Source of the DNA: Dehalogenimonas sp. THU2
GTDB taxonomy: Bacteria > Chloroflexota > Dehalococcoidia > Dehalococcoidales > Dehalococcoidaceae
Length of the DNA stretch: 64,000 nt
Assembly: GCF_039749495.1 (NCBI RefSeq)
Contig: NZ_JBDLLU010000004.1
Location: 62,001 to 126,000, forward strand
Direction of reading: 5' to 3'
Under the pieces are notes generated by a model. It did no database searches and was not told the origin of the DNA. It saw only the letters and a list, made by a program, of their open reading frames with translations. Positions 1 to 64,000 of the stretch are shown here, piece after piece. Position numbers and translations under genes: made by a program. Each line of letters starts with the position of its first letter. Positions within the stretch are counted from its first letter, which is position 1.

Positions 1-237
1 GGAGAGCGATTCCTCGACGACGTAGGCACTAAAGTAGTCGACCGCGTGAGTTGACCCGGCAAAAATCCAGACGCCGAAACCGAAGATCAGCGCCAGGCTG
101 ACCCACAATACCACCCAGCCGACGGCCTCCCTGGTCTTGATGATGTGCGCATGCCGATGAAAGACGAAAAGATCCAGTGCCAGCATGGTTACCAGGAAGA
201 TATTAAAAAGTATCCAAGGCCAGATGCCGATGTTCAT
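1..237 (-). CDS. TerC/Alx family integral membrane protein, N-terminal part
   Basis: Reading back from the ATG at 237, the frame stays open to the window edge for 79 residues. The start is followed by a first membrane helix (residues ~5-22), then the TerC hallmark LDLFVFHR, a basic loop and REAVGW, a second helix (~43-63) and a segment ending EESLS. This order matches the N-terminus of TerC/Alx proteins, multi-helix inner-membrane proteins linked to manganese export and tellurite resistance. The rest of the gene, including further conserved acidic residues, lies outside the window. A sigma70-like promoter lies upstream at 306-334; I see no yybP-ykoY manganese riboswitch in the leader. Family assignment is from recognised motifs; substrate is not shown. 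Confidence 0.85.
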   Translation of the reverse strand, partial: MNIGIWPWILFNIFLVTMLALDLFVFHRHAHIIKTREAVGWVVLWVSLALIFGFGVWIFAGSTHAVDYFSAYVVEESLS

Positions 238-305
238 AGAATTCCTTTGTGATGAGCCGCAGTGCGGATTGAATGATGACTAAAACGGTTACTGTTCAGT
301 GGGAA

Positions 306-334
306 AGTATAGCTCAGAGCATAATGAATGTAAA
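306..334 (-). promoter_or_regulatory. Promoter for the TerC-like gene, overlapped by an inverted repeat
   Basis: On the minus strand TTTACA (-35) and TATACT (-10) are separated by 17 bp, about 70 bp before the ATG. The inverted repeat ATAATG-N8-CATTAT (321-340) covers the -35 box and could be an operator. Prediction from sequence only. Confidence 0.5.
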
Positions 335-367
335 CATTATATCACTGGCAGTGGGTTTTGATGTAAA

Positions 368-412
368 ACGAAGAACCGATGGCAAATGGTAATATCGCCG
401 TCGGCTCTTCGT
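368..412 (-). terminator. Intrinsic terminator after the flavodoxin gene
   Basis: A 16-bp stem with one A-C mismatch and one G-U pair (368-383 with 397-412) lies just past the flavodoxin stop and is followed on the minus strand by a short TTTT run. It probably ends the merR-flavodoxin transcript. Confidence 0.55.
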
Positions 413-448
413 TTCGGTTCTAATTAATCCGTCGGGCTGAGGGAGAGC

Positions 449-886
449 TTAACCGCCCTGGGCGACCGCGATGCCGAGTTGCCGGGCACTGATTTTGCCT
501 ACTTCCAGCTCGGCCGGAGCAGCCAGTACCCAGTCCCCGAATTTTTTCCAACCCAGGTAAGTGGCAAATTTGTCCAGCGCCGCCGCGGAATCTACGGCTT
601 CATTGGCGTGACAGATGATGGCAGCGAATGATAAGCCTTTCCTGACCTGCTCACGCGCCGGCCAGAGTGTCTCGAAGAACTTCTTGGTGTCGCCGGCCAG
701 GGACTGGAAAGGCTGAGTGGTCACCAGGATAAAGGCATCGGCGTTCGCCAGGTCAGAGGCAGATGTTTCGGTGATGTTCTTTACCTCGGCCTTGCCCCCG
801 GCCTGCGCGACGCCTTCCGCTGCAGCCTGGGCCAGCGCCTTGCAACTGCCGGTGAACGACTGGTATCCGATTACGATTTTGCCCAT
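449..886 (-). CDS. Flavodoxin-fold protein
   Basis: 145 residues, the size of a short-chain flavodoxin. The N-terminus (MGKIVIGYQSFTGSCKALA) places a beta strand followed by a Ser/Thr-rich phosphate-binding loop for FMN, and an alternating alpha/beta pattern continues to the end. Such proteins carry one or two electrons between soluble partners. A strong Shine-Dalgarno (AAAAGGAGG) precedes the ATG. It lies 21 bp downstream of the merR-like gene on the same strand, so the regulator probably controls its own flavodoxin. The partner enzyme is unknown; a flavodoxin-like reductase or NAD(P)H-quinone reductase fold is an alternative. Confidence 0.8.
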   Translation of the reverse strand: MGKIVIGYQSFTGSCKALAQAAAEGVAQAGGKAEVKNITETSASDLANADAFILVTTQPFQSLAGDTKKFFETLWPAREQVRKGLSFAAIICHANEAVDSAAALDKFATYLGWKKFGDWVLAAPAELEVGKISARQLGIAVAQGG

Positions 887-907
887 GATAAAATACCTCC
901 TTTTATT

Positions 908-1339
908 TTAGATGACATATTGTTGCGGCGGACATTTGGCGGGGCACGGGTTGGCATCGCATTTAAGGCACTGCGAGATCATGAGTATCAGAGATTCACG
1001 CTCCCGGTCTTCCTGTTGAAGTTCAGCGATGCGCCGACGGCTGAGCTCTGCCTCGAGTTTTAAGACTTCAATGGTGTGTTCCACCCGCTCCCGGTGGTTA
1101 GACTCCCGGTCGCTTAAGGTGCCTTTGATTTCATCCAGGTCCAACCCAACGTTGCGTAACCGGCGGATAAGCTTGATCCGGCTGATGTCGCGGCTGTCGT
1201 ATAAGCGCATGCCGCCTGAAGTGCGGTCCGGCGCTTCCAAAAGCCCCTTTTCTTCGTAGAAACGGACGGTACGGATGCTGACGCCGGCACGCCTGGCTAC
1301 CTCGCTGACTTGAAAGAGGGGATTGAGCATGTCTGTCAT
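908..1339 (-). CDS. MerR family transcriptional regulator with Cys-rich tail
   Basis: 143 residues from the ATG at 1339. Residues ~10-75 form the winged helix-turn-helix of MerR proteins (VSEVARRAGVSIRTVRFYEEKGLL), followed by a long dimerisation helix (~80-120). The C-terminus holds four cysteines in CLKC..PCPAKC spacing, where metal sensors bind ions and SoxR binds an iron-sulfur cluster; the spacing is not the exact SoxR pattern. A longer frame from 1375 exists, but a sigma70-like promoter lies inside that stretch (TTGACA, 17 bp, TAAACT), arguing for the inner start and perhaps a leaderless mRNA. The flavodoxin gene follows. The inducer cannot be read from sequence. Confidence 0.85.
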   Translation of the reverse strand: MTDMLNPLFQVSEVARRAGVSIRTVRFYEEKGLLEAPDRTSGGMRLYDSRDISRIKLIRRLRNVGLDLDEIKGTLSDRESNHRERVEHTIEVLKLEAELSRRRIAELQQEDRERESLILMISQCLKCDANPCPAKCPPQQYVI

Positions 1340-1346
1340 GGTGCAT

Positions 1347-1392
1347 AGTTTAAGACAACATGACGTTACTGTCAACCCATAACGTTACGTAA
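1347..1392 (-). promoter_or_regulatory. merR-flavodoxin promoter with repeated ACGTTA-type half sites
   Basis: TTGACA (1375-1370) and TAAACT (1352-1347) are 17 bp apart on the minus strand. Only seven bases separate the -10 box from the ATG at 1339. GTAACGT motifs occur within the spacer and just upstream of the -35 box (TACGTAACGTTA), so a regulator could bind across the promoter. MerR operators usually sit in an elongated 19-20 bp spacer, which is not the case here. Confidence 0.5.
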
Positions 1393-1441
1393 TAGCAGGG
1401 CGACCTATTTAATTTCGAGTCCGGGATCGGTTAAGGTGTTT

Positions 1442-2350
1442 TTACGGATTACCCGCGCCCGAATCCTCGAAGCCGGCAAGATTGCCGATGACATTGGTTA
1501 TAGACGTGCCGCTCGGCAATACTATTTTTGAGTTACCGGACAGAGCGGTTTCCACTGCCTGCAACTGGCGGAGTTTCTGCGCGTTGCCTTTAAAGTAGGC
1601 CTCCGCTGCCTCGTTGACCAGCTTGATGGCGGCGGCTTCACCTTCCGCGATCAATATCTGTGACAGCTTATTACCCTCGGCCTCCAGGATGGCGGCCTGC
1701 CGTTCGCCTTCTGCGGCTTTGATTGCCGCACGCCGTCTGCCGTCAGCTTCCGTTTCAGCAGCGGTGGCGAAGTCTACGGCGGCCTGTTTTTTATTTTCGG
1801 CCATGACCACGCTGTTCATGGTAGCCTGGACGTCCGCCGGCGGATTTATTTCCTTAAGTTCCGTCCGGACGATGTCTATGCCCCAGTTCCCGGTTTCCTT
1901 CTCCAGGGTGGCATAGAGATTGCCGTTGATGATATTACGCTCGCTGTTGGCGGAGGTCAGAGTCAGGGTACCGATGATATTGCGGAGGGTAGTGCGGGCC
2001 AGGGAAACGATCTGGCGTTCAAATTCCTGGACGTTATACTGTGACGCCTTGACCCCGTCCTCGGTGGAGCGGACTTTAAAGTAAACCTGGGCGTCAACGG
2101 AGGCATTCAGTTTGTCGGCAGTGATGATCTCCTGAGATCCGGCGTCGATCATGCGTTCAGTGACGTCCACCCGCCGTATCGTATCCACGAAAGGGATGAT
2201 GATGTTGAGGCCGGGGGAGGCGAAACGTTGGTACTTGCCCAGCCGTTCGATGAGACCACGATGGGTGGGACGGACGATCCTGAATCCGAGAGCCAGATAG
2301 ATCAGGATAAGCAGCAGAAGTACGGGACCGATTATCAGACCGACAGACAT
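1442..2350 (-). CDS. SPFH/band 7 (stomatin-like) membrane protein
   Basis: 302 residues. An N-terminal membrane anchor (~4-24) is followed by RIVRPTHRGLIERLGKY, typical of the stomatin/QmcA/HflC family, then the SPFH domain (to ~190) and an alanine/glutamate-rich coiled coil (~190-250, AAEGERQAAILEAEGNK). These proteins oligomerise at the membrane and scaffold proteases or lipid microdomains. The usual partner NfeD is not adjacent. The start has a good ribosome site (AGAGGAG). The gene stands alone between the merR unit and trpS, which is divergent from it. Confidence 0.92.
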   Translation of the reverse strand: MSVGLIIGPVLLLLILIYLALGFRIVRPTHRGLIERLGKYQRFASPGLNIIIPFVDTIRRVDVTERMIDAGSQEIITADKLNASVDAQVYFKVRSTEDGVKASQYNVQEFERQIVSLARTTLRNIIGTLTLTSANSERNIINGNLYATLEKETGNWGIDIVRTELKEINPPADVQATMNSVVMAENKKQAAVDFATAAETEADGRRRAAIKAAEGERQAAILEAEGNKLSQILIAEGEAAAIKLVNEAAEAYFKGNAQKLRQLQAVETALSGNSKIVLPSGTSITNVIGNLAGFEDSGAGNP

Positions 2351-2480
2351 AGTGTTTCTCCTCTTTTGTTACGACGTCCCAGTATCCCCCGATACGGGAC
2401 AGGATACCGGTTCAATCTTGAACAAAGCATAATCCTGGGGTTGCCCGGTGTCAATAAAAATTTATACTAGCTCTCCTTAT

Positions 2481-2509
2481 TTGAGGGCCTTTTATAGCTG
2501 TGTTACAAT
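2481..2509 (+). promoter_or_regulatory. trpS-purU promoter
   Basis: TTGAGG and TACAAT are separated by 17 bp, 28 bp before the trpS ATG; a ribosome site (AAGGAG) follows. No T-box or trp attenuator is visible in this short leader. Confidence 0.55.
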
Positions 2510-2537
2510 GGCCTCTCGTTAAGGAGTAAAGAGTTCC

Positions 2538-3512
2538 ATGAAAAAGCGCGTTTTTTCCGGCATCAGGCCGACCGGCCGCATCCACCTGGGCAACTACCTG
2601 GGCGCGGTGCAGAACTATGTGGCCATGCAGGACGAATATGATTGCATCTATTGCGTGGTGGATATCCATGCACTGACGACCCTGGAAGATACCCACCTGT
2701 TGAAAGACAATGTCAGGGAGCAGATGATCGACCTTCTGGCTGCCGGTCTGGATCCCGATAAATGCATCCTCTTCGTCCAATCACACGTACCGGAAGTGAC
2801 TGAGCTTTTCACATTGCTGGGGATGGCGACGCCGCTGTCCTGGCTGTTGCGGGTGCCGACCTTCAAGGAAAAAGCGAAGCAACAACCTCATAACGTCAAT
2901 TACGGGCTGGTGGGTTACCCAGTGTTGATGACCGCCGACATCGTCCTGTATAAAGCTGAGGCTGTACCGGTCGGCGAAGATCAGTTGCCGCACCTGGAAC
3001 TGGCGCGGGAAATCGTGCGGCGGTTCAACGACCAGTTCGGCCCGACCTTCCCCGAACCGAAGGGCAAACTGACCAGCTTCCCGATGGTGGTCGGCTTGGA
3101 CGGCCGGGACAAGATGAGCAAGTCCTTGAACAACCACATCGAACTGGCGGCTACCCCCGAAGAAACGATGAAAAAGGTGATGAGCGCCGTGACCGATCCA
3201 GCCAGACGCCTGCGCTCCGATCCGGGCCACCCGGAGGTATGCAACATCTATAAGTTGCAAAAGCATTTCAGTCCGGCCATAGTCGATGAGATCGCTTCCG
3301 AGTGCCAGAGCGCTTCCCGCGGTTGCGTGGACTGTAAAAAACAACTCGGCGCCGCTATCAACGAATACCTGGCGCCGCTGCGGGCCCGCCGGGCGGAGAT
3401 CGCCGCGGACCAGGCATATATCGACAAGGTGATCAAAGAGGGCGCCGAGAAGGCCCGGGCTATCGCCAGGGTGACAATGGTCGAGGTCAAGCAAAAGATG
3501 GGGCTGCTTTGA
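2538..3512 (+). CDS. trpS: Tryptophanyl-tRNA synthetase
   Basis: 324 residues, normal for bacterial TrpRS, a class I synthetase that activates tryptophan with ATP and charges tRNA-Trp. The HIGH-like motif (PTGRIHLGNYLGA) lies at residues ~10-22 and the KMSKS loop (DKMSKS) near 190; the Rossmann core between them and the C-terminal anticodon-binding helices are complete. Its TGA stop overlaps the TTG start of purU, so the two are translationally coupled. Confidence 0.97.
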   Translation: MKKRVFSGIRPTGRIHLGNYLGAVQNYVAMQDEYDCIYCVVDIHALTTLEDTHLLKDNVREQMIDLLAAGLDPDKCILFVQSHVPEVTELFTLLGMATPLSWLLRVPTFKEKAKQQPHNVNYGLVGYPVLMTADIVLYKAEAVPVGEDQLPHLELAREIVRRFNDQFGPTFPEPKGKLTSFPMVVGLDGRDKMSKSLNNHIELAATPEETMKKVMSAVTDPARRLRSDPGHPEVCNIYKLQKHFSPAIVDEIASECQSASRGCVDCKKQLGAAINEYLAPLRARRAEIAADQAYIDKVIKEGAEKARAIARVTMVEVKQKMGLL

Positions 3513-4363
3513 GTTCTGCCATTCTCAAGGTTAGCTGTCAGGATCGCAAAGGCATCATTGCCGCCACGGCCGATTTCATCTCGATGAACGGCGGCAATAT
3601 CATCACGCTGGATGAGTTCGTCGACCGGACCAGCAATACCTTTTTCATGCGGGTGGAGTGGGATCTCAAGGATTTTACCATCGAACAGCCCGAGATCAGG
3701 AATGCCGTCGATGCATTGGCTGCGGACAACAGCTTCGGCGGTAACTGGGAATTGCACTATTCCGACGGCCTCCCCAGGATGGCAATCATGGTCTCCAGGT
3801 TCGACCACTGCCTGTGGGACCTGCTGCTGCGGCACAAGGCCGGGGAGCTCAAGTGCGACATCCCGGTGATAATCAGCAATCATGAAGATCTCAGATATAT
3901 CGCCGATCTCTTCGGAATCGATTTCCAGGTAGTAACCAAGAGCGCGGAGAACAAGACCGACGCGGAGCGGCAGGAGTTCGAGATACTAGATACCTGCGGC
4001 GCTGATTTTGTCGTCATGGCGCGCTATATGCAGGTCTTGAGCCCGGATTTCCTCAGCCGGTACGAAAACCGCGTCATCAACATCCACCATTCCTTTCTAC
4101 CGGCTTTCGAGGGTGCTAAACCGTACCACCGGGCGTTCGAGCGGGGGGTGAAGGTCATCGGCGCGACGGCGCATTTCGCTACGGCTGACCTCGATAAGGG
4201 CCCGATCATACATCAGGGCACGCTTCAGATCTCTCACCAGGACAGCGTGGATGACCTGATCACTAAAGGGCGGGATATCGAGAAGAGGGTGCTGTCGGAC
4301 GGGGTGAAACTGTTTATCGCCCGGAGGGTGTTCGTGCACGAGAACCGGACGGTTATTTTATAG
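3509..4363 (+). CDS. purU: Formyltetrahydrofolate deformylase
   Basis: 284 residues. An N-terminal ACT domain (~3-80, ILKVSCQDRKGIIAATADFI) is joined to a formyltransferase-fold domain with SNHEDLR, the catalytic stretch NIHHSFLPAF and the downstream GATAHFA..D segment. PurU hydrolyses 10-formyl-THF to THF and formate, supplying formate for purine synthesis and balancing one-carbon pools. The start is TTG, overlapping the trpS stop as TTGA. The pairing with trpS is not an obvious pathway link. Confidence 0.95.
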   Translation: MSSAILKVSCQDRKGIIAATADFISMNGGNIITLDEFVDRTSNTFFMRVEWDLKDFTIEQPEIRNAVDALAADNSFGGNWELHYSDGLPRMAIMVSRFDHCLWDLLLRHKAGELKCDIPVIISNHEDLRYIADLFGIDFQVVTKSAENKTDAERQEFEILDTCGADFVVMARYMQVLSPDFLSRYENRVINIHHSFLPAFEGAKPYHRAFERGVKVIGATAHFATADLDKGPIIHQGTLQISHQDSVDDLITKGRDIEKRVLSDGVKLFIARRVFVHENRTVIL

Positions 4364-4477
4364 CCTGGTCAACCTCGCCAGCTCCATCTAAGATAAACAC
4401 CTCATCGATCGTCGAGTGCAGCGTTTCTGGCGTTCGGAACCGTCACACGCACATCGGTCGTCGCAATGCGTGGATTA

Positions 4478-5656
4478 CTACAGGCGGCTCAGGAACCGCT
4501 TGATCCGTTCGAGTGCTTCCTCTATCTGGGGCAGAGATGTAGCGTAGCAACAGCGGAGGTAACCTTCTCCCTGTTCACCGAAGGCGGTGCCGGGTACGGC
4601 GGCCACTTTTTCTTCCTTGAGGAGACGTTCCGCGAACTCGTCAGAGGAAAGGCCGGTGCTTTTTACCGAGGGGAAGGCGTAGAAAGCGCCGCGGGGTTCG
4701 AAACAGGACAGGCCGAGGGAATTGAAGCCGGAGACCATGACCATGCGGCGGCGGTTATAGTCGTCCACCATGGCCTGGATGTCTTCTTCGCCGTTCTTGA
4801 GGGCTTCGATGGCGGCGGCCTGACCCATGGAAGAGGCGCAGAGCATGGTGTATTGATGGATCTTGGTCATACCGGCGATGATCTCACGCGGGCCGGCGGC
4901 ATAACCGATGCGCCAGCCGGTCATGGAATAACACTTGGAGACGCCGTTCAGGAGAATGGTGCGCTCCTTCATGCCGGGCAGGCTGGCAAAGGACGGGACG
5001 GAGACTCCGTAGGTCAGGCGGTTGTAGATCTCGTCGGAGATGACGGTCAGGTTATGACGCTGGGCCAGCACGGCGATCTCAGCCAGTTTGTCGGCCGGCA
5101 TGACGGCGCCGGTGGGGTTGGCGGGATAGCCCAATAGGATTGCCCTGGTCTTGGGTGTGATGCAACGGGCGACATCGTTAGGATTAAGTTCGAATGACTG
5201 GTCTTCATAAGTCGGCACGGGTACCGGCACGCCGCCGGCCAGGGTGACGCAGGATGAGTAGGAGACATAGCACGGGTCCGGCAGAAGGACCTCGTCGCCG
5301 GGATCGAGTATGGCCCGGGCGGCCAGGTCGAGGGCTTCGCTGACGCCTACGGTGACCAGCAACTCGCCGTTCCAGTCATAGTTCAGCTGGTGGGTCTCGC
5401 TCAGATAGCGGGCGATTTCATGGCGCAGTTCCGGCGAACCGGCGTTGCTGGTGTACATGGTGCGCCCGTGCTCCAAGGCGAAGATGGCCGCCTCGCGGAT
5501 ATGCCAGGGCGTGGCGAAATCAGGCTCACCGACGCCCAGTGAAATGGCGCCCTCCATACCAGCCAGTAGGTCAAAGAACTTCCGGATACCGGAAGGCTTG
5601 ATCGCCTTGACGCGCTGCGAGGTCAGTGAACGTTCGATTCTGGTTTCGATCGACAT
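4478..5656 (-). CDS. PLP-dependent class I aminotransferase
   Basis: About 392 residues. The fold-type I aminotransferase pattern is complete: GVGEPDFATP near the N-terminus, NPTNPTG-like GYPANPTGAV, ISDEIYNRL, and the PLP lysine in GVSKCYSMTGWRIGY (~residue 235), then the C-terminal arginine region. It resembles PatA/AspC-type enzymes acting on aromatic or acidic amino acids; the substrate is unknown. The ATG at 5656 is preferred to a TTG at 5665. The Lrp-type regulator lies immediately upstream, suggesting amino-acid-responsive control. It converges with purU. Confidence 0.92.
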   Translation of the reverse strand: MSIETRIERSLTSQRVKAIKPSGIRKFFDLLAGMEGAISLGVGEPDFATPWHIREAAIFALEHGRTMYTSNAGSPELRHEIARYLSETHQLNYDWNGELLVTVGVSEALDLAARAILDPGDEVLLPDPCYVSYSSCVTLAGGVPVPVPTYEDQSFELNPNDVARCITPKTRAILLGYPANPTGAVMPADKLAEIAVLAQRHNLTVISDEIYNRLTYGVSVPSFASLPGMKERTILLNGVSKCYSMTGWRIGYAAGPREIIAGMTKIHQYTMLCASSMGQAAAIEALKNGEEDIQAMVDDYNRRRMVMVSGFNSLGLSCFEPRGAFYAFPSVKSTGLSSDEFAERLLKEEKVAAVPGTAFGEQGEGYLRCCYATSLPQIEEALERIKRFLSRL

Positions 5657-5667
5657 CGTATCCAAAC

Positions 5668-6153
5668 CTACAGGACGACCTGTTGACGCGGAATCTCTTC
5701 GGCTCCGGCCAGCACGGCACCATCTTCCTTGTAGCGTTTGAGCATAAAGTTGGTGGTGGTGCCTTGAACGCCGTCGATCTGCGACAGCTTCTGGGAAACA
5801 AAATCAGCCACCTGGTGCATGGTTTTGCCGGTGACCAGTACCGCCAGGTCATAGGTGCCGGACATCAGGTAGACGGTGCGGGCTTCCGGGAAGCGGTAGA
5901 TGCGCTCGGCGATGGCGTCGAAACCAGTGTCACGCTGCGGCACCACCTTGACCTCGATGATAGCTTCAACCCGTTCGTTGGAGATCTTTTCCCAGTTGAT
6001 GACTGTCTTATAACGGACGATGGTGCGGTCGGCCTCGGCGTCGCTGATGATCTGTTTGACCTCTGAAAGATCAGCGCCGGTCATGCGGGCAATCTGTTCG
6101 GGGGAGGTACGGGCATCGGCTTCCAGTATTTTGAGGATTTCTTGTTTGAGCAT
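5668..6153 (-). CDS. Lrp/AsnC family transcriptional regulator
   Basis: 161 residues: an N-terminal helix-turn-helix (~1-50, MLKQEILKILEADARTSPEQIARM) and a C-terminal RAM/ACT-like ligand and oligomerisation domain (~65-140) with DTGFDAIAERI and MSGTYDLAVLVTGK. Family members bind amino acids and control their metabolism. It is the first gene of a tight operon with the aminotransferase, so the likely ligand is that enzyme's amino acid substrate (inference). Confidence 0.92.
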   Translation of the reverse strand: MLKQEILKILEADARTSPEQIARMTGADLSEVKQIISDAEADRTIVRYKTVINWEKISNERVEAIIEVKVVPQRDTGFDAIAERIYRFPEARTVYLMSGTYDLAVLVTGKTMHQVADFVSQKLSQIDGVQGTTTNFMLKRYKEDGAVLAGAEEIPRQQVVL

Positions 6154-6269
6154 AGCAAACCCCTAACGTCAGTTGTGCCCGTCATTATACGCATTCGAGA
6201 CGTCTCGTGCAACGGCGCACGATTAGAGCAGGTATTTTCCGGGGTATGTTCTTTTAATTGGCAGCCATA

Positions 6270-6740
6270 TCAAATGACTTTGCCTTGCTTATGGGCGACG
6301 GCGTCTAACGAAGCGCCGAAGGCGGTACCGATAGCGATGCCGATGACGATACCGGCGCCAACGTTGTCGAAAGCCGCACCCAGCGCGACGCCAATACCAG
6401 TCCCGAGGGCGATCCACATGCCCATGTTCTCACCTTCCTCGACAAGTTGATGAGCTTCCTTCAGATGTTTGACGGTGTTATCGATCAATCGATAGTAAGT
6501 TTTCCAGTCGTCGATACGCCATTTTTCACGATCGAACGAATTGAGCGCTTCCGTCAGTTGGTCGGTGATCTGCGGATGTCCAGCACAGAAGTCACAATCA
6601 GCGGAAAGAGCTTCCAGCCGCCTTATCACCTGAAGGACCATGTCCAGGCGGAGCCGTTTCTGCTCCTTCGGGCTGAGGCCGTCTCTAAGGGACTGGATTT
6701 TAGCTTCGAGAGCCGCATTTGGAGCGTTCGTGTCTGCCAT
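6270..6740 (-). CDS. Hypothetical protein with C-terminal glycine-zipper segment
   Basis: 156 residues, family not recognised. The first ~105 residues are soluble and helical and contain one Cys pair (CDFC, ~residues 50-53). Residues ~108-150 are two hydrophobic stretches rich in GxxxG/AxxxG (ALGTGIGVALGAAF, GAGIVIGIAIGTAFG), a glycine-zipper pattern common in small membrane-inserting proteins. A cytoplasmic helical domain tethered to the membrane is the simplest reading. It stands alone. Confidence 0.7.
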   Translation of the reverse strand: MADTNAPNAALEAKIQSLRDGLSPKEQKRLRLDMVLQVIRRLEALSADCDFCAGHPQITDQLTEALNSFDREKWRIDDWKTYYRLIDNTVKHLKEAHQLVEEGENMGMWIALGTGIGVALGAAFDNVGAGIVIGIAIGTAFGASLDAVAHKQGKVI

Positions 6741-6808
6741 ACTCGCCTCGATACATTCGATTGAAAATATTGTAGCATTTCACCCAGCGATCATCAGGTG
6801 GGTTTAAT

Positions 6809-7285
6809 TTATGCTTTCGGTGCGAAGGCCTCAACGAAATATGCGATCTCCTCGTCAACCGCCAGTTTGATGGGATCAATAGTGATGGACGTGGGGTGGC
6901 CGTAAGTGGCGTCATACTCCACGAGAAGGCTGTCGGCTTCGGTATTGATGGCATCCTGGATGATGTCGAAGAGTTTTTCGATGGTGTCGGCCCGCTGGAA
7001 GAAATCGGTGGTGACGGTTTTGGGTTCATCAGTGTACTCGATACTTATGGCGACGCCGTCCTCTACTTCGATATCGACCGGACGGGTGTTGTCCGGCGGG
7101 CAGAAACATCCGATGCGCAACTGGAAATCATAGCTGGCGATAGCGGCCTGTTCCCATTTGGCGCGGTTGGTATCGAGCACCTCCTGTGCCGGATCTTTTG
7201 CCGGTGAGCAACCTGACAGCATGGGAATTACCAGCGCCAGGCTCAAGGTGAATAACAGGATCAGATGTCGATTTATATTTTTCAT
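6809..7285 (-). CDS. Lipoprotein of the DUF6174 type
   Basis: 158 residues. An N-terminal signal ends in a lipobox (MLSGC, cleavage before Cys26), so the protein should be membrane-anchored on the outer face. The mature part contains SYDFQLRIGCFCPP and a later DATYGHPTSITID, the pattern I associate with DUF6174 proteins; molecular function is unknown. Monocistronic. Confidence 0.75.
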   Translation of the reverse strand: MKNINRHLILLFTLSLALVIPMLSGCSPAKDPAQEVLDTNRAKWEQAAIASYDFQLRIGCFCPPDNTRPVDIEVEDGVAISIEYTDEPKTVTTDFFQRADTIEKLFDIIQDAINTEADSLLVEYDATYGHPTSITIDPIKLAVDEEIAYFVEAFAPKA

Positions 7286-7359
7286 ATTTTTTATAACGGC
7301 AAATCAACGCACGAGATAGTATTGGCCTAAACCCGATCGGGGAGACGTACAGGTCGCCG

Positions 7360-7866
7360 CTATACGAATCGTTCGAAGCGTTCCTTGGGTACCTTACAGA
7401 TGGGGCAGTTGTCCGGCGGTTCGGACCGGGCGCACAGGTAGCCGCAGACCTTGCACCGCCATACCGGCTGGGATAAGTTAACCGTGAAGCCGCCGGGGGC
7501 GGCTGATTCTTTCGGTTCTGGCATTTGCTGACCTCTTCTTTCCGGCACCGGCTGCAACTCCTGTTTGCCTTGCAGTATGGGCGTGTTGACGTAAAGACCG
7601 CAAAAGCAGGCACCGTATTCACTGATGTCCGGGTCGCGGTAGTCGCAGGGGCAGATGGTGTCCAGGTCTTCCGATTTGACGCCGGAAGCCAGGCGGCAGG
7701 GACACGCTTGGTAACCGTAACGGTCGATATTAACCAATAATCCCTCGACCAGCGATCTGGTGAAATCGATGTCTGGATTCAGATGGTAACCCCCGCCTTC
7801 GGCTTCTGTGTTAAGCTTCCGGTAGTGTTTCTCGACCGCCTCCGGATCAAGTTTGTAGTCTTTCAT
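7360..7866 (-). CDS. Ferredoxin:thioredoxin reductase catalytic domain fused to rubredoxin
   Basis: 168 residues from the ATG that overlaps the glutaredoxin stop. The FTR catalytic pattern is complete: CPC at 55-57, CPC at 72-74 and CFC at 87-89 (the plant enzyme has CHC), which hold a [4Fe-4S] cluster beside a redox disulfide. A linker leads to a C-terminal rubredoxin-like domain with C138/C141 and C154/C157 (WRCKVCG, CPIC) for one iron. Such fusions would pass one electron at a time from rubredoxin or ferredoxin to reduce a disulfide on a partner. The glutaredoxin-like protein just upstream is the obvious candidate substrate (inference). Confidence 0.88.
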
Positions 7867-8141
7867 TTGAGTGCCTGACGGATCTCCTCTTCTTTGAAAC
7901 CAACGATGCATTTCTCGCCGTCGATGACCAGTGTAGGGAAGGAGATTGCAGGATTCCAGGTGGTAATCTCTTTGACCGCGGCGTCCCGGTCCGCGCCGGT
8001 CAGCAGGTCAACGTACTCGTAATTGTATTCTATTCCCATGTCGTCCAGGAGTTTTTTGGTCTTGCCGCACCAGACGCAGGTGGACAGGGCATAGAGCATG
8101 ACGTCGCCTTTGTGAGCGCCTTCGACTTTAATCTTGGTCAT
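7863..8141 (-). CDS. Glutaredoxin-like dithiol protein
   Basis: 92 residues with a thioredoxin fold and a CVWC active site (Cys22, Cys25), a cis-Pro segment (SFPTLVIDG) and a C-terminal helix. It resembles NrdH/glutaredoxin-type electron donors, which are commonly reduced by FTR-like enzymes in anaerobes lacking glutathione. It overlaps the FTR-rubredoxin gene by four bases and the TfoX gene by four, so the three are co-translated. Confidence 0.9.
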
Positions 8142-8524
8142 TTCAGCTTCTCCTTCTTCGTTACCCGGGGTTTGGGAGTTTTCGGCGGTAGAGCTGCCGC
8201 GTAGGCGATCGATTTGCCGATCCAGGCGGCGAAATCAGCGGGACTTTCATACAGCGCCTCGGGCACGGTCATGTACTCTTTCATCAGCCGGCCCGGGAAA
8301 GGCTCGAACGGCAATGATTCGTCGTAGTCCTGACGGATATGCCTCCGGTCGGGTTCGGTCAGGCGCAGGATAATGCTGGACTGGTGCACCCCGGCGAACA
8401 TGTTGCCGTTGACGAAGTACGCCGGACAGCCGAACATCATGCGCTTCTGGGCCGGGAAGGCGCCCATGGCGTCCGCCAGGATATCCGAAAGCCCGGTGGA
8501 GCACTTTTCCCATTTCATAGTCAT
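8138..8524 (-). CDS. TfoX N-terminal domain family protein
   Basis: 128 residues matching the TfoX/Sxy N-terminal domain (KRMMFGCPAYFVNGNMFAGVHQSSIILRL). In gammaproteobacteria Sxy controls competence; stand-alone domains in other phyla have no assigned role. A basic tail ([14 protein letters not shown]) ends the protein. It is the first gene of the operon with glutaredoxin and FTR-rubredoxin. Confidence 0.8.
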   Translation of the reverse strand: MTMKWEKCSTGLSDILADAMGAFPAQKRMMFGCPAYFVNGNMFAGVHQSSIILRLTEPDRRHIRQDYDESLPFEPFPGRLMKEYMTVPEALYESPADFAAWIGKSIAYAAALPPKTPKPRVTKKEKLK

Positions 8525-8586
8525 ATATTTAATTGTGGCCTATCGATTGAGTTGTGTCAAAATGGCGATGACCGGCGGTAAAGTTA

Positions 8587-8615
8587 TTGACAGGCCGGCG
8601 AATCGAACGTATCAT
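8587..8615 (+). promoter_or_regulatory. Promoter of the ZTP riboswitch transcript
   Basis: TTGACA (8587-8592) and TATCAT (8610-8615) are 17 bp apart. Transcription would begin near 8622, just before the first stem of the aptamer, which is strong positional support. Confidence 0.65.
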
Positions 8616-8621
8616 TGTATA

Positions 8622-8697
8622 TAAGCAGTCGCGCGACTGGCGGAAGTGGAATGAACCACGTGGAGCGCGATTATCAAGAAGCCGACCGCCTGGGCAA
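8622..8697 (+). promoter_or_regulatory. ZTP (pfl motif) riboswitch
   Basis: The stretch carries the ZTP aptamer elements in order: CGCGCGACTGGCGGAA (from 8630), the small hairpin GTGGAATGAACCAC (8646-8659), GTGGAGCGCGA closing the first stem, a short linker, and GCCGACCGCCTGGGCA (8681-8696). These are the invariant segments of the pfl RNA, which senses ZTP/ZMP, the alarmone of 10-formyl-THF shortage during purine synthesis. The 3' segment CCGCC pairs with GGCGG in the aptamer, but also forms the 5' arm of the terminator at 8685-8711, so ligand binding should favour read-through into the gene at 8735. The gene controlled is not a known folate or purine gene. Confidence 0.88.
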
Positions 8698-8718
8698 ACC
8701 GCTCAGGCGGTTTTGTGT
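8685..8718 (+). terminator. Intrinsic terminator of the ZTP riboswitch
   Basis: ACCGCCTG (8685-8692) pairs perfectly with CAGGCGGT (8704-8711) across an 11-nt loop, followed by TTTTGTGTTTT. Its 5' arm is the conserved CCGCCTG of the aptamer, making terminator and aptamer mutually exclusive. Confidence 0.85.
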
Positions 8719-8734
8719 TTTCGGAGGGAAGGCT

Positions 8735-9208
8735 ATGTTCTCAAGAGAGTGGTTCGTGTACGTATTCGGACGGTGGATACTGCTGTCTGGCATCGCCGGG
8801 GCGATCATGCAGGTCATCATCGCCGACAAGATCGGGGTGCCGACATTTCCGGCCTTCCTGCTCAACCAGCTTATCCTGGCCTCCGTCTTCTGGTACGTGG
8901 ATAAGTACATCTTCCAGCGGCACTTCGGCAGCGTCAAGCAGATGTTCAAGTTCCCCCGGGTGCGGGGCGAGTTCACCCCGGCGCACCAGTTCGACAAGAT
9001 CGCCGAAGAGTACTCACAGTTCGCCGAGGCTTACCGCAAGAGCCCGGAGGATCACAGCCAGTGGCTGCATGAGTTCCTCGACCTGTCCCATGCCGTCGAG
9101 ATGACGGAGCGGGTGCTGAGGGAGCAGGGGGCGGATGTTAATGGTGAGTTCTACAAGATCGTGCAGCAGAATAAGGGGAAGGGGCTTTACGATAGCAACG
9201 GGTCTTAG
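8735..9208 (+). CDS. Membrane protein of unknown function under ZTP riboswitch control
   Basis: 157 residues from the ATG at 8735, chosen because it follows the riboswitch terminator and a clear ribosome site (CGGAGGGAAGGCT); an open frame extends upstream through the riboswitch but is not credible. Two membrane helices (~10-30 and ~37-57, ending YVDKYIF) are followed by a cytoplasmic, charged helical domain of about 95 residues. No catalytic motif is recognised. Given the riboswitch, a role in transport or sensing tied to one-carbon or purine stress is possible but unproven. Confidence 0.78.
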   Translation: MFSREWFVYVFGRWILLSGIAGAIMQVIIADKIGVPTFPAFLLNQLILASVFWYVDKYIFQRHFGSVKQMFKFPRVRGEFTPAHQFDKIAEEYSQFAEAYRKSPEDHSQWLHEFLDLSHAVEMTERVLREQGADVNGEFYKIVQQNKGKGLYDSNGS

Positions 9209-9228
9209 GTTGGGATTCGGGTAGGTAA

Positions 9229-9335
9229 GGTGCCCCCTCACTCCTTCGGCTTCGCTCAGGACAGGCTTTAATTCCCTCCCCCCTTCGACAGGCTCAGGGC
9301 AGGCGTGGGGGAGAGGAGATTGGACGAAGAACGAC
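9229..9335. repeat. Interspersed intergenic repeat, GC-rich family
   Basis: Contains CCCCCTCACTCCTTCGGCTTCGCTCAGGAC-like and CCTTCGACAGGCTCAGGGC segments and ends GGGGGAGAGGAGATT. The same modules recur at 17.9, 19.6, 23.0, 23.9, 29.2, 36.5 and 40.3 kb in this window, always between genes. Confidence 0.6.
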
Positions 9336-9357
9336 GGGGGTACTACCCTGGCGGTTC

Positions 9358-10818
9358 TTAAAGTTTCGGGCGGCGCTTGTGCCAGGCGGTGTTCTGCTGG
9401 TAGGCGTGGCCCAGGTTCAGGATGGTTTTTTCCGAGAAGGGTTTGCCGATGATCTGCAGGCCGATGGGCAGGTTATCCGCGAAGCCGGCCTGGATGGAGA
9501 TGCCCGGCAGGCCGGCGATGTTGACCGGTATGGTGCAGATATCCGACAGGTACATGGAGAAGGGGTCGGCAGCCTTTTCGCCGATCTTGAAGGGGACGGT
9601 CGGGGCGGTGGGGGTGATCAGGGCGTCATACTTCTCGAAGGCGGCGTCGAACTCTCTCCGGATGACAGTACGCACCTTCTGCGCCTTGACGTACCAGGCG
9701 TCGTAGTAGCCGGCGGACAGGGCATAGGTGCCTAGCATGATGCGCCGTTTGACCTCCGGGCCGAAGCCCAGGCCGCGGGTCTTTTCCATGGCCTGCCACA
9801 TGCTCCCGGTGTCCTTGTAGGAGAAGCCGTACCTGACGCCGTCGTAGCGGGCCAGGTTGGCGGAGGCTTCCGAAGGGGCGATGATGTAATAAACCGCCAG
9901 CGCGTAGCTGGTGGTCGGCAGCGAGCATTCCTCGATGGAGCAGCCCAAATCCTCGTACACCTTGAGGGCGGCATCGACAGCCGCTTTGACCTCAGGGGTG
10001 ACGCCCTGGGCGAAGTACTCTTTGGGCACGCCGAGCCGCATACCCTTGACGCTGCCGCCGAGGCAACCGTAGTAATCCGCCTCCGGCTGCGGCACCGAGG
10101 TGGAATCGCGGGGGTCGTAACCGGCGATGGCATTCAGCATCAGGGCCGAATCCGCCACGTCCTGGGTCAGCGGGCCGATCTGGTCCAGTGATGAGGCGAA
10201 GGCGATGAGGCCGTAGCGCGACACCAGGCCGTAGGTCGGCTTCAGGCCGGTGACGGAGCAGAAGCTGGCCGGCTGGCGGATGCTGCCGCCGGTGTCGGAG
10301 CCCAGGGCGGCCGGGGCCTCGCCGGCGGATACGGCCGCGGCCGAACCGCCGCTGGAGCCGCCGGGCACCCGGGTCAGATCCCATGGATTATGGGTGGTGA
10401 AATATACCGAGTTCTCCGTCGATGAGCCCATGGCGAACTCATCCATGTTGGCCTTGGCGATGATGACGGCGCCGCGGGCTTTCAATCTCTCGACGACACC
10501 GGCGTCGTAAGGCGGGATGAAGTTCTCCAGCATCTTCGAGGAACAGGTGGTGCGGACGCCTTTGGTGCAGAGGACATCCTTGAGGATCACCGGCACGCCG
10601 GTCAGGGCGGCGACCTCACCGCGGGCGATGGCGGCATCGGCGTCTTTGGCCTGCTTCAGCGCCAGATCCCCGGTGACGGTCATCAGCGCCTGGACCTTAC
10701 CATCGACGGCGTCGATACGGTCGAGGTAGGCGCGGGTGAGTTCGACAGAGGATATTTCTTTGGCATCGAGGAGTTTGCGGGCCTCGACGATGGTGAATGA
10801 GCTAACGTCTATGGTCAA
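9358..10818 (-). CDS. gatA: Asp-tRNA(Asn)/Glu-tRNA(Gln) amidotransferase subunit A
   Basis: 486 residues, the usual GatA length. The amidase signature is intact: catalytic Lys in PVILKDVLC, then [14 protein letters not shown] with the cis-Ser and nucleophile Ser in [13 protein letters not shown]. GatA hydrolyses glutamine and passes ammonia to GatB for converting Glu-tRNA(Gln) or Asp-tRNA(Asn). It follows gatC after 9 bp; gatB is not in the window. Confidence 0.97.
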
Positions 10819-10827
10819 TTTAAATCC

Positions 10828-11115
10828 TTATTCAAGTACGGCGTGGATGCGGAAGAAGTCTCCGTCGCGGTCGGGGGCGTTGGAGAGAACCTCTTCGGTC
10901 GGCAGCGACGGGGCGGGTTCGTCGTAGCCCAGGACGTTGCATTGGGCCACGGTATGGGCGGTGGGTGGGACGCCCTCGGTATCCACCTGGGAGAGCACGG
11001 TGAAGTGGCCCAGGATATCCGAGAGTTCACCTTGCAGGCGGTCGATCTCGGCGTCTTCTATGCCGAGGCGGGCCAGGCGGGCGATGTGCAGTACTTCTTC
11101 TTTAGTCAGTTCCAT
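10828..11115 (-). CDS. gatC: Asp-tRNA(Asn)/Glu-tRNA(Gln) amidotransferase subunit C
   Basis: 95 residues with the GatC start MELTKEEVLHIARLARLGI and the C-terminal segment rich in aspartate (DRDGDFFRIHAVLE). GatC is the small belt subunit that stabilises the GatA-GatB complex. It leads the gatCA operon. Confidence 0.96.
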   Translation of the reverse strand: MELTKEEVLHIARLARLGIEDAEIDRLQGELSDILGHFTVLSQVDTEGVPPTAHTVAQCNVLGYDEPAPSLPTEEVLSNAPDRDGDFFRIHAVLE

Positions 11116-11230
11116 ATCGGTGGATTATAGCATCAGGAATGGAGTTTGCGCCATTCCAAGTAACAAATTACAAGGGACGGATTAAGAGGCAATGATGGTT
11201 AAAGTCGGCCTCGCAATGATGAATTTGGTG

Positions 11231-13873
<2,643 letters not shown>

Positions 13874-14413
13874 GGCGGTAAAATCCTTATGAATGCGTTA
13901 ATGGGCTATTTTAGCATGAAGGGGGGTTAGCTATCAGCTGTCAGCTTTCAGCTATCAGTTTCCTCACGGCCTCCGCGGTGGATGGGCGGAAAGACTAGCG
14001 AAACGTAGATGTTTTGATGAAAAATATTTTGAGTCGTTTTCCAAAGTGCAGAAACGAAAGTATTTTGCGATTATGGCAGCGCCTGGACGGGCAGCGGTGT
14101 TACCCGTTGTTCCGTCGAAGGGTGAATTTTCATGAAACGGCAGCCAGCCGCGGGTAGAGTTTTTCCGACGATGGCGCCGGGAAGCGTTGACGAGTTGTTT
14201 GCGGAGGCAAAAACAATTGAAACAATTATCCTAATCCACGATGGGGGCGGGGGGATGGCGGGGCAAGCGGTGACACTCATAAATCAGCAAATCTCTCAGG
14301 TCAAACATTTATTGGAGAACGGATGATAGCATGGGGACGGGCGGTTGTCAATGGGATTTTGGCGGTGTGGGGGTACCAGTGGACATTCCTTGGGATCATT
14401 GCCCTTCCATGAT
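13874..14413. other. 540-bp intergenic region upstream of valS
   Basis: Near valS (13933-13965) lie imperfect repeats of AGCTATCAG/AGCTGTCAG/AGCTTTCAG, like the ATCAGTT repeats at 36.45 kb. The middle is unremarkable. A 64-codon plus-strand frame (14132-14326, starting MKRQPAAGRV and ending HLLENG) has a protein-like second half and a modest ribosome site (AGGGTGAA), but matches no family I know and is not called as a gene. No T-box is visible on the minus strand. Confidence 0.4.
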
Positions 14414-14602
14414 CTACCGTGTTTTGAAACTTCGCCTAACTAACATATATCCGATCAGAACTAAACCAACAGTTATTACCGTCCCAATAACCCCTTGAAC
14501 TAATTCTGCACTGTTGCCGCTAAAGATTAGGCCCATTATAGAGAAAGCGGCTACCGGGATTGCGAGTACGAGGATTACTGCTCCTATGATTCTCAATAGC
14601 AT
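14414..14602 (-). CDS. Small two-helix membrane protein
   Basis: 62 residues from the ATG at 14602, which has an excellent ribosome site (GGGGGTGATACAG); a TTG five codons earlier overlaps that site. Two membrane helices (~3-27 and ~36-55) are linked by a short polar loop and followed by RRSFKTR, giving a cytoplasmic basic tail. Function unknown. It lies 61 bp downstream of the 343-residue membrane protein and may be co-transcribed. Confidence 0.65.
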   Translation of the reverse strand: MLLRIIGAVILVLAIPVAAFSIMGLIFSGNSAELVQGVIGTVITVGLVLIGYMLVRRSFKTR

Positions 14603-14663
14603 CTGTATCACCCCCAACTAAACTCGCTGATTACTGCTCACGGGACATACTACCAATACGTAA

Positions 14664-15695
14664 TTATCTTGAAGAATAGCTAGCCTTTCCTGAGGCCAAA
14701 CGCATTACCAGTTTAATGAATTTTACTAAAACACCTATTGTGATAGCTGTAACAATCAGTATTAATGCTATAGTTACTGAAGTTTGGGTAATATCAGCCG
14801 CAGTTGTGTCGGGGATTGCGCTAAAATCGAAAGGAAAAATTGCAAGCAGTACGAGAACAGTGATGAGAGAAAAAATATTCAGGCATATCGTAGATAATTC
14901 ACGGAGCAAGTATTTGTCGATTATGATGAGGATTATATGAACAACGATAGTCAACATAAGCGTTAGAGTCAGGATTGGCAACCATAGGCTGATTTCTTCC
15001 GTAAAGACGGGATACCTTTTCCAAATTGTAACGCCTCCCACAGTTTCGCCGTTGTAGAAAGCCAAGTATTGATGAAAGAAATTGAAGACTATCAACCAAA
15101 CGATGCTCCATGCAATAGCAAACGCCGAAGCAATCATTCTGCCAGCTTTGGATCTAGATTGCTGTTTAACACTTTCACCCAGGTCTTTACTCACAGTTGC
15201 AACAGTGGAGCCAGGTTGAGAAAATTGTGGAATTTCATTTTCAACCTGCTGTTTTTCATGCTGGTTGTTCCGAGCTAAGCTTTCAGCGATATCACCAATC
15301 ATTGGAAGCTTATACGTCACACCCTGGTAGGCTTTGACCATCAATACAATCCAAAATACAAGACTAAAGGCTAACACCAGGCCAGAAATGACACCGCCTG
15401 CTCCTGGTATCCAACCAAGTGACATGCTAATAATATTCAGGATTCCGAAAACGATAATCGATTGAGCTGCATGGAAACGAACAAAACGATTCTCCTTCTC
15501 GAGGGCAAGGAAGATTAGGCCGCTAACCCAGCCCCCGGCATAGGACAATAATCCCGCAACATTCGGGCTCAATCCGCCCGGGGGTTTTGATTTTGAATCA
15601 GATTCGAATCTTTCTTGTTGTACGTTTTCTTGAGCTTCAATACGCGCCTTTTCTTCCTGGTAAATGCGCATTCGTTCTTCCGGTGTAAGTGACAT
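14664..15695 (-). CDS. DUF4870/Tic20-like membrane protein with C-terminal extension
   Basis: 343 residues. A charged N-terminus (TPEERMRIYQEEKARIEAQ) precedes a DUF4870-like domain (~45-140): NVAGLLSYAGGWVSGLIFLALEKENRFVRFHAAQS, the typical first helix and conserved FHAxQS. After a polar linker (~140-185) come four more predicted helices (~188-335) that are not part of DUF4870. Function unknown. The ATG follows GCAGGAGTC. Base composition is more AT-rich than the neighbours, hinting at different ancestry. Confidence 0.75.
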   Translation of the reverse strand: MSLTPEERMRIYQEEKARIEAQENVQQERFESDSKSKPPGGLSPNVAGLLSYAGGWVSGLIFLALEKENRFVRFHAAQSIIVFGILNIISMSLGWIPGAGGVISGLVLAFSLVFWIVLMVKAYQGVTYKLPMIGDIAESLARNNQHEKQQVENEIPQFSQPGSTVATVSKDLGESVKQQSRSKAGRMIASAFAIAWSIVWLIVFNFFHQYLAFYNGETVGGVTIWKRYPVFTEEISLWLPILTLTLMLTIVVHIILIIIDKYLLRELSTICLNIFSLITVLVLLAIFPFDFSAIPDTTAADITQTSVTIALILIVTAITIGVLVKFIKLVMRLASGKASYSSR

Positions 15696-15919
15696 ACTAC
15701 GACTCCTGCAACGATCCGTAATTCTTGAATGAATCGACTTGCGATTTTACTTTACTCCGAAGATTGGGTGTTTTCAATCGGGCGATCACGTCCTGTTCAG
15801 TTCCGGGTTTATTATTATCAAGGCCATTACCTGGCTTCCACTTTGGAATGGAAGAATTTTACGATACACTGGAATAAACATCAGAGTCCAGATATTGAAG
15901 AACCCGGAGGATATCCCTC

Positions 15920-17932
15920 ATGACTAACCACCTGGCAGGGCAGACAAGTCCTTATCTGTTGCAGCATGCTGAAAATCCGGTGGAGTGGTATCCATGGGGG
16001 GAAGAGGCGCTGGCGCGGGCGCGGACGGAGAACAAACCGATACTTTTGAGTATCGGGTATTCCGCCTGCCACTGGTGTCATGTCATGGCTCATGAGAGTT
16101 TTGAGAATCCGGAAACGGCCGGATTGATGAACCGGAATTTTATCAACATCAAGGTGGACCGGGAGGAACGGCCGGACTTGGACGCGATATATATGTCTGC
16201 CGTCCAGGCACTGACCGGCCACGGCGGATGGCCTTTGACGGCCTTTTTGACGCCGGACGGAAAGCCTTTTTACGGGGGTACTTATTTTCCGCCGGAAGAC
16301 GGCCACGGGCTGCCGGCATTCTCCCGGGTTTTGGAAGCCATTGCCGATACTTTCCGCACCCGCCCCACCGAAGTAGCCAAAACCGCGAAGGCGCTGGTTA
16401 CGGCGTTGAGTGAAGCCGTGCCGGCGGGTGGCGGGACGGAGCTGTCGGCGGATATCATGGAGCGGGCTTACGGGGCACTGCAACGGGATTTCGACAAATC
16501 TAACGGCGGCTTCGGCGGCGCGCCCAAGTTTCCGCAACCGCTGGTGCTGGACTTCCTGCTGCGATACTTTCACCGGAGCAAGGATAGACACGCACTTGAA
16601 ACGGTCGAAATCACGCTGGAGAAGATGTACCGCGGCGGGATGTACGACCACCTGGGCGGGGGATTCCACCGGTATGCCACCGACAACGCGTGGCAGGTCC
16701 CTCACTTTGAAAAAATGCTCTATGATAACGCGCTGCTCAGCCGGGTATATCTGCATGCATTCCAGATCACGGGAAATCCGGAGTACCGCGCCGTCGCCGA
16801 GGATATCTTCGAATATGTGCTGCGGGAAATGACCGACGCATCGTCGGGCGGCTTTTACAGCGCCCAAGACGCGGACAGCGAGGGCGAAGAGGGTAAGTAT
16901 TATACGTGGGATGGCGGTGAGATCGATTCCATCCTGGGGGAGGCGAGGGGGGAGACCTTCCGCAAAAGGTTCGGGGTGACGGCGGGGGGCAACTTCGAGG
17001 GAATGAACATCCTGCACCTGACGGGAGAATTCACGGCGGAGGCGATCGGGCGCGACCGGGAGCCTAAATCGGCACTCCTAAGACGGCGGGAACAGCGGGT
17101 TCCGCCCGGCAAGGACACCAAGGTCCTGGCCTCCTGGAACGGGATGATGGTTGCCAGTCTGGCGGAGGCTTCCTGTGTACTGGGGCGACCGGACTACCTG
17201 GCGGCGGCGGTCAGGAGCGCTGACAATGTCCTGAACTCACTCGTGAAGGACGGCTCGCTGCGGCATACCTCCTCAGTCGAAGAAGGATTCTTGGAAGATT
17301 ATGCCCAGATGATCGACGCCATGCTGTGGCTGCACCAGGTAACTTTAAGTTCCCGCTGGTTGTCACAGGCGCTTCAAATAGCGGACCGGATGATCGCGCT
17401 GTTTTGGAATGATTCGGAAGGTGTGTTCTACGATGTCCCCATGGGGACTCCCGGACTTTTCAAGCTGCCCAGGAGCGTCCAGGACGGCGCGGTGCCCTCC
17501 GGCAGCTCGGCGGCGACGGCGGTATTGCTCAAATTAGCCAGGGTAACTGACAATCAGAAGTACCTATCGGCGGCGGAGAGATCACTCAGAGGTCTCGGTG
17601 AGAACATGGCCCGCTACCCTTTGGGGTTCGGGCATCATTTATCGGCGTTGGATCTTTACCTGGGGCCGTCACAGGAAGTTGCTATCATCGGTGCGCCGGA
17701 CGATCCTGCTGTACTGGCCCTGGTGGGGGTGGTTTGTGGCGGTTTCAGGCCCAACACGATCACGGTTGGGTTGAATCCTGGCGAAGAGTCCGCGGTATCG
17801 GGGCTGGCTATATTCAAGGACCGGTCACAAGTCGATGGACGTGCTACCGCTTATGTTTGCCGGGAGTTCAATTGTTTTCCACCGGTTACGACGGTTGAGG
17901 GGTTGGGGGAGGTGCTGGAGAGGGTGGGGTAA
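15920..17932 (+). CDS. Thioredoxin-domain protein of the YyaL/SSP411 (DUF255) family
   Basis: 670 residues, full length. The N-terminal thioredoxin-like domain (~1-165) has [15 protein letters not shown] with a CxxC, and a long alpha/alpha-barrel domain like N-acylglucosamine 2-epimerases follows, with conserved [17 protein letters not shown] and [14 protein letters not shown]. Proteins of this family occur from bacteria to mammals (SPATA20); biochemical function is unsettled. The ATG follows GGAGGATATCCCTC. Confidence 0.93.
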
Positions 17933-17934
17933 CC

Positions 17935-18150
17935 TCGCAACGGCGGGCATGAGACGAAATACCTCTCTATCTCTCCTTCGACTTCGCTCAAGGACGGGCC
18001 TTTACGAAAGGGAAAGGCGTGCGGGTGGGGAAAACAATGTATGACCTTCGACGAGCTCCCCGGTCGGCCCGTGGGCGAGGCGTCGCCCCTACTGGTGGGT
18101 GGGACGGGGTGGGTGAGGGCATGCGGTAGCCCCCAAAACATGTTGCCCGC
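17935..18150. repeat. Interspersed GC-rich repeat block between convergent genes
   Basis: Contains GAGACGAAATACCTCTC, CTCCTTCGACTTCGCTC and CCTTTACGAAAGGGAAAGGC, also present at 19.7 and 23.0 kb. At 18073-18090 GGGCGAGGCGTCGCCCC is a palindrome shared in form with 31240-31262. No coding sequence is supported here. Confidence 0.6.
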
Positions 18151-18176
18151 CTACGGTGTGGGTTACCCGCCAGGGA

Positions 18177-18935
18177 TCAATAGGCTGTCCAGCCAGCATC
18201 CGCAGTTATTACTGTTCCGTTGATCAGGGCGGCATCGTCGCTGGCGAGGAACAGGGCTACTTTGGCGACTTCTTCTGGTTCGGCAACCCGGGGGTTCAAA
18301 TTCAAGCCGGCCATGGCTCTTTCCATACCGAACTTGTCCGGCGCGGTGATGGTGGTCCCGATATTGGTATTGACGGCGCCGGGGGCGATAGCGTTGCAAC
18401 GGATACCCAGGTTGGCGTACTGAAAACCGACGTTTTTGGTCAGTCCGATGACGGCGTGTTTGGAAGCGGTGTAAGCCGCGCCGGCTCTGGAGCCCATGAG
18501 ACCACCGGCGGAGGCTATATTGACGATGACGCCAGATTTCTTTTCCAGGAATATTTTCAGAGCTTTTCTGGTGGCGCGCATCGGTCCGGTAGAGTTGACG
18601 GCAAAGACTTTTTCCCAAAGCTCATCGGTCAGTTCTGCCGCCGGAACGAAATTGTCCATAATCCCCGCGTTGTTGACCAGGATATCCAGGGTGCCGTAGG
18701 TGCTGACGGCCGCATCGATCATTTTTTGGATGTCTTGTTCGGAAGTTACGTTAGCCTGAACGGCTTGAGCGGTACCGCCCAGCGCGACGATCTCATCGAC
18801 TAACTGTTTCACGGCATCGAAGTTGTAGTCCGAGGCGATGACTTTAGCGCCTTCTTTGGCGAAAAGCATCGAGATGGCTCTGCCCATTCCCGAACCGGCT
18901 CCGGTCACTACGGCGACTTTGTCCTGGAGTTTCAT
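18177..18935 (-). CDS. Short-chain dehydrogenase/reductase
   Basis: 252 residues, a classical SDR. TGAGSGMGRAI (cofactor loop, ~12-22), NNAG (~88-91), active-site Ser in NIASAGG and YTASK (Tyr/Lys) are all present. An Asp after the second strand (VIASDYN) favours NAD(H) over NADP(H). Substrate unknown; 3-oxoacyl-reductase-like or alcohol dehydrogenase activity is possible. Strong ribosome site AAAGGAGG; no operon partner. Confidence 0.93.
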   Translation of the reverse strand: MKLQDKVAVVTGAGSGMGRAISMLFAKEGAKVIASDYNFDAVKQLVDEIVALGGTAQAVQANVTSEQDIQKMIDAAVSTYGTLDILVNNAGIMDNFVPAAELTDELWEKVFAVNSTGPMRATRKALKIFLEKKSGVIVNIASAGGLMGSRAGAAYTASKHAVIGLTKNVGFQYANLGIRCNAIAPGAVNTNIGTTITAPDKFGMERAMAGLNLNPRVAEPEEVAKVALFLASDDAALINGTVITADAGWTAY

Positions 18936-19060
18936 GGAAGGTGCCTCCTTTTTTTACTCGGGGGCAAGTAATTAGGGGGTAACTCTTTTATAACATGGGG
19001 GTACTAGTACTGTCAAAGCGCGTTGGGGGGATGCGTGGGCATTTTGATTTTACTCAGCCG

Positions 19061-19489
19061 TTATTCCTGGTTGGCGGCGTCCAGGATTTGGTCCAGCAAG
19101 TCTTTTTTGTCCGGCGGCAGCGGGCATAAGAGGAGTTTGATACCCCTGATCCCCAAGCGGGAGGCTCTACGTTGAACCAGGTTCAGTAGATCCAAATCAG
19201 TGAACACCACCATTCTGACGGTATCGTGGCTGAGGTGTTTCAACTGCTCAAGCACGGAAAACGTCTTTTTCAACCCGGCGGTGTTTTCGTGTTTGGTTCC
19301 CGCGTTGGCGCGATCATAGATAATGGCGGCGACGATGCGGTTGTCCTGAGACACCGCGTCGAACGTATAGCTTCCGCCGGCGGGAAACTTGACCTGGCGC
19401 TCTTGAAAAGTGGTATCGTCAAATTCCTGTTTCAGCCAGGCTTTGATGGCGGGTTCAATATCGGTTTTGATCCGGGGGGTGTTTATCAT
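19061..19489 (-). CDS. Hypothetical protein, possible nuclease-like fold
   Basis: 142 residues from the ATG at 19489 (GAGG five bases upstream); an ATG at 19504 is also possible. The order helix, strand with TFDAV, strand IVAAIIYD, helix, strand RMVVFTDLDLLNLV, then GIRGIKLLLCP is compatible with a PD-(D/E)XK-like alpha/beta core, but the E-x-K signature is not evident. I do not recognise the family. Stands alone. Confidence 0.6.
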   Translation of the reverse strand: MINTPRIKTDIEPAIKAWLKQEFDDTTFQERQVKFPAGGSYTFDAVSQDNRIVAAIIYDRANAGTKHENTAGLKKTFSVLEQLKHLSHDTVRMVVFTDLDLLNLVQRRASRLGIRGIKLLLCPLPPDKKDLLDQILDAANQE

Positions 19490-19540
19490 CTGTGCCTCAA
19501 TCATATCGATAGGAGTGTATCATGAATCGGGGTGGGGGGT

Positions 19541-19780
19541 GTGGGGGGAGGGGAGAATCCTAATATCTAATATCTAAATTCTAAACAAATCCAAATATCG
19601 AAGCCGAAAATTCAAAACGGGTGACCCTTTGACAGGCTCAGGGCGAACGTATTCCTGGGTGGAGAAACAAACCAACCAACAAAATAGTGCTGCGATCTCG
19701 TCATGTAGCGGATGAGACGAAATCCCTCTCAATCTCCCTTTACGAAAAGGAGAGGTGCGCGGCGGGTTACCGACGCGCGG
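19541..19780. repeat. Compound interspersed repeat upstream of glnN
   Basis: An AT-rich element (19556-19618: repeated AATATCTAA, AAACAAATCCAAATATCGAA) is followed by a GC-rich element with GACAGGCTCAGGGCGAACG, GAGACGAAATCCCTCTC and CTTTACGAAAAGGAGAGG. The AT-rich part resembles 49157-49262 and 25560-25632. Confidence 0.55.
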
Positions 19781-19805
19781 TAATATGTTCGTAACAAATG
19801 TCGGA

Positions 19806-19859
19806 TATAATCAGTTAAGAATATGCGGCGAGCAGTTTCCCGGAGGCTGAAAACGCCGC
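19806..19859 (+). promoter_or_regulatory. glnN -10 box and 5' leader stem-loop
   Basis: TATAAT (19806-19811) lacks a good -35 partner, so an activator may be needed. The leader holds GCGGCG (19825-19830) pairing with CGCCGC (19854-19859), with an inner CAG/CTG pair. No glnA-type glutamine riboswitch motif is visible. Confidence 0.4.
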
Positions 19860-19917
19860 GTTGATTAAGCATTGGAGAGGCAGTACAATCATGTCCGTTA
19901 ATAAAGGAGAATTAAAG

Positions 19918-22029
19918 ATGCACCAATCGAACCACAAGGAAATGGTACCCCTGGTCGATATTTACGGCAGTAATGTCTTCAACGACCAGGTCATGCGGCA
20001 GATGCTGCCGAAGGAGATCTACAAATCCTTCAGGCAGACGATTGAAGAAGGGTTGCCGCTTGGCGCGCAGGTCGCGGAAGTAGTGGCTTCCGCCATGAAA
20101 GACTGGGCTATAGCCAAGGGCTCCACCCATTTCACTCACTGGTTTCAGCCCCTGACCGGCATCACCGCGGAAAAGCATGACTCATTTATTTCGCCGACGG
20201 CTGACGGGCGTACGATGATGGAGTTCTCCGGCAAGGAGCTCATCAAGGGTGAGCCGGATGCCTCTTCTTTCCCTTCCGGTGGTCTGCGCGCCACCTTCGA
20301 AGCCCGCGGCTATACCGCCTGGGACTGCACTTCTCCGGCTTTCGTCAAGGACGGCAGCCTGTGCATCCCGACCGCCTTCGCTTCTTATACCGGCGAAGCG
20401 CTCGACAAGAAGACCCCCCTGCTGCGCTCTATGGATGCCCTGAACCGCCAGGCGCTCCGGGTGCTGCGGGTCCTGGGCAATAAAACGACCAAGCGGGTCG
20501 TGACCACCGTCGGGCCGGAGCAGGAATATTTCATCATCGACAAAAAACTGTTCGACCAGCGCGAGGATCTGATTCTCACCGGCCGGACGCTTTTCGGCGC
20601 CAAACCCCCCAAGGGACAGGAGATGGAAGACCATTACTTCGGCCAGATCAAGGACCGGATACTGGCTTTCATGGCCGACCTGGATATCGAACTGTGGAAG
20701 CTGGGTGTGGCCGCCAAGACCAAGCACAATGAAGTGGCCCCGGCGCAGCATGAGTTGGCGGTGATCTTCACCACTTCCAACATCGCCACTGACCACAATC
20801 AACTGGCGATGGAGGCGATGAAAAAAATCGCCCTGCGCCACGGACTGGTCTGCCTGCTGCATGAAAAGCCCTTTGCCGGCATCAACGGCTCCGGCAAACA
20901 CAATAACTGGTCCATGTCCACCAATGACGGGCAGAACCTGCTGGAACCCGGCACCGACCCGCATCAGAATGTCCAGTTCCTGGTGTTCCTGAGCGCCGTC
21001 ATCAAAGCGGTCGATGATTACGCGGACCTGCTGCGGCACTCTGCCGCCAGCCCGGGCAACGATCACCGCCTGGGAGCTAATGAGGCCCCACCGGCTATCA
21101 TCTCCATATTCCTCGGTGAACAGTTGACGGATATCCTGGCTCAGATAGAGGCGGGCGGCGCCACCAAGAGTAAGGCCGGCGGCATCATGCACCTGGGTAC
21201 CGCTTCTTTGCCGTCGCTGCCCAAGGATACCACCGACCGCAACCGGACCTCGCCCTTCGCCTTCACCGGCAACAAGTTCGAGTTCCGGATGGTCGGTTCG
21301 ATGCAGTCGATCGCCAAGGCTAACTTCACGCTCAATACCATCGTCGCCGAGAGCCTGAACCAGTTTGCCGACCGGCTGGAGAAGGCCGCCAACGTCGATA
21401 GAGAGATCGCCGAGATCATCCTCGAGGTTATCAAGAAGAACAAGCGCGTCATCTTCAACGGCAACAATTACGCTGAGGAGTGGGTTACCGAGGCCGAGAA
21501 GCGCGGCCTGCCCAACATCCGCTCCACTGTCGACGCCATCGGGGCGATCAGGGCGGAAAAGAATATCGCACTGATGGAAAAACACGGCGTCCTGTCCCGC
21601 GTCGAGATGGAATCCCGCTGCGAGATCCAGTACGAGATCTATATCAAGACGATCAACATCGAAGCGCTGACCATGGTCGAGATGTCCAAGCGCCAGATCC
21701 TGCCGGCCGTAATCAGCTTCCGGGCCGACCTGGCCGGGTCGATTAGCAGTATCCTAGACATCGACGGAAACGCGGATGTGGAGAAAGCCCTGTTCAACCA
21801 GGTCAGCGAAACCCTGAAGTCGTTCAGCGCCAACCTTGCCAAACTGGAGAAAGCGGTCCAGAAGGCCAGCCACCTGCACGGCGACACCAAAGCCCAGGCG
21901 ATCGCCTACCGCGACCTGGTCTTCACGGCGATGGCGGAACTGCGCAAGGATGCCGATACGCTGGAGACGGTCGTCGATTCCGATTATTGGCCGATGCCGA
22001 CTTACGCGAAGTTGTTGTTCAATCTGTAA
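19918..22029 (+). CDS. glnN: Glutamine synthetase type III
   Basis: About 703 residues, the size that distinguishes GSIII from the ~470-residue GSI. Conserved blocks are LPKEIYKSF-like near the N-terminus, [26 protein letters not shown] and [18 protein letters not shown], which supply metal, glutamate and ATP contacts. The enzyme makes glutamine from glutamate, ammonia and ATP. I chose the ATG at 19918 after AAAGGAGAATTAAAG; 19891 is an alternative. A strong terminator follows, so the gene is monocistronic; no PII or GlnR gene is near. Confidence 0.96.
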
Positions 22030-22071
22030 CTCCGGCTGAATCAGACTCATCAGTCGAATCGAACATGAGAA

Positions 22072-22101
22072 AGCTGGCCCCGCAAGGGGCCAGCTTTTTT
22101 T
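22072..22101 (+). terminator. Intrinsic terminator after glnN
   Basis: AGCTGGCCCC pairs with GGGGCCAGCT across a GCAA tetraloop, followed by a run of seven T. Confidence 0.95.
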
Positions 22102-22215
22102 ATGGGACATTTGGGAAAGATAGTAAGGAAAAGTTAGTATAAGTAAGGTTAAGATATCTTGTATATGCCGAATTAGCGGAGTAAGATGATGATGAGAACC
22201 GTTGAAAGGAGGGCT

Positions 22216-22686
22216 ATGCTTAAAGAATTCAAGACCTTCATCATGCGCGGCAACGTTGTGGACCTGGCGGTTGGTATCGTTATCGGCGCGGCTTTCGGGT
22301 CTATCGTCAATTCTTTTGTCGCAGACGTACTAATGCCGCCAATAGGCCTTCTCCTGGGTAATGTGGATTTCGCAAATCTCTTTATCGTTCTAAAAGAGGG
22401 CGCTACGGCTGCTCCTTATGAATCACTGGCTGCGGCCCAGGCAGCCGGGGCAGTCACCATCAATTACGGCGTATTTATCAGCGCTCTAACCAGCTTTCTG
22501 ATCGTGGCAGCGGCTATATTTTTCCTGGTGGTCAGGCCACTCAATCAGATTGCCGCCCGTCAAAAAGCCAGGGAAGCCGCAGCGGCAATTCCAGCGGAAG
22601 CGACTACCAAGGATTGTCCTTACTGCGCGACTTCAATCCCCGTCAAGGCAAAAAGGTGCCCTAATTGTACATCGGCTCTAACTTAG
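22216..22686 (+). CDS. mscL: Large-conductance mechanosensitive channel with C-terminal zinc ribbon
   Basis: 156 residues from the ATG at 22216, which follows AAAGGAGG. The MscL core is plain: KEFKTFIMRGNVVDLAVGIVIGAAFG (TM1 pore helix), a periplasmic loop, TM2 (~95-115, GVFISALTSFLIVAAAIFFLVV). After the cytoplasmic helix a CPYC...CPNC pair (~131-153) forms a zinc ribbon in place of the usual bundle end. MscL releases solutes under hypo-osmotic shock. DUF1508 follows 23 bp later. Confidence 0.95.
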   Translation: MLKEFKTFIMRGNVVDLAVGIVIGAAFGSIVNSFVADVLMPPIGLLLGNVDFANLFIVLKEGATAAPYESLAAAQAAGAVTINYGVFISALTSFLIVAAAIFFLVVRPLNQIAARQKAREAAAAIPAEATTKDCPYCATSIPVKAKRCPNCTSALT

Positions 22687-22709
22687 AAAATTAAAAAAAG
22701 GAGGATACA

Positions 22710-22892
22710 ATGGCAGGAAAATTCGAATTGTACCAGGACAAGGCAGGGGAGTTCCGATTCAGATTGGTCGCATCGAACGGGCAGACGATCGCGGTTTCCG
22801 AAGGGTACAAGGCAAAGGCCAGTGCCCTGAATGGCATTGAGTCCGTAAAAACAAACGCTCCCACCGCGAGCATCGAAGACAAAACCACCTAA
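22710..22892 (+). CDS. DUF1508 (YegP-like) protein
   Basis: 60 residues with one copy of the DUF1508 repeat (KFELYQDKAGEFRFRLVASNGQTIAVSEGYKAKASALNGIESVK), as in E. coli YegP, which has two copies. Biochemical role unknown. Strong ribosome site AAAAAGGAGG; probably co-transcribed with mscL, and a terminator follows. Confidence 0.92.
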   Translation: MAGKFELYQDKAGEFRFRLVASNGQTIAVSEGYKAKASALNGIESVKTNAPTASIEDKTT

Positions 22893-22916
22893 AAAGCAAG
22901 AAACCTGAGAGACTAT

Positions 22917-22954
22917 GCCGTGCCTGGGACAGATACCCCAGGCACGGCTTATTT
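22917..22954 (+). terminator. Intrinsic terminator after mscL-DUF1508
   Basis: A 12-bp perfect stem GCCGTGCCTGGG/CCCAGGCACGGC with an 8-nt loop, followed by TTATTTG. Confidence 0.85.
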
Positions 22955-23009
22955 GCATGTATAGATTAGTCAGACGCGCGGTTTTATCGGGCAGGGGCAT
23001 GAACCGCAC

Positions 23010-23098
23010 AATAACAAGAGTGAATCCCTCTTAGTCTCTCCTTCGACTTCGCTCGGGACCAGGCCTTTACGAAAGTGAGAGACGCGAATGGGCGCTAA
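23010..23098. repeat. Interspersed GC-rich repeat
   Basis: GTGAATCCCTCTTAGTCTC, CTCCTTCGACTTCGCTC, GGCCTTTACGAAAG and GAGAGACGCGAATGGG. The last module recurs exactly at 29.25 kb. Confidence 0.6.
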
Positions 23099-23127
23099 GT
23101 TGGGTTATTAAAACCATAAACACCTAC

Positions 23128-23155
23128 TTGACTCCCAATGAAGTAGTAGTATAAT
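23128..23155 (+). promoter_or_regulatory. Promoter of the NifX-like/DUF134 operon
   Basis: TTGACT and TATAAT separated by 16 bp, 39 bp before the ATG at 23195. Confidence 0.7.
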
Positions 23156-23194
23156 ATTGGGTATATGCTCATAATGGGGCAAAAGGAGAGATTT

Positions 23195-23578
23195 ATGAAA
23201 TACGCGATTCCGGTTTACGGGGGACGTTTATCAGCTCATTTCGGTCAGTCCAGCGAATTCATGCTGATCGATGTGGATGAGAAGGGTACATTATCGAACA
23301 AGGAAACCATTGCGGTAACGCCCCATAATTGCGGCGGGAATCCTAAGATACTGGCGGACAAGGGAGTCAAAGTGGTGCTGGCCGGGGGGATGGGGATGGG
23401 CCCCCGGATTGCGTTTGAACGGCAGAATATTCAGGTTGTTTTGGGAGTAGTTGAGCCGGATCCGGAACAGGCAGTTATAGGGCATTTCAACAGGACGCTC
23501 GTCAGCGGGCAGAATGTCTGTAGCCACGGCGACTCTCCCTGTGATCACGCGGGCCAGCATCATCACGGGCACAACTAG
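23195..23578 (+). CDS. NifX/NifB-type dinitrogenase iron-molybdenum cofactor domain protein
   Basis: 127 residues from the ATG at 23195 (AAAGGAGAGA upstream). The domain runs from MKYAIPVYGGRLSAHFGQSSEF to ~110 and includes GGNPKILADKGVKVVLAGGMG. The tail is rich in Cys and His (CSHGDSPCDHAGQHHHGHN) and probably binds metal. Stand-alone relatives bind Fe-S or Fe-Mo clusters; outside diazotrophs their targets are mostly unknown. No nif genes are in the window. The DUF134 regulator follows by 9 bp. Confidence 0.9.
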   Translation: MKYAIPVYGGRLSAHFGQSSEFMLIDVDEKGTLSNKETIAVTPHNCGGNPKILADKGVKVVLAGGMGMGPRIAFERQNIQVVLGVVEPDPEQAVIGHFNRTLVSGQNVCSHGDSPCDHAGQHHHGHN

Positions 23579-23587
23579 CCGAATCTA

Positions 23588-23896
23588 ATGACCAGACCTC
23601 CCAAGTGCCGCGCCGTCGAAAGCATGCCGGGCGTAACCTACTATAAACCGGCGGGCATTCCTTTGCGGTTGATCGAGGAATTGGTATTGCCGGTCGAGGG
23701 GCTGGAAGCGTTGCGGTTGAAAGACCTGGAAGGGTTGGACCAGGCCGAATGTGCCGCAAAAATGGGGATATCCCGCGCCACTTTTCAGAGAGTATTGGCA
23801 AAAGCGAGAAAGACCGTTGCCGAGGCCCTAACGACCGGTAAGGCTATCAAGATTGAAGGCGGGGTGTTCTTCTTAACCGATTCTCAGTCGATCTAG
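23588..23896 (+). CDS. DUF134 family helix-turn-helix protein
   Basis: 102 residues. MTRPPKCRAVESMPGVTYYKPAGIPL is the DUF134 N-terminus and LDQAECAAKMGISRATFQRVLAKARKTVAEALT is a sigma-4-like HTH. DUF134 genes are routinely paired with NifX/NifB-domain genes, as here; they are thought to be DNA-binding, perhaps cluster-sensing regulators. No ribosome site is evident, so translation is probably coupled. Confidence 0.9.
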   Translation: MTRPPKCRAVESMPGVTYYKPAGIPLRLIEELVLPVEGLEALRLKDLEGLDQAECAAKMGISRATFQRVLAKARKTVAEALTTGKAIKIEGGVFFLTDSQSI

Positions 23897-23939
23897 GCTG
23901 AAGCAACAGGACACTCGAATTCAATCGGTTCTTCGTTGC

Positions 23940-24016
23940 TGGAGGTGCCCCCTCATACATTCGCTTTGCTCAGTACAGGCCTTAGTCCTCTCCCTCGTGG
24001 GGGAGAGGAGATTACT
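23940..24016. repeat. Interspersed GC-rich repeat
   Basis: GGTGCCCCCTCATACATTCG, GCTTTGCTCAGTACAGGCC and CCTCTCCCTCGTGGGGGAGAGGAGATTA; the hairpin end matches 9300-9320 and 40370-40390. Confidence 0.6.
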
Positions 24017-24081
24017 CGTACAAGCCGATAAGAGGGTGTATTATAACCGGCTTCCAGAATGCGGGCCAGCGTTTGGCTGGA

Positions 24082-24276
24082 TTAGCAGACGTCTACGTGT
24101 CGCTCGGGTTCCAGTAAATCATATGTTAAAAGTATTTCAGCTTCCTTTTTGACCTTTTTCAGTTCGTTGGCTGAAATATGATAGTGCTTCTTGACCATTT
24201 TTAAGACGTCCTCGAAGCCATATCGATTGCTCGTCTCAAAAATCCCCACCACTGTTTCGGCAATGTCCCGGACCAC
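24082..24276 (-). CDS. Small hypothetical protein
   Basis: 64 residues starting at GTG with a clear ribosome site (GTAAGGAGAAATC). It is mostly helical: VVGIFETSNRYGFEDVLKMVKKHYHISANELKKVKKEAEILLTYDLL. No known family. An AT-rich region lies upstream and may hold the promoter. Confidence 0.65.
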   Translation of the reverse strand: MVRDIAETVVGIFETSNRYGFEDVLKMVKKHYHISANELKKVKKEAEILLTYDLLEPERHVDVC

Positions 24277-24412
24277 TTTGATTTCTCCTTACTAAAAGTT
24301 TATATTACGTTACAAATAATTATACACCTAATTGTAAATATTATCAGTCCTGCTTTAAAAACGAGGATTCAGGGATCGGGAGATGCCCGGAATTTTGCGG
24401 TTGCAAGCATAA

Positions 24413-24937
24413 TTGCCAAAAGCGCTGCCGTTGGATAAAATCATCCTTTCGAAAGATGAGTCAGAGCTTTTCAGGGCGCGGCAGGGGGAGGCGGCGAAGC
24501 TCGAGCCGGCGAATATGGCAATTCTGATCCGGCCCGCGGCTATCGAAGACCACCCCATGACCTGCCCGCGCGACGGAAAGTGGCTGACACGCTTCAGCGA
24601 CGAACACTTTCCAGAGGAAATCATTCTGGAACAGTGCCCCGCCTGTAGAGGACTGTGGCTCAACCGGGGTCACTTCATTGGGTACCAGCGGTTCCGCGAG
24701 CAACAGTGGACAGCCCGGATAGAAACGCCGGGCGATCCGAAACTCAGGGCAGAACTTCAACAACTGGTAGATGAATACCAGGCGGGTAAATCGACCGAGA
24801 CTCTGCAGAAGCTGGGAAAATTCCTGTCCACACCGATGGATCCGGGCGCACCCCGGAACGCTGAGGCGGAACAGGCGGTGAGCACGGTGATGGGGGTGGT
24901 GATGGCGTTGCTACGCGCGTTCGTGCTGAGGTTTTAA
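24413..24937 (+). CDS. TFIIB-type zinc-ribbon protein
   Basis: Up to 174 residues from TTG at 24413; the start is uncertain and in-frame ATGs lie at 24515 and 24557. The core CPRDGKWL...EQCPACRGLWLNRGHF is the zf-TFIIB pattern (C-x3... and CPxCxGxWL), binding one zinc. A helical C-terminus ends in a hydrophobic stretch (STVMGVVMALLRAFVLRF) that may touch the membrane. Function unknown. Confidence 0.7.
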   Translation: MPKALPLDKIILSKDESELFRARQGEAAKLEPANMAILIRPAAIEDHPMTCPRDGKWLTRFSDEHFPEEIILEQCPACRGLWLNRGHFIGYQRFREQQWTARIETPGDPKLRAELQQLVDEYQAGKSTETLQKLGKFLSTPMDPGAPRNAEAEQAVSTVMGVVMALLRAFVLRF

Positions 24938-24987
24938 GCGGATAATCGGAACCCATCGTTAAACGCTAACTCAGGCGTTGGCGGGCT

Positions 24988-25548
24988 TCAATCCGGTATC
25001 ACTTCTTGTTCAGTGAATTCCTCCGATGGGTGGGGCAACGGGCAGACGGAGGCGGATTTGGCGTCTATCTGCGGCAGGTTGCCGGAGGAGAAACTCATCA
25101 CGCAGCCGGGGTCCTCGCAGTGGCCTAGGTCGAAAAGATGACCTGTCTCATGGATTGCCTCTTTAACGGTGCGGGTGCGGAGCAGGGCGGCGTCCGGGTG
25201 GTCTTCCTTCAGGCGGAAGGTGGATAGTGTGGCGATGCCGGCGGTGGGTTCCGCTTCGCCGAAGGCGAAATCGTAATCCGGGCAGAAAAGATCCACATCC
25301 ACGATGCCCAGTATCCTGTCCTGAGGTCCTTTGGGTATCTCCCGAAGTTTATCAAGGATCAGGGGAGATGAATACTGCTTCCTCCTGCGGTTCCAGGCGA
25401 AGGAAACGTCATGACTCATCTCCACGGTTTCCACCGGGAGGCCGAATTCTTTTTTCAGTTGAGCCGACAGTTCAGGCAGGGTGGCAGGGGGAAGCTCGCT
25501 CATGAGGGCGAGGATGATGTGGCCGGGGTTGGGATTGGTTATGGGCAT
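24988..25548 (-). CDS. Archaemetzincin-like zinc metalloprotease
   Basis: 186 residues. HETGHLFDLGHCEDPGCVM carries the HExxH zinc site, third His/Cys region, CxxxxC and Met-turn of archaemetzincins (AmzA). The usual Gly of HExxHxxG is Asp, and where a CxxC normally follows about 17 residues after the Met the protein has CPLP. The catalytic site is therefore intact but the second structural zinc site is altered. Family members are small soluble proteases of unknown substrate. Confidence 0.88.
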   Translation of the reverse strand: MPITNPNPGHIILALMSELPPATLPELSAQLKKEFGLPVETVEMSHDVSFAWNRRRKQYSSPLILDKLREIPKGPQDRILGIVDVDLFCPDYDFAFGEAEPTAGIATLSTFRLKEDHPDAALLRTRTVKEAIHETGHLFDLGHCEDPGCVMSFSSGNLPQIDAKSASVCPLPHPSEEFTEQEVIPD

Positions 25549-25559
25549 ACGGCTCTCCA

Positions 25560-25632
25560 GGGGAGAGAAATTCGAAATCCGAATATCGAAATACGAAACA
25601 AATTCTAATTACCGAAATTATAATGACCGAAA
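25560..25632. repeat. AT-rich interspersed repeat
   Basis: Short alternating motifs (AAATCCGAATATCGAAATACGAAAC) similar to 19556-19618 and 29310-29357. Confidence 0.5.
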
Positions 25633-25637
25633 AGGGG

Positions 25638-25889
25638 TTACCGCTTTAATTCAGCGCATTTATCGATGAGTTCGGAGTCTTCCGGTTCGACCAGGATAAC
25701 GCCGTCCGGGAAGACGATGGTGGGGACGCTGCGGTTGCCGCGGTTGGTTTGTTCCACGAAGGCGCAGGCTTCCTTGTCGGCTTCGATGTCGAACCAGGTG
25801 TAGATGACGTTTTGCCGGTCCAGGATAGCCCGGGAGCGGCGGGTGTGGGAACACCAGGTTGTTCCGTAGAGTCTGGTTTGATCCGGCAT
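25638..25889 (-). CDS. Glutaredoxin-like protein with CSHT site
   Basis: 83 residues with the mycoredoxin/glutaredoxin arrangement: TTWCSHT (Cys13, second Cys replaced by Thr16), SVPTIVFPDG with the cis-Pro, and a final helix. The single cysteine points to monothiol chemistry. Ribosome site GAAGGAGG. Confidence 0.88.
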   Translation of the reverse strand: MPDQTRLYGTTWCSHTRRSRAILDRQNVIYTWFDIEADKEACAFVEQTNRGNRSVPTIVFPDGVILVEPEDSELIDKCAELKR

Positions 25890-25969
25890 AGATCCTCCTT
25901 CTACCGTCGATTTATTTTAGCGGGTTCAGGCGGGTAGTTGGTAATCCGGGGGGAGATACTCCGAGCCGT

Positions 25970-26335
25970 TTATTTATTCCCGCCCAGAACCTCATCTACC
26001 CTGAATCGGACGATCTTTTTTACCAGGTCGTAGGGGATGGGCTGGTCGAGGGGGAACTGGACGGCGCCCTTGGAACGTTTATACGATGAGAGTTCCGTAT
26101 CGAAGGCGGAGGTGCCGGAGGGGGTGGGGTAGAAGCCGATGTGATTCTGCCACGCGGCGAAGTGGACCAGGTTCTTTTTGTTCAGTTTGAAGGTGGGCAT
26201 GCCGTAGCTGATTGCTTCCGTGGTACCGGGGGCGGTTTCCTTGATCACCCGGCGCATTTTCTCCAGGATATCGCGGATGTCATCAGGAAAAGCCGCGATA
26301 TAAACGTCGATCGCTTCGCTGGGTTCGGTGGTCAT
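25970..26335 (-). CDS. DUF1801 family protein
   Basis: About 121 residues with the DUF1801/YdhG pattern (AISYGMPTFKLNKKNLVHFAAWQNHIGFYPTPSG, then KGAVQFPLDQPIPYDLVKKIVRFR). Bacillus relatives are described as iron-chaperone-like; the function here is unknown. The ATG at 26335 follows GGGGTG; a GTG at 26347 would overlap the upstream stop. Confidence 0.87.
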   Translation of the reverse strand: MTTEPSEAIDVYIAAFPDDIRDILEKMRRVIKETAPGTTEAISYGMPTFKLNKKNLVHFAAWQNHIGFYPTPSGTSAFDTELSSYKRSKGAVQFPLDQPIPYDLVKKIVRFRVDEVLGGNK

Positions 26336-26343
26336 CGGCCGGT

Positions 26344-26757
26344 TCACCCCTGATCTTTACTTGCTTTCAATCGTTTGGAGGCCCGGATATACGCGGTATT
26401 GGCCTCTCCCAGTTTGGTGGTGGCAACTTCCGCGGTGCTCCACCAGACGCTCCGGTTCCAGGGGGAGGTGACGTTAAAATAGTCCAGGCCGTAATTTAAA
26501 CCGTCAAAAAATACTTTGTAAGCCGCCTGGAACTTTTTTTTGATCTCTTTCAAGTCTTTTTCAGCGGGATCCGGAACAGCCTTCAACCGGTCGATCACGG
26601 CGGGGAAATTGGCGGCGGCCTCCTTCAGGGCTTCGATGGTGGCCTGTTCGTTTTCAGCGGCGACGGCGTCATCGACCTTCTGGATGATCCGTTTGGCGTC
26701 CTCGCGGATCGCAGAGAATACTGCCAGCCACTGTGCCGGGGTTTCTTTGTCGGTCAA
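26344..26757 (-). CDS. Hypothetical helical protein
   Basis: 137 residues starting with TTG behind AAGGAGCAGACAT. It is almost wholly helical, with a central segment DRLKAVPDPAEKDLKEIKKKFQ and a C-terminal basic end. No family recognised; it may be a small helical bundle. It overlaps or abuts the DUF1801 gene, indicating an operon. Confidence 0.65.
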   Translation of the reverse strand: MTDKETPAQWLAVFSAIREDAKRIIQKVDDAVAAENEQATIEALKEAAANFPAVIDRLKAVPDPAEKDLKEIKKKFQAAYKVFFDGLNYGLDYFNVTSPWNRSVWWSTAEVATTKLGEANTAYIRASKRLKASKDQG

Positions 26758-26807
26758 ATGTCTGCTCCTTCTTGGATAAATTCATATCAATTACCGACGA
26801 CATCGCC

Positions 26808-27812
26808 TCAGGCGGATTTCCGGATGCCGGTTTCGGTGATGAAACCGGTGATGTAGCGGGCGGGGGTGACGTCGAAGGCGGGATTGCAGACCTCTATGCC
26901 CTCAGGGGCGACGCGCTTGCCGGCCTGGTGGGTGACCTCGTCCGGCGAGCGCTCCTCGATGACGATCTCCTCACCGGTGGCGATCCGGTCGTCGAAGGTC
27001 GTCGAAGGGGCGGCGATGTAGAAGGGTACCTTGTTTTCCCGCGCCAACACAGCGATGCCGTAGGTGCCGATCTTGTTGGCGGTGTCGCCGTTGCGGGCGA
27101 TGCGGTCGGCTCCGGTGATGACCAGGTCTACCCGGGCTTCCTTCAGGAAATGGCCGGCCATGGAATCGGTGATGAGGCGGAAGGGGACATGGGCCTTTTT
27201 GAGTTCCCAGGTGGTCAGGCGGGCCCCTTGACATAACGGGCGGGTTTCGGTGGTCAACACCTGTATCCGCTTGCCCTGCCGATGGGCCTCGATGATGACG
27301 CCGAGGGCTGTGCCGCGGCCTGTGGTGGCCAGGGGACCGGTGTTGCAATGGGTCAGCACAGTGTCACCATCTTTGATGAGCGCGGCGCCGTATTCGGCGA
27401 TCCTGCGGGTGGATTCTATTTCCTCACAATGGATCTTTTCCGCCTCGGCCACCAGGGCTTCCTTGGCGGCGATGACGTCCCGGGCTTTATCCGCGACCGC
27501 GTTCAGGCGCTCGGCGGCCATGAAGAGGTTGCGGGCGGTCGGACGGGTGGCGGCGATCTCCGCTGCAATGGCGCGGTACTGGTCACGGAATTCGGTGAGG
27601 TCCCGTGAGTCTATCTTCAGGGCGCCGAGAGCGATGCCGTAGGCGGCGGCGACGCCGATGGCCGGGGCACCGCGCACCTTGAGGGACTTGATGGCCTCCG
27701 CGACCTGGTAGTGGTCGGCTAGCTCGATATAGGATTCATGCTGCGGCAGGCGGGTCTGGTCGATGATCATCAGACGGTCGCCGAGCCATTCTACGGGTTT
27801 TGTTTCATTCAT
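26808..27812 (-). CDS. mtnA: S-methyl-5-thioribose-1-phosphate isomerase
   Basis: 334 residues, normal length. The catalytic Cys is in LTHCNTGPLATTGRGTALG and the catalytic Asp in GADRIARNGDTANKIGT. MtnA isomerises MTR-1-P to MTRu-1-P in methionine salvage; in organisms without the rest of the pathway it can act on ribose-1-phosphate analogues or serve the DHAP shunt. No other mtn gene is in the window, and no SAM riboswitch is evident upstream. Confidence 0.96.
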   Translation of the reverse strand: MNETKPVEWLGDRLMIIDQTRLPQHESYIELADHYQVAEAIKSLKVRGAPAIGVAAAYGIALGALKIDSRDLTEFRDQYRAIAAEIAATRPTARNLFMAAERLNAVADKARDVIAAKEALVAEAEKIHCEEIESTRRIAEYGAALIKDGDTVLTHCNTGPLATTGRGTALGVIIEAHRQGKRIQVLTTETRPLCQGARLTTWELKKAHVPFRLITDSMAGHFLKEARVDLVITGADRIARNGDTANKIGTYGIAVLARENKVPFYIAAPSTTFDDRIATGEEIVIEERSPDEVTHQAGKRVAPEGIEVCNPAFDVTPARYITGFITETGIRKSA

Positions 27813-27957
27813 CCTAATACTGTCCCTGAATTACGCTCTCACGTCATTATAGCAGAGGAGGCATACGGCGCAAGGGTTTTGAATGAATTATTGAAAACGA
27901 TAATGCACATCAAAATAATGCTTTCCCACGGTTGCATCCGGGGGTATACTGTATGAC

Positions 27958-28380
27958 ATGAGAATAGGTCTTAAAATCACGGTATTAGCCCTCGTCACCA
28001 TGGGGTTCGGCGGTGCGGTCGGTTATTTATCGGCAATGGGCGCTGAACAGCCTTTGATCCGTATCGATCCGTTGCCATATCAAAACTTTGCCATCGCAGC
28101 CGGAGGCGGTATTGGTTTGGTGGTTTTTATATTGGCCTTTGCGTTTTATTACCTGAAACAGAGGAATAACAAAGGCGAAGGGTGGAACTTCACTTTAATA
28201 CTTGGGTCAATCTGTGGGGCTGCCATCGGGGCAATTACCAGTTACGTGGTTCTTGTTTCCGCTGAGAGTTACGGATTGATCGGCAGTAGCGTTGGAAAAA
28301 CGATATTCGAGACCGTAGTCCCGTCTGTGGTGGGAGGTATCGCAGGGCTGATAGTGGCGGCGATCGCGAATGAAAATTAA
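27958..28380 (+). CDS. Four-helix membrane protein of unknown function
   Basis: 140 residues with four predicted membrane helices: ~4-24, ~40-62, ~76-97 and ~115-135, with a short basic loop after the second (KQRNNKGEG). Many glycines lie in the helices. No family recognised. It is alone, with mtnA divergent from it. Confidence 0.7.
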   Translation: MRIGLKITVLALVTMGFGGAVGYLSAMGAEQPLIRIDPLPYQNFAIAAGGGIGLVVFILAFAFYYLKQRNNKGEGWNFTLILGSICGAAIGAITSYVVLVSAESYGLIGSSVGKTIFETVVPSVVGGIAGLIVAAIANEN

Positions 28381-28409
28381 CGGTAGAATCCGAAGGTAAA
28401 GCTGGCTAA

Positions 28410-29168
28410 CTAGATTTTCCCGACATAGCTGTGGGTAGCGGTCGATAGCAGCAAGCCGCCGTCGTCAGCGTATCTATCATAAAGCGCCATCAGGTTTTCC
28501 ACAAATCCGGGGAAGGCGGCATCGCCTTTCACCGGGGCGTAGGAGGTCGATAAGGAGTAACCGATCAGGGTCTCCAAGTCGATGCGGCGGTCATTGGAAA
28601 AGACGCGGTAATCGTACTCGCCATTTTTGAAAAATACGCGGTAGGCCAGGGTCTCGGAGGAGCCGCCGCCGGAGCCGAGGTATTCCACGCAGGTTTGTTT
28701 GACCAGGGATTCATATTCCCGGCCAAAGGGGGTGGTGATGTCCCGGGTGTTCCAGACCAGGGCCACCCTGCCGCCGGGTTTCAGGATGCGCCGGAACTCT
28801 TTGCGGGACTCCTCGATATCGAACCAGTGAAAAGCCTGCCCGGCGGTGATGAAATCTAAGCTCGAATCGGCAAGGCCGGTGGCCTCGGCGCTGCCGTCGA
28901 CGATGACGATGTTGGCGGTGTCCCTGCAGAACTCCGCGGCGGCCAGGCGCATCCCGGTGTTGGGCTCCACCGCCAGCACCGTTTTGACGCGAGGGGCCAG
29001 CAGCCTGGACAGGATGCCGGTGCCGGCGCCGATGTCGGCGACGACCGAGCCGGGGATTAACCCTACCTCGGCAACCAGGTAATCGATATACTCAGCCGGG
29101 TAGGACGGCCGGTATTTGGTGTAGTTCTCGACGCGGTTGGAGAAGCGCTGTTTATTGTCGGTGGTCAT
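28410..29168 (-). CDS. Class I SAM-dependent methyltransferase
   Basis: 252 residues. Motif I is VVADIGAGTGILSRLL (~41-56), followed by VLAVEPNTGMR, the acidic ITAGQAFHWFD and a conserved VALVWN strand. It belongs to the Methyltransf_11/25 type with the HWFD signature often seen in small-molecule methyltransferases. Substrate unknown. Monocistronic. Confidence 0.9.
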   Translation of the reverse strand: MTTDNKQRFSNRVENYTKYRPSYPAEYIDYLVAEVGLIPGSVVADIGAGTGILSRLLAPRVKTVLAVEPNTGMRLAAAEFCRDTANIVIVDGSAEATGLADSSLDFITAGQAFHWFDIEESRKEFRRILKPGGRVALVWNTRDITTPFGREYESLVKQTCVEYLGSGGGSSETLAYRVFFKNGEYDYRVFSNDRRIDLETLIGYSLSTSYAPVKGDAAFPGFVENLMALYDRYADDGGLLLSTATHSYVGKI

Positions 29169-29204
29169 TGTTGGGTTATTATAGCAGATGGGCGGGGGAG
29201 GGGG

Positions 29205-29357
29205 TGGGGGGCCGAAATCCCTCTTAAATCTCCCTTTGCGAAAGGGAGAGACGCGAATGGGTCCAGGTAGGAGTGTACATTGGAAAGCGTACCGGTTTTG
29301 AGTTCTTGGTCATTGGAATTTATTTCGGATTTCGATATTAGTATTTCGGATTTGGGT
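29205..29357. repeat. GC-rich and AT-rich interspersed repeats, adjacent
   Basis: 29210-29262 has AAATCCCTCTTAAATCTCCC, GCGAAAGGGAGAG and ACGCGAATGGG, as at 23.0 kb. 29310-29357 has the AT-rich motif TTTCGGATTTCGATATTAG, complementary in style to 25560-25632. Confidence 0.55.
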
Positions 29358-29399
29358 GGGGTGGCGTGGGGGGGGAGTATGCCGCTATAATCTTTAACT

Positions 29400-30044
29400 A
29401 TGAAGATCGCCTGGTATTATCGTTTGGTTCGTCTTACTGCCCGGATCATGTTTGTTTTGACGCGGGTCACGGTCAGCGGCAAAGAAAATCTGCCCCCAAC
29501 CGGGGCTTTTCTGGTTTGCTCCAATCATGTCAGTTCCGCCGATCCGCCGCTGCTGGGCCTCAGCCTGCCGCGTTACCCGGTCTATTTTTTAGCCAAGAAA
29601 GAGCTTTTCAAGAGCAGCTTTTTCGGCGGTATACTCAAAGGGTCAGGAGCCATACCGCTCAACCGGGAAGGCGTTTCCGGCAGTTCGCTGAAGCTGGCGG
29701 CCGGGGTGACCAAGAATGGCGGGGTGCTCATCATCTTCCCGGAGGGCAAACGCAATCCTCACGGCAGGATGTCCGTCGCCCTGCCCGGCGCGGGCTACAT
29801 GGCGGCGGCCTTCAAGGTGCCGGTGGTACCGGTGGCCATCATCGGCACCGAGACGATCAAGGGCCATTTGTGGTTTCTGAAACCGCACCGGGTGAAGATC
29901 ATCATAGGCAAACCGTTCCGGCTCATCGAAGATGATGAGAAACCGGATAAAAAGGATCTGGAACAATACGGCGAACGCATCATGGGCGCTATCGCCGAAC
30001 TGCTGCCGCCGGAAAGGCACGGCGTTCACGGAAAAAAACAGTGA
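29400..30044 (+). CDS. plsC: 1-acyl-sn-glycerol-3-phosphate acyltransferase
   Basis: 214 residues. The acyltransferase HxxxxD motif is NHVSSADPP (His43, Asp48) and the FPEG motif lies in IIFPEGKRNP. A hydrophobic N-terminal stretch suggests membrane association. It makes phosphatidate from lysophosphatidate. Its stop overlaps the GTG start of ispH (GTGA). Confidence 0.94.
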   Translation: MKIAWYYRLVRLTARIMFVLTRVTVSGKENLPPTGAFLVCSNHVSSADPPLLGLSLPRYPVYFLAKKELFKSSFFGGILKGSGAIPLNREGVSGSSLKLAAGVTKNGGVLIIFPEGKRNPHGRMSVALPGAGYMAAAFKVPVVPVAIIGTETIKGHLWFLKPHRVKIIIGKPFRLIEDDEKPDKKDLEQYGERIMGAIAELLPPERHGVHGKKQ

Positions 30045-30922
30045 AGATAGAAAAAGCCGCGGACCTGGGTTTCTGTTTTGGGGTCAAACGTGCTTTGGCC
30101 ACGCTGGAAGAAGTGGCGCGGCAGAAGGGTGGGGTGGAGACGCTGGGGGCGCTGGTGCATAATCAGCAGGTGATGGCCCGCCTCAACGGGCTGGGGGTAA
30201 AGGTGGTCAAGGATATCTCCGAGATCACCGGCGACACTGTGGTTATCAGTTCTCACGGCGTTGGGCCGAAGGTGCTGGAGGCCATCAGGGAACGGGGCAT
30301 CGGGATAGTCGATACCACCTGTCCCTTCGTTCAACGCGCTCAGAAAGCGGCGCACCGCCTGGCTGAGGCCGGTTTTTTCACCCTCATCTACGGCGACGTC
30401 AATCACCCCGAGGTCAAGGGCATACTGGGTTGGGCGGAGGGGCGGGGTCTGGCGACACTGGCGTCCGAGGATCTCGAAAATGTTGAGTTATCACGCCATC
30501 TGGGTCTGCTATCGCAGACCACCCAAGTACCGGCGCGCTTCATCGAATTCGCCAAGGCGGCCACTGAAAAAGCCCTGGTCAAGGACGCCGAACTGCGTAT
30601 CGTCGATACGGTATGCCACGATATCCGGCTGCGGCAGGCGGCGACGCTTTCCCTGGCCGCCCGGGCAGACCTGATGCTGGTCATTGGCGGCCATCACAGC
30701 GCTAACACCCGGCACCTTGTGGAGCTGTGTTCACCGCTTACCGCCACTTACCTCGTCGAAACGGCGGATGAAATCGACCCCGCCTGGCTTGAGGGCCGTG
30801 ACCTCATAGGTGTCACTGCCGGGGCGTCCACCGCGCCGGAGACCATCGAAGCCGTGGTGCGGCGGCTGGAGGAGTTGGGGAGCATCGGGGAATACCAAAC
30901 TGCTGCCTATCGATCTCAATAA
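30041..30922 (+). CDS. ispH: 4-hydroxy-3-methylbut-2-enyl diphosphate reductase
   Basis: 293 residues. The three [4Fe-4S] cysteines are Cys12 (GFCFGVKRA), Cys94 (TTCPFVQ) and Cys192 (TVCHDIR), with the substrate-binding histidines in SSHGVG and VNHPE. IspH makes IPP and DMAPP in the last MEP pathway step. It uses a GTG start overlapping plsC; the plsC-ispH order is familiar from many bacteria, sometimes with rpsA. Confidence 0.96.
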   Translation: MKIEKAADLGFCFGVKRALATLEEVARQKGGVETLGALVHNQQVMARLNGLGVKVVKDISEITGDTVVISSHGVGPKVLEAIRERGIGIVDTTCPFVQRAQKAAHRLAEAGFFTLIYGDVNHPEVKGILGWAEGRGLATLASEDLENVELSRHLGLLSQTTQVPARFIEFAKAATEKALVKDAELRIVDTVCHDIRLRQAATLSLAARADLMLVIGGHHSANTRHLVELCSPLTATYLVETADEIDPAWLEGRDLIGVTAGASTAPETIEAVVRRLEELGSIGEYQTAAYRSQ

Positions 30923-30946
30923 CATCGGCGGCGAAAGGTCACGCGC

Positions 30947-31225
30947 ATGTGCAGGAATATCAGACCTCTGTATAATTTTGAACCGCCGGCCACCGCTGGG
31001 GAGATTCGGGCGGCGGCGGAGCAGTATGTCAGGAAGGTCAGCGGCTTCTCCAAACCGTCCGCGGCCAATAGTAAAGCTTTCGACCGCGCCGTCGAGGAAG
31101 TAGCGCGATCGACAGCTAATCTCATCGATTCATTGGTGACCGAGGCCGCGCCGAAGGACCGGGAGATCGAAGCCGCCAAAGCCCACGAGCGGGCGGTGCG
31201 CAGGTTCGGAGACAAAGCCGCTTAG
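30947..31225 (+). CDS. DUF2277 family protein
   Basis: 92 residues beginning MCRNIRPLYNFEPPATAGEI, the signature of DUF2277, with the later QYVRKVSGFSKPS. Function unknown. It lies 24 bp after ispH with AAAGG upstream and may be its operon partner. Confidence 0.92.
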   Translation: MCRNIRPLYNFEPPATAGEIRAAAEQYVRKVSGFSKPSAANSKAFDRAVEEVARSTANLIDSLVTEAAPKDREIEAAKAHERAVRRFGDKAA

Positions 31226-31230
31226 GCGCT

Positions 31231-31275
31231 TACCGACCGGGCGGGCGAGGCATGCCTCGCCCCTACGCGCTCCAC
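31231..31275. repeat. Palindromic GGGCGAGGCATGCCTCGCCC repeat
   Basis: A perfect 20-base palindrome flanked by CCTAC, related to the imperfect version at 18073-18090. It could act as a terminator for the plsC-ispH-DUF2277 unit but lacks a T run. Confidence 0.6.
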
Positions 31276-31375
31276 CCACCCGTACTCATGTACGGGGCGG
31301 TTATAGCTCTTTCGGGTGATTCACAAACGGGTCATTTCGATGAATAATAGGCCCAGGTGAGACATAGGAGGAGCT

Positions 31376-31585
31376 ATGAACAACCTTCGCTACATCTGCC
31401 CTGCCTGCCGGAAACCGGTGTCTTTCCCGCCCTCTAACGATCAACGTTATAACACCGGCGTTTCAGCCTCTGACCGAAGATTACCGGGACTAATCGGAGC
31501 CCGCGGGCCGGTATGGTCAGTTCACACGTGCTCTACGTGCGGAAACTATATCTGCAATCCGGAGGCGGCTAAAGTTCCGGTTTGA
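31376..31585 (+). CDS. Small two-CxxC zinc-ribbon protein
   Basis: 69 residues with CPAC near the N-terminus (~9-12) and CSTC near the C-terminus (~52-55), enough to bind one zinc. A good ribosome site (AGGAGGAGC) supports it. Function unknown; it converges with the ABC-F gene. Confidence 0.72.
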   Translation: MNNLRYICPACRKPVSFPPSNDQRYNTGVSASDRRLPGLIGARGPVWSVHTCSTCGNYICNPEAAKVPV

Positions 31586-31612
31586 TCGAAACGATGTTGC
31601 CGCCAAAAACGT

Positions 31613-33415
31613 TCACTGCTTTTGCGCGTTTTCACTTTGAAGTTGTTCGAGTTCATCCCAGCGGGCGTACATGGGAACCAATAGCTCTTTTATGGTCTCG
31701 ATCCGCTGCTTCCTGTTTTCCAGTTCGGTCTTATCTTTTTTGTAGAGGGCGGGATCGCCCATCTCCCTGAACAGTTCATCGCGCTCCGTTTCAAGCGCCT
31801 GGATGGTGTGAGGCAGTAAATCCAGTTCCTTTTGCTGCCGGAAGCCGAACTTGATCCTGGGGCTATTGGCCGCTGCCGGAGCAGGGCGCGCTGCGGGCGA
31901 TTTCGCCGGGGGGGTTGGGGCGGGACGCTGGCGGAGCCAGTCGTCATAACCGCCGACATATTCCCTGACGACGCCGTCCCCCTCGAAGACGATAGTACTG
32001 GTGACGATATTGTTGATGAAGCTCCGGTCATGGCTCACCAGGATGATCGTCCCGGTGTAACCCGTCAGGTAATCCTCCAGGAGTTCCAGCGTTTCCAGGT
32101 CCAGGTCGTTGGTCGGTTCGTCCAGGACCAGCAGGTTGGAGGGCCGGGTGAACAACCGGGCGAGGACCAGCCGGTTGCGTTCCCCGCCGGAAAGATTATA
32201 GACGTACGAGAGCGCCTGGTCACGGTTGAACAGGAAGTCCTGCAGGTATCCGAAGACGTTCTTTGTTCGGCCGTTGATGGTGACGGTGTCTTTGCCCTCT
32301 GAAACGTTTTCCAGCACGGTCTTGTTCTCATCAAGCTGCTCACGTAACTGGTCCGAATAAGCTATCTGGAGATTTGTGCCTAGCCGGATGGTTCCGGATG
32401 CCGGTTGGAGCTCACCCAGGAGCAGGCGCAGCAGGGTTGTCTTTCCGCTGCCGTTGGGTCCCAGGATGCCGACCCTGTCGCCTTTCATGATGGTGGTGGA
32501 AAAGTTCGTTATCACCGGGAGGCCGTCATAATCGAAGTTGATGTTCTCGGTTTCGACCACCAGGCTGCCGGATCGTTCGGCTTTCTGGGCTTCCAAGCGG
32601 ATCAATCCCGGGCGCTCTTTCCGGGCGCGGCGAGTCTCCCTCATCTTTTCCAGCGCTCGCACACGGCCTTCGTTACGCGTCCGGCGCGCTTCGACACCGG
32701 TCCGGATCCAACCTTCTTCCTTCTCAAGTTTCTTGTCGAAGAGCGCGTTTTCGGTCGCCTCGATCTCCCTGGCAGCAGCCCGCCGCTCCAGGAATGTCTG
32801 GTAATCACAGGACTGATCGAAGAGTTTTCCGCGGTCGATCTCCACGATCCGGGTGGCGATCCGTTGAAGGAAGGCGCGATCATGAGTGACAAAGACCACG
32901 GCGCCCCGGAATTTGAGCAGAGTTTCTTCCAGCCGCCGGATCGAATCGATATCCATGTGGTTGGTAGGTTCGTCGAGCAAAAGGATATCCGGTTCGGCGA
33001 GGAGCGCCTTGGCCAGCATCACCTGGCGTTTCAATCCGGCGGAGAGTTCATTGAACGCCTTTTCACCGTCCAGGCTGAATTGCGAGATAATTTTACTGAC
33101 CTGCTGATGGCGCTCAGCTTCATTTTCCAGGTGGTCCGGAATCCTGCCCGATGCCACGACCTCGAATATGGAGCCCGGCATATCGCCGGGGACCTGTTGG
33201 TCCAGGTAGGCGGTCCGGATGTCCTTCTGGATAGCGCTATTACCTGAGTCCGGCCGGATCAATCCCGCGATCACCTTGAGCAGGGTTGATTTCCCGGAAC
33301 CGTTGCGGCCAACCAGTGCGACTTTCTCACCCTGCTCGATGGTCAGACCGATGCCTTCGAATAGCTGAAGACCGCCGAAACTCAGTGAAGTATCCTGGAT
33401 ATTAATGTATGCCAT
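31613..33415 (-). CDS. ABC-F family ATPase, Uup-like
   Basis: 600 residues, two ABC domains and no membrane helices. Walker A is GRNGSGKST and GPNGSGKTT; signatures LSAGLKRQ and LSGGERNR; Walker B LLLDEPTNHMD and LVLDEPTNDLD. The linker between the domains is charged and helical, and the C-terminus (~530-600) is a coiled coil typical of Uup. ABC-F proteins act on the ribosome, resolving stalled states or conferring drug resistance; which applies cannot be decided here. Confidence 0.94.
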   Translation of the reverse strand: MAYINIQDTSLSFGGLQLFEGIGLTIEQGEKVALVGRNGSGKSTLLKVIAGLIRPDSGNSAIQKDIRTAYLDQQVPGDMPGSIFEVVASGRIPDHLENEAERHQQVSKIISQFSLDGEKAFNELSAGLKRQVMLAKALLAEPDILLLDEPTNHMDIDSIRRLEETLLKFRGAVVFVTHDRAFLQRIATRIVEIDRGKLFDQSCDYQTFLERRAAAREIEATENALFDKKLEKEEGWIRTGVEARRTRNEGRVRALEKMRETRRARKERPGLIRLEAQKAERSGSLVVETENINFDYDGLPVITNFSTTIMKGDRVGILGPNGSGKTTLLRLLLGELQPASGTIRLGTNLQIAYSDQLREQLDENKTVLENVSEGKDTVTINGRTKNVFGYLQDFLFNRDQALSYVYNLSGGERNRLVLARLFTRPSNLLVLDEPTNDLDLETLELLEDYLTGYTGTIILVSHDRSFINNIVTSTIVFEGDGVVREYVGGYDDWLRQRPAPTPPAKSPAARPAPAAANSPRIKFGFRQQKELDLLPHTIQALETERDELFREMGDPALYKKDKTELENRKQRIETIKELLVPMYARWDELEQLQSENAQKQ

Positions 33416-33485
33416 CAGACAGTGTGTCTCCCTGGAGCGAAAGGCTCATGAATCGAAATTTGCTGTCGTGAAATCCCGGTCCTGA

Positions 33486-34268
33486 TCATTCAGATTGATT
33501 GGCAAGCGTGCGGTAATACCGGGCGAGTAGCAGGCAGTTTTCTTCCACCTTGTCGATACCCGAAATGCTCCGCGACTGGTGTTGAAACCCGCTCAGCAGG
33601 GCATCGTCGAAATATGACCCATTGAAACACTCCCTGAGGACGGTTACGGCAACCCCGATATTGGCTGCCGCGGAAAGCCCCATTCGGCTTCCCAGGAAAG
33701 AATAGTCGAAGTCAGACTGCCGGATCTCCACCGCGGGGATGTCCGACCGGAAATCATAAAGGCGGATAAACTGCTGGACCGTTTCCTCCGGTGCATTTTT
33801 CTGTTCAACCGCGACTCTTTTCATTATCGGGATGCCCACGGTTGCCAGCGTCGCCGGCAGATTCAATTTCACACGGGTTTGCGCGGCGGGTTCTTCCCAG
33901 GGGATACCGGCGCGGCGTCCGGTCAGGAGCAACAGGACATCGGAATCCTTCAAGGTCATGGTTCTGCCGTCGTGACTGGTGAAGGTCGCCTGATTGCCCT
34001 CGATCCGGACCGAATGGGCGAATAATTCAGGCGATACCGGCTGCCTGAGTTCTGCATCGGCTATAGTGAAGACGGTCAGACCCAGGTTCGCGAGGGCTTT
34101 TAGCGCGACAACGGCGGGCGGTTCATCCGGGTAATGGGCGATGATCCTGGGTAAACGACCGGCCAGCAATAATCTGACCTGGTAATCCGGTTGGGCGACG
34201 ATTTCAGATACACTACGTATCAGGGGAGCCGGTGTCTCTACCGGCGGCATAACAGCCAGGTGGATCAT
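33486..34268 (-). CDS. Hypothetical protein
   Basis: About 260 residues from the ATG at 34268 (a TTG at 34286 is also open). The sequence looks soluble and mixed alpha/beta, with LLLAGRLPRIIAHYPDEPP and DSDVLLLLTGRRAGIPWEEPA as the most conserved-looking stretches. No family or catalytic motif recognised. Upstream lies the tRNA on the same strand. Confidence 0.7.
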   Translation of the reverse strand: MIHLAVMPPVETPAPLIRSVSEIVAQPDYQVRLLLAGRLPRIIAHYPDEPPAVVALKALANLGLTVFTIADAELRQPVSPELFAHSVRIEGNQATFTSHDGRTMTLKDSDVLLLLTGRRAGIPWEEPAAQTRVKLNLPATLATVGIPIMKRVAVEQKNAPEETVQQFIRLYDFRSDIPAVEIRQSDFDYSFLGSRMGLSAAANIGVAVTVLRECFNGSYFDDALLSGFQHQSRSISGIDKVEENCLLLARYYRTLANQSE

Positions 34269-34338
34269 TTCATAGTCCGCTTTCAAGAAACCGGTCGCCC
34301 GCCGTATAAAAACGGGTGAATGGTTGACTGAATAGAGA

Positions 34339-34413
34339 TGGTGCCATCGGGTAGATTTGAACTACCGACCAAGGGCTTATGAGTCCCCTGCTCTGCCACT
34401 GAGCTACGATGGC
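34339..34413 (-). tRNA. tRNA with CAT anticodon, tRNA-Met (elongator) likely
   Basis: A full cloverleaf is on the minus strand: acceptor GCCATCG/CGATGGC, D arm GCTC/GAGC, anticodon loop CTCATAA (anticodon at 34379-34381), T arm GGTAG/CTACC with TTCAAAT, discriminator A and an encoded CCA. The G1-C72 pair rules out an initiator. Position 31-39 is an A-G mismatch. A tRNA-Ile2 with lysidine-modified CAT is the main alternative. Confidence 0.95.
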
Positions 34414-34459
34414 GGAATGAACACTGAACCCCAATTTTATAATTAGCCCCGCAGCCTTG

Positions 34460-34750
34460 TCAATCGCGATGAATAATACTGAAGCGCTCTACTATTGCCC
34501 GGGCATAATACTGCGCCCAGCCGGTTTGGGGTTCTTTGAGCACCCGTTCCTTTTCCAGAAGCGGCAGCAGGCAGGCGATATCTTCACGGCTCAACGGCGC
34601 CGTCAGCTTTCCGGACAGTTCCGGTTCCAGTTTCGTGGCGTACCAACGAGCCCACTCCGGATCCTCGCCGCCGCTGGAAATGAAAGCCTGGTGATGGGCT
34701 TCACCTGTTGCTGTGAGCAGTTCCGTAATCGTGGCAACTAAATTATCCAT
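34460..34750 (-). CDS. Small hypothetical protein
   Basis: 96 residues from the ATG at 34750, preceded by GGAGAG. Helical, with DPEWARWYATKLEPELSG and a C-terminal GWAQYYARAIVERF. Similar short proteins exist in diverse bacteria, but I cannot name a function. An open frame continues upstream to 34930, across the promoter of the divergent leader, and is not used. Confidence 0.72.
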   Translation of the reverse strand: MDNLVATITELLTATGEAHHQAFISSGGEDPEWARWYATKLEPELSGKLTAPLSREDIACLLPLLEKERVLKEPQTGWAQYYARAIVERFSIIHRD

Positions 34751-34825
34751 GGAGACATTATACTCTCCAGGCCGATAAAGCCGAAAGGTTTTTTGCCCGG
34801 CATCTGTCAAAAGTCTTAGTACTTT

Positions 34826-34855
34826 TTGACCTGAAGCGACTTCCGGGCGTATAAT
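34826..34855 (+). promoter_or_regulatory. Promoter of the dehydratase-like operon leader
   Basis: TTGACC and TATAAT are 18 bp apart. An imperfect inverted repeat (GTCAAAAGT at 34806 and ACTTTTTGAC at 34821) overlaps the -35 box and is a candidate operator. Confidence 0.75.
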
Positions 34856-34901
34856 CGAACAGGTTATGACGAACATTCCTCTAAGAAGGGAGGTGATAAG
34901 C

Positions 34902-34934
34902 ATGTCCGGAGTACCCTTCCATCGCCGCACTTGA
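34902..34934 (+). CDS. 10-codon leader peptide MSGVPFHRRT
   Basis: A near-perfect ribosome site (AAGGGAGGTGATAAGC) precedes ATG; ten sense codons end in TGA. The site is stronger than that of most full genes nearby, which argues that translation itself matters. The His-Arg-Arg run before the stop could be the sensing codons. It has no protein function that I can infer. Confidence 0.55.
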   Translation: MSGVPFHRRT

Positions 34935-35045
34935 CGGGTTGAATTAACGGCGCGGGTACCGCGCCATGGGACTGCTTACGCCTCCATTCCGTCAGGTGTT
35001 TTCGGCTAGTTAGTCGAATCATCGCTACTTATCCATTCGATCGTG

Positions 35046-35072
35046 ACGGGCGGAGGCAACTCCCCCGTTTTT
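35046..35072 (+). terminator. Intrinsic terminator in the leader of the dehydratase-like operon
   Basis: ACGGG pairs with CCCGT and GGAG with CTCC around a GCAA tetraloop with one bulged C, followed by TTTTTC. It sits about 100 bp before the first gene, so read-through must be regulated or a second promoter used. Confidence 0.75.
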
Positions 35073-35169
35073 CTTTTGCGGTTTTTCAACCGTAACCGGA
35101 AGCCGCGGTGACGCAGTCCCCTCGAACAGTACCACCGATCCAACTAAAAATTTCGAGAGGATTATTACA

Positions 35170-36444
35170 TTGACTTTAAACGCTAACGAACAGATGTGGT
35201 CGGACCTCGGTATCGACCTGGAATCCCACGGCCAGTTGATGAACGCCCTCGGTCCCATTTACGGGGAGATCTATCTCAGCCAGGAAAACCGGCCCAAGGG
35301 CATGGGTTTTTATGACTTCGTGGTCGGCGACATTCACGGCATCCGCGTCAAGGAACTGCGGGAGCACGCCAAGGAAGGCGGCAAGGTGGTGGCCACCTAC
35401 TGCGTCTTCGTGCCGGAGGAGTTCTGCTGGGCTACCGGGGCCATTCCCATCAGCCTGTGCGCCGGCACCCAGTTCTCGGTGCCCGTGGCCGAGGAAGTCC
35501 TGCCCCGCAACACCTGCGCCCTGATCAAGTCCTCTTACGGTTTCAAGCTGGGGCGGTTGTGCCCCTACGTCCAGGTCAGCCACCTTATCGTCGGCGAGAC
35601 CACATGTGACGGCAAGAAGAAGATGTTCGAACTTATGGCTGAGCAGCACCCGGTCTATGTCATGGAGGTGCCCAACAAGCGCGGCGCCGCCGGGCGGACG
35701 TTGTGGCAGCAGGAGGTCCGGGACTTCAAGGCTAAGATCGAGGAACTCACCGGCAACGAGATCACCGCCGAAAACCTCGCCGGGGCCATCAAGAAGGTCA
35801 ACGCCCGCCGCAAGGAGTTCAAGCGCCTGTCAGCCCTGCGTGCCGCGGATCCCGCGCCCATTTCCGGCAAGGACGCCCTGCTGGCTACCCAGGTTTCGAT
35901 GTACGACGATGTCGACCGTGAGGTCCAGATGATGCAGGCGCTCAACGACGAACTGGAAGAACGGGTCAGGAAAGGCGAAGGCGTCGCCCCCAAAGGCGCC
36001 AAACGCATCCTCATCTCCGGCTCGCCGATGGCCATCCCCAACTGGAAGCTACATCACATCATCGAGAGCGCCGGCGCGGTGGTCGTTGGCGAGGAGTCCT
36101 GCACCGGTTCCCGTTTCTTCGACGAACTGGTGCCGGAAGGTACTGAGAATCTTGAGGACATGCTGACCGTCCTGGCCGACCGCTACCTGAAAACCAACTG
36201 TGCTTGCTTCACCCCCAACACCGAACGGCTGGACGACATCATCCGCATGGCGCGGGATCTCAAGGCCGACGGCGTCATCCACTACAACCTGCAATTCTGC
36301 CACACCTATGCCAATGAGGCGGTGCAGGTGGATCGGGCACTGGCTGAGGCCGGCATCCCGCTGCTGCGGGTCGAGACCGACTATTCAGACGAGGACGCCG
36401 GTCAGCTCAAGACCCGCATCGATGCGTTTTTGGAGATGCTGTAA
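35170..36444 (+). CDS. 2-hydroxyacyl-CoA dehydratase-like protein (double-cubane cluster type)
   Basis: 424 residues of the 2-hydroxyglutaryl-CoA dehydratase/benzoyl-CoA reductase D family. Cysteine-bearing blocks are CVFVPEEFCWATGAIPISLC, NTCALIKSSYGF and LCPYVQ, with GETTCDGKKK later, suited to iron-sulfur ligation. With a single catalytic polypeptide and an activator next door it resembles double-cubane cluster proteins, low-potential reductases of small molecules, rather than a two-subunit acyl-CoA dehydratase. Start is TTG after GAGAGGATTATTACA. The natural substrate is unknown. Confidence 0.85.
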   Translation: MTLNANEQMWSDLGIDLESHGQLMNALGPIYGEIYLSQENRPKGMGFYDFVVGDIHGIRVKELREHAKEGGKVVATYCVFVPEEFCWATGAIPISLCAGTQFSVPVAEEVLPRNTCALIKSSYGFKLGRLCPYVQVSHLIVGETTCDGKKKMFELMAEQHPVYVMEVPNKRGAAGRTLWQQEVRDFKAKIEELTGNEITAENLAGAIKKVNARRKEFKRLSALRAADPAPISGKDALLATQVSMYDDVDREVQMMQALNDELEERVRKGEGVAPKGAKRILISGSPMAIPNWKLHHIIESAGAVVVGEESCTGSRFFDELVPEGTENLEDMLTVLADRYLKTNCACFTPNTERLDDIIRMARDLKADGVIHYNLQFCHTYANEAVQVDRALAEAGIPLLRVETDYSDEDAGQLKTRIDAFLEML

Positions 36445-36600
36445 TAGTTATCAGTTATCAGTTTTCAGTTATCAGTTGCGGGTTACGACGTGGTGGCAGA
36501 GAAGGAGCGATCGACTTGAAAATGAGCAGGAAAATCCCCCTTAGTCCCCCTTTTCCAAAGGGGGAAAAGCGGGCGGGAGGGTCTCAGACCCTCACCTACA
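36445..36600. repeat. ATCAGTT tandem motif and GC-rich interspersed repeat
   Basis: AGTTATCAG occurs several times at 36447-36476. Then 36530-36570 has TCCCCCTTAGTCCCCC/AAAGGGGGAAAA and GGAGGGTCTCAGACCCTC, both able to form hairpins. The spacer breaks the operon by 172 bp, so the activator may have its own expression signals. Confidence 0.55.
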
Positions 36601-36616
36601 CCGAAGGGAACGTAAG

Positions 36617-37372
36617 GTGATCACCGCCGGGCTGGATGTCGGCTCGCGCACCATCAAGCTGGTGCTCTTCGAGAACGAGGTGTCTCATCGTGCCGTCATC
36701 GACAGCGGTCTGAAACCGGTGGAGCGCTGCCGCAGGCTGCTGGACGGGAGATCGTTCGATAAACTGGTAGTGACCGGCTACGGCCGTGACCTGGTGGCGC
36801 CGGAGCTTTCCGGCGCCACCATCTCCGAGATCTCCGCCCAGGCCGCCGCCGTTCGGTATCTTTATCCCGACGCCGGCAGCGTCATCGATATCGGCGGGCA
36901 GGACTCCAAGGTCATCCGGCTGAACGACAAGGGTGGCGTACTGAAGTTCGAGATGAACGACCGCTGCGCCGCCGGCACCGGCAAGTTCCTGGAGATCATG
37001 GCACGGGCACTGGAGCTGAACATCGATGAGTTCGCCAAAACCGCCCTTGAAGCTGAACGCTCGGTGACTCTGAACTCGCTTTGCACTGTCTTCGCCGAGA
37101 GCGAGGTCGTTTCCCTTATCAACAAGGGCGAGGACGCCCACGCTATCGCCCTGGGCTTGCATCAGTCCGTGGCCAGCCGCCTGACCTCCATGGCTAAACG
37201 GGTGGGGGTGGCGGAAAGGCTGGTCTTTGCCGGCGGCGGCGCCATGAACCCGTGCCTGGTAAAATTACTTGAATCAAGGCTCGGTCTCAAGATGACCGTG
37301 CCGGAAGACCCTCAAATCACCGCGGCGCTGGGCGCCGCCATCATTGCTGCTAACGGTAAACATAAGGAGTAG
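36617..37372 (+). CDS. BadF/BadG/BcrA/BcrD-type ATPase, activator of the dehydratase-like protein
   Basis: 251 residues with an actin-like ATPase fold: GLDVGSRTIKLVLF (phosphate 1), DIGGQDSKVIRL (phosphate 2), and the [4Fe-4S] cysteines in MNDRCAAGTGKFLE and TLNSLCTVFAESEV that a homodimer would share. It hydrolyses ATP to push electrons to very low potential into its partner. GTG start after GTAAG. Placement behind the dehydratase-like gene fits the DCCP/DCCR pair. Confidence 0.93.
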   Translation: MITAGLDVGSRTIKLVLFENEVSHRAVIDSGLKPVERCRRLLDGRSFDKLVVTGYGRDLVAPELSGATISEISAQAAAVRYLYPDAGSVIDIGGQDSKVIRLNDKGGVLKFEMNDRCAAGTGKFLEIMARALELNIDEFAKTALEAERSVTLNSLCTVFAESEVVSLINKGEDAHAIALGLHQSVASRLTSMAKRVGVAERLVFAGGGAMNPCLVKLLESRLGLKMTVPEDPQITAALGAAIIAANGKHKE

Positions 37373-37376
37373 AGAT

Positions 37377-37958
37377 ATGCCTGAGATCATCGACGCCCGC
37401 GCCAAACCCTGCCCGCAACCGGTGCTGTTAGCCGGCAGTGCCATCAAGACGTCGGACGAGGTCGTCATCATCGTCGATAACGTGGTGGCCCGGCAGAACG
37501 TAGCCAAATTCGCTAAAAGCCAGGGTTGCGGTGTCACCGTCGAAGAAAAGGATGACGGTATCTACCTGCACCTGAAACGGGAGGCGGCAGCCTGCCAGCC
37601 GATGGCCGAACCGTCGCAGGGCGGGATCGTCGTCTTTATCGGTTCCGACATCGTCGGCAGGGGCGAGAATATTGAACTGGGCAAACTGCTGATGCAGAGC
37701 TTCCTGAATACGCTTCAGTCCCTGCCTAACCGGGCGGAGAGCATCATCTTTATGAACAATGGCGTCAAACTGGTGGTTGAGGACTCGCATGTCCTGGGTG
37801 AGCTCAAGCAACTGGCCGAGGCCGGGGTGGAACTTCTGGCCTGCGGCACATGCCTTTCACGCCTGGGGTTGTCGGACAGGGTGGGGGTGGGGCAGGTGTC
37901 CAACATGTTTACGATTGCCGATACGATGACGCGGGCGGGGAAGGTCATAAGTCTCTAG
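37377..37958 (+). CDS. yedF: YedF, sulfurtransferase-like selenium metabolism protein
   Basis: 193 residues from the ATG at 37377 (AAGGAGTAGAGAT). The N-terminal TusA/SirA domain has DARAKPCPQPVLLAG with the CPxP cysteine; a C-terminal DsrE-like domain (~85-193) has VVFIGSDIVGRGENIELGKLLMQSF and LLACGTCLSRLGL. YedF is found mostly in selenium-using anaerobes and is annotated as a selenium metabolism protein, though its reaction is not established. It is 4 bp after the activator gene and so co-translated. Confidence 0.9.
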   Translation: MPEIIDARAKPCPQPVLLAGSAIKTSDEVVIIVDNVVARQNVAKFAKSQGCGVTVEEKDDGIYLHLKREAAACQPMAEPSQGGIVVFIGSDIVGRGENIELGKLLMQSFLNTLQSLPNRAESIIFMNNGVKLVVEDSHVLGELKQLAEAGVELLACGTCLSRLGLSDRVGVGQVSNMFTIADTMTRAGKVISL

Positions 37959-38025
37959 TCGGCAACATCCAGTTCGGTGCTCGGGAAGACTCGGTCGTGT
38001 GGTCCGACCGGGCAGGTTATTGTTC

Positions 38026-38075
38026 TTGACCCACCGTACCCCACCTTGTTACAATGCCCCCTGAACGATCGTTCA
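38026..38075 (+). promoter_or_regulatory. crotonase/hydroxyacyl-CoA dehydrogenase promoter with palindromic operator
   Basis: TTGACC and TACAAT are 18 bp apart. The perfect 14-bp palindrome TGAACGATCGTTCA (38062-38075) lies at the expected transcription start, a position for repression, and has the look of a TetR/FadR-class site. The regulator is not in the window. Confidence 0.7.
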
Positions 38076-38091
38076 ACGAGTGTGCGAATAG

Positions 38092-38853
38092 ATGACTATC
38101 GATTACAAAACAGAAGGCCCCGTCGCCATCATCACCCTGAACCGGCCGGAGGTCTATAACGCCATGGACATGGACAGCGTCCGGTCCCTGGCCGAGGCTG
38201 TGGAACGGTTCGAAGCGGACATTGAATTAAAGGTGGCTATCATCACCGGCACCGGCAAGGCTTTCTGCGCCGGGGCTGACATACGGGAAACCCTGCCCTA
38301 CATGAAAGAGCACGGCATGGACAATTTTCCGGCCTTGCCGACGCGCGGCATGACCGTCACCAAGCCACTCATCGCCGCCGTCAACGGCATCGCCTTGGGT
38401 GGCGGGCTGGAGCTGGCGTTGGCTTGTGATATCCGCATCGCCGCCGCTAACGCCAAATTCGGACTGCCGGAAGTGAACCTGGGTCTTATCCCGGGTTGGG
38501 GCGGCACCCAGCGACTGCCGCGCCTCATAGGCAGCGGACGGGCGGCGGAGATGCTCTTTACCGGTCAGCCAGTCAACGCGGAACAGGCGGAACGGATAGG
38601 ACTGGTCAATAAAGTCGTTCCCGGCGATGAGCTAATGACGGCGGCGCTGGATATGGCAAGAGTCATCGCCGAAAAGGCACCGCTGGCGGTGCGTTATGCC
38701 AAGGAAGCGCTACGGCGGGGTGAGAATCTGCCGCTGGAACTGGCGCTCGATGTAGAGGCCGAATTGGAAGACACGGTCATGCAAACCGCCGATCACGACG
38801 AAGGCGTCAAAGCGTTCCTGGAGAAAAGAACACCCGAATTCGAGGGCAGATAG
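38092..38853 (+). CDS. Enoyl-CoA hydratase/isomerase family (crotonase)
   Basis: 253 residues. The oxyanion-hole and catalytic regions are FCAGADIRET, NGIALGGGLELALACD (first Glu) and FGLPEVNLGLIPGWGGTQRLPR (second Glu). It hydrates enoyl-CoA, probably crotonyl-CoA given the hydroxybutyryl-CoA-type dehydrogenase next door. Thiolase and acyl-CoA dehydrogenase are not adjacent. Confidence 0.94.
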   Translation: MTIDYKTEGPVAIITLNRPEVYNAMDMDSVRSLAEAVERFEADIELKVAIITGTGKAFCAGADIRETLPYMKEHGMDNFPALPTRGMTVTKPLIAAVNGIALGGGLELALACDIRIAAANAKFGLPEVNLGLIPGWGGTQRLPRLIGSGRAAEMLFTGQPVNAEQAERIGLVNKVVPGDELMTAALDMARVIAEKAPLAVRYAKEALRRGENLPLELALDVEAELEDTVMQTADHDEGVKAFLEKRTPEFEGR

Positions 38854-38861
38854 AGTTAGAT

Positions 38862-39716
38862 ATGAAAATTAAAAAGGTCGGCGTCGTGGGGTTTACCGGT
38901 GTCATGGGCGCCGGGATCGTGCAGCTTTGTGCTCAATCCGGGTATGAAGTGGTCGGTTACTCACGCGACCCGGAGCGGACCCGCAAAGCCCTGGCCGTCA
39001 TCGAGAAACACTTAGGCCGGCTGGTCGATAAAGAGAAGATCACCGCGGAGGACAAAGCGGCTGCCCTTTCCCGTATCAGCGCCACCGATGAGATGAACGG
39101 TCTGGCGGCTTGCGACCTGGTCATCGAAAGCGCTGTTGAGGACATGAACCTCAAAAAGAGCGTGTTTACCGAACTGGACGGTGTGTGTCGGCCGGACGCT
39201 ATCCTTGCGACCAACACCTCGTCCTTGTCCATCATCGACCTAGCCATGGCGACGCGGCGCCCGAACCAGGTGCTGGGGTTGCACTTTTTCAACCCGGCGC
39301 CGCTAATGCCGCTGCTAGAAGTGGTGAAAACCATCGCCACGTCCGATGAGACTTTAGAAGCCGGTAAAGCCTTTGGTGAGTCGCTGGGAAAAACGATCAT
39401 CGTCGCCCGCGACGCACCGGGCTACATCGTCAACACCTTGCTGATTCCGTACCTGCTGAATGCCATCCGCATGCTGGACCGTGGGCAGGCTGGTCATGAG
39501 GATATCGACACCGCCATCAAAGCCGGTTTGAACTATCCCATGGGGCCGCTTCAGGTGGCGGACTATATCGGGCTGGATTCCCTGCTTTTTATCGCCAATA
39601 TCATGTACGAGGAATCCAAGGAGCCGCAGTACGCCGCGCCGCCATTGCTCAAGAAGATGGTGACAGCGGGGTGGCTGGGAAGAAAATCCGGCAAGGGCTT
39701 TTACGAATACCGGTAA
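38862..39716 (+). CDS. 3-hydroxyacyl-CoA dehydrogenase (3-hydroxybutyryl-CoA type)
   Basis: 284 residues, the single-domain bacterial length. GVVGFTGVMGAGIVQLCAQ is the NAD loop, one residue longer than the usual GxGxMGxGI. The catalytic His lies in LGLHFFNPAPLMPLLEVV with its Glu partner nearby, and TNTSSLSI and DAPGYIVNTLL are conserved. It oxidises 3-hydroxybutyryl-CoA or runs the reverse. Eight bases follow the crotonase stop. Confidence 0.94.
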   Translation: MKIKKVGVVGFTGVMGAGIVQLCAQSGYEVVGYSRDPERTRKALAVIEKHLGRLVDKEKITAEDKAAALSRISATDEMNGLAACDLVIESAVEDMNLKKSVFTELDGVCRPDAILATNTSSLSIIDLAMATRRPNQVLGLHFFNPAPLMPLLEVVKTIATSDETLEAGKAFGESLGKTIIVARDAPGYIVNTLLIPYLLNAIRMLDRGQAGHEDIDTAIKAGLNYPMGPLQVADYIGLDSLLFIANIMYEESKEPQYAAPPLLKKMVTAGWLGRKSGKGFYEYR

Positions 39717-39827
39717 ATAACCAAGTTACAAGATACAATAACCATTCATGGTGAGCCATTCACGGTGAACCAAACAAGCACCAAATAACCAGAATCAAAG
39801 ATACCGTTCGTATTGTCAATGATGATG

Positions 39828-40217
39828 CTATTTGAAATGCTTTAATTCTCTTTTTATCAGTTCTGTCGCGATGCCAAAGGCTTTCACCCTGCGTATGGCC
39901 AGAGTATGCTGCGAAGTGCCTGTTTCGAATTTAGGCTGTACTTTCTCAACCCTGGTGATCGCTGAGATTATAGACTGAAGAGCTTCTTCCAATTCTGCTT
40001 TCCCATAGCTGCTTCCAACAGAGCCTTCTGTAGTACTCGTTCCCGATTCTTGATTTATCAACTCTACAGCGATGTAATATGCCTTTATTCCTCGGACAGT
40101 CATCGAATGCTGGAAAGTACCTGCTTTCAATTTCAGTTGTACTTTTTCGCTCTTACTGATCGTTGAAACAATCGCCCGGAGAGCTTCTTCTAATTCGTCT
40201 TTCGAAAAAGTAGCCAT
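39828..40217 (-). CDS. Hypothetical protein made of two tandem repeats
   Basis: 129 residues from the ATG at 40217, behind AAAGGACG. Residues ~5-52 and ~73-120 are two copies of the same unit: KDELEEALRAIVSTISKSEK against KAELEEALQSIISAITRVEK, and each ends in an IKAYYIAVELI/VKAFGIATELI helix, with a Ser/Thr/Gly linker between. Fold predicted as two small helix-strand-helix modules. No family recognised. Composition is more AT-rich than its neighbours. Confidence 0.75.
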   Translation of the reverse strand: MATFSKDELEEALRAIVSTISKSEKVQLKLKAGTFQHSMTVRGIKAYYIAVELINQESGTSTTEGSVGSSYGKAELEEALQSIISAITRVEKVQPKFETGTSQHTLAIRRVKAFGIATELIKRELKHFK

Positions 40218-40339
40218 GAATAGTACGTCCTTTGATAATCGGAAATTAGTGGGCCCGCTGAACAAACCGTCTTCAACCCCATGCCAGCCCTTGGGTTGGG
40301 ATTTCTGAGTGATTCGGTTTTCAGCTTGGAGCGGAGCGA

Positions 40340-40395
40340 GAGTTAAGGTACCCCCTCACCTAACCTCTCCCCGTTGGGGAGAGGAAATTTTGAGT
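40340..40395. repeat. Interspersed GC-rich repeat
   Basis: GGTACCCCCTCACC, CCTCTCCCCGTTGGGGAGAGG, a hairpin like those at 9.3 and 24.0 kb. Confidence 0.6.
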
Positions 40396-40432
40396 AATTC
40401 CGATAGGCTAGTGTTTTAAATTACTCTAACCG

Positions 40433-40735
40433 TCATGCGAGTTCCCAGAAATGGTGTAAAACTTCAGGGTTATCGGTGGACAGGTAATTGCTGATCCGGT
40501 TGTCCACGTCGGGACAGAAGGCTAAGCGCCACTTGGCCGCCTGACCGGATGTCGGTGATCCTTTGCCGTTCTCCCATTCGAGGAGTTTCCGTTCCGAAAC
40601 TCCCACGGCCGCGGCGATCTCCGCTGGAGACCGGCCCAGGGATTCTCTGAGATGTCCTAATGACGCACCGTCACCGGTCTTGACCAGGACGATCATGCCG
40701 CTGACAGAACTATAAGTCTGCGTTTCGAGTGACAT
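40433..40735 (-). CDS. XRE-family helix-turn-helix protein
   Basis: 100 residues. Residues ~24-65 form a lambda-repressor-like HTH (LRESLGRSPAEIAAAVGVSERKLLEWENGKG). A short N-terminal strand region and a C-terminal tail (DNPEVLHHFWELA) flank it; the tail could dimerise. Target unknown; it is divergent from the TauE-like gene and might control it. Confidence 0.82.
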   Translation of the reverse strand: MSLETQTYSSVSGMIVLVKTGDGASLGHLRESLGRSPAEIAAAVGVSERKLLEWENGKGSPTSGQAAKWRLAFCPDVDNRISNYLSTDNPEVLHHFWELA

Positions 40736-40905
40736 CCATGTTTCCGATTCTGACCTATTGGCAACTAAGAAAACTATATAATATTACGCTTCGAAACTAT
40801 TGAGTTCAAGTAATCAGGCACATGCATTGCTGGCAAAATGATATCGACGGTCGTATACTGTGCCAAATATATGCAACACCAATTAGCTAAGGCTTTCGCT
40901 TAATC

Positions 40906-41691
40906 ATGGGCGAATCATTAATCGACGGCGGCTGGCTGCTGCCAATCGCCCTGATCGCCATCGGCATTCTTGTCGGAACTTACGGCACACTTATAGGCGT
41001 CGGTGGTGCGTTGATACTGGTTCCTGCGCTTTTCTGGCTTTATCCTGACGCCAGCCCTCAGATAATTACTGGTATTTCACTGGTGATCGTCCTGGTCAAC
41101 GCTCTCGGCGGCACCTACGCCTATGCGAGGCAGCGGCGGATTGACTACCGGAAAGGCACCTATTTCGCCCTGGCGACCATCCCCGGGGTGATCCTCGGCG
41201 TGATGACTCTCCAGTTCATCCCCCGCACCACCTTCGCCCTGATCTTCGGGCTGGTGCTGATGGCGGTGGCTGCCTTTATCTCACTCCGCTCGGAACCCAG
41301 GTATGCCACGGAGGGTGACGGCAACTATCGTCGCCGTCTGGCGGCCGGGGTGACGCTGAGCCTGGGTGTGGGCTACCTCGCGGGGCTGCTGGGTATCGGC
41401 GGCGGCATCATCCATGTTCCGGTGCTGGTCTACATCATGTGTTTTCCGGCGCATATCGCTACCGCCACATCCATTTTCATCCTGGTTTTCACCGCGCTGG
41501 CGGGCAGCCTGACTCATCTTGTTCAGGGCAGTTACGGCCAGGACTGGAGTATTATCCTGCTGCTGGCCGCCGGGGTCATGGCGGGGTCTCAATTGGGCGC
41601 CAGGTTGTCGCGGCGGGTGCATGGCAAGATCCTGATACGCCTTCTCGCGATTGCCCTCGTCGTGACGGGGCTGCGTCTGGTGATGAGTTGA
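40906..41691 (+). CDS. TauE/SafE family membrane exporter
   Basis: 261 residues with eight predicted helices and both internal signatures of the family: GTYGTLIGVGGALILVPAL near the N-terminus and GYLAGLLGIGGGIIHVPVL in the second half. Members export sulfite or other sulfonate-derived anions. No neighbouring sulfur gene identifies the substrate. Confidence 0.92.
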   Translation: MGESLIDGGWLLPIALIAIGILVGTYGTLIGVGGALILVPALFWLYPDASPQIITGISLVIVLVNALGGTYAYARQRRIDYRKGTYFALATIPGVILGVMTLQFIPRTTFALIFGLVLMAVAAFISLRSEPRYATEGDGNYRRRLAAGVTLSLGVGYLAGLLGIGGGIIHVPVLVYIMCFPAHIATATSIFILVFTALAGSLTHLVQGSYGQDWSIILLLAAGVMAGSQLGARLSRRVHGKILIRLLAIALVVTGLRLVMS

Positions 41692-41778
41692 TTGACTCTT
41701 GTTCGCCTTGCCGTGCCATCGCGGCCGACTTGTGCTAAAATTAGCTCACTCAAATCACCGGCCGGCGAGGCATCCGAC

Positions 41779-42747
41779 ATGGCGATTATTCCGAATTCTA
41801 AATCGATAAAGAACGCGCCCAAGGCGCCCGAAACCGTGATAGAACAAGTTTCTCTCGGGGATCTGACGTGGATCAATATCGAGAAGCCTACCGATACCGA
41901 AATATCGCATCTGGCGGCGAATTATTCCTTCCACCCCCTCGACCTCGATGACGTGCTGTCCAAACGGCAGCGCCCGAAAATCGATGAATACAAGGACTAT
42001 CTGTTCTTCGTGTTCCATTTTCCTGTCTATAACAAGACGGAGCGCCTGCTCATGCCGTCCCAGGTCTCTGTCTTCGTCGGCGCCAATTACATCATCACCC
42101 TGCACGCCGGGAATTTAAAGCCGCTGTCGAAACTGTTCCGGGAGTGCGAGATCGACGTAGAGTCCCGTAATGAATATCTCAGTCACGGACCGGGATACCT
42201 TCTCTACCGTATCGTCGACCGGTTGGTGGACTACTGTCAGCCTATCGTCAGCAAGATACTCGACAACATGGACACCATCGAGGACGAGATATTCGCTCGG
42301 CGCCGCACCGGCACGGTGCGAGATATATCCGTTCTGCGCAGGGACATCATCACCTTCCGCCGCACTATCTGGCCGATGCGCACTGTGGCCACCAGTCTGG
42401 AACCGAAACTGCGGCGCTATACCGATCACGATATGGGCGTCTACTTTGGCGATCTTATCGATCACGTGGACAAGATCTGGGACAGCCTGGACGAATGCAA
42501 GGAAGTTATCGAGGGTCTTTCGGCCACCTACGACTCGATGTCCTACAACAACTATAACTCCGGTATCCGCACGCTTACCATCTTCGCCACCATCACCCTG
42601 CCCGCCCTCATCGTGGCCAGCGTTTACGGTATGAACATTCCGCTGCCTTTTCAGGACACGGAACATTCCTTCATCATCGTGGCGGGCATCACCCTGGGAT
42701 TATCCATGCTCACAGCGCTTATCCTCCGGCGGCTTAAAATAATCTAA
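41779..42747 (+). CDS. CorA family divalent cation transporter
   Basis: 322 residues from the ATG at 41779; a longer frame from TTG 41692 exists. The N-terminal cytoplasmic domain (~1-250) is charged and helical, and the C-terminus has two helices with the YGMNIPLPF (GMN) motif after the first. CorA channels pass Mg2+ or Co2+/Ni2+. Confidence 0.94.
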   Translation: MAIIPNSKSIKNAPKAPETVIEQVSLGDLTWINIEKPTDTEISHLAANYSFHPLDLDDVLSKRQRPKIDEYKDYLFFVFHFPVYNKTERLLMPSQVSVFVGANYIITLHAGNLKPLSKLFRECEIDVESRNEYLSHGPGYLLYRIVDRLVDYCQPIVSKILDNMDTIEDEIFARRRTGTVRDISVLRRDIITFRRTIWPMRTVATSLEPKLRRYTDHDMGVYFGDLIDHVDKIWDSLDECKEVIEGLSATYDSMSYNNYNSGIRTLTIFATITLPALIVASVYGMNIPLPFQDTEHSFIIVAGITLGLSMLTALILRRLKII

Positions 42748-42770
42748 TTTCCGGAAAGGATCCCCAGTCA

Positions 42771-43451
42771 TTGAACACCGTTTCCTATCGCCTTATCGTC
42801 GTTGCCGCCCTGTTCGTCACGGCGCTCATCACGGCTAACATCATCGCTGTGAAACTGATCGCCGTGGGTTCCGACATCGTGCTGCCCGCCGCTATCCTGG
42901 TATTTCCCTTGAGCTACATCATCGGCGATATCCTGACCGAGGTTTACGGCTTCGCCTGGGCCCGGCGCGTCATCTGGCTGGGGTTCATGTGCAACCTCCT
43001 CTTCGTTTTCTTTGCCTGGATCGGCGGCCTGCTGCCCGGCGCCTCGTTCTGGGGCGGTCAGGCGGCTTATGAGACCATCCTGGGCTACACGCCGCGCCTG
43101 CTGCTGGCCTCGTTCTGTGGTTACCTTATCGGCAGTTTCTCCAACGCCGCCATCATGTCGCGGATGAAGATACTGACCCGGGGCCGTCACCTGTGGAGCC
43201 GGACCATCGGCTCCACCGTCATCGGTGAAGGTCTGGATTCCGCGGTTTTCATTACCATCGCTTTCATCGGCACGCCGGCCTTCGCGCCCATCTTCATCGT
43301 CTATCACTGGGCGGCCAAGACGATGATCGAAGTGGTGGCTACGCCGGTGACCTATGCCGTGGTCAACTATCTTAAAGGCGTGGAACAAGTGGATACTTTC
43401 GATGTCGGCGTCAGCCTCAACCCCTTCGGATTGGCCGAGGCTAAGACTTGA
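42771..43451 (+). CDS. Queuosine precursor transporter (YhhQ-like)
   Basis: 226 residues, six predicted helices. Conserved DUF165 elements: NIIAVKLIAVGSDIVLPAAILVFPLSYIIGDILTEVYG and the central FSNAAIMSRMK. The family imports preQ0/preQ1 for tRNA queuosine. TTG start behind GGAAAGGATC. Its end overlaps the next gene's TTG start. Confidence 0.93.
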   Translation: MNTVSYRLIVVAALFVTALITANIIAVKLIAVGSDIVLPAAILVFPLSYIIGDILTEVYGFAWARRVIWLGFMCNLLFVFFAWIGGLLPGASFWGGQAAYETILGYTPRLLLASFCGYLIGSFSNAAIMSRMKILTRGRHLWSRTIGSTVIGEGLDSAVFITIAFIGTPAFAPIFIVYHWAAKTMIEVVATPVTYAVVNYLKGVEQVDTFDVGVSLNPFGLAEAKT

Positions 43452-44224
43452 AACTGCGTTTTCTCGGCGCTCATAACGTCGAGACAGCCTCCACCGGCTT
43501 GGCCTGCTTATTGGTCGATGACGTTTTAGCGCTGGACGCCGGCGCCCTGACGCGGCATTTGTCACCATCCGCTATGTTCAACCTGGAGGGAGTGCTGCTG
43601 ACCCACGGTCACTACGATCATGTCCGGGACGTGCCTACCCTGGGGATGAATCTGTACCTTAATGGAAAAACCCTCGATCTTTACGGTAATGCCAAAACCA
43701 GGGAAAATTTGGCCTACTGTTTGGTGAACGGCACGATTTATTCCAAATTCTTTGAGAAACCGGCTGAGAATCCGACGTTTCGCTTCAACATCATCGAGCC
43801 GGATATGACCTTCACGGCAGGGAAGTACGAGATTCTCGCGGTCGAACTGCCGCACTCGCTGCCCGTGCTGGGCTACCAGGTGACCGATGCCGGCGGCAAA
43901 AGAATCTTCTACACCGGCGACACCGGCCCCGGCCTGTCCCAGTGTTTAAAATCGATCGCACCAGACCTGATGGTGGTGGAGGTAACTGGATCCAACAGGT
44001 TCACCGATTTCTTTTCCAGCCCGGAAGGCCAGCACCTGACGCCGGAACTGCTTCGCCGGGAACTCAAAATCTTCCAGCGTCTCAAGGGTTATCTGCCCAA
44101 GATCGCTTGCGTGCACATGAGTCCCGGTATCGAGACCGAGATCGAAGCCGAAATCGCTGCTTTGGCCGCGGAGCTGAATGCGCCTATCTACCTTGCCTGC
44201 GAGGGGATGACCGTCACTGTCTAA
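43448..44224 (+). CDS. Metallo-beta-lactamase fold hydrolase
   Basis: 258 residues. The metal motif is THGHYDHVRD (HxHxDH), with further histidines in ELPHSLPVLG, the Asp in YTGDTGPG, and His near the C-terminus (CVHMSPG). It resembles cyclic-nucleotide phosphodiesterase-like and RNase Z-like members; the substrate is unknown. TTG start overlapping the transporter stop. Confidence 0.85.
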   Translation: MKLRFLGAHNVETASTGLACLLVDDVLALDAGALTRHLSPSAMFNLEGVLLTHGHYDHVRDVPTLGMNLYLNGKTLDLYGNAKTRENLAYCLVNGTIYSKFFEKPAENPTFRFNIIEPDMTFTAGKYEILAVELPHSLPVLGYQVTDAGGKRIFYTGDTGPGLSQCLKSIAPDLMVVEVTGSNRFTDFFSSPEGQHLTPELLRRELKIFQRLKGYLPKIACVHMSPGIETEIEAEIAALAAELNAPIYLACEGMTVTV

Positions 44225-44278
44225 GTAGATCTTTCGCCTCATATTGACCTTCACCCACCCCACTGCTACACTCATTCT

Positions 44279-45850
44279 ATGAAACTGGTTACCGCCGCGG
44301 AAATGCGGGTTTTGGAAACGCTCGCTGTAGATAACGGCGTCAGCCTGGTTCAACTGATGCGCAACGCCGGCCGCGCCGTGGCTACGGAGATTGCCGGGAT
44401 CTTCGAACCCATCGAGGGCAAACGGATCCTGGTGCTGACCGGCCCCGGCAACAATGGCGGCGACGGCCTGGTGGTGGCGCGACACCTTAAAGAAGCCGGG
44501 GCGCTGGTGGATGTTTACCTCTTGGCGGCACGAAAGGCCAGAGAGGTCGTATACCGTGAAGCCCTGGCCTCCGGCCTGACACCCATAGAAGCCCGTATGG
44601 ATGCCGGCTTCGAACGCTTGCAGGAAACGCTGAGTGAAGCGGACATCGTTCTGGACGCCGTTTTCGGCACCGGGATAGGACGCCCGATAAAGGGCATAAT
44701 TGCCGAGACCCTGAATGCGGTCGCCCAAGCCAGAATCGAAAGACCTCAAATGGAAATCATCGCCCTCGACCTGCCCTCCGGCCTCAACGCTGACACCGGG
44801 GCGGTCGATAAAGCTGCGCTGCGGGCGGATTATACCATCGCGCTCGGTTGTCCCAAGCGCGGCTTTTTCCTCTATCCCGGTGCTGCTTACACCGGTGAGG
44901 TCATCGTGGCGGGCATCGGCATACCCGAGGGTCTGGACGAAGACGTCGTCACCGAGCTTTTGACCGATGAAACTGTCCGTTCGCTTCTGCCGGAACGCCG
45001 ACCCGACGCGCACAAGGGGGCTTTCGGCAAGGCGCTTATCGTCGCCGGTTCACCGGAATTTACCGGCGCGGCGGTATTGGCCTGTCTCGGTGCTTACCGT
45101 TCAGGCGCCGGTCTGGTGACCCTGGCGGCCCGGAAAAGCCTTAACCCTGTCTTTGCCGCAAAACTGACCGAGACTACCCATCTCATCCTGCCCGAAACGA
45201 GCGACGGACAGATTTCAGCCGAGGCGGAATTGATCGTCGGCAATCATCTTGAACGCTACCAGGCACTGGCGGTCGGTCCCGGTTTGGGTCTGGCGAGCAA
45301 CACCATCGAGTTCGTTCATGGCATACTATCCGCCCTGACCCCAAACATAAAAACGGTGATCGATGCGGACGCGCTCAACGCTATAGCTTTGACCAGTGAT
45401 TGGTGGACGGCGCTGGAACACCCCGCCGTCCTCACCCCCCACCCCGGCGAGATGGCCCGGCTTACCGGGCTGTCCGTCGAACAGATCGAGAGCGACCGGA
45501 TAGGCGTGGCCCGCCGCTACGCTGAGCTCTGGCAGCAGACCGTCGTTCTGAAGGGCGCACATACGGTTATCGCCGCGCCGGACGGGAGGGTGGCGGTCTC
45601 GCCATACGCTAACCCGGGGCTGGCCACCGCCGGTACCGGAGACGTTCTGACAGGCGTTATCACCGGGCTGCTGGCGCAGGGACTTTCTGAGTTCGATGCC
45701 GCCCGCGCCGGGGTCTATCTCCACGCCCAGGCCGCAGAGGCGGTCAGTCATCATTTCGGCGACTGCGGCATGATCGCTTCTGATCTCCTGCCCCAACTGC
45801 CCCGCGCCATTAAAGCGCTTAAGGAGCACCGCCATGCTGCTTGTCATTGA
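44279..45850 (+). CDS. nnr: Bifunctional NAD(P)H-hydrate epimerase/ADP-dependent dehydratase
   Basis: 523 residues, both domains fused. The N-terminal epimerase (~1-215) has GPGNNGGDGLVVARHL and DLPSGLNADTG; the C-terminal kinase-like dehydratase (~230-515) has HKGAFGKALIVAGS and NPGLATAGTGDVLTG. It repairs NAD(P)HX. coaX overlaps its 3' end by 17 bp. Confidence 0.96.
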   Translation: MKLVTAAEMRVLETLAVDNGVSLVQLMRNAGRAVATEIAGIFEPIEGKRILVLTGPGNNGGDGLVVARHLKEAGALVDVYLLAARKAREVVYREALASGLTPIEARMDAGFERLQETLSEADIVLDAVFGTGIGRPIKGIIAETLNAVAQARIERPQMEIIALDLPSGLNADTGAVDKAALRADYTIALGCPKRGFFLYPGAAYTGEVIVAGIGIPEGLDEDVVTELLTDETVRSLLPERRPDAHKGAFGKALIVAGSPEFTGAAVLACLGAYRSGAGLVTLAARKSLNPVFAAKLTETTHLILPETSDGQISAEAELIVGNHLERYQALAVGPGLGLASNTIEFVHGILSALTPNIKTVIDADALNAIALTSDWWTALEHPAVLTPHPGEMARLTGLSVEQIESDRIGVARRYAELWQQTVVLKGAHTVIAAPDGRVAVSPYANPGLATAGTGDVLTGVITGLLAQGLSEFDAARAGVYLHAQAAEAVSHHFGDCGMIASDLLPQLPRAIKALKEHRHAACH

Positions 45851-46601
45851 TATCGGCAACACCAGCATTTCCCTGGGCATTTACGATGGCGATAAGCTGA
45901 AGGTGAGCCTGCGGGTGGCCACCGTCATGCACCGCCTGCCTGACGAGTACGCCTCGTTGTTATTACATCTTCTCGATATCAACGGCATCGACCCTAAATC
46001 CATCGGCAAGGTGACCATGTGTTCGGTCGTGCCGCCGCTGACCGACACTTTCGAAATATTATGCCGCCGCTATTTCAATACCGATCCCCTGGTGGTCGGC
46101 GCCGGGGTCAAGACCGGGGTCAAGATCCGCATGGATAACCCGGCGGAGGTCGGCGCGGACCGTATCGTGAACGCCGCCGCCGCTTTCAATCTCTACAGGA
46201 CGGCCTGCATCGTCGTCGATCTGGGCACCGCCACCACCTTCGATACGGTGTCGGCGACCGGGGATTATATCGGCGGAGCTATCGCCCCCGGCCTGACCAC
46301 CGCCGCGGAAGCCTTGACTTCGAAAACCTCGATGCTGCCCCGCATAGAACTTCACTGCCCGGAGAAGGCCATCGGTACCAGCACCATCAAGGCGATGCAA
46401 TCCGGCCTGGTTTTTGGCTATGTCGGCCTGGTAGAAGGCATCGTCGGGCGCATTCAAAAAGAGTTACCGTCACCGGCAAAGGTCATTGCCACCGGCGGTT
46501 ACGCCGAACTCCTGAATGCCGAGACCAAGGTTTTCGATATCCTCAGCCCGGATCTCACCCTTTACGGACTCCGACTGATATACTTCATGAACCGGGCTTA
46601 G
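45834..46601 (+). CDS. coaX: Type III pantothenate kinase
   Basis: 255 residues. LVIDIGNTSISLGIYDG and DLGTATTFDTVSATGDYIGGAIAPGL are the type III signatures. The enzyme phosphorylates pantothenate in the first step of CoA synthesis. With coaBC close by, the cluster supplies CoA. Confidence 0.96.
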   Translation: MLLVIDIGNTSISLGIYDGDKLKVSLRVATVMHRLPDEYASLLLHLLDINGIDPKSIGKVTMCSVVPPLTDTFEILCRRYFNTDPLVVGAGVKTGVKIRMDNPAEVGADRIVNAAAAFNLYRTACIVVDLGTATTFDTVSATGDYIGGAIAPGLTTAAEALTSKTSMLPRIELHCPEKAIGTSTIKAMQSGLVFGYVGLVEGIVGRIQKELPSPAKVIATGGYAELLNAETKVFDILSPDLTLYGLRLIYFMNRA

Positions 46602-46640
46602 GAATTTATTTTTGAAGTTCTAGGAATTAGATATTGAATT

Positions 46641-47015
46641 ATGATCCACATCATCGATGACTATTTCCTGCTTGCGGGGTCGATTATCGCAATTATCTGG
46701 GGTGTGGCGTCTCTGTTCCTTACCCCTTATCTGATGGGGCGGGCCGGAGAGATGACGCGCCTGGTTCTGCCTGTCTGGATCAGCCGCAGCGTACTGGTGC
46801 TGGTGACGGGCCTGGTTATCCTTGCGGCGATCACCAATCTGGGCACCGAAAATGAAACTGTCAGATCCATAACTCTCCTTTCCGGCATGGCTTTTATCGC
46901 TCTGGTTCTTTTAACCGGTCCCCGTGTTTACAGGGTGATACCCGCCGTGGGTAAGTTTGGCGTACCTCTGGAACTTCTGGCGGGGATTCTGATATTGATA
47001 GGGAGTTTCATATGA
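46641..47015 (+). CDS. Four-helix membrane protein between coaX and coaBC
   Basis: 124 residues with four predicted helices (~7-27, ~45-66, ~78-92, ~105-124). The last codons overlap coaBC (ATGA), so it is translated with it. No family recognised. Sitting inside a CoA operon, it could be a transporter component or simply a hitch-hiker. Confidence 0.72.
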   Translation: MIHIIDDYFLLAGSIIAIIWGVASLFLTPYLMGRAGEMTRLVLPVWISRSVLVLVTGLVILAAITNLGTENETVRSITLLSGMAFIALVLLTGPRVYRVIPAVGKFGVPLELLAGILILIGSFI

Positions 47016-48196
47016 TACTCGAAGGTAAAACGGTCGTCCTGGGCGTCACCGGCGGTATCGCCGCCTACAAGGCGGCTGATATCGCTTCCAAACTGGTGCA
47101 ATCTGGGGCGACGGTTGAGGTTATCATGACCGAATCCGCCCAGAAATTTATAACGCCCCTGACCTTCCGGGCGATCACCGGCCGCCCTGCCGTAACTTCG
47201 ATGTGGGAGATGACCGGTGAGTTCTCGATCGAGCATATTTCCTTAGCCGAAGCAGCGGATATCGTCCTCATCGCTCCCGCCACCGCCAACACCATCGCCA
47301 GGCTGGCTTGCGGCCTCGCCGATGATATGCTGGCTTCGACAGTATTGGCAACCAGGGCGCCGGTCATCATCGCCCCGGCCATGAACTGCAATATGTATGA
47401 GAACACCGTCACCCAGGAGAATATCCAGAAACTGGAATGCCGCGGCTTCACCTTCGTCGGACCGGAGACCGGGCGGCTGGCCTGCGGCACCGAGGGCAGG
47501 GGACGCCTGGCCGCGACGGAAGCGATTCTCTCGACGGTGCATATGGTCCTCGGCCGCAACGGCGACCTGGCCGGTAAAACCATTGTGGTTACCGCCGGCG
47601 GAACTCGCGAGCCGGTGGATCCTGTCCGCTATATCGGCAATCGGTCCTCGGGCAAGATGGGTTACGCGCTGGCGCTTGCCGCCCGTGACCGCGGCGCCAC
47701 AGTGAAACTCATTTCGACGATAGATCTGCCGGATACCACCGGGATGGATGTGTTTCGGGTGGGAACCGCCGGGGAAATGCTGACAGTGGTAAAAGAAGCG
47801 GTCAAGGGCGCCGACGCCCTCATTATGGCAGCCGCGGTGGCTGATTTCCGACCGTCTCAAGTTGCCGCCGATAAGATCAAAAAAGACTCGATTTCGCCTT
47901 ACTTGAAACTGGAACCCACGGCGGATATTCTCTCTGAGATCCAGGGCGATTTCATCCGCGTCGGCTTCGCCGCTGAATCCCGCGACCTCATCGAAAATGC
48001 CAAAAAGAAACTTGCCGCCAAGAACCTGGATCTGATCGTCGCTAATGATGTGACCGCCACGGGCTCTGGTTTCGGCGCGGACACTAACAAGGTGACGCTG
48101 CTGTTCAAGGATGGTCGAATCGAAGACCTGCCGCTGATGAGTAAGCGTGAGGTGGGGGAGGCTATTATCGATTGGATGGCCAACGGGATAGAGTGA
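47012..48196 (+). CDS. coaBC: Bifunctional phosphopantothenoylcysteine decarboxylase/synthetase
   Basis: 394 residues. The flavin-dependent decarboxylase half has GVTGGIAAYKAADIA, the SIEHISLAEAAD segment with the catalytic His, PAMNCNMY and the LACGTEGRGRL loop with the reactive Cys; the synthetase half has GGTREPVDPVRYIGNRSSGKMG. It makes 4'-phosphopantetheine from phosphopantothenate, CTP and Cys. Confidence 0.97.
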   Translation: MILEGKTVVLGVTGGIAAYKAADIASKLVQSGATVEVIMTESAQKFITPLTFRAITGRPAVTSMWEMTGEFSIEHISLAEAADIVLIAPATANTIARLACGLADDMLASTVLATRAPVIIAPAMNCNMYENTVTQENIQKLECRGFTFVGPETGRLACGTEGRGRLAATEAILSTVHMVLGRNGDLAGKTIVVTAGGTREPVDPVRYIGNRSSGKMGYALALAARDRGATVKLISTIDLPDTTGMDVFRVGTAGEMLTVVKEAVKGADALIMAAAVADFRPSQVAADKIKKDSISPYLKLEPTADILSEIQGDFIRVGFAAESRDLIENAKKKLAAKNLDLIVANDVTATGSGFGADTNKVTLLFKDGRIEDLPLMSKREVGEAIIDWMANGIE

Positions 48197-48212
48197 TGGT
48201 CTAGAGCAGGTA

Positions 48213-48425
48213 TTAAACGGCCGTAACCGCCCTTCTCTTATGCTTATACCCCAGTCCGATAAAATAAAACCCGCCTATCATCGAGACTACGTGAAAGATC
48301 ACGGCCGGTATCTGTGACAGGAAAGAGGGCGCGTCATCCGCGGCGACCGCCGCGACGATGCTGACGGCTCAGACTATGCCGATACCGAGTAAAGTGTATC
48401 CCAGGCCTTTGTAAAATGCGCTCAT
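48213..48425 (-). CDS. Small membrane protein B, in-frame TGA at codon 19 (candidate selenoprotein or pseudogene)
   Basis: ATG at 48425 follows a strong site (GGGAGGAATGAA). The frame runs 70 codons to TAA at 48213, interrupted once by TGA (48371-48369) after GTC. If read through, the product is MSAFYKGLGYTLLGIGIV-X-AVSIVAAVA..., two membrane helices (~9-29 and ~40-58) and a basic tail (KHKRRAVTAV). A hairpin GCGGC-GGTC-GCCGC begins 15 nt after the TGA, with its loop at nucleotide 21, the position expected of a bacterial SECIS. Trp also fits this position, so TGG-to-TGA loss is the rival view. No frameshifts are present. Confidence 0.6.
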
Positions 48426-48437
48426 TTCATTCCTCCC

Positions 48438-48623
48438 TTATGCCTGTACCGCGTTCACGAACATCCACAGCGCCAGCAGAGCGGAGGTGCCGTGGATGGC
48501 ATAACCGGTCATCGAGTTTTTGCTCCAGGGTTTTTCTTTCTTGCGGAACACGCCCGCCATCACTGCAATTATTCAGACAAGCTGCAGGATGAAGAAGAAT
48601 GCGGCGCCTATCCACCATCCCAT
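48438..48623 (-). CDS. Small membrane protein A, in-frame TGA at codon 17 (candidate selenoprotein or pseudogene)
   Basis: ATG at 48623 follows AGGAGGCGACAAT. The frame is 61 codons to TAA at 48438, with one TGA (48575-48573), also preceded by GTC, at the inner end of the first helix: MGWWIGAAFFFILQLV-X-IIAVMAGVF, a basic loop (RKKEKPWSK) and a second helix (~43-58). A hairpin GCGG-GCGTGTT-CCGC starts 15 nt after the TGA, its loop at nucleotide 20. The gene ends 12 bp before the ATG of the second gene, so they form an operon. Both match the same design with the same interruption. Confidence 0.6.
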
Positions 48624-48701
48624 ATTGTCGCCTCCTGATCTTAATCTTGAGGGTGACCCTCGTTACGGAGATGATAACCTATTGGTCACCTGGCTGCATC
48701 A

Positions 48702-48722
48702 TGCAAAAAGGGAGTTTTTGCA
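48702..48722. promoter_or_regulatory. Inverted repeat TGCAAAAA-N5-TTTTTGCA
   Basis: A perfect 8-bp inverted repeat between the small-membrane-protein operon and the divergent cupin gene. It could be a shared operator or a bidirectional terminator-like hairpin. Confidence 0.5.
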
Positions 48723-48820
48723 CTGGTCTTTTGGGTAGGATGATCGCCAGATGATCCGCAGGCATAAGTTTCAGGATAGGTATGTTAAACTATTACAACG
48801 ACATCTCGAGAGGAGATAAC

Positions 48821-49150
48821 ATGACGGAAAAAGAAAATTTATCGGCTCAAGCTTTGATGCTGGCCGAACTGATCAATTATCAGGCTGGCGCCGTGGTCAG
48901 CCGCACCCTGGCCGACCGGCCGGCGGGCACGATCACCCTATTTGCCTTCGACGCAGGGCAGGGGTTGTCGGAGCACTCGGCGCCGTATGACGCCTTCGTT
49001 TATGCCGCGGATGGAGAAGCCGATGTTACGATTTCCGGTAAGCTGCACCACGTAACCGGGGGGCAGATGATCATCATGCCGGCAAACGAACCCCACGCCT
49101 TACGCGCCACCAAGCCGTTCAAAATGCTGCTGGTGATGATCCGGTCTTGA
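48821..49150 (+). CDS. Cupin domain protein
   Basis: 109 residues from the ATG at 48821 (GAGAGGAGATAAC). The single cupin has EHSAPYDAFVYAADGEADVTISG and GGQMIIMPANEPHALRA, with HxnE-like metal ligands (Glu/His in the first block, His in the second). Such small cupins sense or modify small molecules; function unknown. Confidence 0.9.
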   Translation: MTEKENLSAQALMLAELINYQAGAVVSRTLADRPAGTITLFAFDAGQGLSEHSAPYDAFVYAADGEADVTISGKLHHVTGGQMIIMPANEPHALRATKPFKMLLVMIRS

Positions 49151-49156
49151 TCCAAA

Positions 49157-49262
49157 ATCAAGACCGAAAATCCTAAATCCTAATATCTAAGCACTAAATA
49201 ATCTCAAAATCCAAAATTATAAATTCAAAATGTTTTGGATTTGTTTAGGATATTTAGATTAG
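49157..49262. repeat. AT-rich interspersed repeat
   Basis: AAATCCTAAATCCTAATATC, AAATCCAAAATTATAAATTC and TTGGATTTGTTTAGGATATTTAGATTAG form an imperfect inverted repeat. It overlaps the 3' end of the sensor kinase gene. Same family as 19556-19618. Confidence 0.55.
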
Positions 49263-50654
49263 TGCTTGGGATTTGGCTTCTGCCGGCAGGATGATATAAA
49301 AAGTAGTCCCATGACCCGGAATGCTCTCGACCCGCACCTTCCCGCCATGGGCGGTGACCATTTGTTTGACGATGGCCAGTCCCAGCCCGGCCCCGTTGCC
49401 TTCACTCCGTGCACGGGAATCCTCGACACGGTAGAAACGGTCGAAGATGTGATTCAGTTCGTCGGCAGCGATGCCCTCGCCGGTATCGGATACGGCGGCG
49501 GTAACTGCAGGTTTGCCGTCCAGTTCGGAATTACTAAGCGACACGGCAACCTGCCCGCCCTCTGGTGTGTGACGCAGGGCATTGGATAAGAGATTAGCTA
49601 AGACCTGTTCCAACCTTACCCAATCGGCGGGCACGGGTTGCAAGTTACTGCCGCTTTTGAATGATAGTGTTATCCCTTTAGCATCGGCCAGCGGCCGGAA
49701 CTGGTCCATTTTACGCCGGGCTAGATCGGTCCAATCGATGGGTGCTAGATCGAGGTGAAGCTTGCCGGCTTCTGCCAGTGACAGGTCTCGGAGGTCGGAG
49801 ATGAGACGGGTCAAAAGGACGGTCTCTTCCTTGATCAGATGCAATTGGCGCTCTTCCGTCGGCAGTACGCCGTCCAGCATGGCGTCCACCGTACCGTTGA
49901 TGATAGTCAGCGGTGTACGCAACTCATGGGCCACGTCCGCCAGCAGGCGTTTTCGAGCTGCCTCGCTCTGTTCCAGGCTTCCGGCCATTGCGTTGAAGGA
50001 AGCGGCTAGGCGGCCGGTCTCGTCACGTGACCTGACCTCGACCCGGTGGCCGAGGTTGCCCGCCGCGATCTCTTTGGCGCCGGTATCGAGGGCTTTCAGC
50101 GGGCGAATGAAATTGATTGCCAGGACAACGGCTAAACCTACGGCGATGGTGGCGGCGATGCCGCCGGACAGCCACAGCCAGCGATTGGCTTGGTCGAGGA
50201 AATCCTGTTCCGCGTTCAGTACGTCTGTCTGGCTGAGATAGAAGAACTGGCCGATTGCCTGGCCGCTCATTTGCCCGCTCCCCCCACCCTGGAAGCCCAT
50301 CCTGATTCGAATAAGATGACCTCCGGTCAGGCCGGACTGGCTTACGGTCTGTCCGATAAGAAGATTCGCCGTATCGCCGACGATGGTATTTTCGCTATCA
50401 GCCACCACTAGCCGATCGTTCTCGAAAGCTAGCAACTGGGGGAGAATGTTGTTGACGCCGGTCCAACTGCCCTGGTTTTGCATATAAAAGACAACCAACG
50501 ACTGACTGATGGCATCGGCAATTACAGGGTTGGTGTCAACGTAGCTGCGGAATTCACGGCTAGTACCGGCGTTGGTCAGCACCGCCATTACCGCCACAGC
50601 GATGACGGCCACCAGCACCAGCGCGCTTCCGAGTTTAAGCGCCAAGCTTTTCAA
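49254..50654 (-). CDS. Two-component sensor histidine kinase
   Basis: 466 residues: TM1 (~8-28), an extracytoplasmic sensor of ~130 residues, TM2 (~159-182), HAMP (~183-235), HisKA with His243 in VAHELRTPLT, and an HATPase domain with NALRHTPEGG (N box), DTGEGIAADEL (G1) and GAGLGLAIVKQ (G2). Sequence and architecture are BaeS-like. The start overlaps the response regulator stop. The stimulus is unknown; a secreted protein gene is next to the regulator. Confidence 0.95.
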   Translation of the reverse strand: MKSLALKLGSALVLVAVIAVAVMAVLTNAGTSREFRSYVDTNPVIADAISQSLVVFYMQNQGSWTGVNNILPQLLAFENDRLVVADSENTIVGDTANLLIGQTVSQSGLTGGHLIRIRMGFQGGGSGQMSGQAIGQFFYLSQTDVLNAEQDFLDQANRWLWLSGGIAATIAVGLAVVLAINFIRPLKALDTGAKEIAAGNLGHRVEVRSRDETGRLAASFNAMAGSLEQSEAARKRLLADVAHELRTPLTIINGTVDAMLDGVLPTEERQLHLIKEETVLLTRLISDLRDLSLAEAGKLHLDLAPIDWTDLARRKMDQFRPLADAKGITLSFKSGSNLQPVPADWVRLEQVLANLLSNALRHTPEGGQVAVSLSNSELDGKPAVTAAVSDTGEGIAADELNHIFDRFYRVEDSRARSEGNGAGLGLAIVKQMVTAHGGKVRVESIPGHGTTFYIILPAEAKSQALI

Positions 50655-51340
50655 CGCGGTGTCTCCAGTTTGTAACCAGCCCCGTAGACAGTGTGGATGT
50701 AAGCCGGTTTCTCCGGATCGGATTCGATTTTACGACGCAGGTTTTTAATATGGCTGTCGATGGTCCGTTCGTAACCCTCGTATGAGTCTCCCTGAAGACG
50801 GTCAAGCAGTTCGCCGCGGCTGAAAACTCGCCCAGGATTGGCGGCCAAAAGCCGCAGCAGATCGAATTCGGTTGTCGTCAATTCGATCTGCTGATTACCT
50901 ACCGTCGCCTGCCTCCGTTCGGCGTCCACGCTGAGGTCACCTGTTCTGATCAATTTAGTGGTTTGTCGTGGTTCGGCGCGCCGGAGGATGGCTTTTACGC
51001 GGGCCACCAGCTCCCGGCCTTCGAACGGCTTGGTCAGGTAATCGTCGGCACCCAGTTCCAGTCCGACGATCTTGTCGGTCAGTTCATCGCGTGCGGTGAG
51101 CATGATGATGGGAGTGTCATGGTCCTTGCGGATTGCCCGGCATACCTCGTTGCCTGAGAGCTTGGGCAGCATCAGATCGAGGACGACAAGGTCCGGTTTT
51201 TCCTGGCGGAAGACCTGAAGGGCAGCCTCGCCATCATAGGCGACTACCACCCGGAAACCTTCCCGCTCCAGATATGCCCGGACGATGTCCGTGATCTTCA
51301 CTTCGTCGTCAATCACCAATATCTTTTTGGTCATATTCAT
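50651..51340 (-). CDS. OmpR-family response regulator
   Basis: 229 residues from the ATG at 51340. Receiver domain with the acidic pair DD (~11-12), phosphoacceptor Asp in VVLDLMLPKLSG (~55), Thr/Lys in MLTARDE and DDYLTKPFEG, and a C-terminal winged helix (GYERTIDSHIKNLRRKIESDP). It is co-translated with the kinase (ATGA overlap at 50651). Confidence 0.95.
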   Translation of the reverse strand: MNMTKKILVIDDEVKITDIVRAYLEREGFRVVVAYDGEAALQVFRQEKPDLVVLDLMLPKLSGNEVCRAIRKDHDTPIIMLTARDELTDKIVGLELGADDYLTKPFEGRELVARVKAILRRAEPRQTTKLIRTGDLSVDAERRQATVGNQQIELTTTEFDLLRLLAANPGRVFSRGELLDRLQGDSYEGYERTIDSHIKNLRRKIESDPEKPAYIHTVYGAGYKLETPR

Positions 51341-51401
51341 AATATAGCCTTGTTGTACGGGCGGGCGCAATGAGAAAGTATCGGGGACTGGATCTAGTGA
51401 T

Positions 51402-51436
51402 GTCGAGAGGCAGGCGGTTTATGCCTGCCTCTCGAC
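51402..51436. terminator. 14-bp perfect hairpin downstream of the secreted protein gene
   Basis: GTCGAGAGGCAGGC (51402-51415) pairs with GCCTGCCTCTCGAC (51423-51436), 7-nt loop. It lacks a T tract on either strand, so it may stabilise mRNA ends or separate the secreted gene from the two-component operon rather than terminate directly. Confidence 0.55.
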
Positions 51437-51465
51437 TATCAACAAGGAAAGGGAGTGTGTTGGAT

Positions 51466-51975
51466 TTAACGGCGCATACCGCCGAATCCACGCATCCCGC
51501 CGAAACCCGCGGCAGGGGCAAGGTCATCACCGACCGCACCGCTACAACCACCCAGACCCCTGGGAGCCGTATTGGAGGTCACCATTACCCGGATGTTCTG
51601 CTCCATGGTCTGAAGCATGAGGTTGGCTTGCTCCTGGGTGAGCCGGCCGGCTGCCACCGCAGCCTGGAGGATCTCCTGGCGGGCTTCGATAAGAGCGGCG
51701 ACGAGGGCGTTCTCGTTCACGCCCTTGGAGGCGGCGATCTCAGCCAGGGTTTTACCACCGGCGCGGAGGTCGTAAAGCTCTTCCGCGGTCAGACCCAGCA
51801 GGTCTGTAATCACAGTGGAGTTGCCGCCGAAGCCGCCGAATCCGCCCAAACCGGGTCCACCGCAGGCACCGGGAGTTACTGTGGGCTCATCCGCAGCGAA
51901 GGCGACGGTACCGAAGCCGGTAGCCAGGGCGACCACCGCTAGGACCACCGCAGCAATTTTCCAATTCTTTTTCAT
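51466..51975 (-). CDS. Secreted glycine-rich protein with central helical domain
   Basis: 169 residues. A Sec signal peptide ends near TVAFAADE (residue ~28). Gly-rich stretches (GGPGLGGFGGFGG, then GFGGMRGFGGMRR) flank a helical core (~55-125) with DLLGLTAEELYDLRAGGKTLAEIAASKG, like repeats in DUF2680-type secreted proteins. Probably exported and possibly sensed or controlled by the adjacent two-component system (inference from position). A good site (AAAGGTGGTG) precedes the ATG. Confidence 0.8.
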   Translation of the reverse strand: MKKNWKIAAVVLAVVALATGFGTVAFAADEPTVTPGACGGPGLGGFGGFGGNSTVITDLLGLTAEELYDLRAGGKTLAEIAASKGVNENALVAALIEARQEILQAAVAAGRLTQEQANLMLQTMEQNIRVMVTSNTAPRGLGGCSGAVGDDLAPAAGFGGMRGFGGMRR

Positions 51976-52139
51976 AAGTTGTCACCACCTTTCATATTGG
52001 ATTTTTACTATAGTTCCATCATAGCAACCGATTGTGGAGAGAATATGGACTGAGTTTGGCGATTTAGAGGAGTTTGCATGCGGGAGTTCATCATATGATA
52101 ATTGGGGTGAATGGAAGCGACGGGAGAAATGCTATAGCG

Positions 52140-53435
52140 ATGACATTATTCGGCAGCTCCGGTATTCGACGCGTGGTTGATGCGCCTTTCGTCGATCTGG
52201 TCGGACGGCTGGGGCGGTCGGTGGCGATGGGGTCAAAACGAGTTGTGGTCGGGGGCGATCATAGATTATCCACGCCGGCGCTTAAGGCAGCTTTGTTCAC
52301 CGGTCTGGGTGAAGGCGGCGCCGCGGCTTTCGACACCGGACTGGCGCCGACGCCTACACTGGCCTATGCCGCCCGGCATTTCGATGCCGGAATTATGGTG
52401 ACCGCCTCTCATAACCCGCCGGAGTATAACGGTTTGAAGTTCTGGAACCCGGACGGATCGGCCTTCGACGCGGTTCAGGAGGCTGAACTCGAACATCAGA
52501 CGTCGATAGCGGGGAATCAACCGAGCGGTGATGGAATCGCGATATCAGTCGATTATCCGGATGCCATCGGTGAACACATCGAACGAATCATGAAACTTTG
52601 TCCCGGGCGGTTGGACGGACTTAAAGTGGCGCTGGACTGCGGGGGCGGGGCGGGCAGCGTCATCACACCGAAGATACTCGGGTTGATGGGCGCAGAGGTG
52701 ATACCGGTATTTTGTGATACTTCCAGTGATTTTCCGAGAGACAGCGAACCCATCGAATCCAATCTTTCCGAACTCATCAATACGGTCGTATCCAGCGGCG
52801 CCCGGCTGGGTCTGGCTCATGATGGGGATGCCGACCGGTTGGTGGCGGTAGATTCACGCGGGCAAATCGTATCGGGTGACAAATTGATGGTCGTGCTGGC
52901 GCGGAGCCTGGGGGCGCGGTCGGTTGTTACTACCGTCGAAACTTCGATGGCAGTCGAAGAAGCCGGGTTCGCCGTACGGCGCACCCGGGTAGGTGACAGC
53001 GCCGTGTCCGCTGAACTGAAAATCGGCGGCGGTGAGTTCGGCGGTGAGCCTTGCGGCGCCTGGATCTTTCCGGATCTGTCGTATTGCCCAGACGCGGTTC
53101 ATGCCGCGGCGGTTTTGTGCTCTATTGCCACGCAAACCGACTTCGACAGGTTGCTGGATGGTGTTCCCGAGTATCCCATCGTTCGCGGCGCGATAACTTT
53201 CAAAACACCGCCGCCCGTGGCGGCGATCGAAAATCGGCTGTCGTCGTTGCAACCTGATTCGATCCAACGCACCGACGGATTGAAGCTCGTTTTTCCGGAT
53301 AGCTGGCTCCTGGTCCGGCTTTCCGGTACCGAACCGAAGCTCCGTTTCACCGTGGAAGCCCGCACCGGACAGGATGCCCGGCGCCTGTACGCCCGGGCGG
53401 CGGCGGCGGTCGATAGCCTTATTTCTGGACGTTGA
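52140..53435 (+). CDS. Phosphohexomutase (phosphoglucomutase/phosphomannomutase family)
   Basis: 431 residues from the ATG at 52140, chosen because MTLFGSSGIRR is the family's usual beginning; ATG 52095 has a comparable site. Active-site Ser lies in MVTASHNPPEYNG, the Mg2+ loop is DGDADRL and the phosphate-binding loop RLSGTEPKLRF. The sugar-binding loop, commonly GExSGH, is altered (GEFGGEPCG), so substrate preference is uncertain (glucosamine-, manno- or gluco-). Monocistronic. Confidence 0.9.
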   Translation: MTLFGSSGIRRVVDAPFVDLVGRLGRSVAMGSKRVVVGGDHRLSTPALKAALFTGLGEGGAAAFDTGLAPTPTLAYAARHFDAGIMVTASHNPPEYNGLKFWNPDGSAFDAVQEAELEHQTSIAGNQPSGDGIAISVDYPDAIGEHIERIMKLCPGRLDGLKVALDCGGGAGSVITPKILGLMGAEVIPVFCDTSSDFPRDSEPIESNLSELINTVVSSGARLGLAHDGDADRLVAVDSRGQIVSGDKLMVVLARSLGARSVVTTVETSMAVEEAGFAVRRTRVGDSAVSAELKIGGGEFGGEPCGAWIFPDLSYCPDAVHAAAVLCSIATQTDFDRLLDGVPEYPIVRGAITFKTPPPVAAIENRLSSLQPDSIQRTDGLKLVFPDSWLLVRLSGTEPKLRFTVEARTGQDARRLYARAAAAVDSLISGR

Positions 53436-53590
53436 CCGTATCTAACACTCGCGCTAAGTTCCTCCTGTATCCGCCACCTCATTGATCATAATCGTGCGCC
53501 TTTTTCAGGTGACATAAGTTACTTACAAACTTTGCATAAAGTTATAAAATGTCAGTGTCTTGATTGAATCGGTGAACGGAGGAATCCAAG

Positions 53591-53788
53591 ATGTATAAAA
53601 TTAAAAGCTGCCCCCGTTGTCATTTCGGTGATGTTTACGGCGACAGCGATCAATATGGCAAGTATGAGCAGTGTTTCCAGTGCGGCTGGACCAATTATCC
53701 GGACCGGAAATTGACCCAGGAAGAAGCCCAGGCCGAAAAAGGCGAGCCGGTAGGCGCCAGCGGGAAACGAGACCGCCGCCACAAGTAA
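53591..53788 (+). CDS. Small zinc-ribbon protein
   Basis: 65 residues with CPRC (~7-10) and CFQC (~29-32), a compact zinc ribbon, and a basic C-terminal tail (GKRDRRHK). Strong site GGAGGAATCCAAG. Nucleic acid binding is plausible. A terminator follows. Confidence 0.85.
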   Translation: MYKIKSCPRCHFGDVYGDSDQYGKYEQCFQCGWTNYPDRKLTQEEAQAEKGEPVGASGKRDRRHK

Positions 53789-53812
53789 TAAATCTAATCT
53801 AGCGATATTGAA

Positions 53813-53840
53813 AAAAGCCCCCTCGCCAGAGGGGGCTTTT
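53813..53840. terminator. Bidirectional intrinsic terminator
   Basis: A 12-bp stem AAAAGCCCCCTC/GAGGGGGCTTTT with a GCCA loop between convergent genes; T-runs are present on both strands. Confidence 0.9.
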
Positions 53841-53870
53841 CGATTGGGTTCGAAATTTCGATTGGGCTTT

Positions 53871-54977
53871 TTAGACATCGATAACGAACTTACCATCCTT
53901 ATATAAAAGGTCGCCGTCGACGCGGATCTCGCCGCCGCGGCGCAGGTCGCAGACCATGTCCCAATGAATGGCGGACTCGTTGACCGAGCCGGTCTCCGGA
54001 TAGCCGGCGCCCAGCGCCAGGTGGAAACTGCCGCCGATCTTCTCGTCGAAGAGGATCTCGCCGGTGAACTTGGTGATGCCCTCGTTGGTGCCGATGGCGA
54101 ACTCGCCCAGGCGGCGGGCGCCTTCATCGGTGTCCAGGGTTTTCAGCAGGAACTTCTCGTTCTTCTCGGCGGTAGCCTTGACCACCCGGCCGTCCTCGAA
54201 CCATAACCTGACACCGGTGACCTCGCGGCCGCTTTCGATCGCCGGATAGGAAAAATAGACGTGGCCGTTGGCTGAGTTCTCCACCGGGCCGGTAAAGACC
54301 TCGCCGTCGGGCATGTTGAACTGGCCGTCACATTTGACGAACTTCCGGTCGGCGATGGAAAGCCTGAGGTCGGTCTCCGGCGCGGTGATGTGCACTTCTT
54401 TGCGGCACTTCAGCCAGTCAATGACTTTCTGCAACCGCGCGCTTTGGGTGCCCCAGTAGCCGATAGGGTCCTTAAGGTCCGGCATACAGGCGCTATAGAC
54501 GAAGTTTTCGTATTCCTCGAAGCTCATCTCTGCGTCCTGGGCCATGGCGGAGGTGGGGAACGGGGCAACGACCCATTTCAGGTCGCCTGACGCAGAGCGT
54601 TTCATCATCGTCTTCATCAGGTCGGTGCGCGCCCTGTCATAAACGACCATGCGGTCCGGATCGACGGTGGAGAGTTTCTTGGTGTTGTCGTCGGCCAGGA
54701 TGGCGAAACGGGCGTCATAATTCTCGGTGATGTGCCGCTGCGGCTGATGAATGAACTGAAGCTGCTCGTCGGTACCGTGGCGATAAAGGAGGTCCTCGTA
54801 GTCACCGCGCGGCATGACCACCGGGTGAGCACCGGCTTTTAAGACCTCAAGGTAGATGGCCCGCGCCAGCGGCAATCCCGCCGAGGGTGTATTGATGACC
54901 GCCTTGTCGCCGGGTTTAACCTTGGTGGAGTATTTCACCAGGAGTTCAGCCAGTTTCTGGACGCGGGGATCGGGCAT
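53871..54977 (-). CDS. M29 family aminopeptidase
   Basis: 368 residues, the length of thermophilic AmpS/aminopeptidase T. Metal-binding segments are recognisable: the FTGPVENSANGHVYFSYPA region, a central VTGVRLWFEDG, and LGAGYPETGSVNESAIHWDMVCDL near the C-terminus, supplying Glu and His/Asp ligands. It removes N-terminal residues from peptides in the cytosol. Monocistronic. Confidence 0.93.
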   Translation of the reverse strand: MPDPRVQKLAELLVKYSTKVKPGDKAVINTPSAGLPLARAIYLEVLKAGAHPVVMPRGDYEDLLYRHGTDEQLQFIHQPQRHITENYDARFAILADDNTKKLSTVDPDRMVVYDRARTDLMKTMMKRSASGDLKWVVAPFPTSAMAQDAEMSFEEYENFVYSACMPDLKDPIGYWGTQSARLQKVIDWLKCRKEVHITAPETDLRLSIADRKFVKCDGQFNMPDGEVFTGPVENSANGHVYFSYPAIESGREVTGVRLWFEDGRVVKATAEKNEKFLLKTLDTDEGARRLGEFAIGTNEGITKFTGEILFDEKIGGSFHLALGAGYPETGSVNESAIHWDMVCDLRRGGEIRVDGDLLYKDGKFVIDV

Positions 54978-55125
54978 GGGTGTCTCTCCTTTGTAAGTAG
55001 TTGTGTTCTATGTATTCTATTCCTTGGGAGGCGGTGGGGCAAGGGGCAGGGGAACTTCAAAATTGAAAATCTTGAGTAAGGATCGACTGTTGCTAACTTT
55101 CCTTGTCATCAATTACACTTGAGCC

Positions 55126-55770
55126 ATGAATCAGATTCACATATCCAATAAGGAACTTCCCGAAGCAATTCTCCTGCTGGGACCGACCGGTTCCGGCAAG
55201 ACTCCTCTTGGAGAGACCTTGGAACGGGCGGGGCTGGGGGGACGCAGGTGTTTTCATTTCGATTTCGGCAGTCGGTTGCGCAGGTATACCGGTGAACCAA
55301 CAGGACTGCTCACATCCGGTGAACTGGAGGTGGTCAGGGGATCGCTCCTTACCGGCGCCCTGCTGGAAGATGAACATTTCAGCATTGCCGAGAAACTCCT
55401 GGCTGGATTCATCAGGGAAAGCAACCCGGGTCCGAACGATCTCATTGTAATGAATGGTCTGCCACGGCACACGGGGCAGGCGTTGGCGCTGGAGGGGATG
55501 ATTGACATGAAGGCGCTGGTGGTCCTCGAATGCACTCCGGAGACGGTGCTGGAACGCATCCGCTCCGATGCCGGGGGCGACCGGACCGGCCGGGTGGATG
55601 ATACGATAGAAGAGGTGAAGCGGCGTCTGAAAGTGTTTGCTGAAAGAACTCAGCCCCTCACGGCTTATTACGAACGGCGGGGAACACCGTCGATATGCCT
55701 GGATATCGGGTCCTCGACGACGGCGGAAGAAGCTTTAAAAACCCTCGCCGGGCGGCTGTCCGGGCTTTAG
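55126..55770 (+). CDS. Adenylate kinase-like P-loop NMP kinase
   Basis: 214 residues. P-loop LLGPTGSGKTPLGETLER (~20-37); the Lys and following Thr are kept. Downstream MNGLPRHTGQALAL corresponds to the NMP-binding LxGFPR of adenylate kinases, and LECTPETVLERIRSDAGGDRTGRVDD to the lid arginines. It is not the housekeeping adk in a ribosomal cluster, so its nucleotide substrate is uncertain. Ends by a 4-bp overlap with the convergent gene. Confidence 0.85.
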   Translation: MNQIHISNKELPEAILLLGPTGSGKTPLGETLERAGLGGRRCFHFDFGSRLRRYTGEPTGLLTSGELEVVRGSLLTGALLEDEHFSIAEKLLAGFIRESNPGPNDLIVMNGLPRHTGQALALEGMIDMKALVVLECTPETVLERIRSDAGGDRTGRVDDTIEEVKRRLKVFAERTQPLTAYYERRGTPSICLDIGSSTTAEEALKTLAGRLSGL

Positions 55771-56378
55771 ACCTCCGGCGCCATGCCGAGGCGTTGTTGC
55801 AGCGCATCAACCAGCAGATCCGGATGGTCGGCGTGGATGAAGATGGTGCTGACCGGTGGTGTCGGCATGCCCTCTGCCTCGAGTGTTACCGGGTTCCGCA
55901 GTCCAATTTTGATGCTGTTGGCGCTGCCGACATTCAGATAAGCGATAGGTTCTTCCAGATCCAGTTTGAGGCCGTCCCCGCCCTGGCCCCAACCTTCCCT
56001 ACTGAGTTCGACCGATTCGATCGAGTCATAAGGTATACAGCCGCTGACCAGAAAACTGTATCTTACCAGCAGACATGATTCATCGAGTTTATGCGGCAGT
56101 CCCACCATCGAGGCGTAAAGCCCCATCACCCGGTACAGTCCGTAGACTGCCCACAGGCTCAAGACCCAGGTCACCCAAGCCCAGGGTAACATGAGGCTCA
56201 GGAGCCATATCGAGGCGGGCACCACGAATATTAGGATGAAGGTCATGGCCATGGCGGCGGATCTCTGGTGATAGCTGTATTCGCCGGGTCCGATCTTCAG
56301 ACGCTGGAAGATCCATTTCAGGAGATAAGGTCCCATTTTGAGACTGGTCTTCAAGTTGGTGCCGATATTAGAGGGCAT
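55767..56378 (-). CDS. Membrane protein with PH-like C-terminal domain
   Basis: 203 residues from the ATG at 56378 (CAGGAGGCTGTC); upstream in-frame ATGs extend across the site and are rejected. Two adjacent helices (~45-65 and ~70-90) precede a soluble beta-rich domain (VRYSFLVSGCIPYDSIESVELSREGWGQGG), which resembles bacterial PH-like domains. Function unknown. Confidence 0.75.
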   Translation of the reverse strand: MPSNIGTNLKTSLKMGPYLLKWIFQRLKIGPGEYSYHQRSAAMAMTFILIFVVPASIWLLSLMLPWAWVTWVLSLWAVYGLYRVMGLYASMVGLPHKLDESCLLVRYSFLVSGCIPYDSIESVELSREGWGQGGDGLKLDLEEPIAYLNVGSANSIKIGLRNPVTLEAEGMPTPPVSTIFIHADHPDLLVDALQQRLGMAPEV

Positions 56379-56632
56379 GACAGCCTCCTGATCGTCGTTT
56401 GTATGGTTCCCTGTGCGCCTAATGATATATGAGACCCGTTGTCTCGGCAAGCATTCAGTCCTGGACGCAGGTATCGCGACGACGTATATGCATCGCAGTT
56501 GACAGTGAGTCCATCGTAGTGGCATACTCTAGGGCGGTTGAAAGTTGGTATCCCAGCCCAAGGTGGTTCTTGCCATGGTCCGGATGACCTAACCGGAGAC
56601 CAAAGTATAATCAAAAAAGGAGCAGTCATCCC

Positions 56633-56938
56633 ATGGCCCAAGACAGAACCATCCAATGTGCCGATTGCGGCGCCGACTTCACCTTCACGGCCTCAGAGCA
56701 GGAATTCTTCGCTTCCAAGGGCTTCACCAACGAGCCCAAGCGTTGTCCGACCTGCCGCCAGGCTCGCAAGCAGACCCGCGGTGGTGGTGGCGGCGGTGGC
56801 ATGAGCGGTGGACCCCGTCAGATGTTCCCCGCGGTGTGCGCTTCCTGCAACAGGGAGACCGAAGTTCCTTTCGAACCCCGCAACGGTCGCCCGGTTTATT
56901 GCAGCGATTGTTTCGCCAAATCCAAGAGCGCCTACTAA
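56633..56938 (+). CDS. CxxC-x17-CxxC zinc-ribbon protein
   Basis: 101 residues with two zinc ribbons: CADC...CPTC (~9-45) with FTFTASEQEFFASKGFTNEPKRCPTCR, and CASC...CSDC (~69-93). A glycine hinge of seven Gly separates them. The family carries the CxxC-x17-CxxC pattern and is common in Chloroflexota; nucleic acid binding is suggested by composition, function unknown. Excellent site AAAAGGAGC; terminator follows. Confidence 0.92.
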   Translation: MAQDRTIQCADCGADFTFTASEQEFFASKGFTNEPKRCPTCRQARKQTRGGGGGGGMSGGPRQMFPAVCASCNRETEVPFEPRNGRPVYCSDCFAKSKSAY

Positions 56939-56960
56939 ACCCCAACACTCGTTAATCGAT

Positions 56961-56994
56961 CAGAGAGCCCCTTTACCGGGGCTCTCTGTTTTTG
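56961..56994 (+). terminator. Intrinsic terminator
   Basis: CAGAGAGCCCC/GGGGCTCTCTG, 11-bp stem with a 6-nt loop, then TTTTTG. Confidence 0.93.
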
Positions 56995-57026
56995 TATTCA
57001 CTTTCTGAAGACGCTAAGATAGTCAC

Positions 57027-57413
57027 ATGAATTTACTGCTCTTGATCGCCGCGGCCGGGGCGTTGGGGTCGCTGGGACGTTACGCGCTATCCGGCGCCGT
57101 TTACGCTGCATTGGGCAGCGGCTTTGCCTACGGTACACTGGTGGTTAACGTTCTTGGCAGTTTCCTCATCGGCCTTATTATGCAAGTCGGCCTTTCGACA
57201 GACCTGGTACCACCGCATATGCGCACTGCCGTGACCATTGGGTTCCTGGGAGCTTTCACCACCTTTTCCACCTTTAGCTATGAGACAGTGAGGATGTTAC
57301 AGGAAGGGGCGTGGGGGACGGCAGCTTTGAATATTATTGTGAGCGTGATGGTCTGTATCGCCGCCGTGTTCGCCGGCATTTTTGCCGGGAGACTCATCGC
57401 AGGAGGAGCGTAA
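57027..57413 (+). CDS. crcB: Fluoride ion channel/transporter CrcB
   Basis: 128 residues, four helices: LLLIAAAGALGSLGRYALSG, TLVVNVLGSFLIGLIM, GFLGAFTTFSTFSYET and a fourth. The conserved GALGSLGR and TFSTFSYE (Phe box) are intact. Fluc-type channels export fluoride as dual-topology dimers. No fluoride riboswitch is seen in the 30-bp leader. Its TAA overlaps the ATG of the DUF190 gene. Confidence 0.96.
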   Translation: MNLLLLIAAAGALGSLGRYALSGAVYAALGSGFAYGTLVVNVLGSFLIGLIMQVGLSTDLVPPHMRTAVTIGFLGAFTTFSTFSYETVRMLQEGAWGTAALNIIVSVMVCIAAVFAGIFAGRLIAGGA

Positions 57414-57757
57414 TGCGTAAAATCGAAGGCGAACAGGTTCTCATGAGGATTTTCATCGGTGAGTCCGACGTTATCGACGGAAAACCTCTTCATATGAAGT
57501 TGGTCGAACTATTCAAAGAGCGTGGACTGGCTGGGGCGACGGTGCTGCGGGGCATTACCGGTTTTGGTGCTCGCAGCCGGATACATTCGACGCACCTGCT
57601 GCGGCTGTCACAGGATTTGCCGGTGATCATCGAGATCGTGGACTCCCAGGAGCATCTTGACGGGGTACTGCCGGAGGTGGAGGGGATGATGGGTGATGGG
57701 CTCATCACCATGGAGAAGGTCAGGGTTCTGCGCTATGGGGCGGTCAGCCAGTCGTAG
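57413..57757 (+). CDS. DUF190 family protein
   Basis: 114 residues from the ATG at 57413, behind AGGAGGAGCG; a longer in-frame start at 57311 lies inside crcB. RKIEGEQVLMRIFIGESD and RGITGFGARSRIHS match DUF190, ferredoxin-like PII-related proteins regularly linked to CrcB. It may regulate the channel. The last 25 bp overlap the convergent hydrolase gene. Confidence 0.93.
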   Translation: MRKIEGEQVLMRIFIGESDVIDGKPLHMKLVELFKERGLAGATVLRGITGFGARSRIHSTHLLRLSQDLPVIIEIVDSQEHLDGVLPEVEGMMGDGLITMEKVRVLRYGAVSQS

Positions 57758-58818
57758 CTAAGGAGCGCCGTGGAGGTCTGGGATAGTGTTGTTGCCGCTG
57801 AAGCGTCGCCTTTGAGGTAGAGGTCAAAGAACGCCAGGGCGTAAAGGTCGATAGCTTTCAGCCGTTCATCTTCGGCGATGGCGGCCGGTACCCAGCCGGT
57901 ATCGGCATCAGACTCTGAAAAGACGAAATGGTCGGCGTTTCGGAGCACCAGGTAATAATACGGCGGCTGGACCTCGCCGCCCAGATACCAGAAGGCGTCC
58001 TCAGGCCGGTTCAGCAGCAGGTCATAATCCCCGCGCATGGCCATGATGGGGACATCGATGTTGCCGATGTTTTTCTCGAAGGGGAAGGACGGTGATGAGA
58101 GCAGCAGGGCTGCCTTGATGCGGGGGTCTTCCTGAGCCGGGTCGGAATGACCGCCGATCAGTCCTAGGGTGGTCAAGCCACCGAAAGAGTGCCCACCCAT
58201 GCCGATGGCAGAGATGTCGATGCCGCCTTGAAATAACGATCCTGCCCGGTCGCTCTCTGAGATCATGTAATCGAGCAGTGCCTCAGCCGCCGGAAGGCGA
58301 TAGGTGTCGAAGTAGTTTTCATATACATCCCGCAGGTAACCGTCGATGCCATCGCCGATCTGATGGTCGGCAAAGCTAAGAAATTCGGTGATCCCGCCCC
58401 AGATGTTATCGCTGAAACGTACGGAAGCCACGATATAACCTTCGCTGGCTAGCGTTTCTTTGAGGAATAACGACTGCATCTCCGAAGCATTGAAACCATG
58501 ATTGAAGATAACCAGCGGGTAGGCGGTGCCGGTTTGCGACAGTTCGCCATCGATCGCCAAATAGCTCCGGGCACCGTCGCTATAGGTGTAAATGGACGCC
58601 TTGTCGTCAGTCGGATACCAGATAGCCGCTTCTACGAATTGCGTCCCACCGCTTGGGTCGATATAGTCCAGGGTGATGGTATGAAGACCGACCTCATACG
58701 TGCGCTCCGGCGTCGGGTATGCCAGTGCTACCGGGCTGAACTGGGGCAACAACAGGACGAGAGCGATTACCGCCAGGCGTTCGGTGGCGGCCAGTCCCAG
58801 GAAGAATTTCAGTTTCAT
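57733..58818 (-). CDS. Secreted alpha/beta hydrolase
   Basis: 361 residues. An N-terminal signal-like helix (~5-33, VIALVLLLPQFSPVALA) suggests export. The alpha/beta-hydrolase nucleophile is MGGHSFGG (GxSxG), with an oxyanion segment VIFNHGF, an Asp in MAMRGDYD and a His in NADHFVF, giving a complete triad. It resembles platelet-activating-factor acetylhydrolase/dienelactone-hydrolase types. Substrate unknown. The start lies eight bases behind a TATAAT box. Confidence 0.88.
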   Translation of the reverse strand: MKLKFFLGLAATERLAVIALVLLLPQFSPVALAYPTPERTYEVGLHTITLDYIDPSGGTQFVEAAIWYPTDDKASIYTYSDGARSYLAIDGELSQTGTAYPLVIFNHGFNASEMQSLFLKETLASEGYIVASVRFSDNIWGGITEFLSFADHQIGDGIDGYLRDVYENYFDTYRLPAAEALLDYMISESDRAGSLFQGGIDISAIGMGGHSFGGLTTLGLIGGHSDPAQEDPRIKAALLLSSPSFPFEKNIGNIDVPIMAMRGDYDLLLNRPEDAFWYLGGEVQPPYYYLVLRNADHFVFSESDADTGWVPAAIAEDERLKAIDLYALAFFDLYLKGDASAATTLSQTSTALLSYDWLTAP

Positions 58819-58826
58819 GAAATTCC

Positions 58827-58835
58827 ATTATAACA
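58827..58835 (-). promoter_or_regulatory. Extended -10 promoter of the hydrolase gene
   Basis: TGTTATAAT (58835-58827 on the minus strand) with only 8 nt to the ATG at 58818, implying a leaderless or nearly leaderless mRNA. The -35 region is weak. Confidence 0.5.
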
Positions 58836-58858
58836 CTGATCGATTATTAGACATAATA

Positions 58859-58896
58859 TTAAGCCGGGCAACGTCGACTGACATTACCCGGCTTAA
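58859..58896 (-). terminator. Hairpin terminator after the DOMON lipoprotein gene
   Basis: TTAAGCCGGG pairs perfectly with CCCGGCTTAA (18-nt loop) between the stop of the DOMON gene and the hydrolase promoter. Confidence 0.7.
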
Positions 58897-58914
58897 ATTT
58901 CGATTGTGGTTGGT

Positions 58915-59541
58915 TTAACTTATCGTAATGCTGCCCCGGCCGAAAGCAGTGTGGACCTGGAGATCATCGGAAGTGTTGTGGACTGCCCACATGATGCGGT
59001 TAGCGCCAGTAACAAACGGGTGGTCATACTGATCCCCCGTGTTTAACAGGCGTTTGAACTCGATTATGGTTTTACCGCCGGTTTCACGGCCGCCGAATTC
59101 GGTAATGTTGTTTACACCACCAAGAGCCGTATCATCTGGATGGGATTCACCGGCTTCTGTCCTAGCCCATTGGTCGAAGAGAAATGCCTGGCTGCCGGCG
59201 ACATAACCGAAGAGCATATCGGTATTTGTTTTACCTCCGATGATGTCAGGGTCCAGGGCAACAGCGATATATCCGGTTACCTGCGCTTCCATAGCCACGT
59301 AAATGAACTGTGCGTCGGTTTTCCAGTGCAGATTGAAGGTCGTAACACCACTTGTGAAAGATTGGGAGGAGGTATATTCACCGGTAGAGATAATGCCGTC
59401 GGCTGCCCAGGGGGTGGTGGCAGCTGGAGTGGTCGGCGCAGAAGTGGTGGGGGTGGTTCCATCGGATGAACAGGCGGCTGAGGAAATTAGAGCCAGTGTC
59501 AGAGCTACCAGGGGTACCAGTCGGGGGATTGCTGATTTCAT
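58915..59541 (-). CDS. DOMON-domain lipoprotein
   Basis: 208 residues from the ATG at 59541 (GCAGGAGTAAAAAGC). The signal peptide ends in a lipobox, SSAC (Cys ~24), followed by a Thr/Pro-rich linker. The domain (~45-208) has TTFNLHWKTDAQFIYVAMEAQVTGYIAVALDP and ends GRGSITIS, matching DOMON folds that bind heme or sugar. Likely surface-anchored and extracytoplasmic; redox role possible but not shown. Confidence 0.85.
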   Translation of the reverse strand: MKSAIPRLVPLVALTLALISSAACSSDGTTPTTSAPTTPAATTPWAADGIISTGEYTSSQSFTSGVTTFNLHWKTDAQFIYVAMEAQVTGYIAVALDPDIIGGKTNTDMLFGYVAGSQAFLFDQWARTEAGESHPDDTALGGVNNITEFGGRETGGKTIIEFKRLLNTGDQYDHPFVTGANRIMWAVHNTSDDLQVHTAFGRGSITIS

Positions 59542-59703
59542 GCTTTTTACTCCTGCAGTATTTTTGAGTTCGTTCATGATAGAAGTATATCGTGTTCGTC
59601 CGGCAACTCAAAATTGGGTTTGAAATGGTGGGAGCAAACCTTCACAGACGCTTTAATGGAAAAATTGCGCCAGCATGTCCGGTGTACTAGAACCGTCTGG
59701 AAC

Positions 59704-59732
59704 TTGACTCAAAATGTCTAAAATAGTATGCT
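59704..59732 (+). promoter_or_regulatory. Promoter of the HTH-receiver/PAS kinase pair
   Basis: TTGACT and TATGCT separated by 17 bp, about 50 bp before the start codon. Confidence 0.55.
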
Positions 59733-59782
59733 GAAAATTATTTTGTAATTTGAGCGCTCCAGGGCGCGAGGAGAAATATGTT

Positions 59783-60322
59783 ATGCCTGAGCTGATGACT
59801 GTGCGTGAGGTAGCTGATTACCTGCGGGTGACCCAGAAAACGATTTATCGTCTTTTACAAAAGGGGACAATCCCGGCACTCAAGGTGAGTCACAGCTGGC
59901 GTTTCGACAGAGCGGCCATAGATGATTGGCTGAAGTCCACGGCTGTCGGGGCAAAAGCCACCATACTCGTGGTGGATGACGATCAGACGATCAGAGATCT
60001 GTTTCGCGATATTCTGGAAGATGCGGGGCATAAGGTCATCACCGCCGGCAGCGGGGCCGAGGCACTTGAGTATATCAAGGCCAAGGATTTTGCCCTGGTT
60101 TTCCTGGACCTTAAGATGCCGGGCATGAGCGGCGCCGATGTGTTACGCAAAATCCGGGTCATAGATCCGGAACTGCCAGTTACAATCATCACCGGTTTCC
60201 CTGACAGCGAGAGCATGGCCCAGGCTCTTTCCCAGGGACCTTTCGGCGTCATGAACAAACCGTTCGGAGAAGCTGACGTTTTAAACGCCGTCAAAAGCTT
60301 CATCCGTATCGATCGCAGCTAA
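59783..60322 (+). CDS. Excisionase-type HTH fused to response receiver domain
   Basis: 179 residues from ATG 59783 (GAGGAGAAATATGTT). Residues ~3-50 form the excisionase/MerR-like winged helix (LMTVREVADYLRVTQKTIYRLLQKGTIPALKVSHSWRF). After a short linker a CheY-like receiver (~60-178) has acidic residues Asp65-Asp67, phosphoacceptor Asp109 (FLDLKMPGMSG), Thr in ITGFPDS and Lys in MNKPFG. The DNA-binding domain at the N-terminus, before the receiver, reverses the usual order. The PAS kinase follows by 42 bp. Confidence 0.93.
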   Translation: MPELMTVREVADYLRVTQKTIYRLLQKGTIPALKVSHSWRFDRAAIDDWLKSTAVGAKATILVVDDDQTIRDLFRDILEDAGHKVITAGSGAEALEYIKAKDFALVFLDLKMPGMSGADVLRKIRVIDPELPVTIITGFPDSESMAQALSQGPFGVMNKPFGEADVLNAVKSFIRIDRS

Positions 60323-60364
60323 GTGCTTCAGGTTCAGATTTCGACGTTGGGAATGCGATAATCT

Positions 60365-61882
60365 ATGCCTGCCAGGGAGACTGACAGCCAGCAGCCGATG
60401 CGTGAGGTAGTGGAGCGGCAGTTACTCGATGACGCTGCTTCGACTTTCCGCACGATGTTCGAGCGCAGCGGTACCGGTAAGGCAGTGCTCAACAAGAGCG
60501 GTATCATCGTCATGGCCAACGAGGCGTTGGCTCGGCTCGTCGACATGAATGTCCGCGAGATCGAAGGCAAGCATTCCTGGTTCGAGTTCGTGGCCGAGAC
60601 CGATCGGAAGAAAGCCCAGGATTACCATAATTTGCGCCGTTCTCACCCGGGGCTGGCGCCGGAGCGGTACGAATTCACACTCGTCGACCAGAATGGCGGC
60701 TCACACGATATAGAGATCAACGTGGCGGTTTTCCCCGGCACCGATCTCTCGCTACTATCGCTCATCGAAGTGACTCATCTAAAAACAGCCCAGGAGATGG
60801 GAAGACTGACCCGGTTCGCGGTGGAAAACGCTGGTGAGGCTATTTTCTGGCTTAATGAAAAAGGTGCGGTGCTTTATGCCAATGGCGCCGCCAGCCGGCT
60901 CCTGGGGTATAACCTTGGAGGCATCATGTCACTCACCATTCAGGACATAGATATCGGGACACCCCGGAAGGAATGGAAAAAGCGGCTCACGGAACTTAAG
61001 CAATCCGGTTCCTCAACCTGGGAATCAGAATACCGACGGAAAGACGGGCGGGTATTGCCCGTTGAAACGATACTGAGTTTTATCCAGTTGGGCGACAAGC
61101 ATTACTATTGGGTGTTTGCCCGGGATGTTTCCGATCGGGTGCAGGCCGACGTACGAGAAAAGCAGCTTCAATCGGAGCTCAACCTGTCCGGGCGGCTGGC
61201 GTCGGTGGGAGAGTTGGCCGCCGGGGTAGCCCATGAGATCAATAACCCTCTCACAGGGATCATCGGATTTTCGGAACGGCTGCTCAGAAAATGTGCCGAC
61301 GAGAAAATGACCACCGATTTGAAACGCATCCATTCCGAGGCTCAGCGTGCCGCCAAGGTGGTGCAGAATCTATTGACCTTTGCCCGGCAACGCCAGCCGA
61401 AGAAAGAACCGGTCGATGTCAATGATATCGTCTCGGAGTCATTGGAGCTGAGGGAGTACGAATTGCGCCAGCGCGGGATCACGGTTATCACCCACCTGGG
61501 TGAACTACCTTGCCTCATGGCGGATTATTACCAGTTAGAGCAGGTTCTGGTCAACCTGATCATCAATGCCGAACAGGCCATGGCCAGATCCGGCAAAGGC
61601 GACAGACTCATCGTTACCACTGGTGAGTTGGACGGCTACATCGTGATCACGGTGACCGACAACGGCCCGGGCATCGAACCTAAGCATCTCGACAAACTTT
61701 TCGATCCTTTTTTCACCACTCGCGCCGACGATGGGGGGACTGGCTTGGGGTTGTCCATCTGCCACGGCATCGTCATGGAGCATGGCGGCCGAATCAGCGC
61801 CTCCAGTGAACTGGGTGAAGGTACCACGTTTACGGTGTCCATTCCGCTGAAGGGCGGCAGTTGCCCCTCCCCGGAAGCCTAA
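60365..61882 (+). CDS. PAS-domain sensor histidine kinase
   Basis: 505 residues, no membrane helices, so cytoplasmic. PAS1 (~25-140), PAS2 (~145-265, FAVENAGEAIFWLNEKGAVLYANGAASRLLGY), HisKA with His290 (GVAHEINNPLTGIIGF), HATPase with NLIINAEQAM (N), DNGPGIEP (G1) and GGTGLGLSICHGI (G2). The ligand of the PAS domains is unknown. Position suggests it phosphorylates the preceding HTH-receiver protein. Its end overlaps the convergent DUF167 gene. Confidence 0.95.
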   Translation: MPARETDSQQPMREVVERQLLDDAASTFRTMFERSGTGKAVLNKSGIIVMANEALARLVDMNVREIEGKHSWFEFVAETDRKKAQDYHNLRRSHPGLAPERYEFTLVDQNGGSHDIEINVAVFPGTDLSLLSLIEVTHLKTAQEMGRLTRFAVENAGEAIFWLNEKGAVLYANGAASRLLGYNLGGIMSLTIQDIDIGTPRKEWKKRLTELKQSGSSTWESEYRRKDGRVLPVETILSFIQLGDKHYYWVFARDVSDRVQADVREKQLQSELNLSGRLASVGELAAGVAHEINNPLTGIIGFSERLLRKCADEKMTTDLKRIHSEAQRAAKVVQNLLTFARQRQPKKEPVDVNDIVSESLELREYELRQRGITVITHLGELPCLMADYYQLEQVLVNLIINAEQAMARSGKGDRLIVTTGELDGYIVITVTDNGPGIEPKHLDKLFDPFFTTRADDGGTGLGLSICHGIVMEHGGRISASSELGEGTTFTVSIPLKGGSCPSPEA

Positions 61883-62151
61883 TCTTCCCCGAGCATCCTT
61901 CGCAGGGCTTCCGCCTGGTCCATCCCGGTAATTCTTAGCACCTTGTTGCGGCTGGTGTGCCCCCTCAGTATTTCGACTGCATCTCTACTGATACTCAAAC
62001 GTTCCGCGACAAACTCGATCAGTGTGGCGTTGGCCTTTCCTTTTTCCGGCGGCGCGGCAACCCGTATTTTAACGCCCTCGTCGTGGCGGCCGACTACCCC
62101 GGTTTTACCGGCGCCGGGCTGGATGCGGACTATGATAATCGCTTGATTCAC
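61879..62151 (-). CDS. DUF167 (YggU) family protein
   Basis: 90 residues starting at GTG. VRIQPGAGKTGVVGRHDEGVKIRVAAPPEKGKANATLIEFVAERL is the DUF167 pattern. Function unknown. Convergent with the kinase, 4-bp overlap. Confidence 0.92.
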   Translation of the reverse strand: MNQAIIIVRIQPGAGKTGVVGRHDEGVKIRVAAPPEKGKANATLIEFVAERLSISRDAVEILRGHTSRNKVLRITGMDQAEALRRMLGED

Positions 62152-62305
62152 AATTAGCAGCTGTTCAATCGTTCATTTCGCGTCCTTGGTCTTTGTGGCC
62201 AGCCTCGAATGGCAACGTGGATATTATAACACCACTGTGAAAGTCGCAAGGAGCAGTCCGATCTATTGATCATCCCAAGGTCTTATCCTTTAGAAGGGAC
62301 TTCTT

Positions 62306-62314
62306 TGCTATAAT
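62306..62314 (+). promoter_or_regulatory. Extended -10 promoter of pncC
   Basis: TGCTATAAT with no strong -35; 29 bp before the GTG start. Confidence 0.55.
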
Positions 62315-62343
62315 AGAATACCATTTTAAAAACGAGGTCACCG

Positions 62344-62826
62344 GTGGCATCACTCGAACAGAAACTCGGCGAACTATTATTGCGCAAAGAATTGACCATC
62401 GGCACGGTCGAATCAGCCACCGGCGGCTTGATCGCAGCGCGGATTATTTCCGTGGTCGGCGCGTCCTCCTATTGCAAGGGTGGCATCATCGCCTACCACA
62501 ATGAGGTCAAGATGAGACTAGCCGGTGTCAAATATGCCACTCTGTTAGCTTACGGCGCCGTCAGTCCCCAGGTTGCGGAAGAGATGGCCGCTGGCGGTCG
62601 CCGCGCCCTAGGGGTGGATATCTGCCTTTCAGACACAGGCATCGCGGGGCCGGGGGGCGCTACCGAAGATAAGCCAGTTGGGCTCTATTACATCGGACTG
62701 GCGACGCCCGACGGTGTCTGGACCCGGAAATTCGTCTTCAAGGGCAAGAACCGACAGCAGACACGGGAAACGGCGGTGACAGCAGCGCTGGAATGGGCGG
62801 CGGAGATCCTGTCTCAGCCCACGTAA
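62344..62826 (+). CDS. pncC: Nicotinamide-nucleotide amidohydrolase (CinA C-terminal domain)
   Basis: 160 residues starting at GTG. The catalytic region TVESATGGLIAARI and later GIAGPGGATEDKPVGLYYIGL are characteristic. It deamidates NMN to NaMN in pyridine nucleotide salvage. The N-terminal CinA domain is absent, as in stand-alone PncC. Confidence 0.95.
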   Translation: MASLEQKLGELLLRKELTIGTVESATGGLIAARIISVVGASSYCKGGIIAYHNEVKMRLAGVKYATLLAYGAVSPQVAEEMAAGGRRALGVDICLSDTGIAGPGGATEDKPVGLYYIGLATPDGVWTRKFVFKGKNRQQTRETAVTAALEWAAEILSQPT

Positions 62827-62886
62827 AATGATCGATGCCAAGCGATCACCGGTTTCTGTTTACGAGTTAGTTAAAAGGTTACGAAG

Positions 62887-63606
62887 TTACAAACTTGCTA
62901 CCGCTGCCGCCTGAATCTCGAAGATCTGCCTGATGCCTTTATCGGCCAAACTCAGTACTGAGTCGATGGTCCCGCGACTATAAGCCCGCTTCTCCGCGGT
63001 TCCCTGTATTTCGATGAATTCCCCGTTCGAGTTCATCACCAGGTTGAAATCTGAGTCGGCGTTGCAGTCCTCCTCGAAGGACGGATCAAGCAATATCTCT
63101 CCCTTATACATGCTCACGCTCACCGCGGCCACCTGGGATTTCAGGGGCATTTTCTTGATGACGCCTAATTGCAGCAGTCTGTTAAAGGCCATAAAGAGCG
63201 CCACATAGCCGCCGGTAATCGCGGCGGTGCGGGTGCCGGCGTCGGCCTGGAGGACATCGCAATCGACGACGAAATTGCGTTCGCCAAGGGCTGACATATC
63301 GGTTACCGCCCGGAGCGAGCGGCCGACCAGACGCTGGATTTCCTGGCTGCGGCCGGATATTTTGGTCGCTGATTCCCGGGGCGTGCGGGTCGAAGTCGCC
63401 CTCGGCAGCATGGCATATTCCGCGGTCACCCAGCCGGTGCCGGAGTTCCTGAGGAACGCGGGGACCCGGTCCTCCATGGAAACGGAGCAGATGACGCGGG
63501 TCTGGCCTTGCTCGATGAGCACCGAGCCTTCGGCGAAGGATTGGAAACCGGGGGTTATCTTGATGGCTCGAAGCTCATCGGGGGCGCGGTTGTCGATTCG
63601 GGACAT
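62887..63606 (-). CDS. rph: Ribonuclease PH
   Basis: 239 residues, full length. RIDNRAPDELRAIKITPGF, RNSGTGWVTAEYAMLPRATSTRTPRE, RSLRAVTDMSALGERNFVVDCDVLQADAGTRTAAITGGYVAL all match phosphorolytic 3'-to-5' exonucleases that trim tRNA ends. Alone, divergent from pncC or convergent with it: pncC is upstream on the opposite strand. Confidence 0.97.
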   Translation of the reverse strand: MSRIDNRAPDELRAIKITPGFQSFAEGSVLIEQGQTRVICSVSMEDRVPAFLRNSGTGWVTAEYAMLPRATSTRTPRESATKISGRSQEIQRLVGRSLRAVTDMSALGERNFVVDCDVLQADAGTRTAAITGGYVALFMAFNRLLQLGVIKKMPLKSQVAAVSVSMYKGEILLDPSFEEDCNADSDFNLVMNSNGEFIEIQGTAEKRAYSRGTIDSVLSLADKGIRQIFEIQAAAVASL

Positions 63607-63746
63607 TGATATTGCCTTTCTAAAACTACTGATACTCGCGATATGAAGTGTGGACGATCCCTAGAATCGATCATCCAGCCTGGTTGTCTTGATTGGTATA
63701 AACCGGGCGTTAACGATTATATTGCGGCTTATTGTGTTCGCTAAAC

Positions 63747-64000
63747 TTAAGGACGCACCTGTCCCGACCCATAGATCAGCCACTTGTAGCTGGTGATCTC
63801 TTTGAGTCCCAGGGGGCCGCGGGCGTGCATTTTCTGGGTGGAGATGCCTACCTCCGCGCCGAGACCGAACTGGGCGCCGTCGGTGAAACGGGTGGAGGCG
63901 TTGACGTAAACGGCGGCGGCATCGACCTCGTTCATGAAGCGCTGGGCGGCGGAGTAGTCTTCCGTGATGATGGCCTCGGAGTGGCCTGAAGTGAAGGTTA
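63747..64000 (-). CDS. proA: Gamma-glutamyl phosphate reductase (glutamate-5-semialdehyde dehydrogenase), C-terminal part
   Basis: The minus-strand frame is open from the window edge to TAA at 63747, 83 codons. [36 protein letters not shown], then [25 protein letters not shown], is the C-terminal end of ProA, which reduces gamma-glutamyl phosphate in proline synthesis. The N-terminus and catalytic Cys lie outside. No proB is visible. Confidence 0.94.

Follow-up and report, generated by a model that had tools for sequence, protein, structure and literature searches.

Two very small neighboring genes in a 64,000-nucleotide stretch of the Dehalogenimonas sp. THU2 genome (hereafter the window) are each interrupted by a single in-frame TGA, which raises the question of whether these codons are read as selenocysteine (Sec), are read through as another amino acid, or mark two decayed genes. 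A first-pass annotation had described both as clean frames with good ribosome-binding sites, TAA stops and one TGA apiece, and these descriptions, with their coordinates, were confirmed. Gene A (48438..48623, minus strand) runs from an ATG at 48623 to a TAA at 48438, is preceded by the ribosome-binding site AGGAGG (48631..48636, minus strand) and carries its TGA at codon 17 (48573..48575, minus strand). Gene B (48213..48425, minus strand) follows with a gap of 12 nt between the stop of A and its own start; it runs from an ATG at 48425 to a TAA at 48213, has the ribosome-binding site GGGAGG (48432..48437, minus strand) just past the stop of A, and carries its TGA at codon 19 (48369..48371, minus strand). 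Both ribosome-binding sites can be read directly from the DNA, and comparable ones precede the homologous A and B genes of other genomes. With the TGA codons read as selenocysteine (U), the products would be two-helix membrane selenoproteins of 61 residues for A (MGWWIGAAFFFILQLV-U-IIAVMAGVFRKKEKPWSKNSMTGYAIHGTSALLALWMFVNAVQA) and 70 residues for B (MSAFYKGLGYTLLGIGIV-U-AVSIVAAVAADDAPSFLSQIPAVIFHVVSMIGGFYFIGLGYKHKRRAVTAV). The same annotation had remarked that GTC precedes both TGA codons; this holds in the window but not across the homologs, where GCT, GTT, GCC, GGC or ATA is found. Given that TGA is the normal stop of 5 of the 11 ordinary clear genes in the window, there is no global reassignment of TGA in this genome, with the codon read as Trp throughout.

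Protein searches recovered tandem A and B genes, 18 in all, in nine species belonging to five families of one phylum. Besides the genome of the window itself, the carriers are four members of the same genus (G001, G004, G005 and G007), a MAG from another family of the same order (G139, locus L042), a genome from another order of the same class (G344, locus L049) and two genomes from outside the class (G656, locus L065; G572, locus L066), with the assemblies of G139, G344, G656 and G572 being incomplete or multi-contig. In these nine species A and B are never found apart, and the order is always A then B. Every one of the 18 genes has one in-frame TGA at the same aligned column (nine of nine for A, nine of nine for B), is otherwise uninterrupted and ends in a normal stop; in the alignments this column is still invariant where identity to the window proteins drops as low as 41% (A) and 21% (B). 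A single shared TGA in 18 of 18 homologous genes goes well past what chance could produce. The true stop of gene A is itself a TGA in the distant species (L042 5001-5183, L049 1492-1674, L065 and L066), such that both meanings of UGA would coexist in one small gene, the internal one being recoded. A further oddity is that gene B of G572 (L066 1236-1448, minus strand) has no ATG, GTG or TTG start near its ribosome-binding site; unless there is an assembly error, its start is likely to be ATC.

This distribution bears directly on decay, in which a Trp (or Cys) codon of each gene would have turned into TGA by mutation, leaving A and B as pseudogenes. A conversion of TGG to TGA would need just one transition, and these small genes occur sporadically, being missing from three members of the genus (G002, G003 and G006). 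Yet the same TGA recurs in all 18 genes of the nine species, where TGG (Trp), for which the homologs were to be checked, is never seen, and no further stop or frameshift has accumulated. Moreover, purifying selection continues past the TGA: dN/dS, computed by the Nei-Gojobori method and pooled over 10 pairs from five species of the genus, has similar values upstream and downstream of the TGA, namely 0.08 and 0.13 in gene A, and 0.23 and 0.29 in gene B. Since codons past the TGA would be free of constraint if translation ended there, these low values indicate translation of the full A and B frames. At the sequence level, there is thus strong support both for translation of the complete frames and for purifying selection on them. 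The two independent Trp-to-stop losses that the first-pass annotation had kept as its alternative are refuted by the conservation across families and by the dN/dS past the TGA, and we regard decay as having next to no probability.

Forms with Cys at the Sec site were likewise sought and none was recovered; the profile searches covered genomes sampled from the order, the class and the phylum, and a further scan covered 84,980 species genomes. In the scan of species genomes the single-protein query gave 0 matches and the alignment query one. Several candidates were rejected as weak matches, those that were translated being unlike the A/B family: G035, G061, G496, G342, G480 and G202 for gene B, and G142, G448, G607, G504, G571, G790 and G693 for gene A. 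The viral contigs and plasmids searched contained no homologs of A or B.

Translation through the TGA might also come about without selenocysteine, through a near-cognate tRNA-Trp or tRNA-Cys that inserts Trp or Cys, perhaps as regulated low-level readthrough, and leaky readthrough of UGA does occur in bacteria. A site that is always TGA, and never TGG or TGC, argues against such a reading, and so does the distribution of tRNA-Sec. The host genome (1.84 Mb in 35 contigs) possesses the Sec machinery, the presence of which the first-pass annotation had left to be checked: a tRNA-Sec gene scoring 70 bits, which ARAGORN types as tRNA-SeC with anticodon TCA; a selB match exceeding the curated cut-off; and a selD gene, whose early codons include an in-frame TGA (L030 1501-2427, G000:C10:12866-13792). 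Host SelD is itself a selenoprotein, and the distance from the UGA to its SECIS loop, GGGU, is shorter by about 2 nt than in A and B. A tRNA-Sec with TCA is also found in G001, G003, G139 and G344, and the tRNA-Sec match reaches about 70 bits or more in every carrier genome examined, with G656 and G572 lying outside that set. By contrast, the sister genus, in which both A and B are missing, has tRNA-Sec scores at background only (about 48-50 bits). In G002, G003 and G006, of the same genus as the host, tRNA-Sec is present and the A-B pair absent; the absence of the pair despite tRNA-Sec points to its loss or gain within the genus. The passages on the Sec genes of Dehalogenimonas in two papers (PMC4918011, PMC13390414) report a selCDAB operon, a Sec-containing formate dehydrogenase and a Sec-containing SelD, and do not mention the A and B genes.

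The RNA downstream of the two UGA codons provides a further line of evidence. In gene A a hairpin, GCGGG-CGUGU-UCCGC (48543..48557, minus strand), has a stem that begins 18 nt past the U of the UGA, and in gene B a hairpin, UCGCGGC-GGUC-GCCGCGG (48338..48355, minus strand), has one that begins 16 nt past it. The hairpins had been recognized in the first-pass annotation as starting 15 nt downstream with a loop at about nucleotide 20; while they are real, the stems begin at 16-18 nt and the loop lies at about nucleotides 24-28. A perfect stem of at least 5 bp is centered 24.5-25 nt past the U in 17 of the 18 genes, the exception being gene A of G007, which has a 4-bp GCGG/CCGC stem in nearly the same place; the stem-center distances form a sharp peak at 24.5-25 nt, with no comparable peak at other centers. 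The loop G-U at nucleotides 24-25 (0-based) is invariant in all 18. Among the twelve genes sharing one register, 98% of cells pair and four of the five pairs show changes on both sides; the covariation score of 0.58 compares with 0.19 for shuffles, none of 500 of which scored as high, and with at most 0.27 when the partners are slid.

Within the genus the B stem is UCGCGGC/GCCGCGR with the loop GGUC, and in the B genes of the four distant homologs the stem sequence differs while the geometry and the GUC loop are the same: for instance, the stem is UGUCC/GGACA in L042 and UGGGAGGG/UUCUCCCG in L049, with GUC kept in both. When the A genes of the nine species were compared, the hairpin codons GCG-GGC-GTG-TTC-CGC showed zero synonymous change among species keeping those residues; other conserved A residues use several codons in most cases. 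Each of the 18 hairpins exceeds in stability the average of 1000 recodings with synonymous codons (mean z about -1.4), even though the stability of each gene's hairpin is only modestly unusual, with fractions of 0.02-0.32 relative to the recodings. Judged by their position, loop and covariation, the hairpins of A and B are bacterial SECIS elements. A conserved hairpin at a fixed distance with an invariant GU loop fits SelB-dependent decoding, leaving insertion of Trp or Cys by a near-cognate tRNA a very improbable reading. The selenocysteine reading of the first-pass annotation is thus supported by the machinery, the TGA in 18 of 18 genes and the covarying hairpins, and we consider it highly probable, from the sequences, that the UGA of A and B is recoded to Sec and that the two proteins represent a new family. 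The UGA at codon 17 in A and at codon 19 in B would be decoded by tRNA-Sec and SelB, as directed by the SECIS hairpin 16-18 nt downstream.

We compared the A and B profiles with hhalign, which aligned them with 95% probability (E = 2.2e-8), pairing Sec with Sec and the helix-2 His with His; the match is weaker with fewer sequences. By this profile comparison A and B are paralogs. The first-pass annotation had treated the two sites as independent and found their coincident decay surprising; given the paralogy they are not independent, and the apparent coincidence of the TGA site reflects common descent and selection. The pair is best explained as a unit of two genes whose products are paralogous membrane selenoproteins, matching none of the selenoprotein families checked. 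The only residues invariant in all 18 sequences are Sec17, Val25 and His44 (A numbering), with the His being located in helix 2. As the Val codon holds the loop GU of the SECIS element, constraint on the RNA can account for the conservation of this residue, which leaves Sec and His at the protein level and marks them as the likely functional pair.

Structure prediction yielded a helical hairpin for both proteins (mean pLDDT 70 for A and 77 for B). In each protein Sec is predicted to sit about halfway along helix 1, and His to lie closer to the cytoplasm in A and closer to the outside in B. A positively charged loop is seen for A in nine of nine species; the loop of B has a charge of zero or below in nine of nine, and the termini of B are positive in nearly all. 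By the positive-inside rule these charges imply an N-out/C-out orientation for A and N-in/C-in for B, i.e. the two proteins are predicted to insert in opposite orientations, A with its positive loop and B with its positive termini. A and B would then most likely form an antiparallel heterodimer of four helices, in which His-Sec-Sec-His would be aligned along a path across the membrane. A buried Sec/His site of this kind could act as an electron relay via a selenol/diselenide couple, or could allow the passage of a soft metal ion across the membrane. We offer this proposal, that the two Sec and two invariant His form a buried site serving as a redox relay or soft-metal conduit, as a tentative one that the residue positions suggest and that we would not yet call probable.

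Many two-helix small proteins are accessory subunits, and A and B could be genuine selenoproteins acting singly, for instance as an accessory subunit or regulator of a respiratory complex, with the two genes being merely co-transcribed duplicates. The A-B complex is a prediction and no conserved neighbor accompanies the genes, both of which leave room for such a role. However, the pair is unsplit in nine species with a constant order of A then B, the predicted opposite topology is kept in nine of nine, and both Sec and both His are invariant. We therefore view single action as possible but, on balance, unlikely. The fuller picture of a Sec-only family of opposite-topology paralogs, with an intramembrane Sec/Sec/His/His center (a diselenide or a selenolate-metal site) for the transfer of electrons or a soft metal across the membrane, and with no Cys version known, is less likely than not as a complete account.

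Examination of the gene-neighborhoods did not yield a conserved neighbor that might point to a pathway: across the genus coaBC and other genes are located downstream, and the neighbors in the genus are not common to the distant genomes. As these neighbors are unshared, the context gives no function. A YedF-type protein had been noted about 10 kb from the pair, and is indeed located at 37344-37958; it has an N-terminal TusA-like CPQP motif and an adjacent activase-like gene, and is not visibly linked to the pair. Elsewhere in the window, 57027-57413 codes for a small four-helix protein, which we take to resemble fluoride channels of the CrcB/FluC family, where dual-topology dimers are well known.

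Redox activity, a known fold and Cys homologs are common to many of the selenoproteins inventoried so far, and current detection methods lean on such homologs. The authors of deep-Sep state that families without Cys homologs may be filtered out (PMC12013277), which, as the searches recovered no Cys form, may explain why the A/B family was missed. Frames of this type are easily dismissed as pseudogenes or never called. The pair suggests that there are Sec families without a Cys form, here two very small membrane proteins both with Sec, and points to a class of overlooked selenoproteins. It also raises the question of what role a buried mid-membrane selenol paired with His might play in these anaerobes, including the organohalide-respiring genus Dehalogenimonas.

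Scans of A and B against Pfam and NCBIfam matched no curated family, a PDB sequence search returned no matching chain, and a fold search with B gave generic helical matches alone, none at E <= 0.001. The A-B pair is also absent from a May 2026 inventory of 119 prokaryotic selenoprotein families (PMC13188914). The first-pass annotation had held that Sec within a membrane helix of a protein of about 60 residues would be a new class; Sec in membrane proteins as such does have some precedent, as the same inventory includes three with Sec forms: a mercuric transport protein of the MerT type, YeeE/YedE and a transporter for Cu/Zn efflux (PMC13188914). These three are nearest in kind to A and B, and all are distinct from them. 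The Sec-containing SelD and formate dehydrogenase alpha of the host genus share with A and B the single in-frame UGA, a SECIS hairpin after it that has G/U in its loop, and the same SelB and tRNA-Sec; unlike A and B, they are large soluble or complex-bound enzymes, and are unrelated to them in sequence.

Selenols bind Hg, Ag and Cu tightly, and A and B might accordingly be MerT/MerF-like soft-metal carriers in which the helix-1 cysteines have been replaced by Sec. The MerT-type selenoprotein (PF02411) listed in the inventory is likewise a small membrane protein with Sec, which it carries in a C/SxxU motif (PMC13188914). However, that type comprises one protein, whereas A and B are two paralogous partners without the motif and without a sequence match to it. 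None of the 18 members matched the Pfam MerT or MerF profiles, the A and B sequences have no Cys pair in helix 1 but a single Sec with no neighboring Cys, and no mer genes were seen adjoining the pair. We consider a MerT/MerF-like carrier unlikely. YeeE/YedE and SO_0444-type proteins are multi-helix transporters, which resemble A and B in being polytopic membrane proteins with Sec forms and have no sequence match to them. Paired SMR transporters are encoded by tandem paralogs of opposite topology that form an antiparallel dimer, each SMR protein being a four-helix protein of about 110 residues that lacks Sec. The SMR_qac_pB8 profile gave a weak match in 4 of the 18 members (best E = 1.5e-4), with the B protein of the window scoring 17 of 200 bits, far under the curated cut-off. 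This score, together with the two-helix models of A and B versus the four helices of SMR proteins, places the pair outside the SMR family, with which it nevertheless shares its tandem paralogy and, by prediction, its opposite topology.
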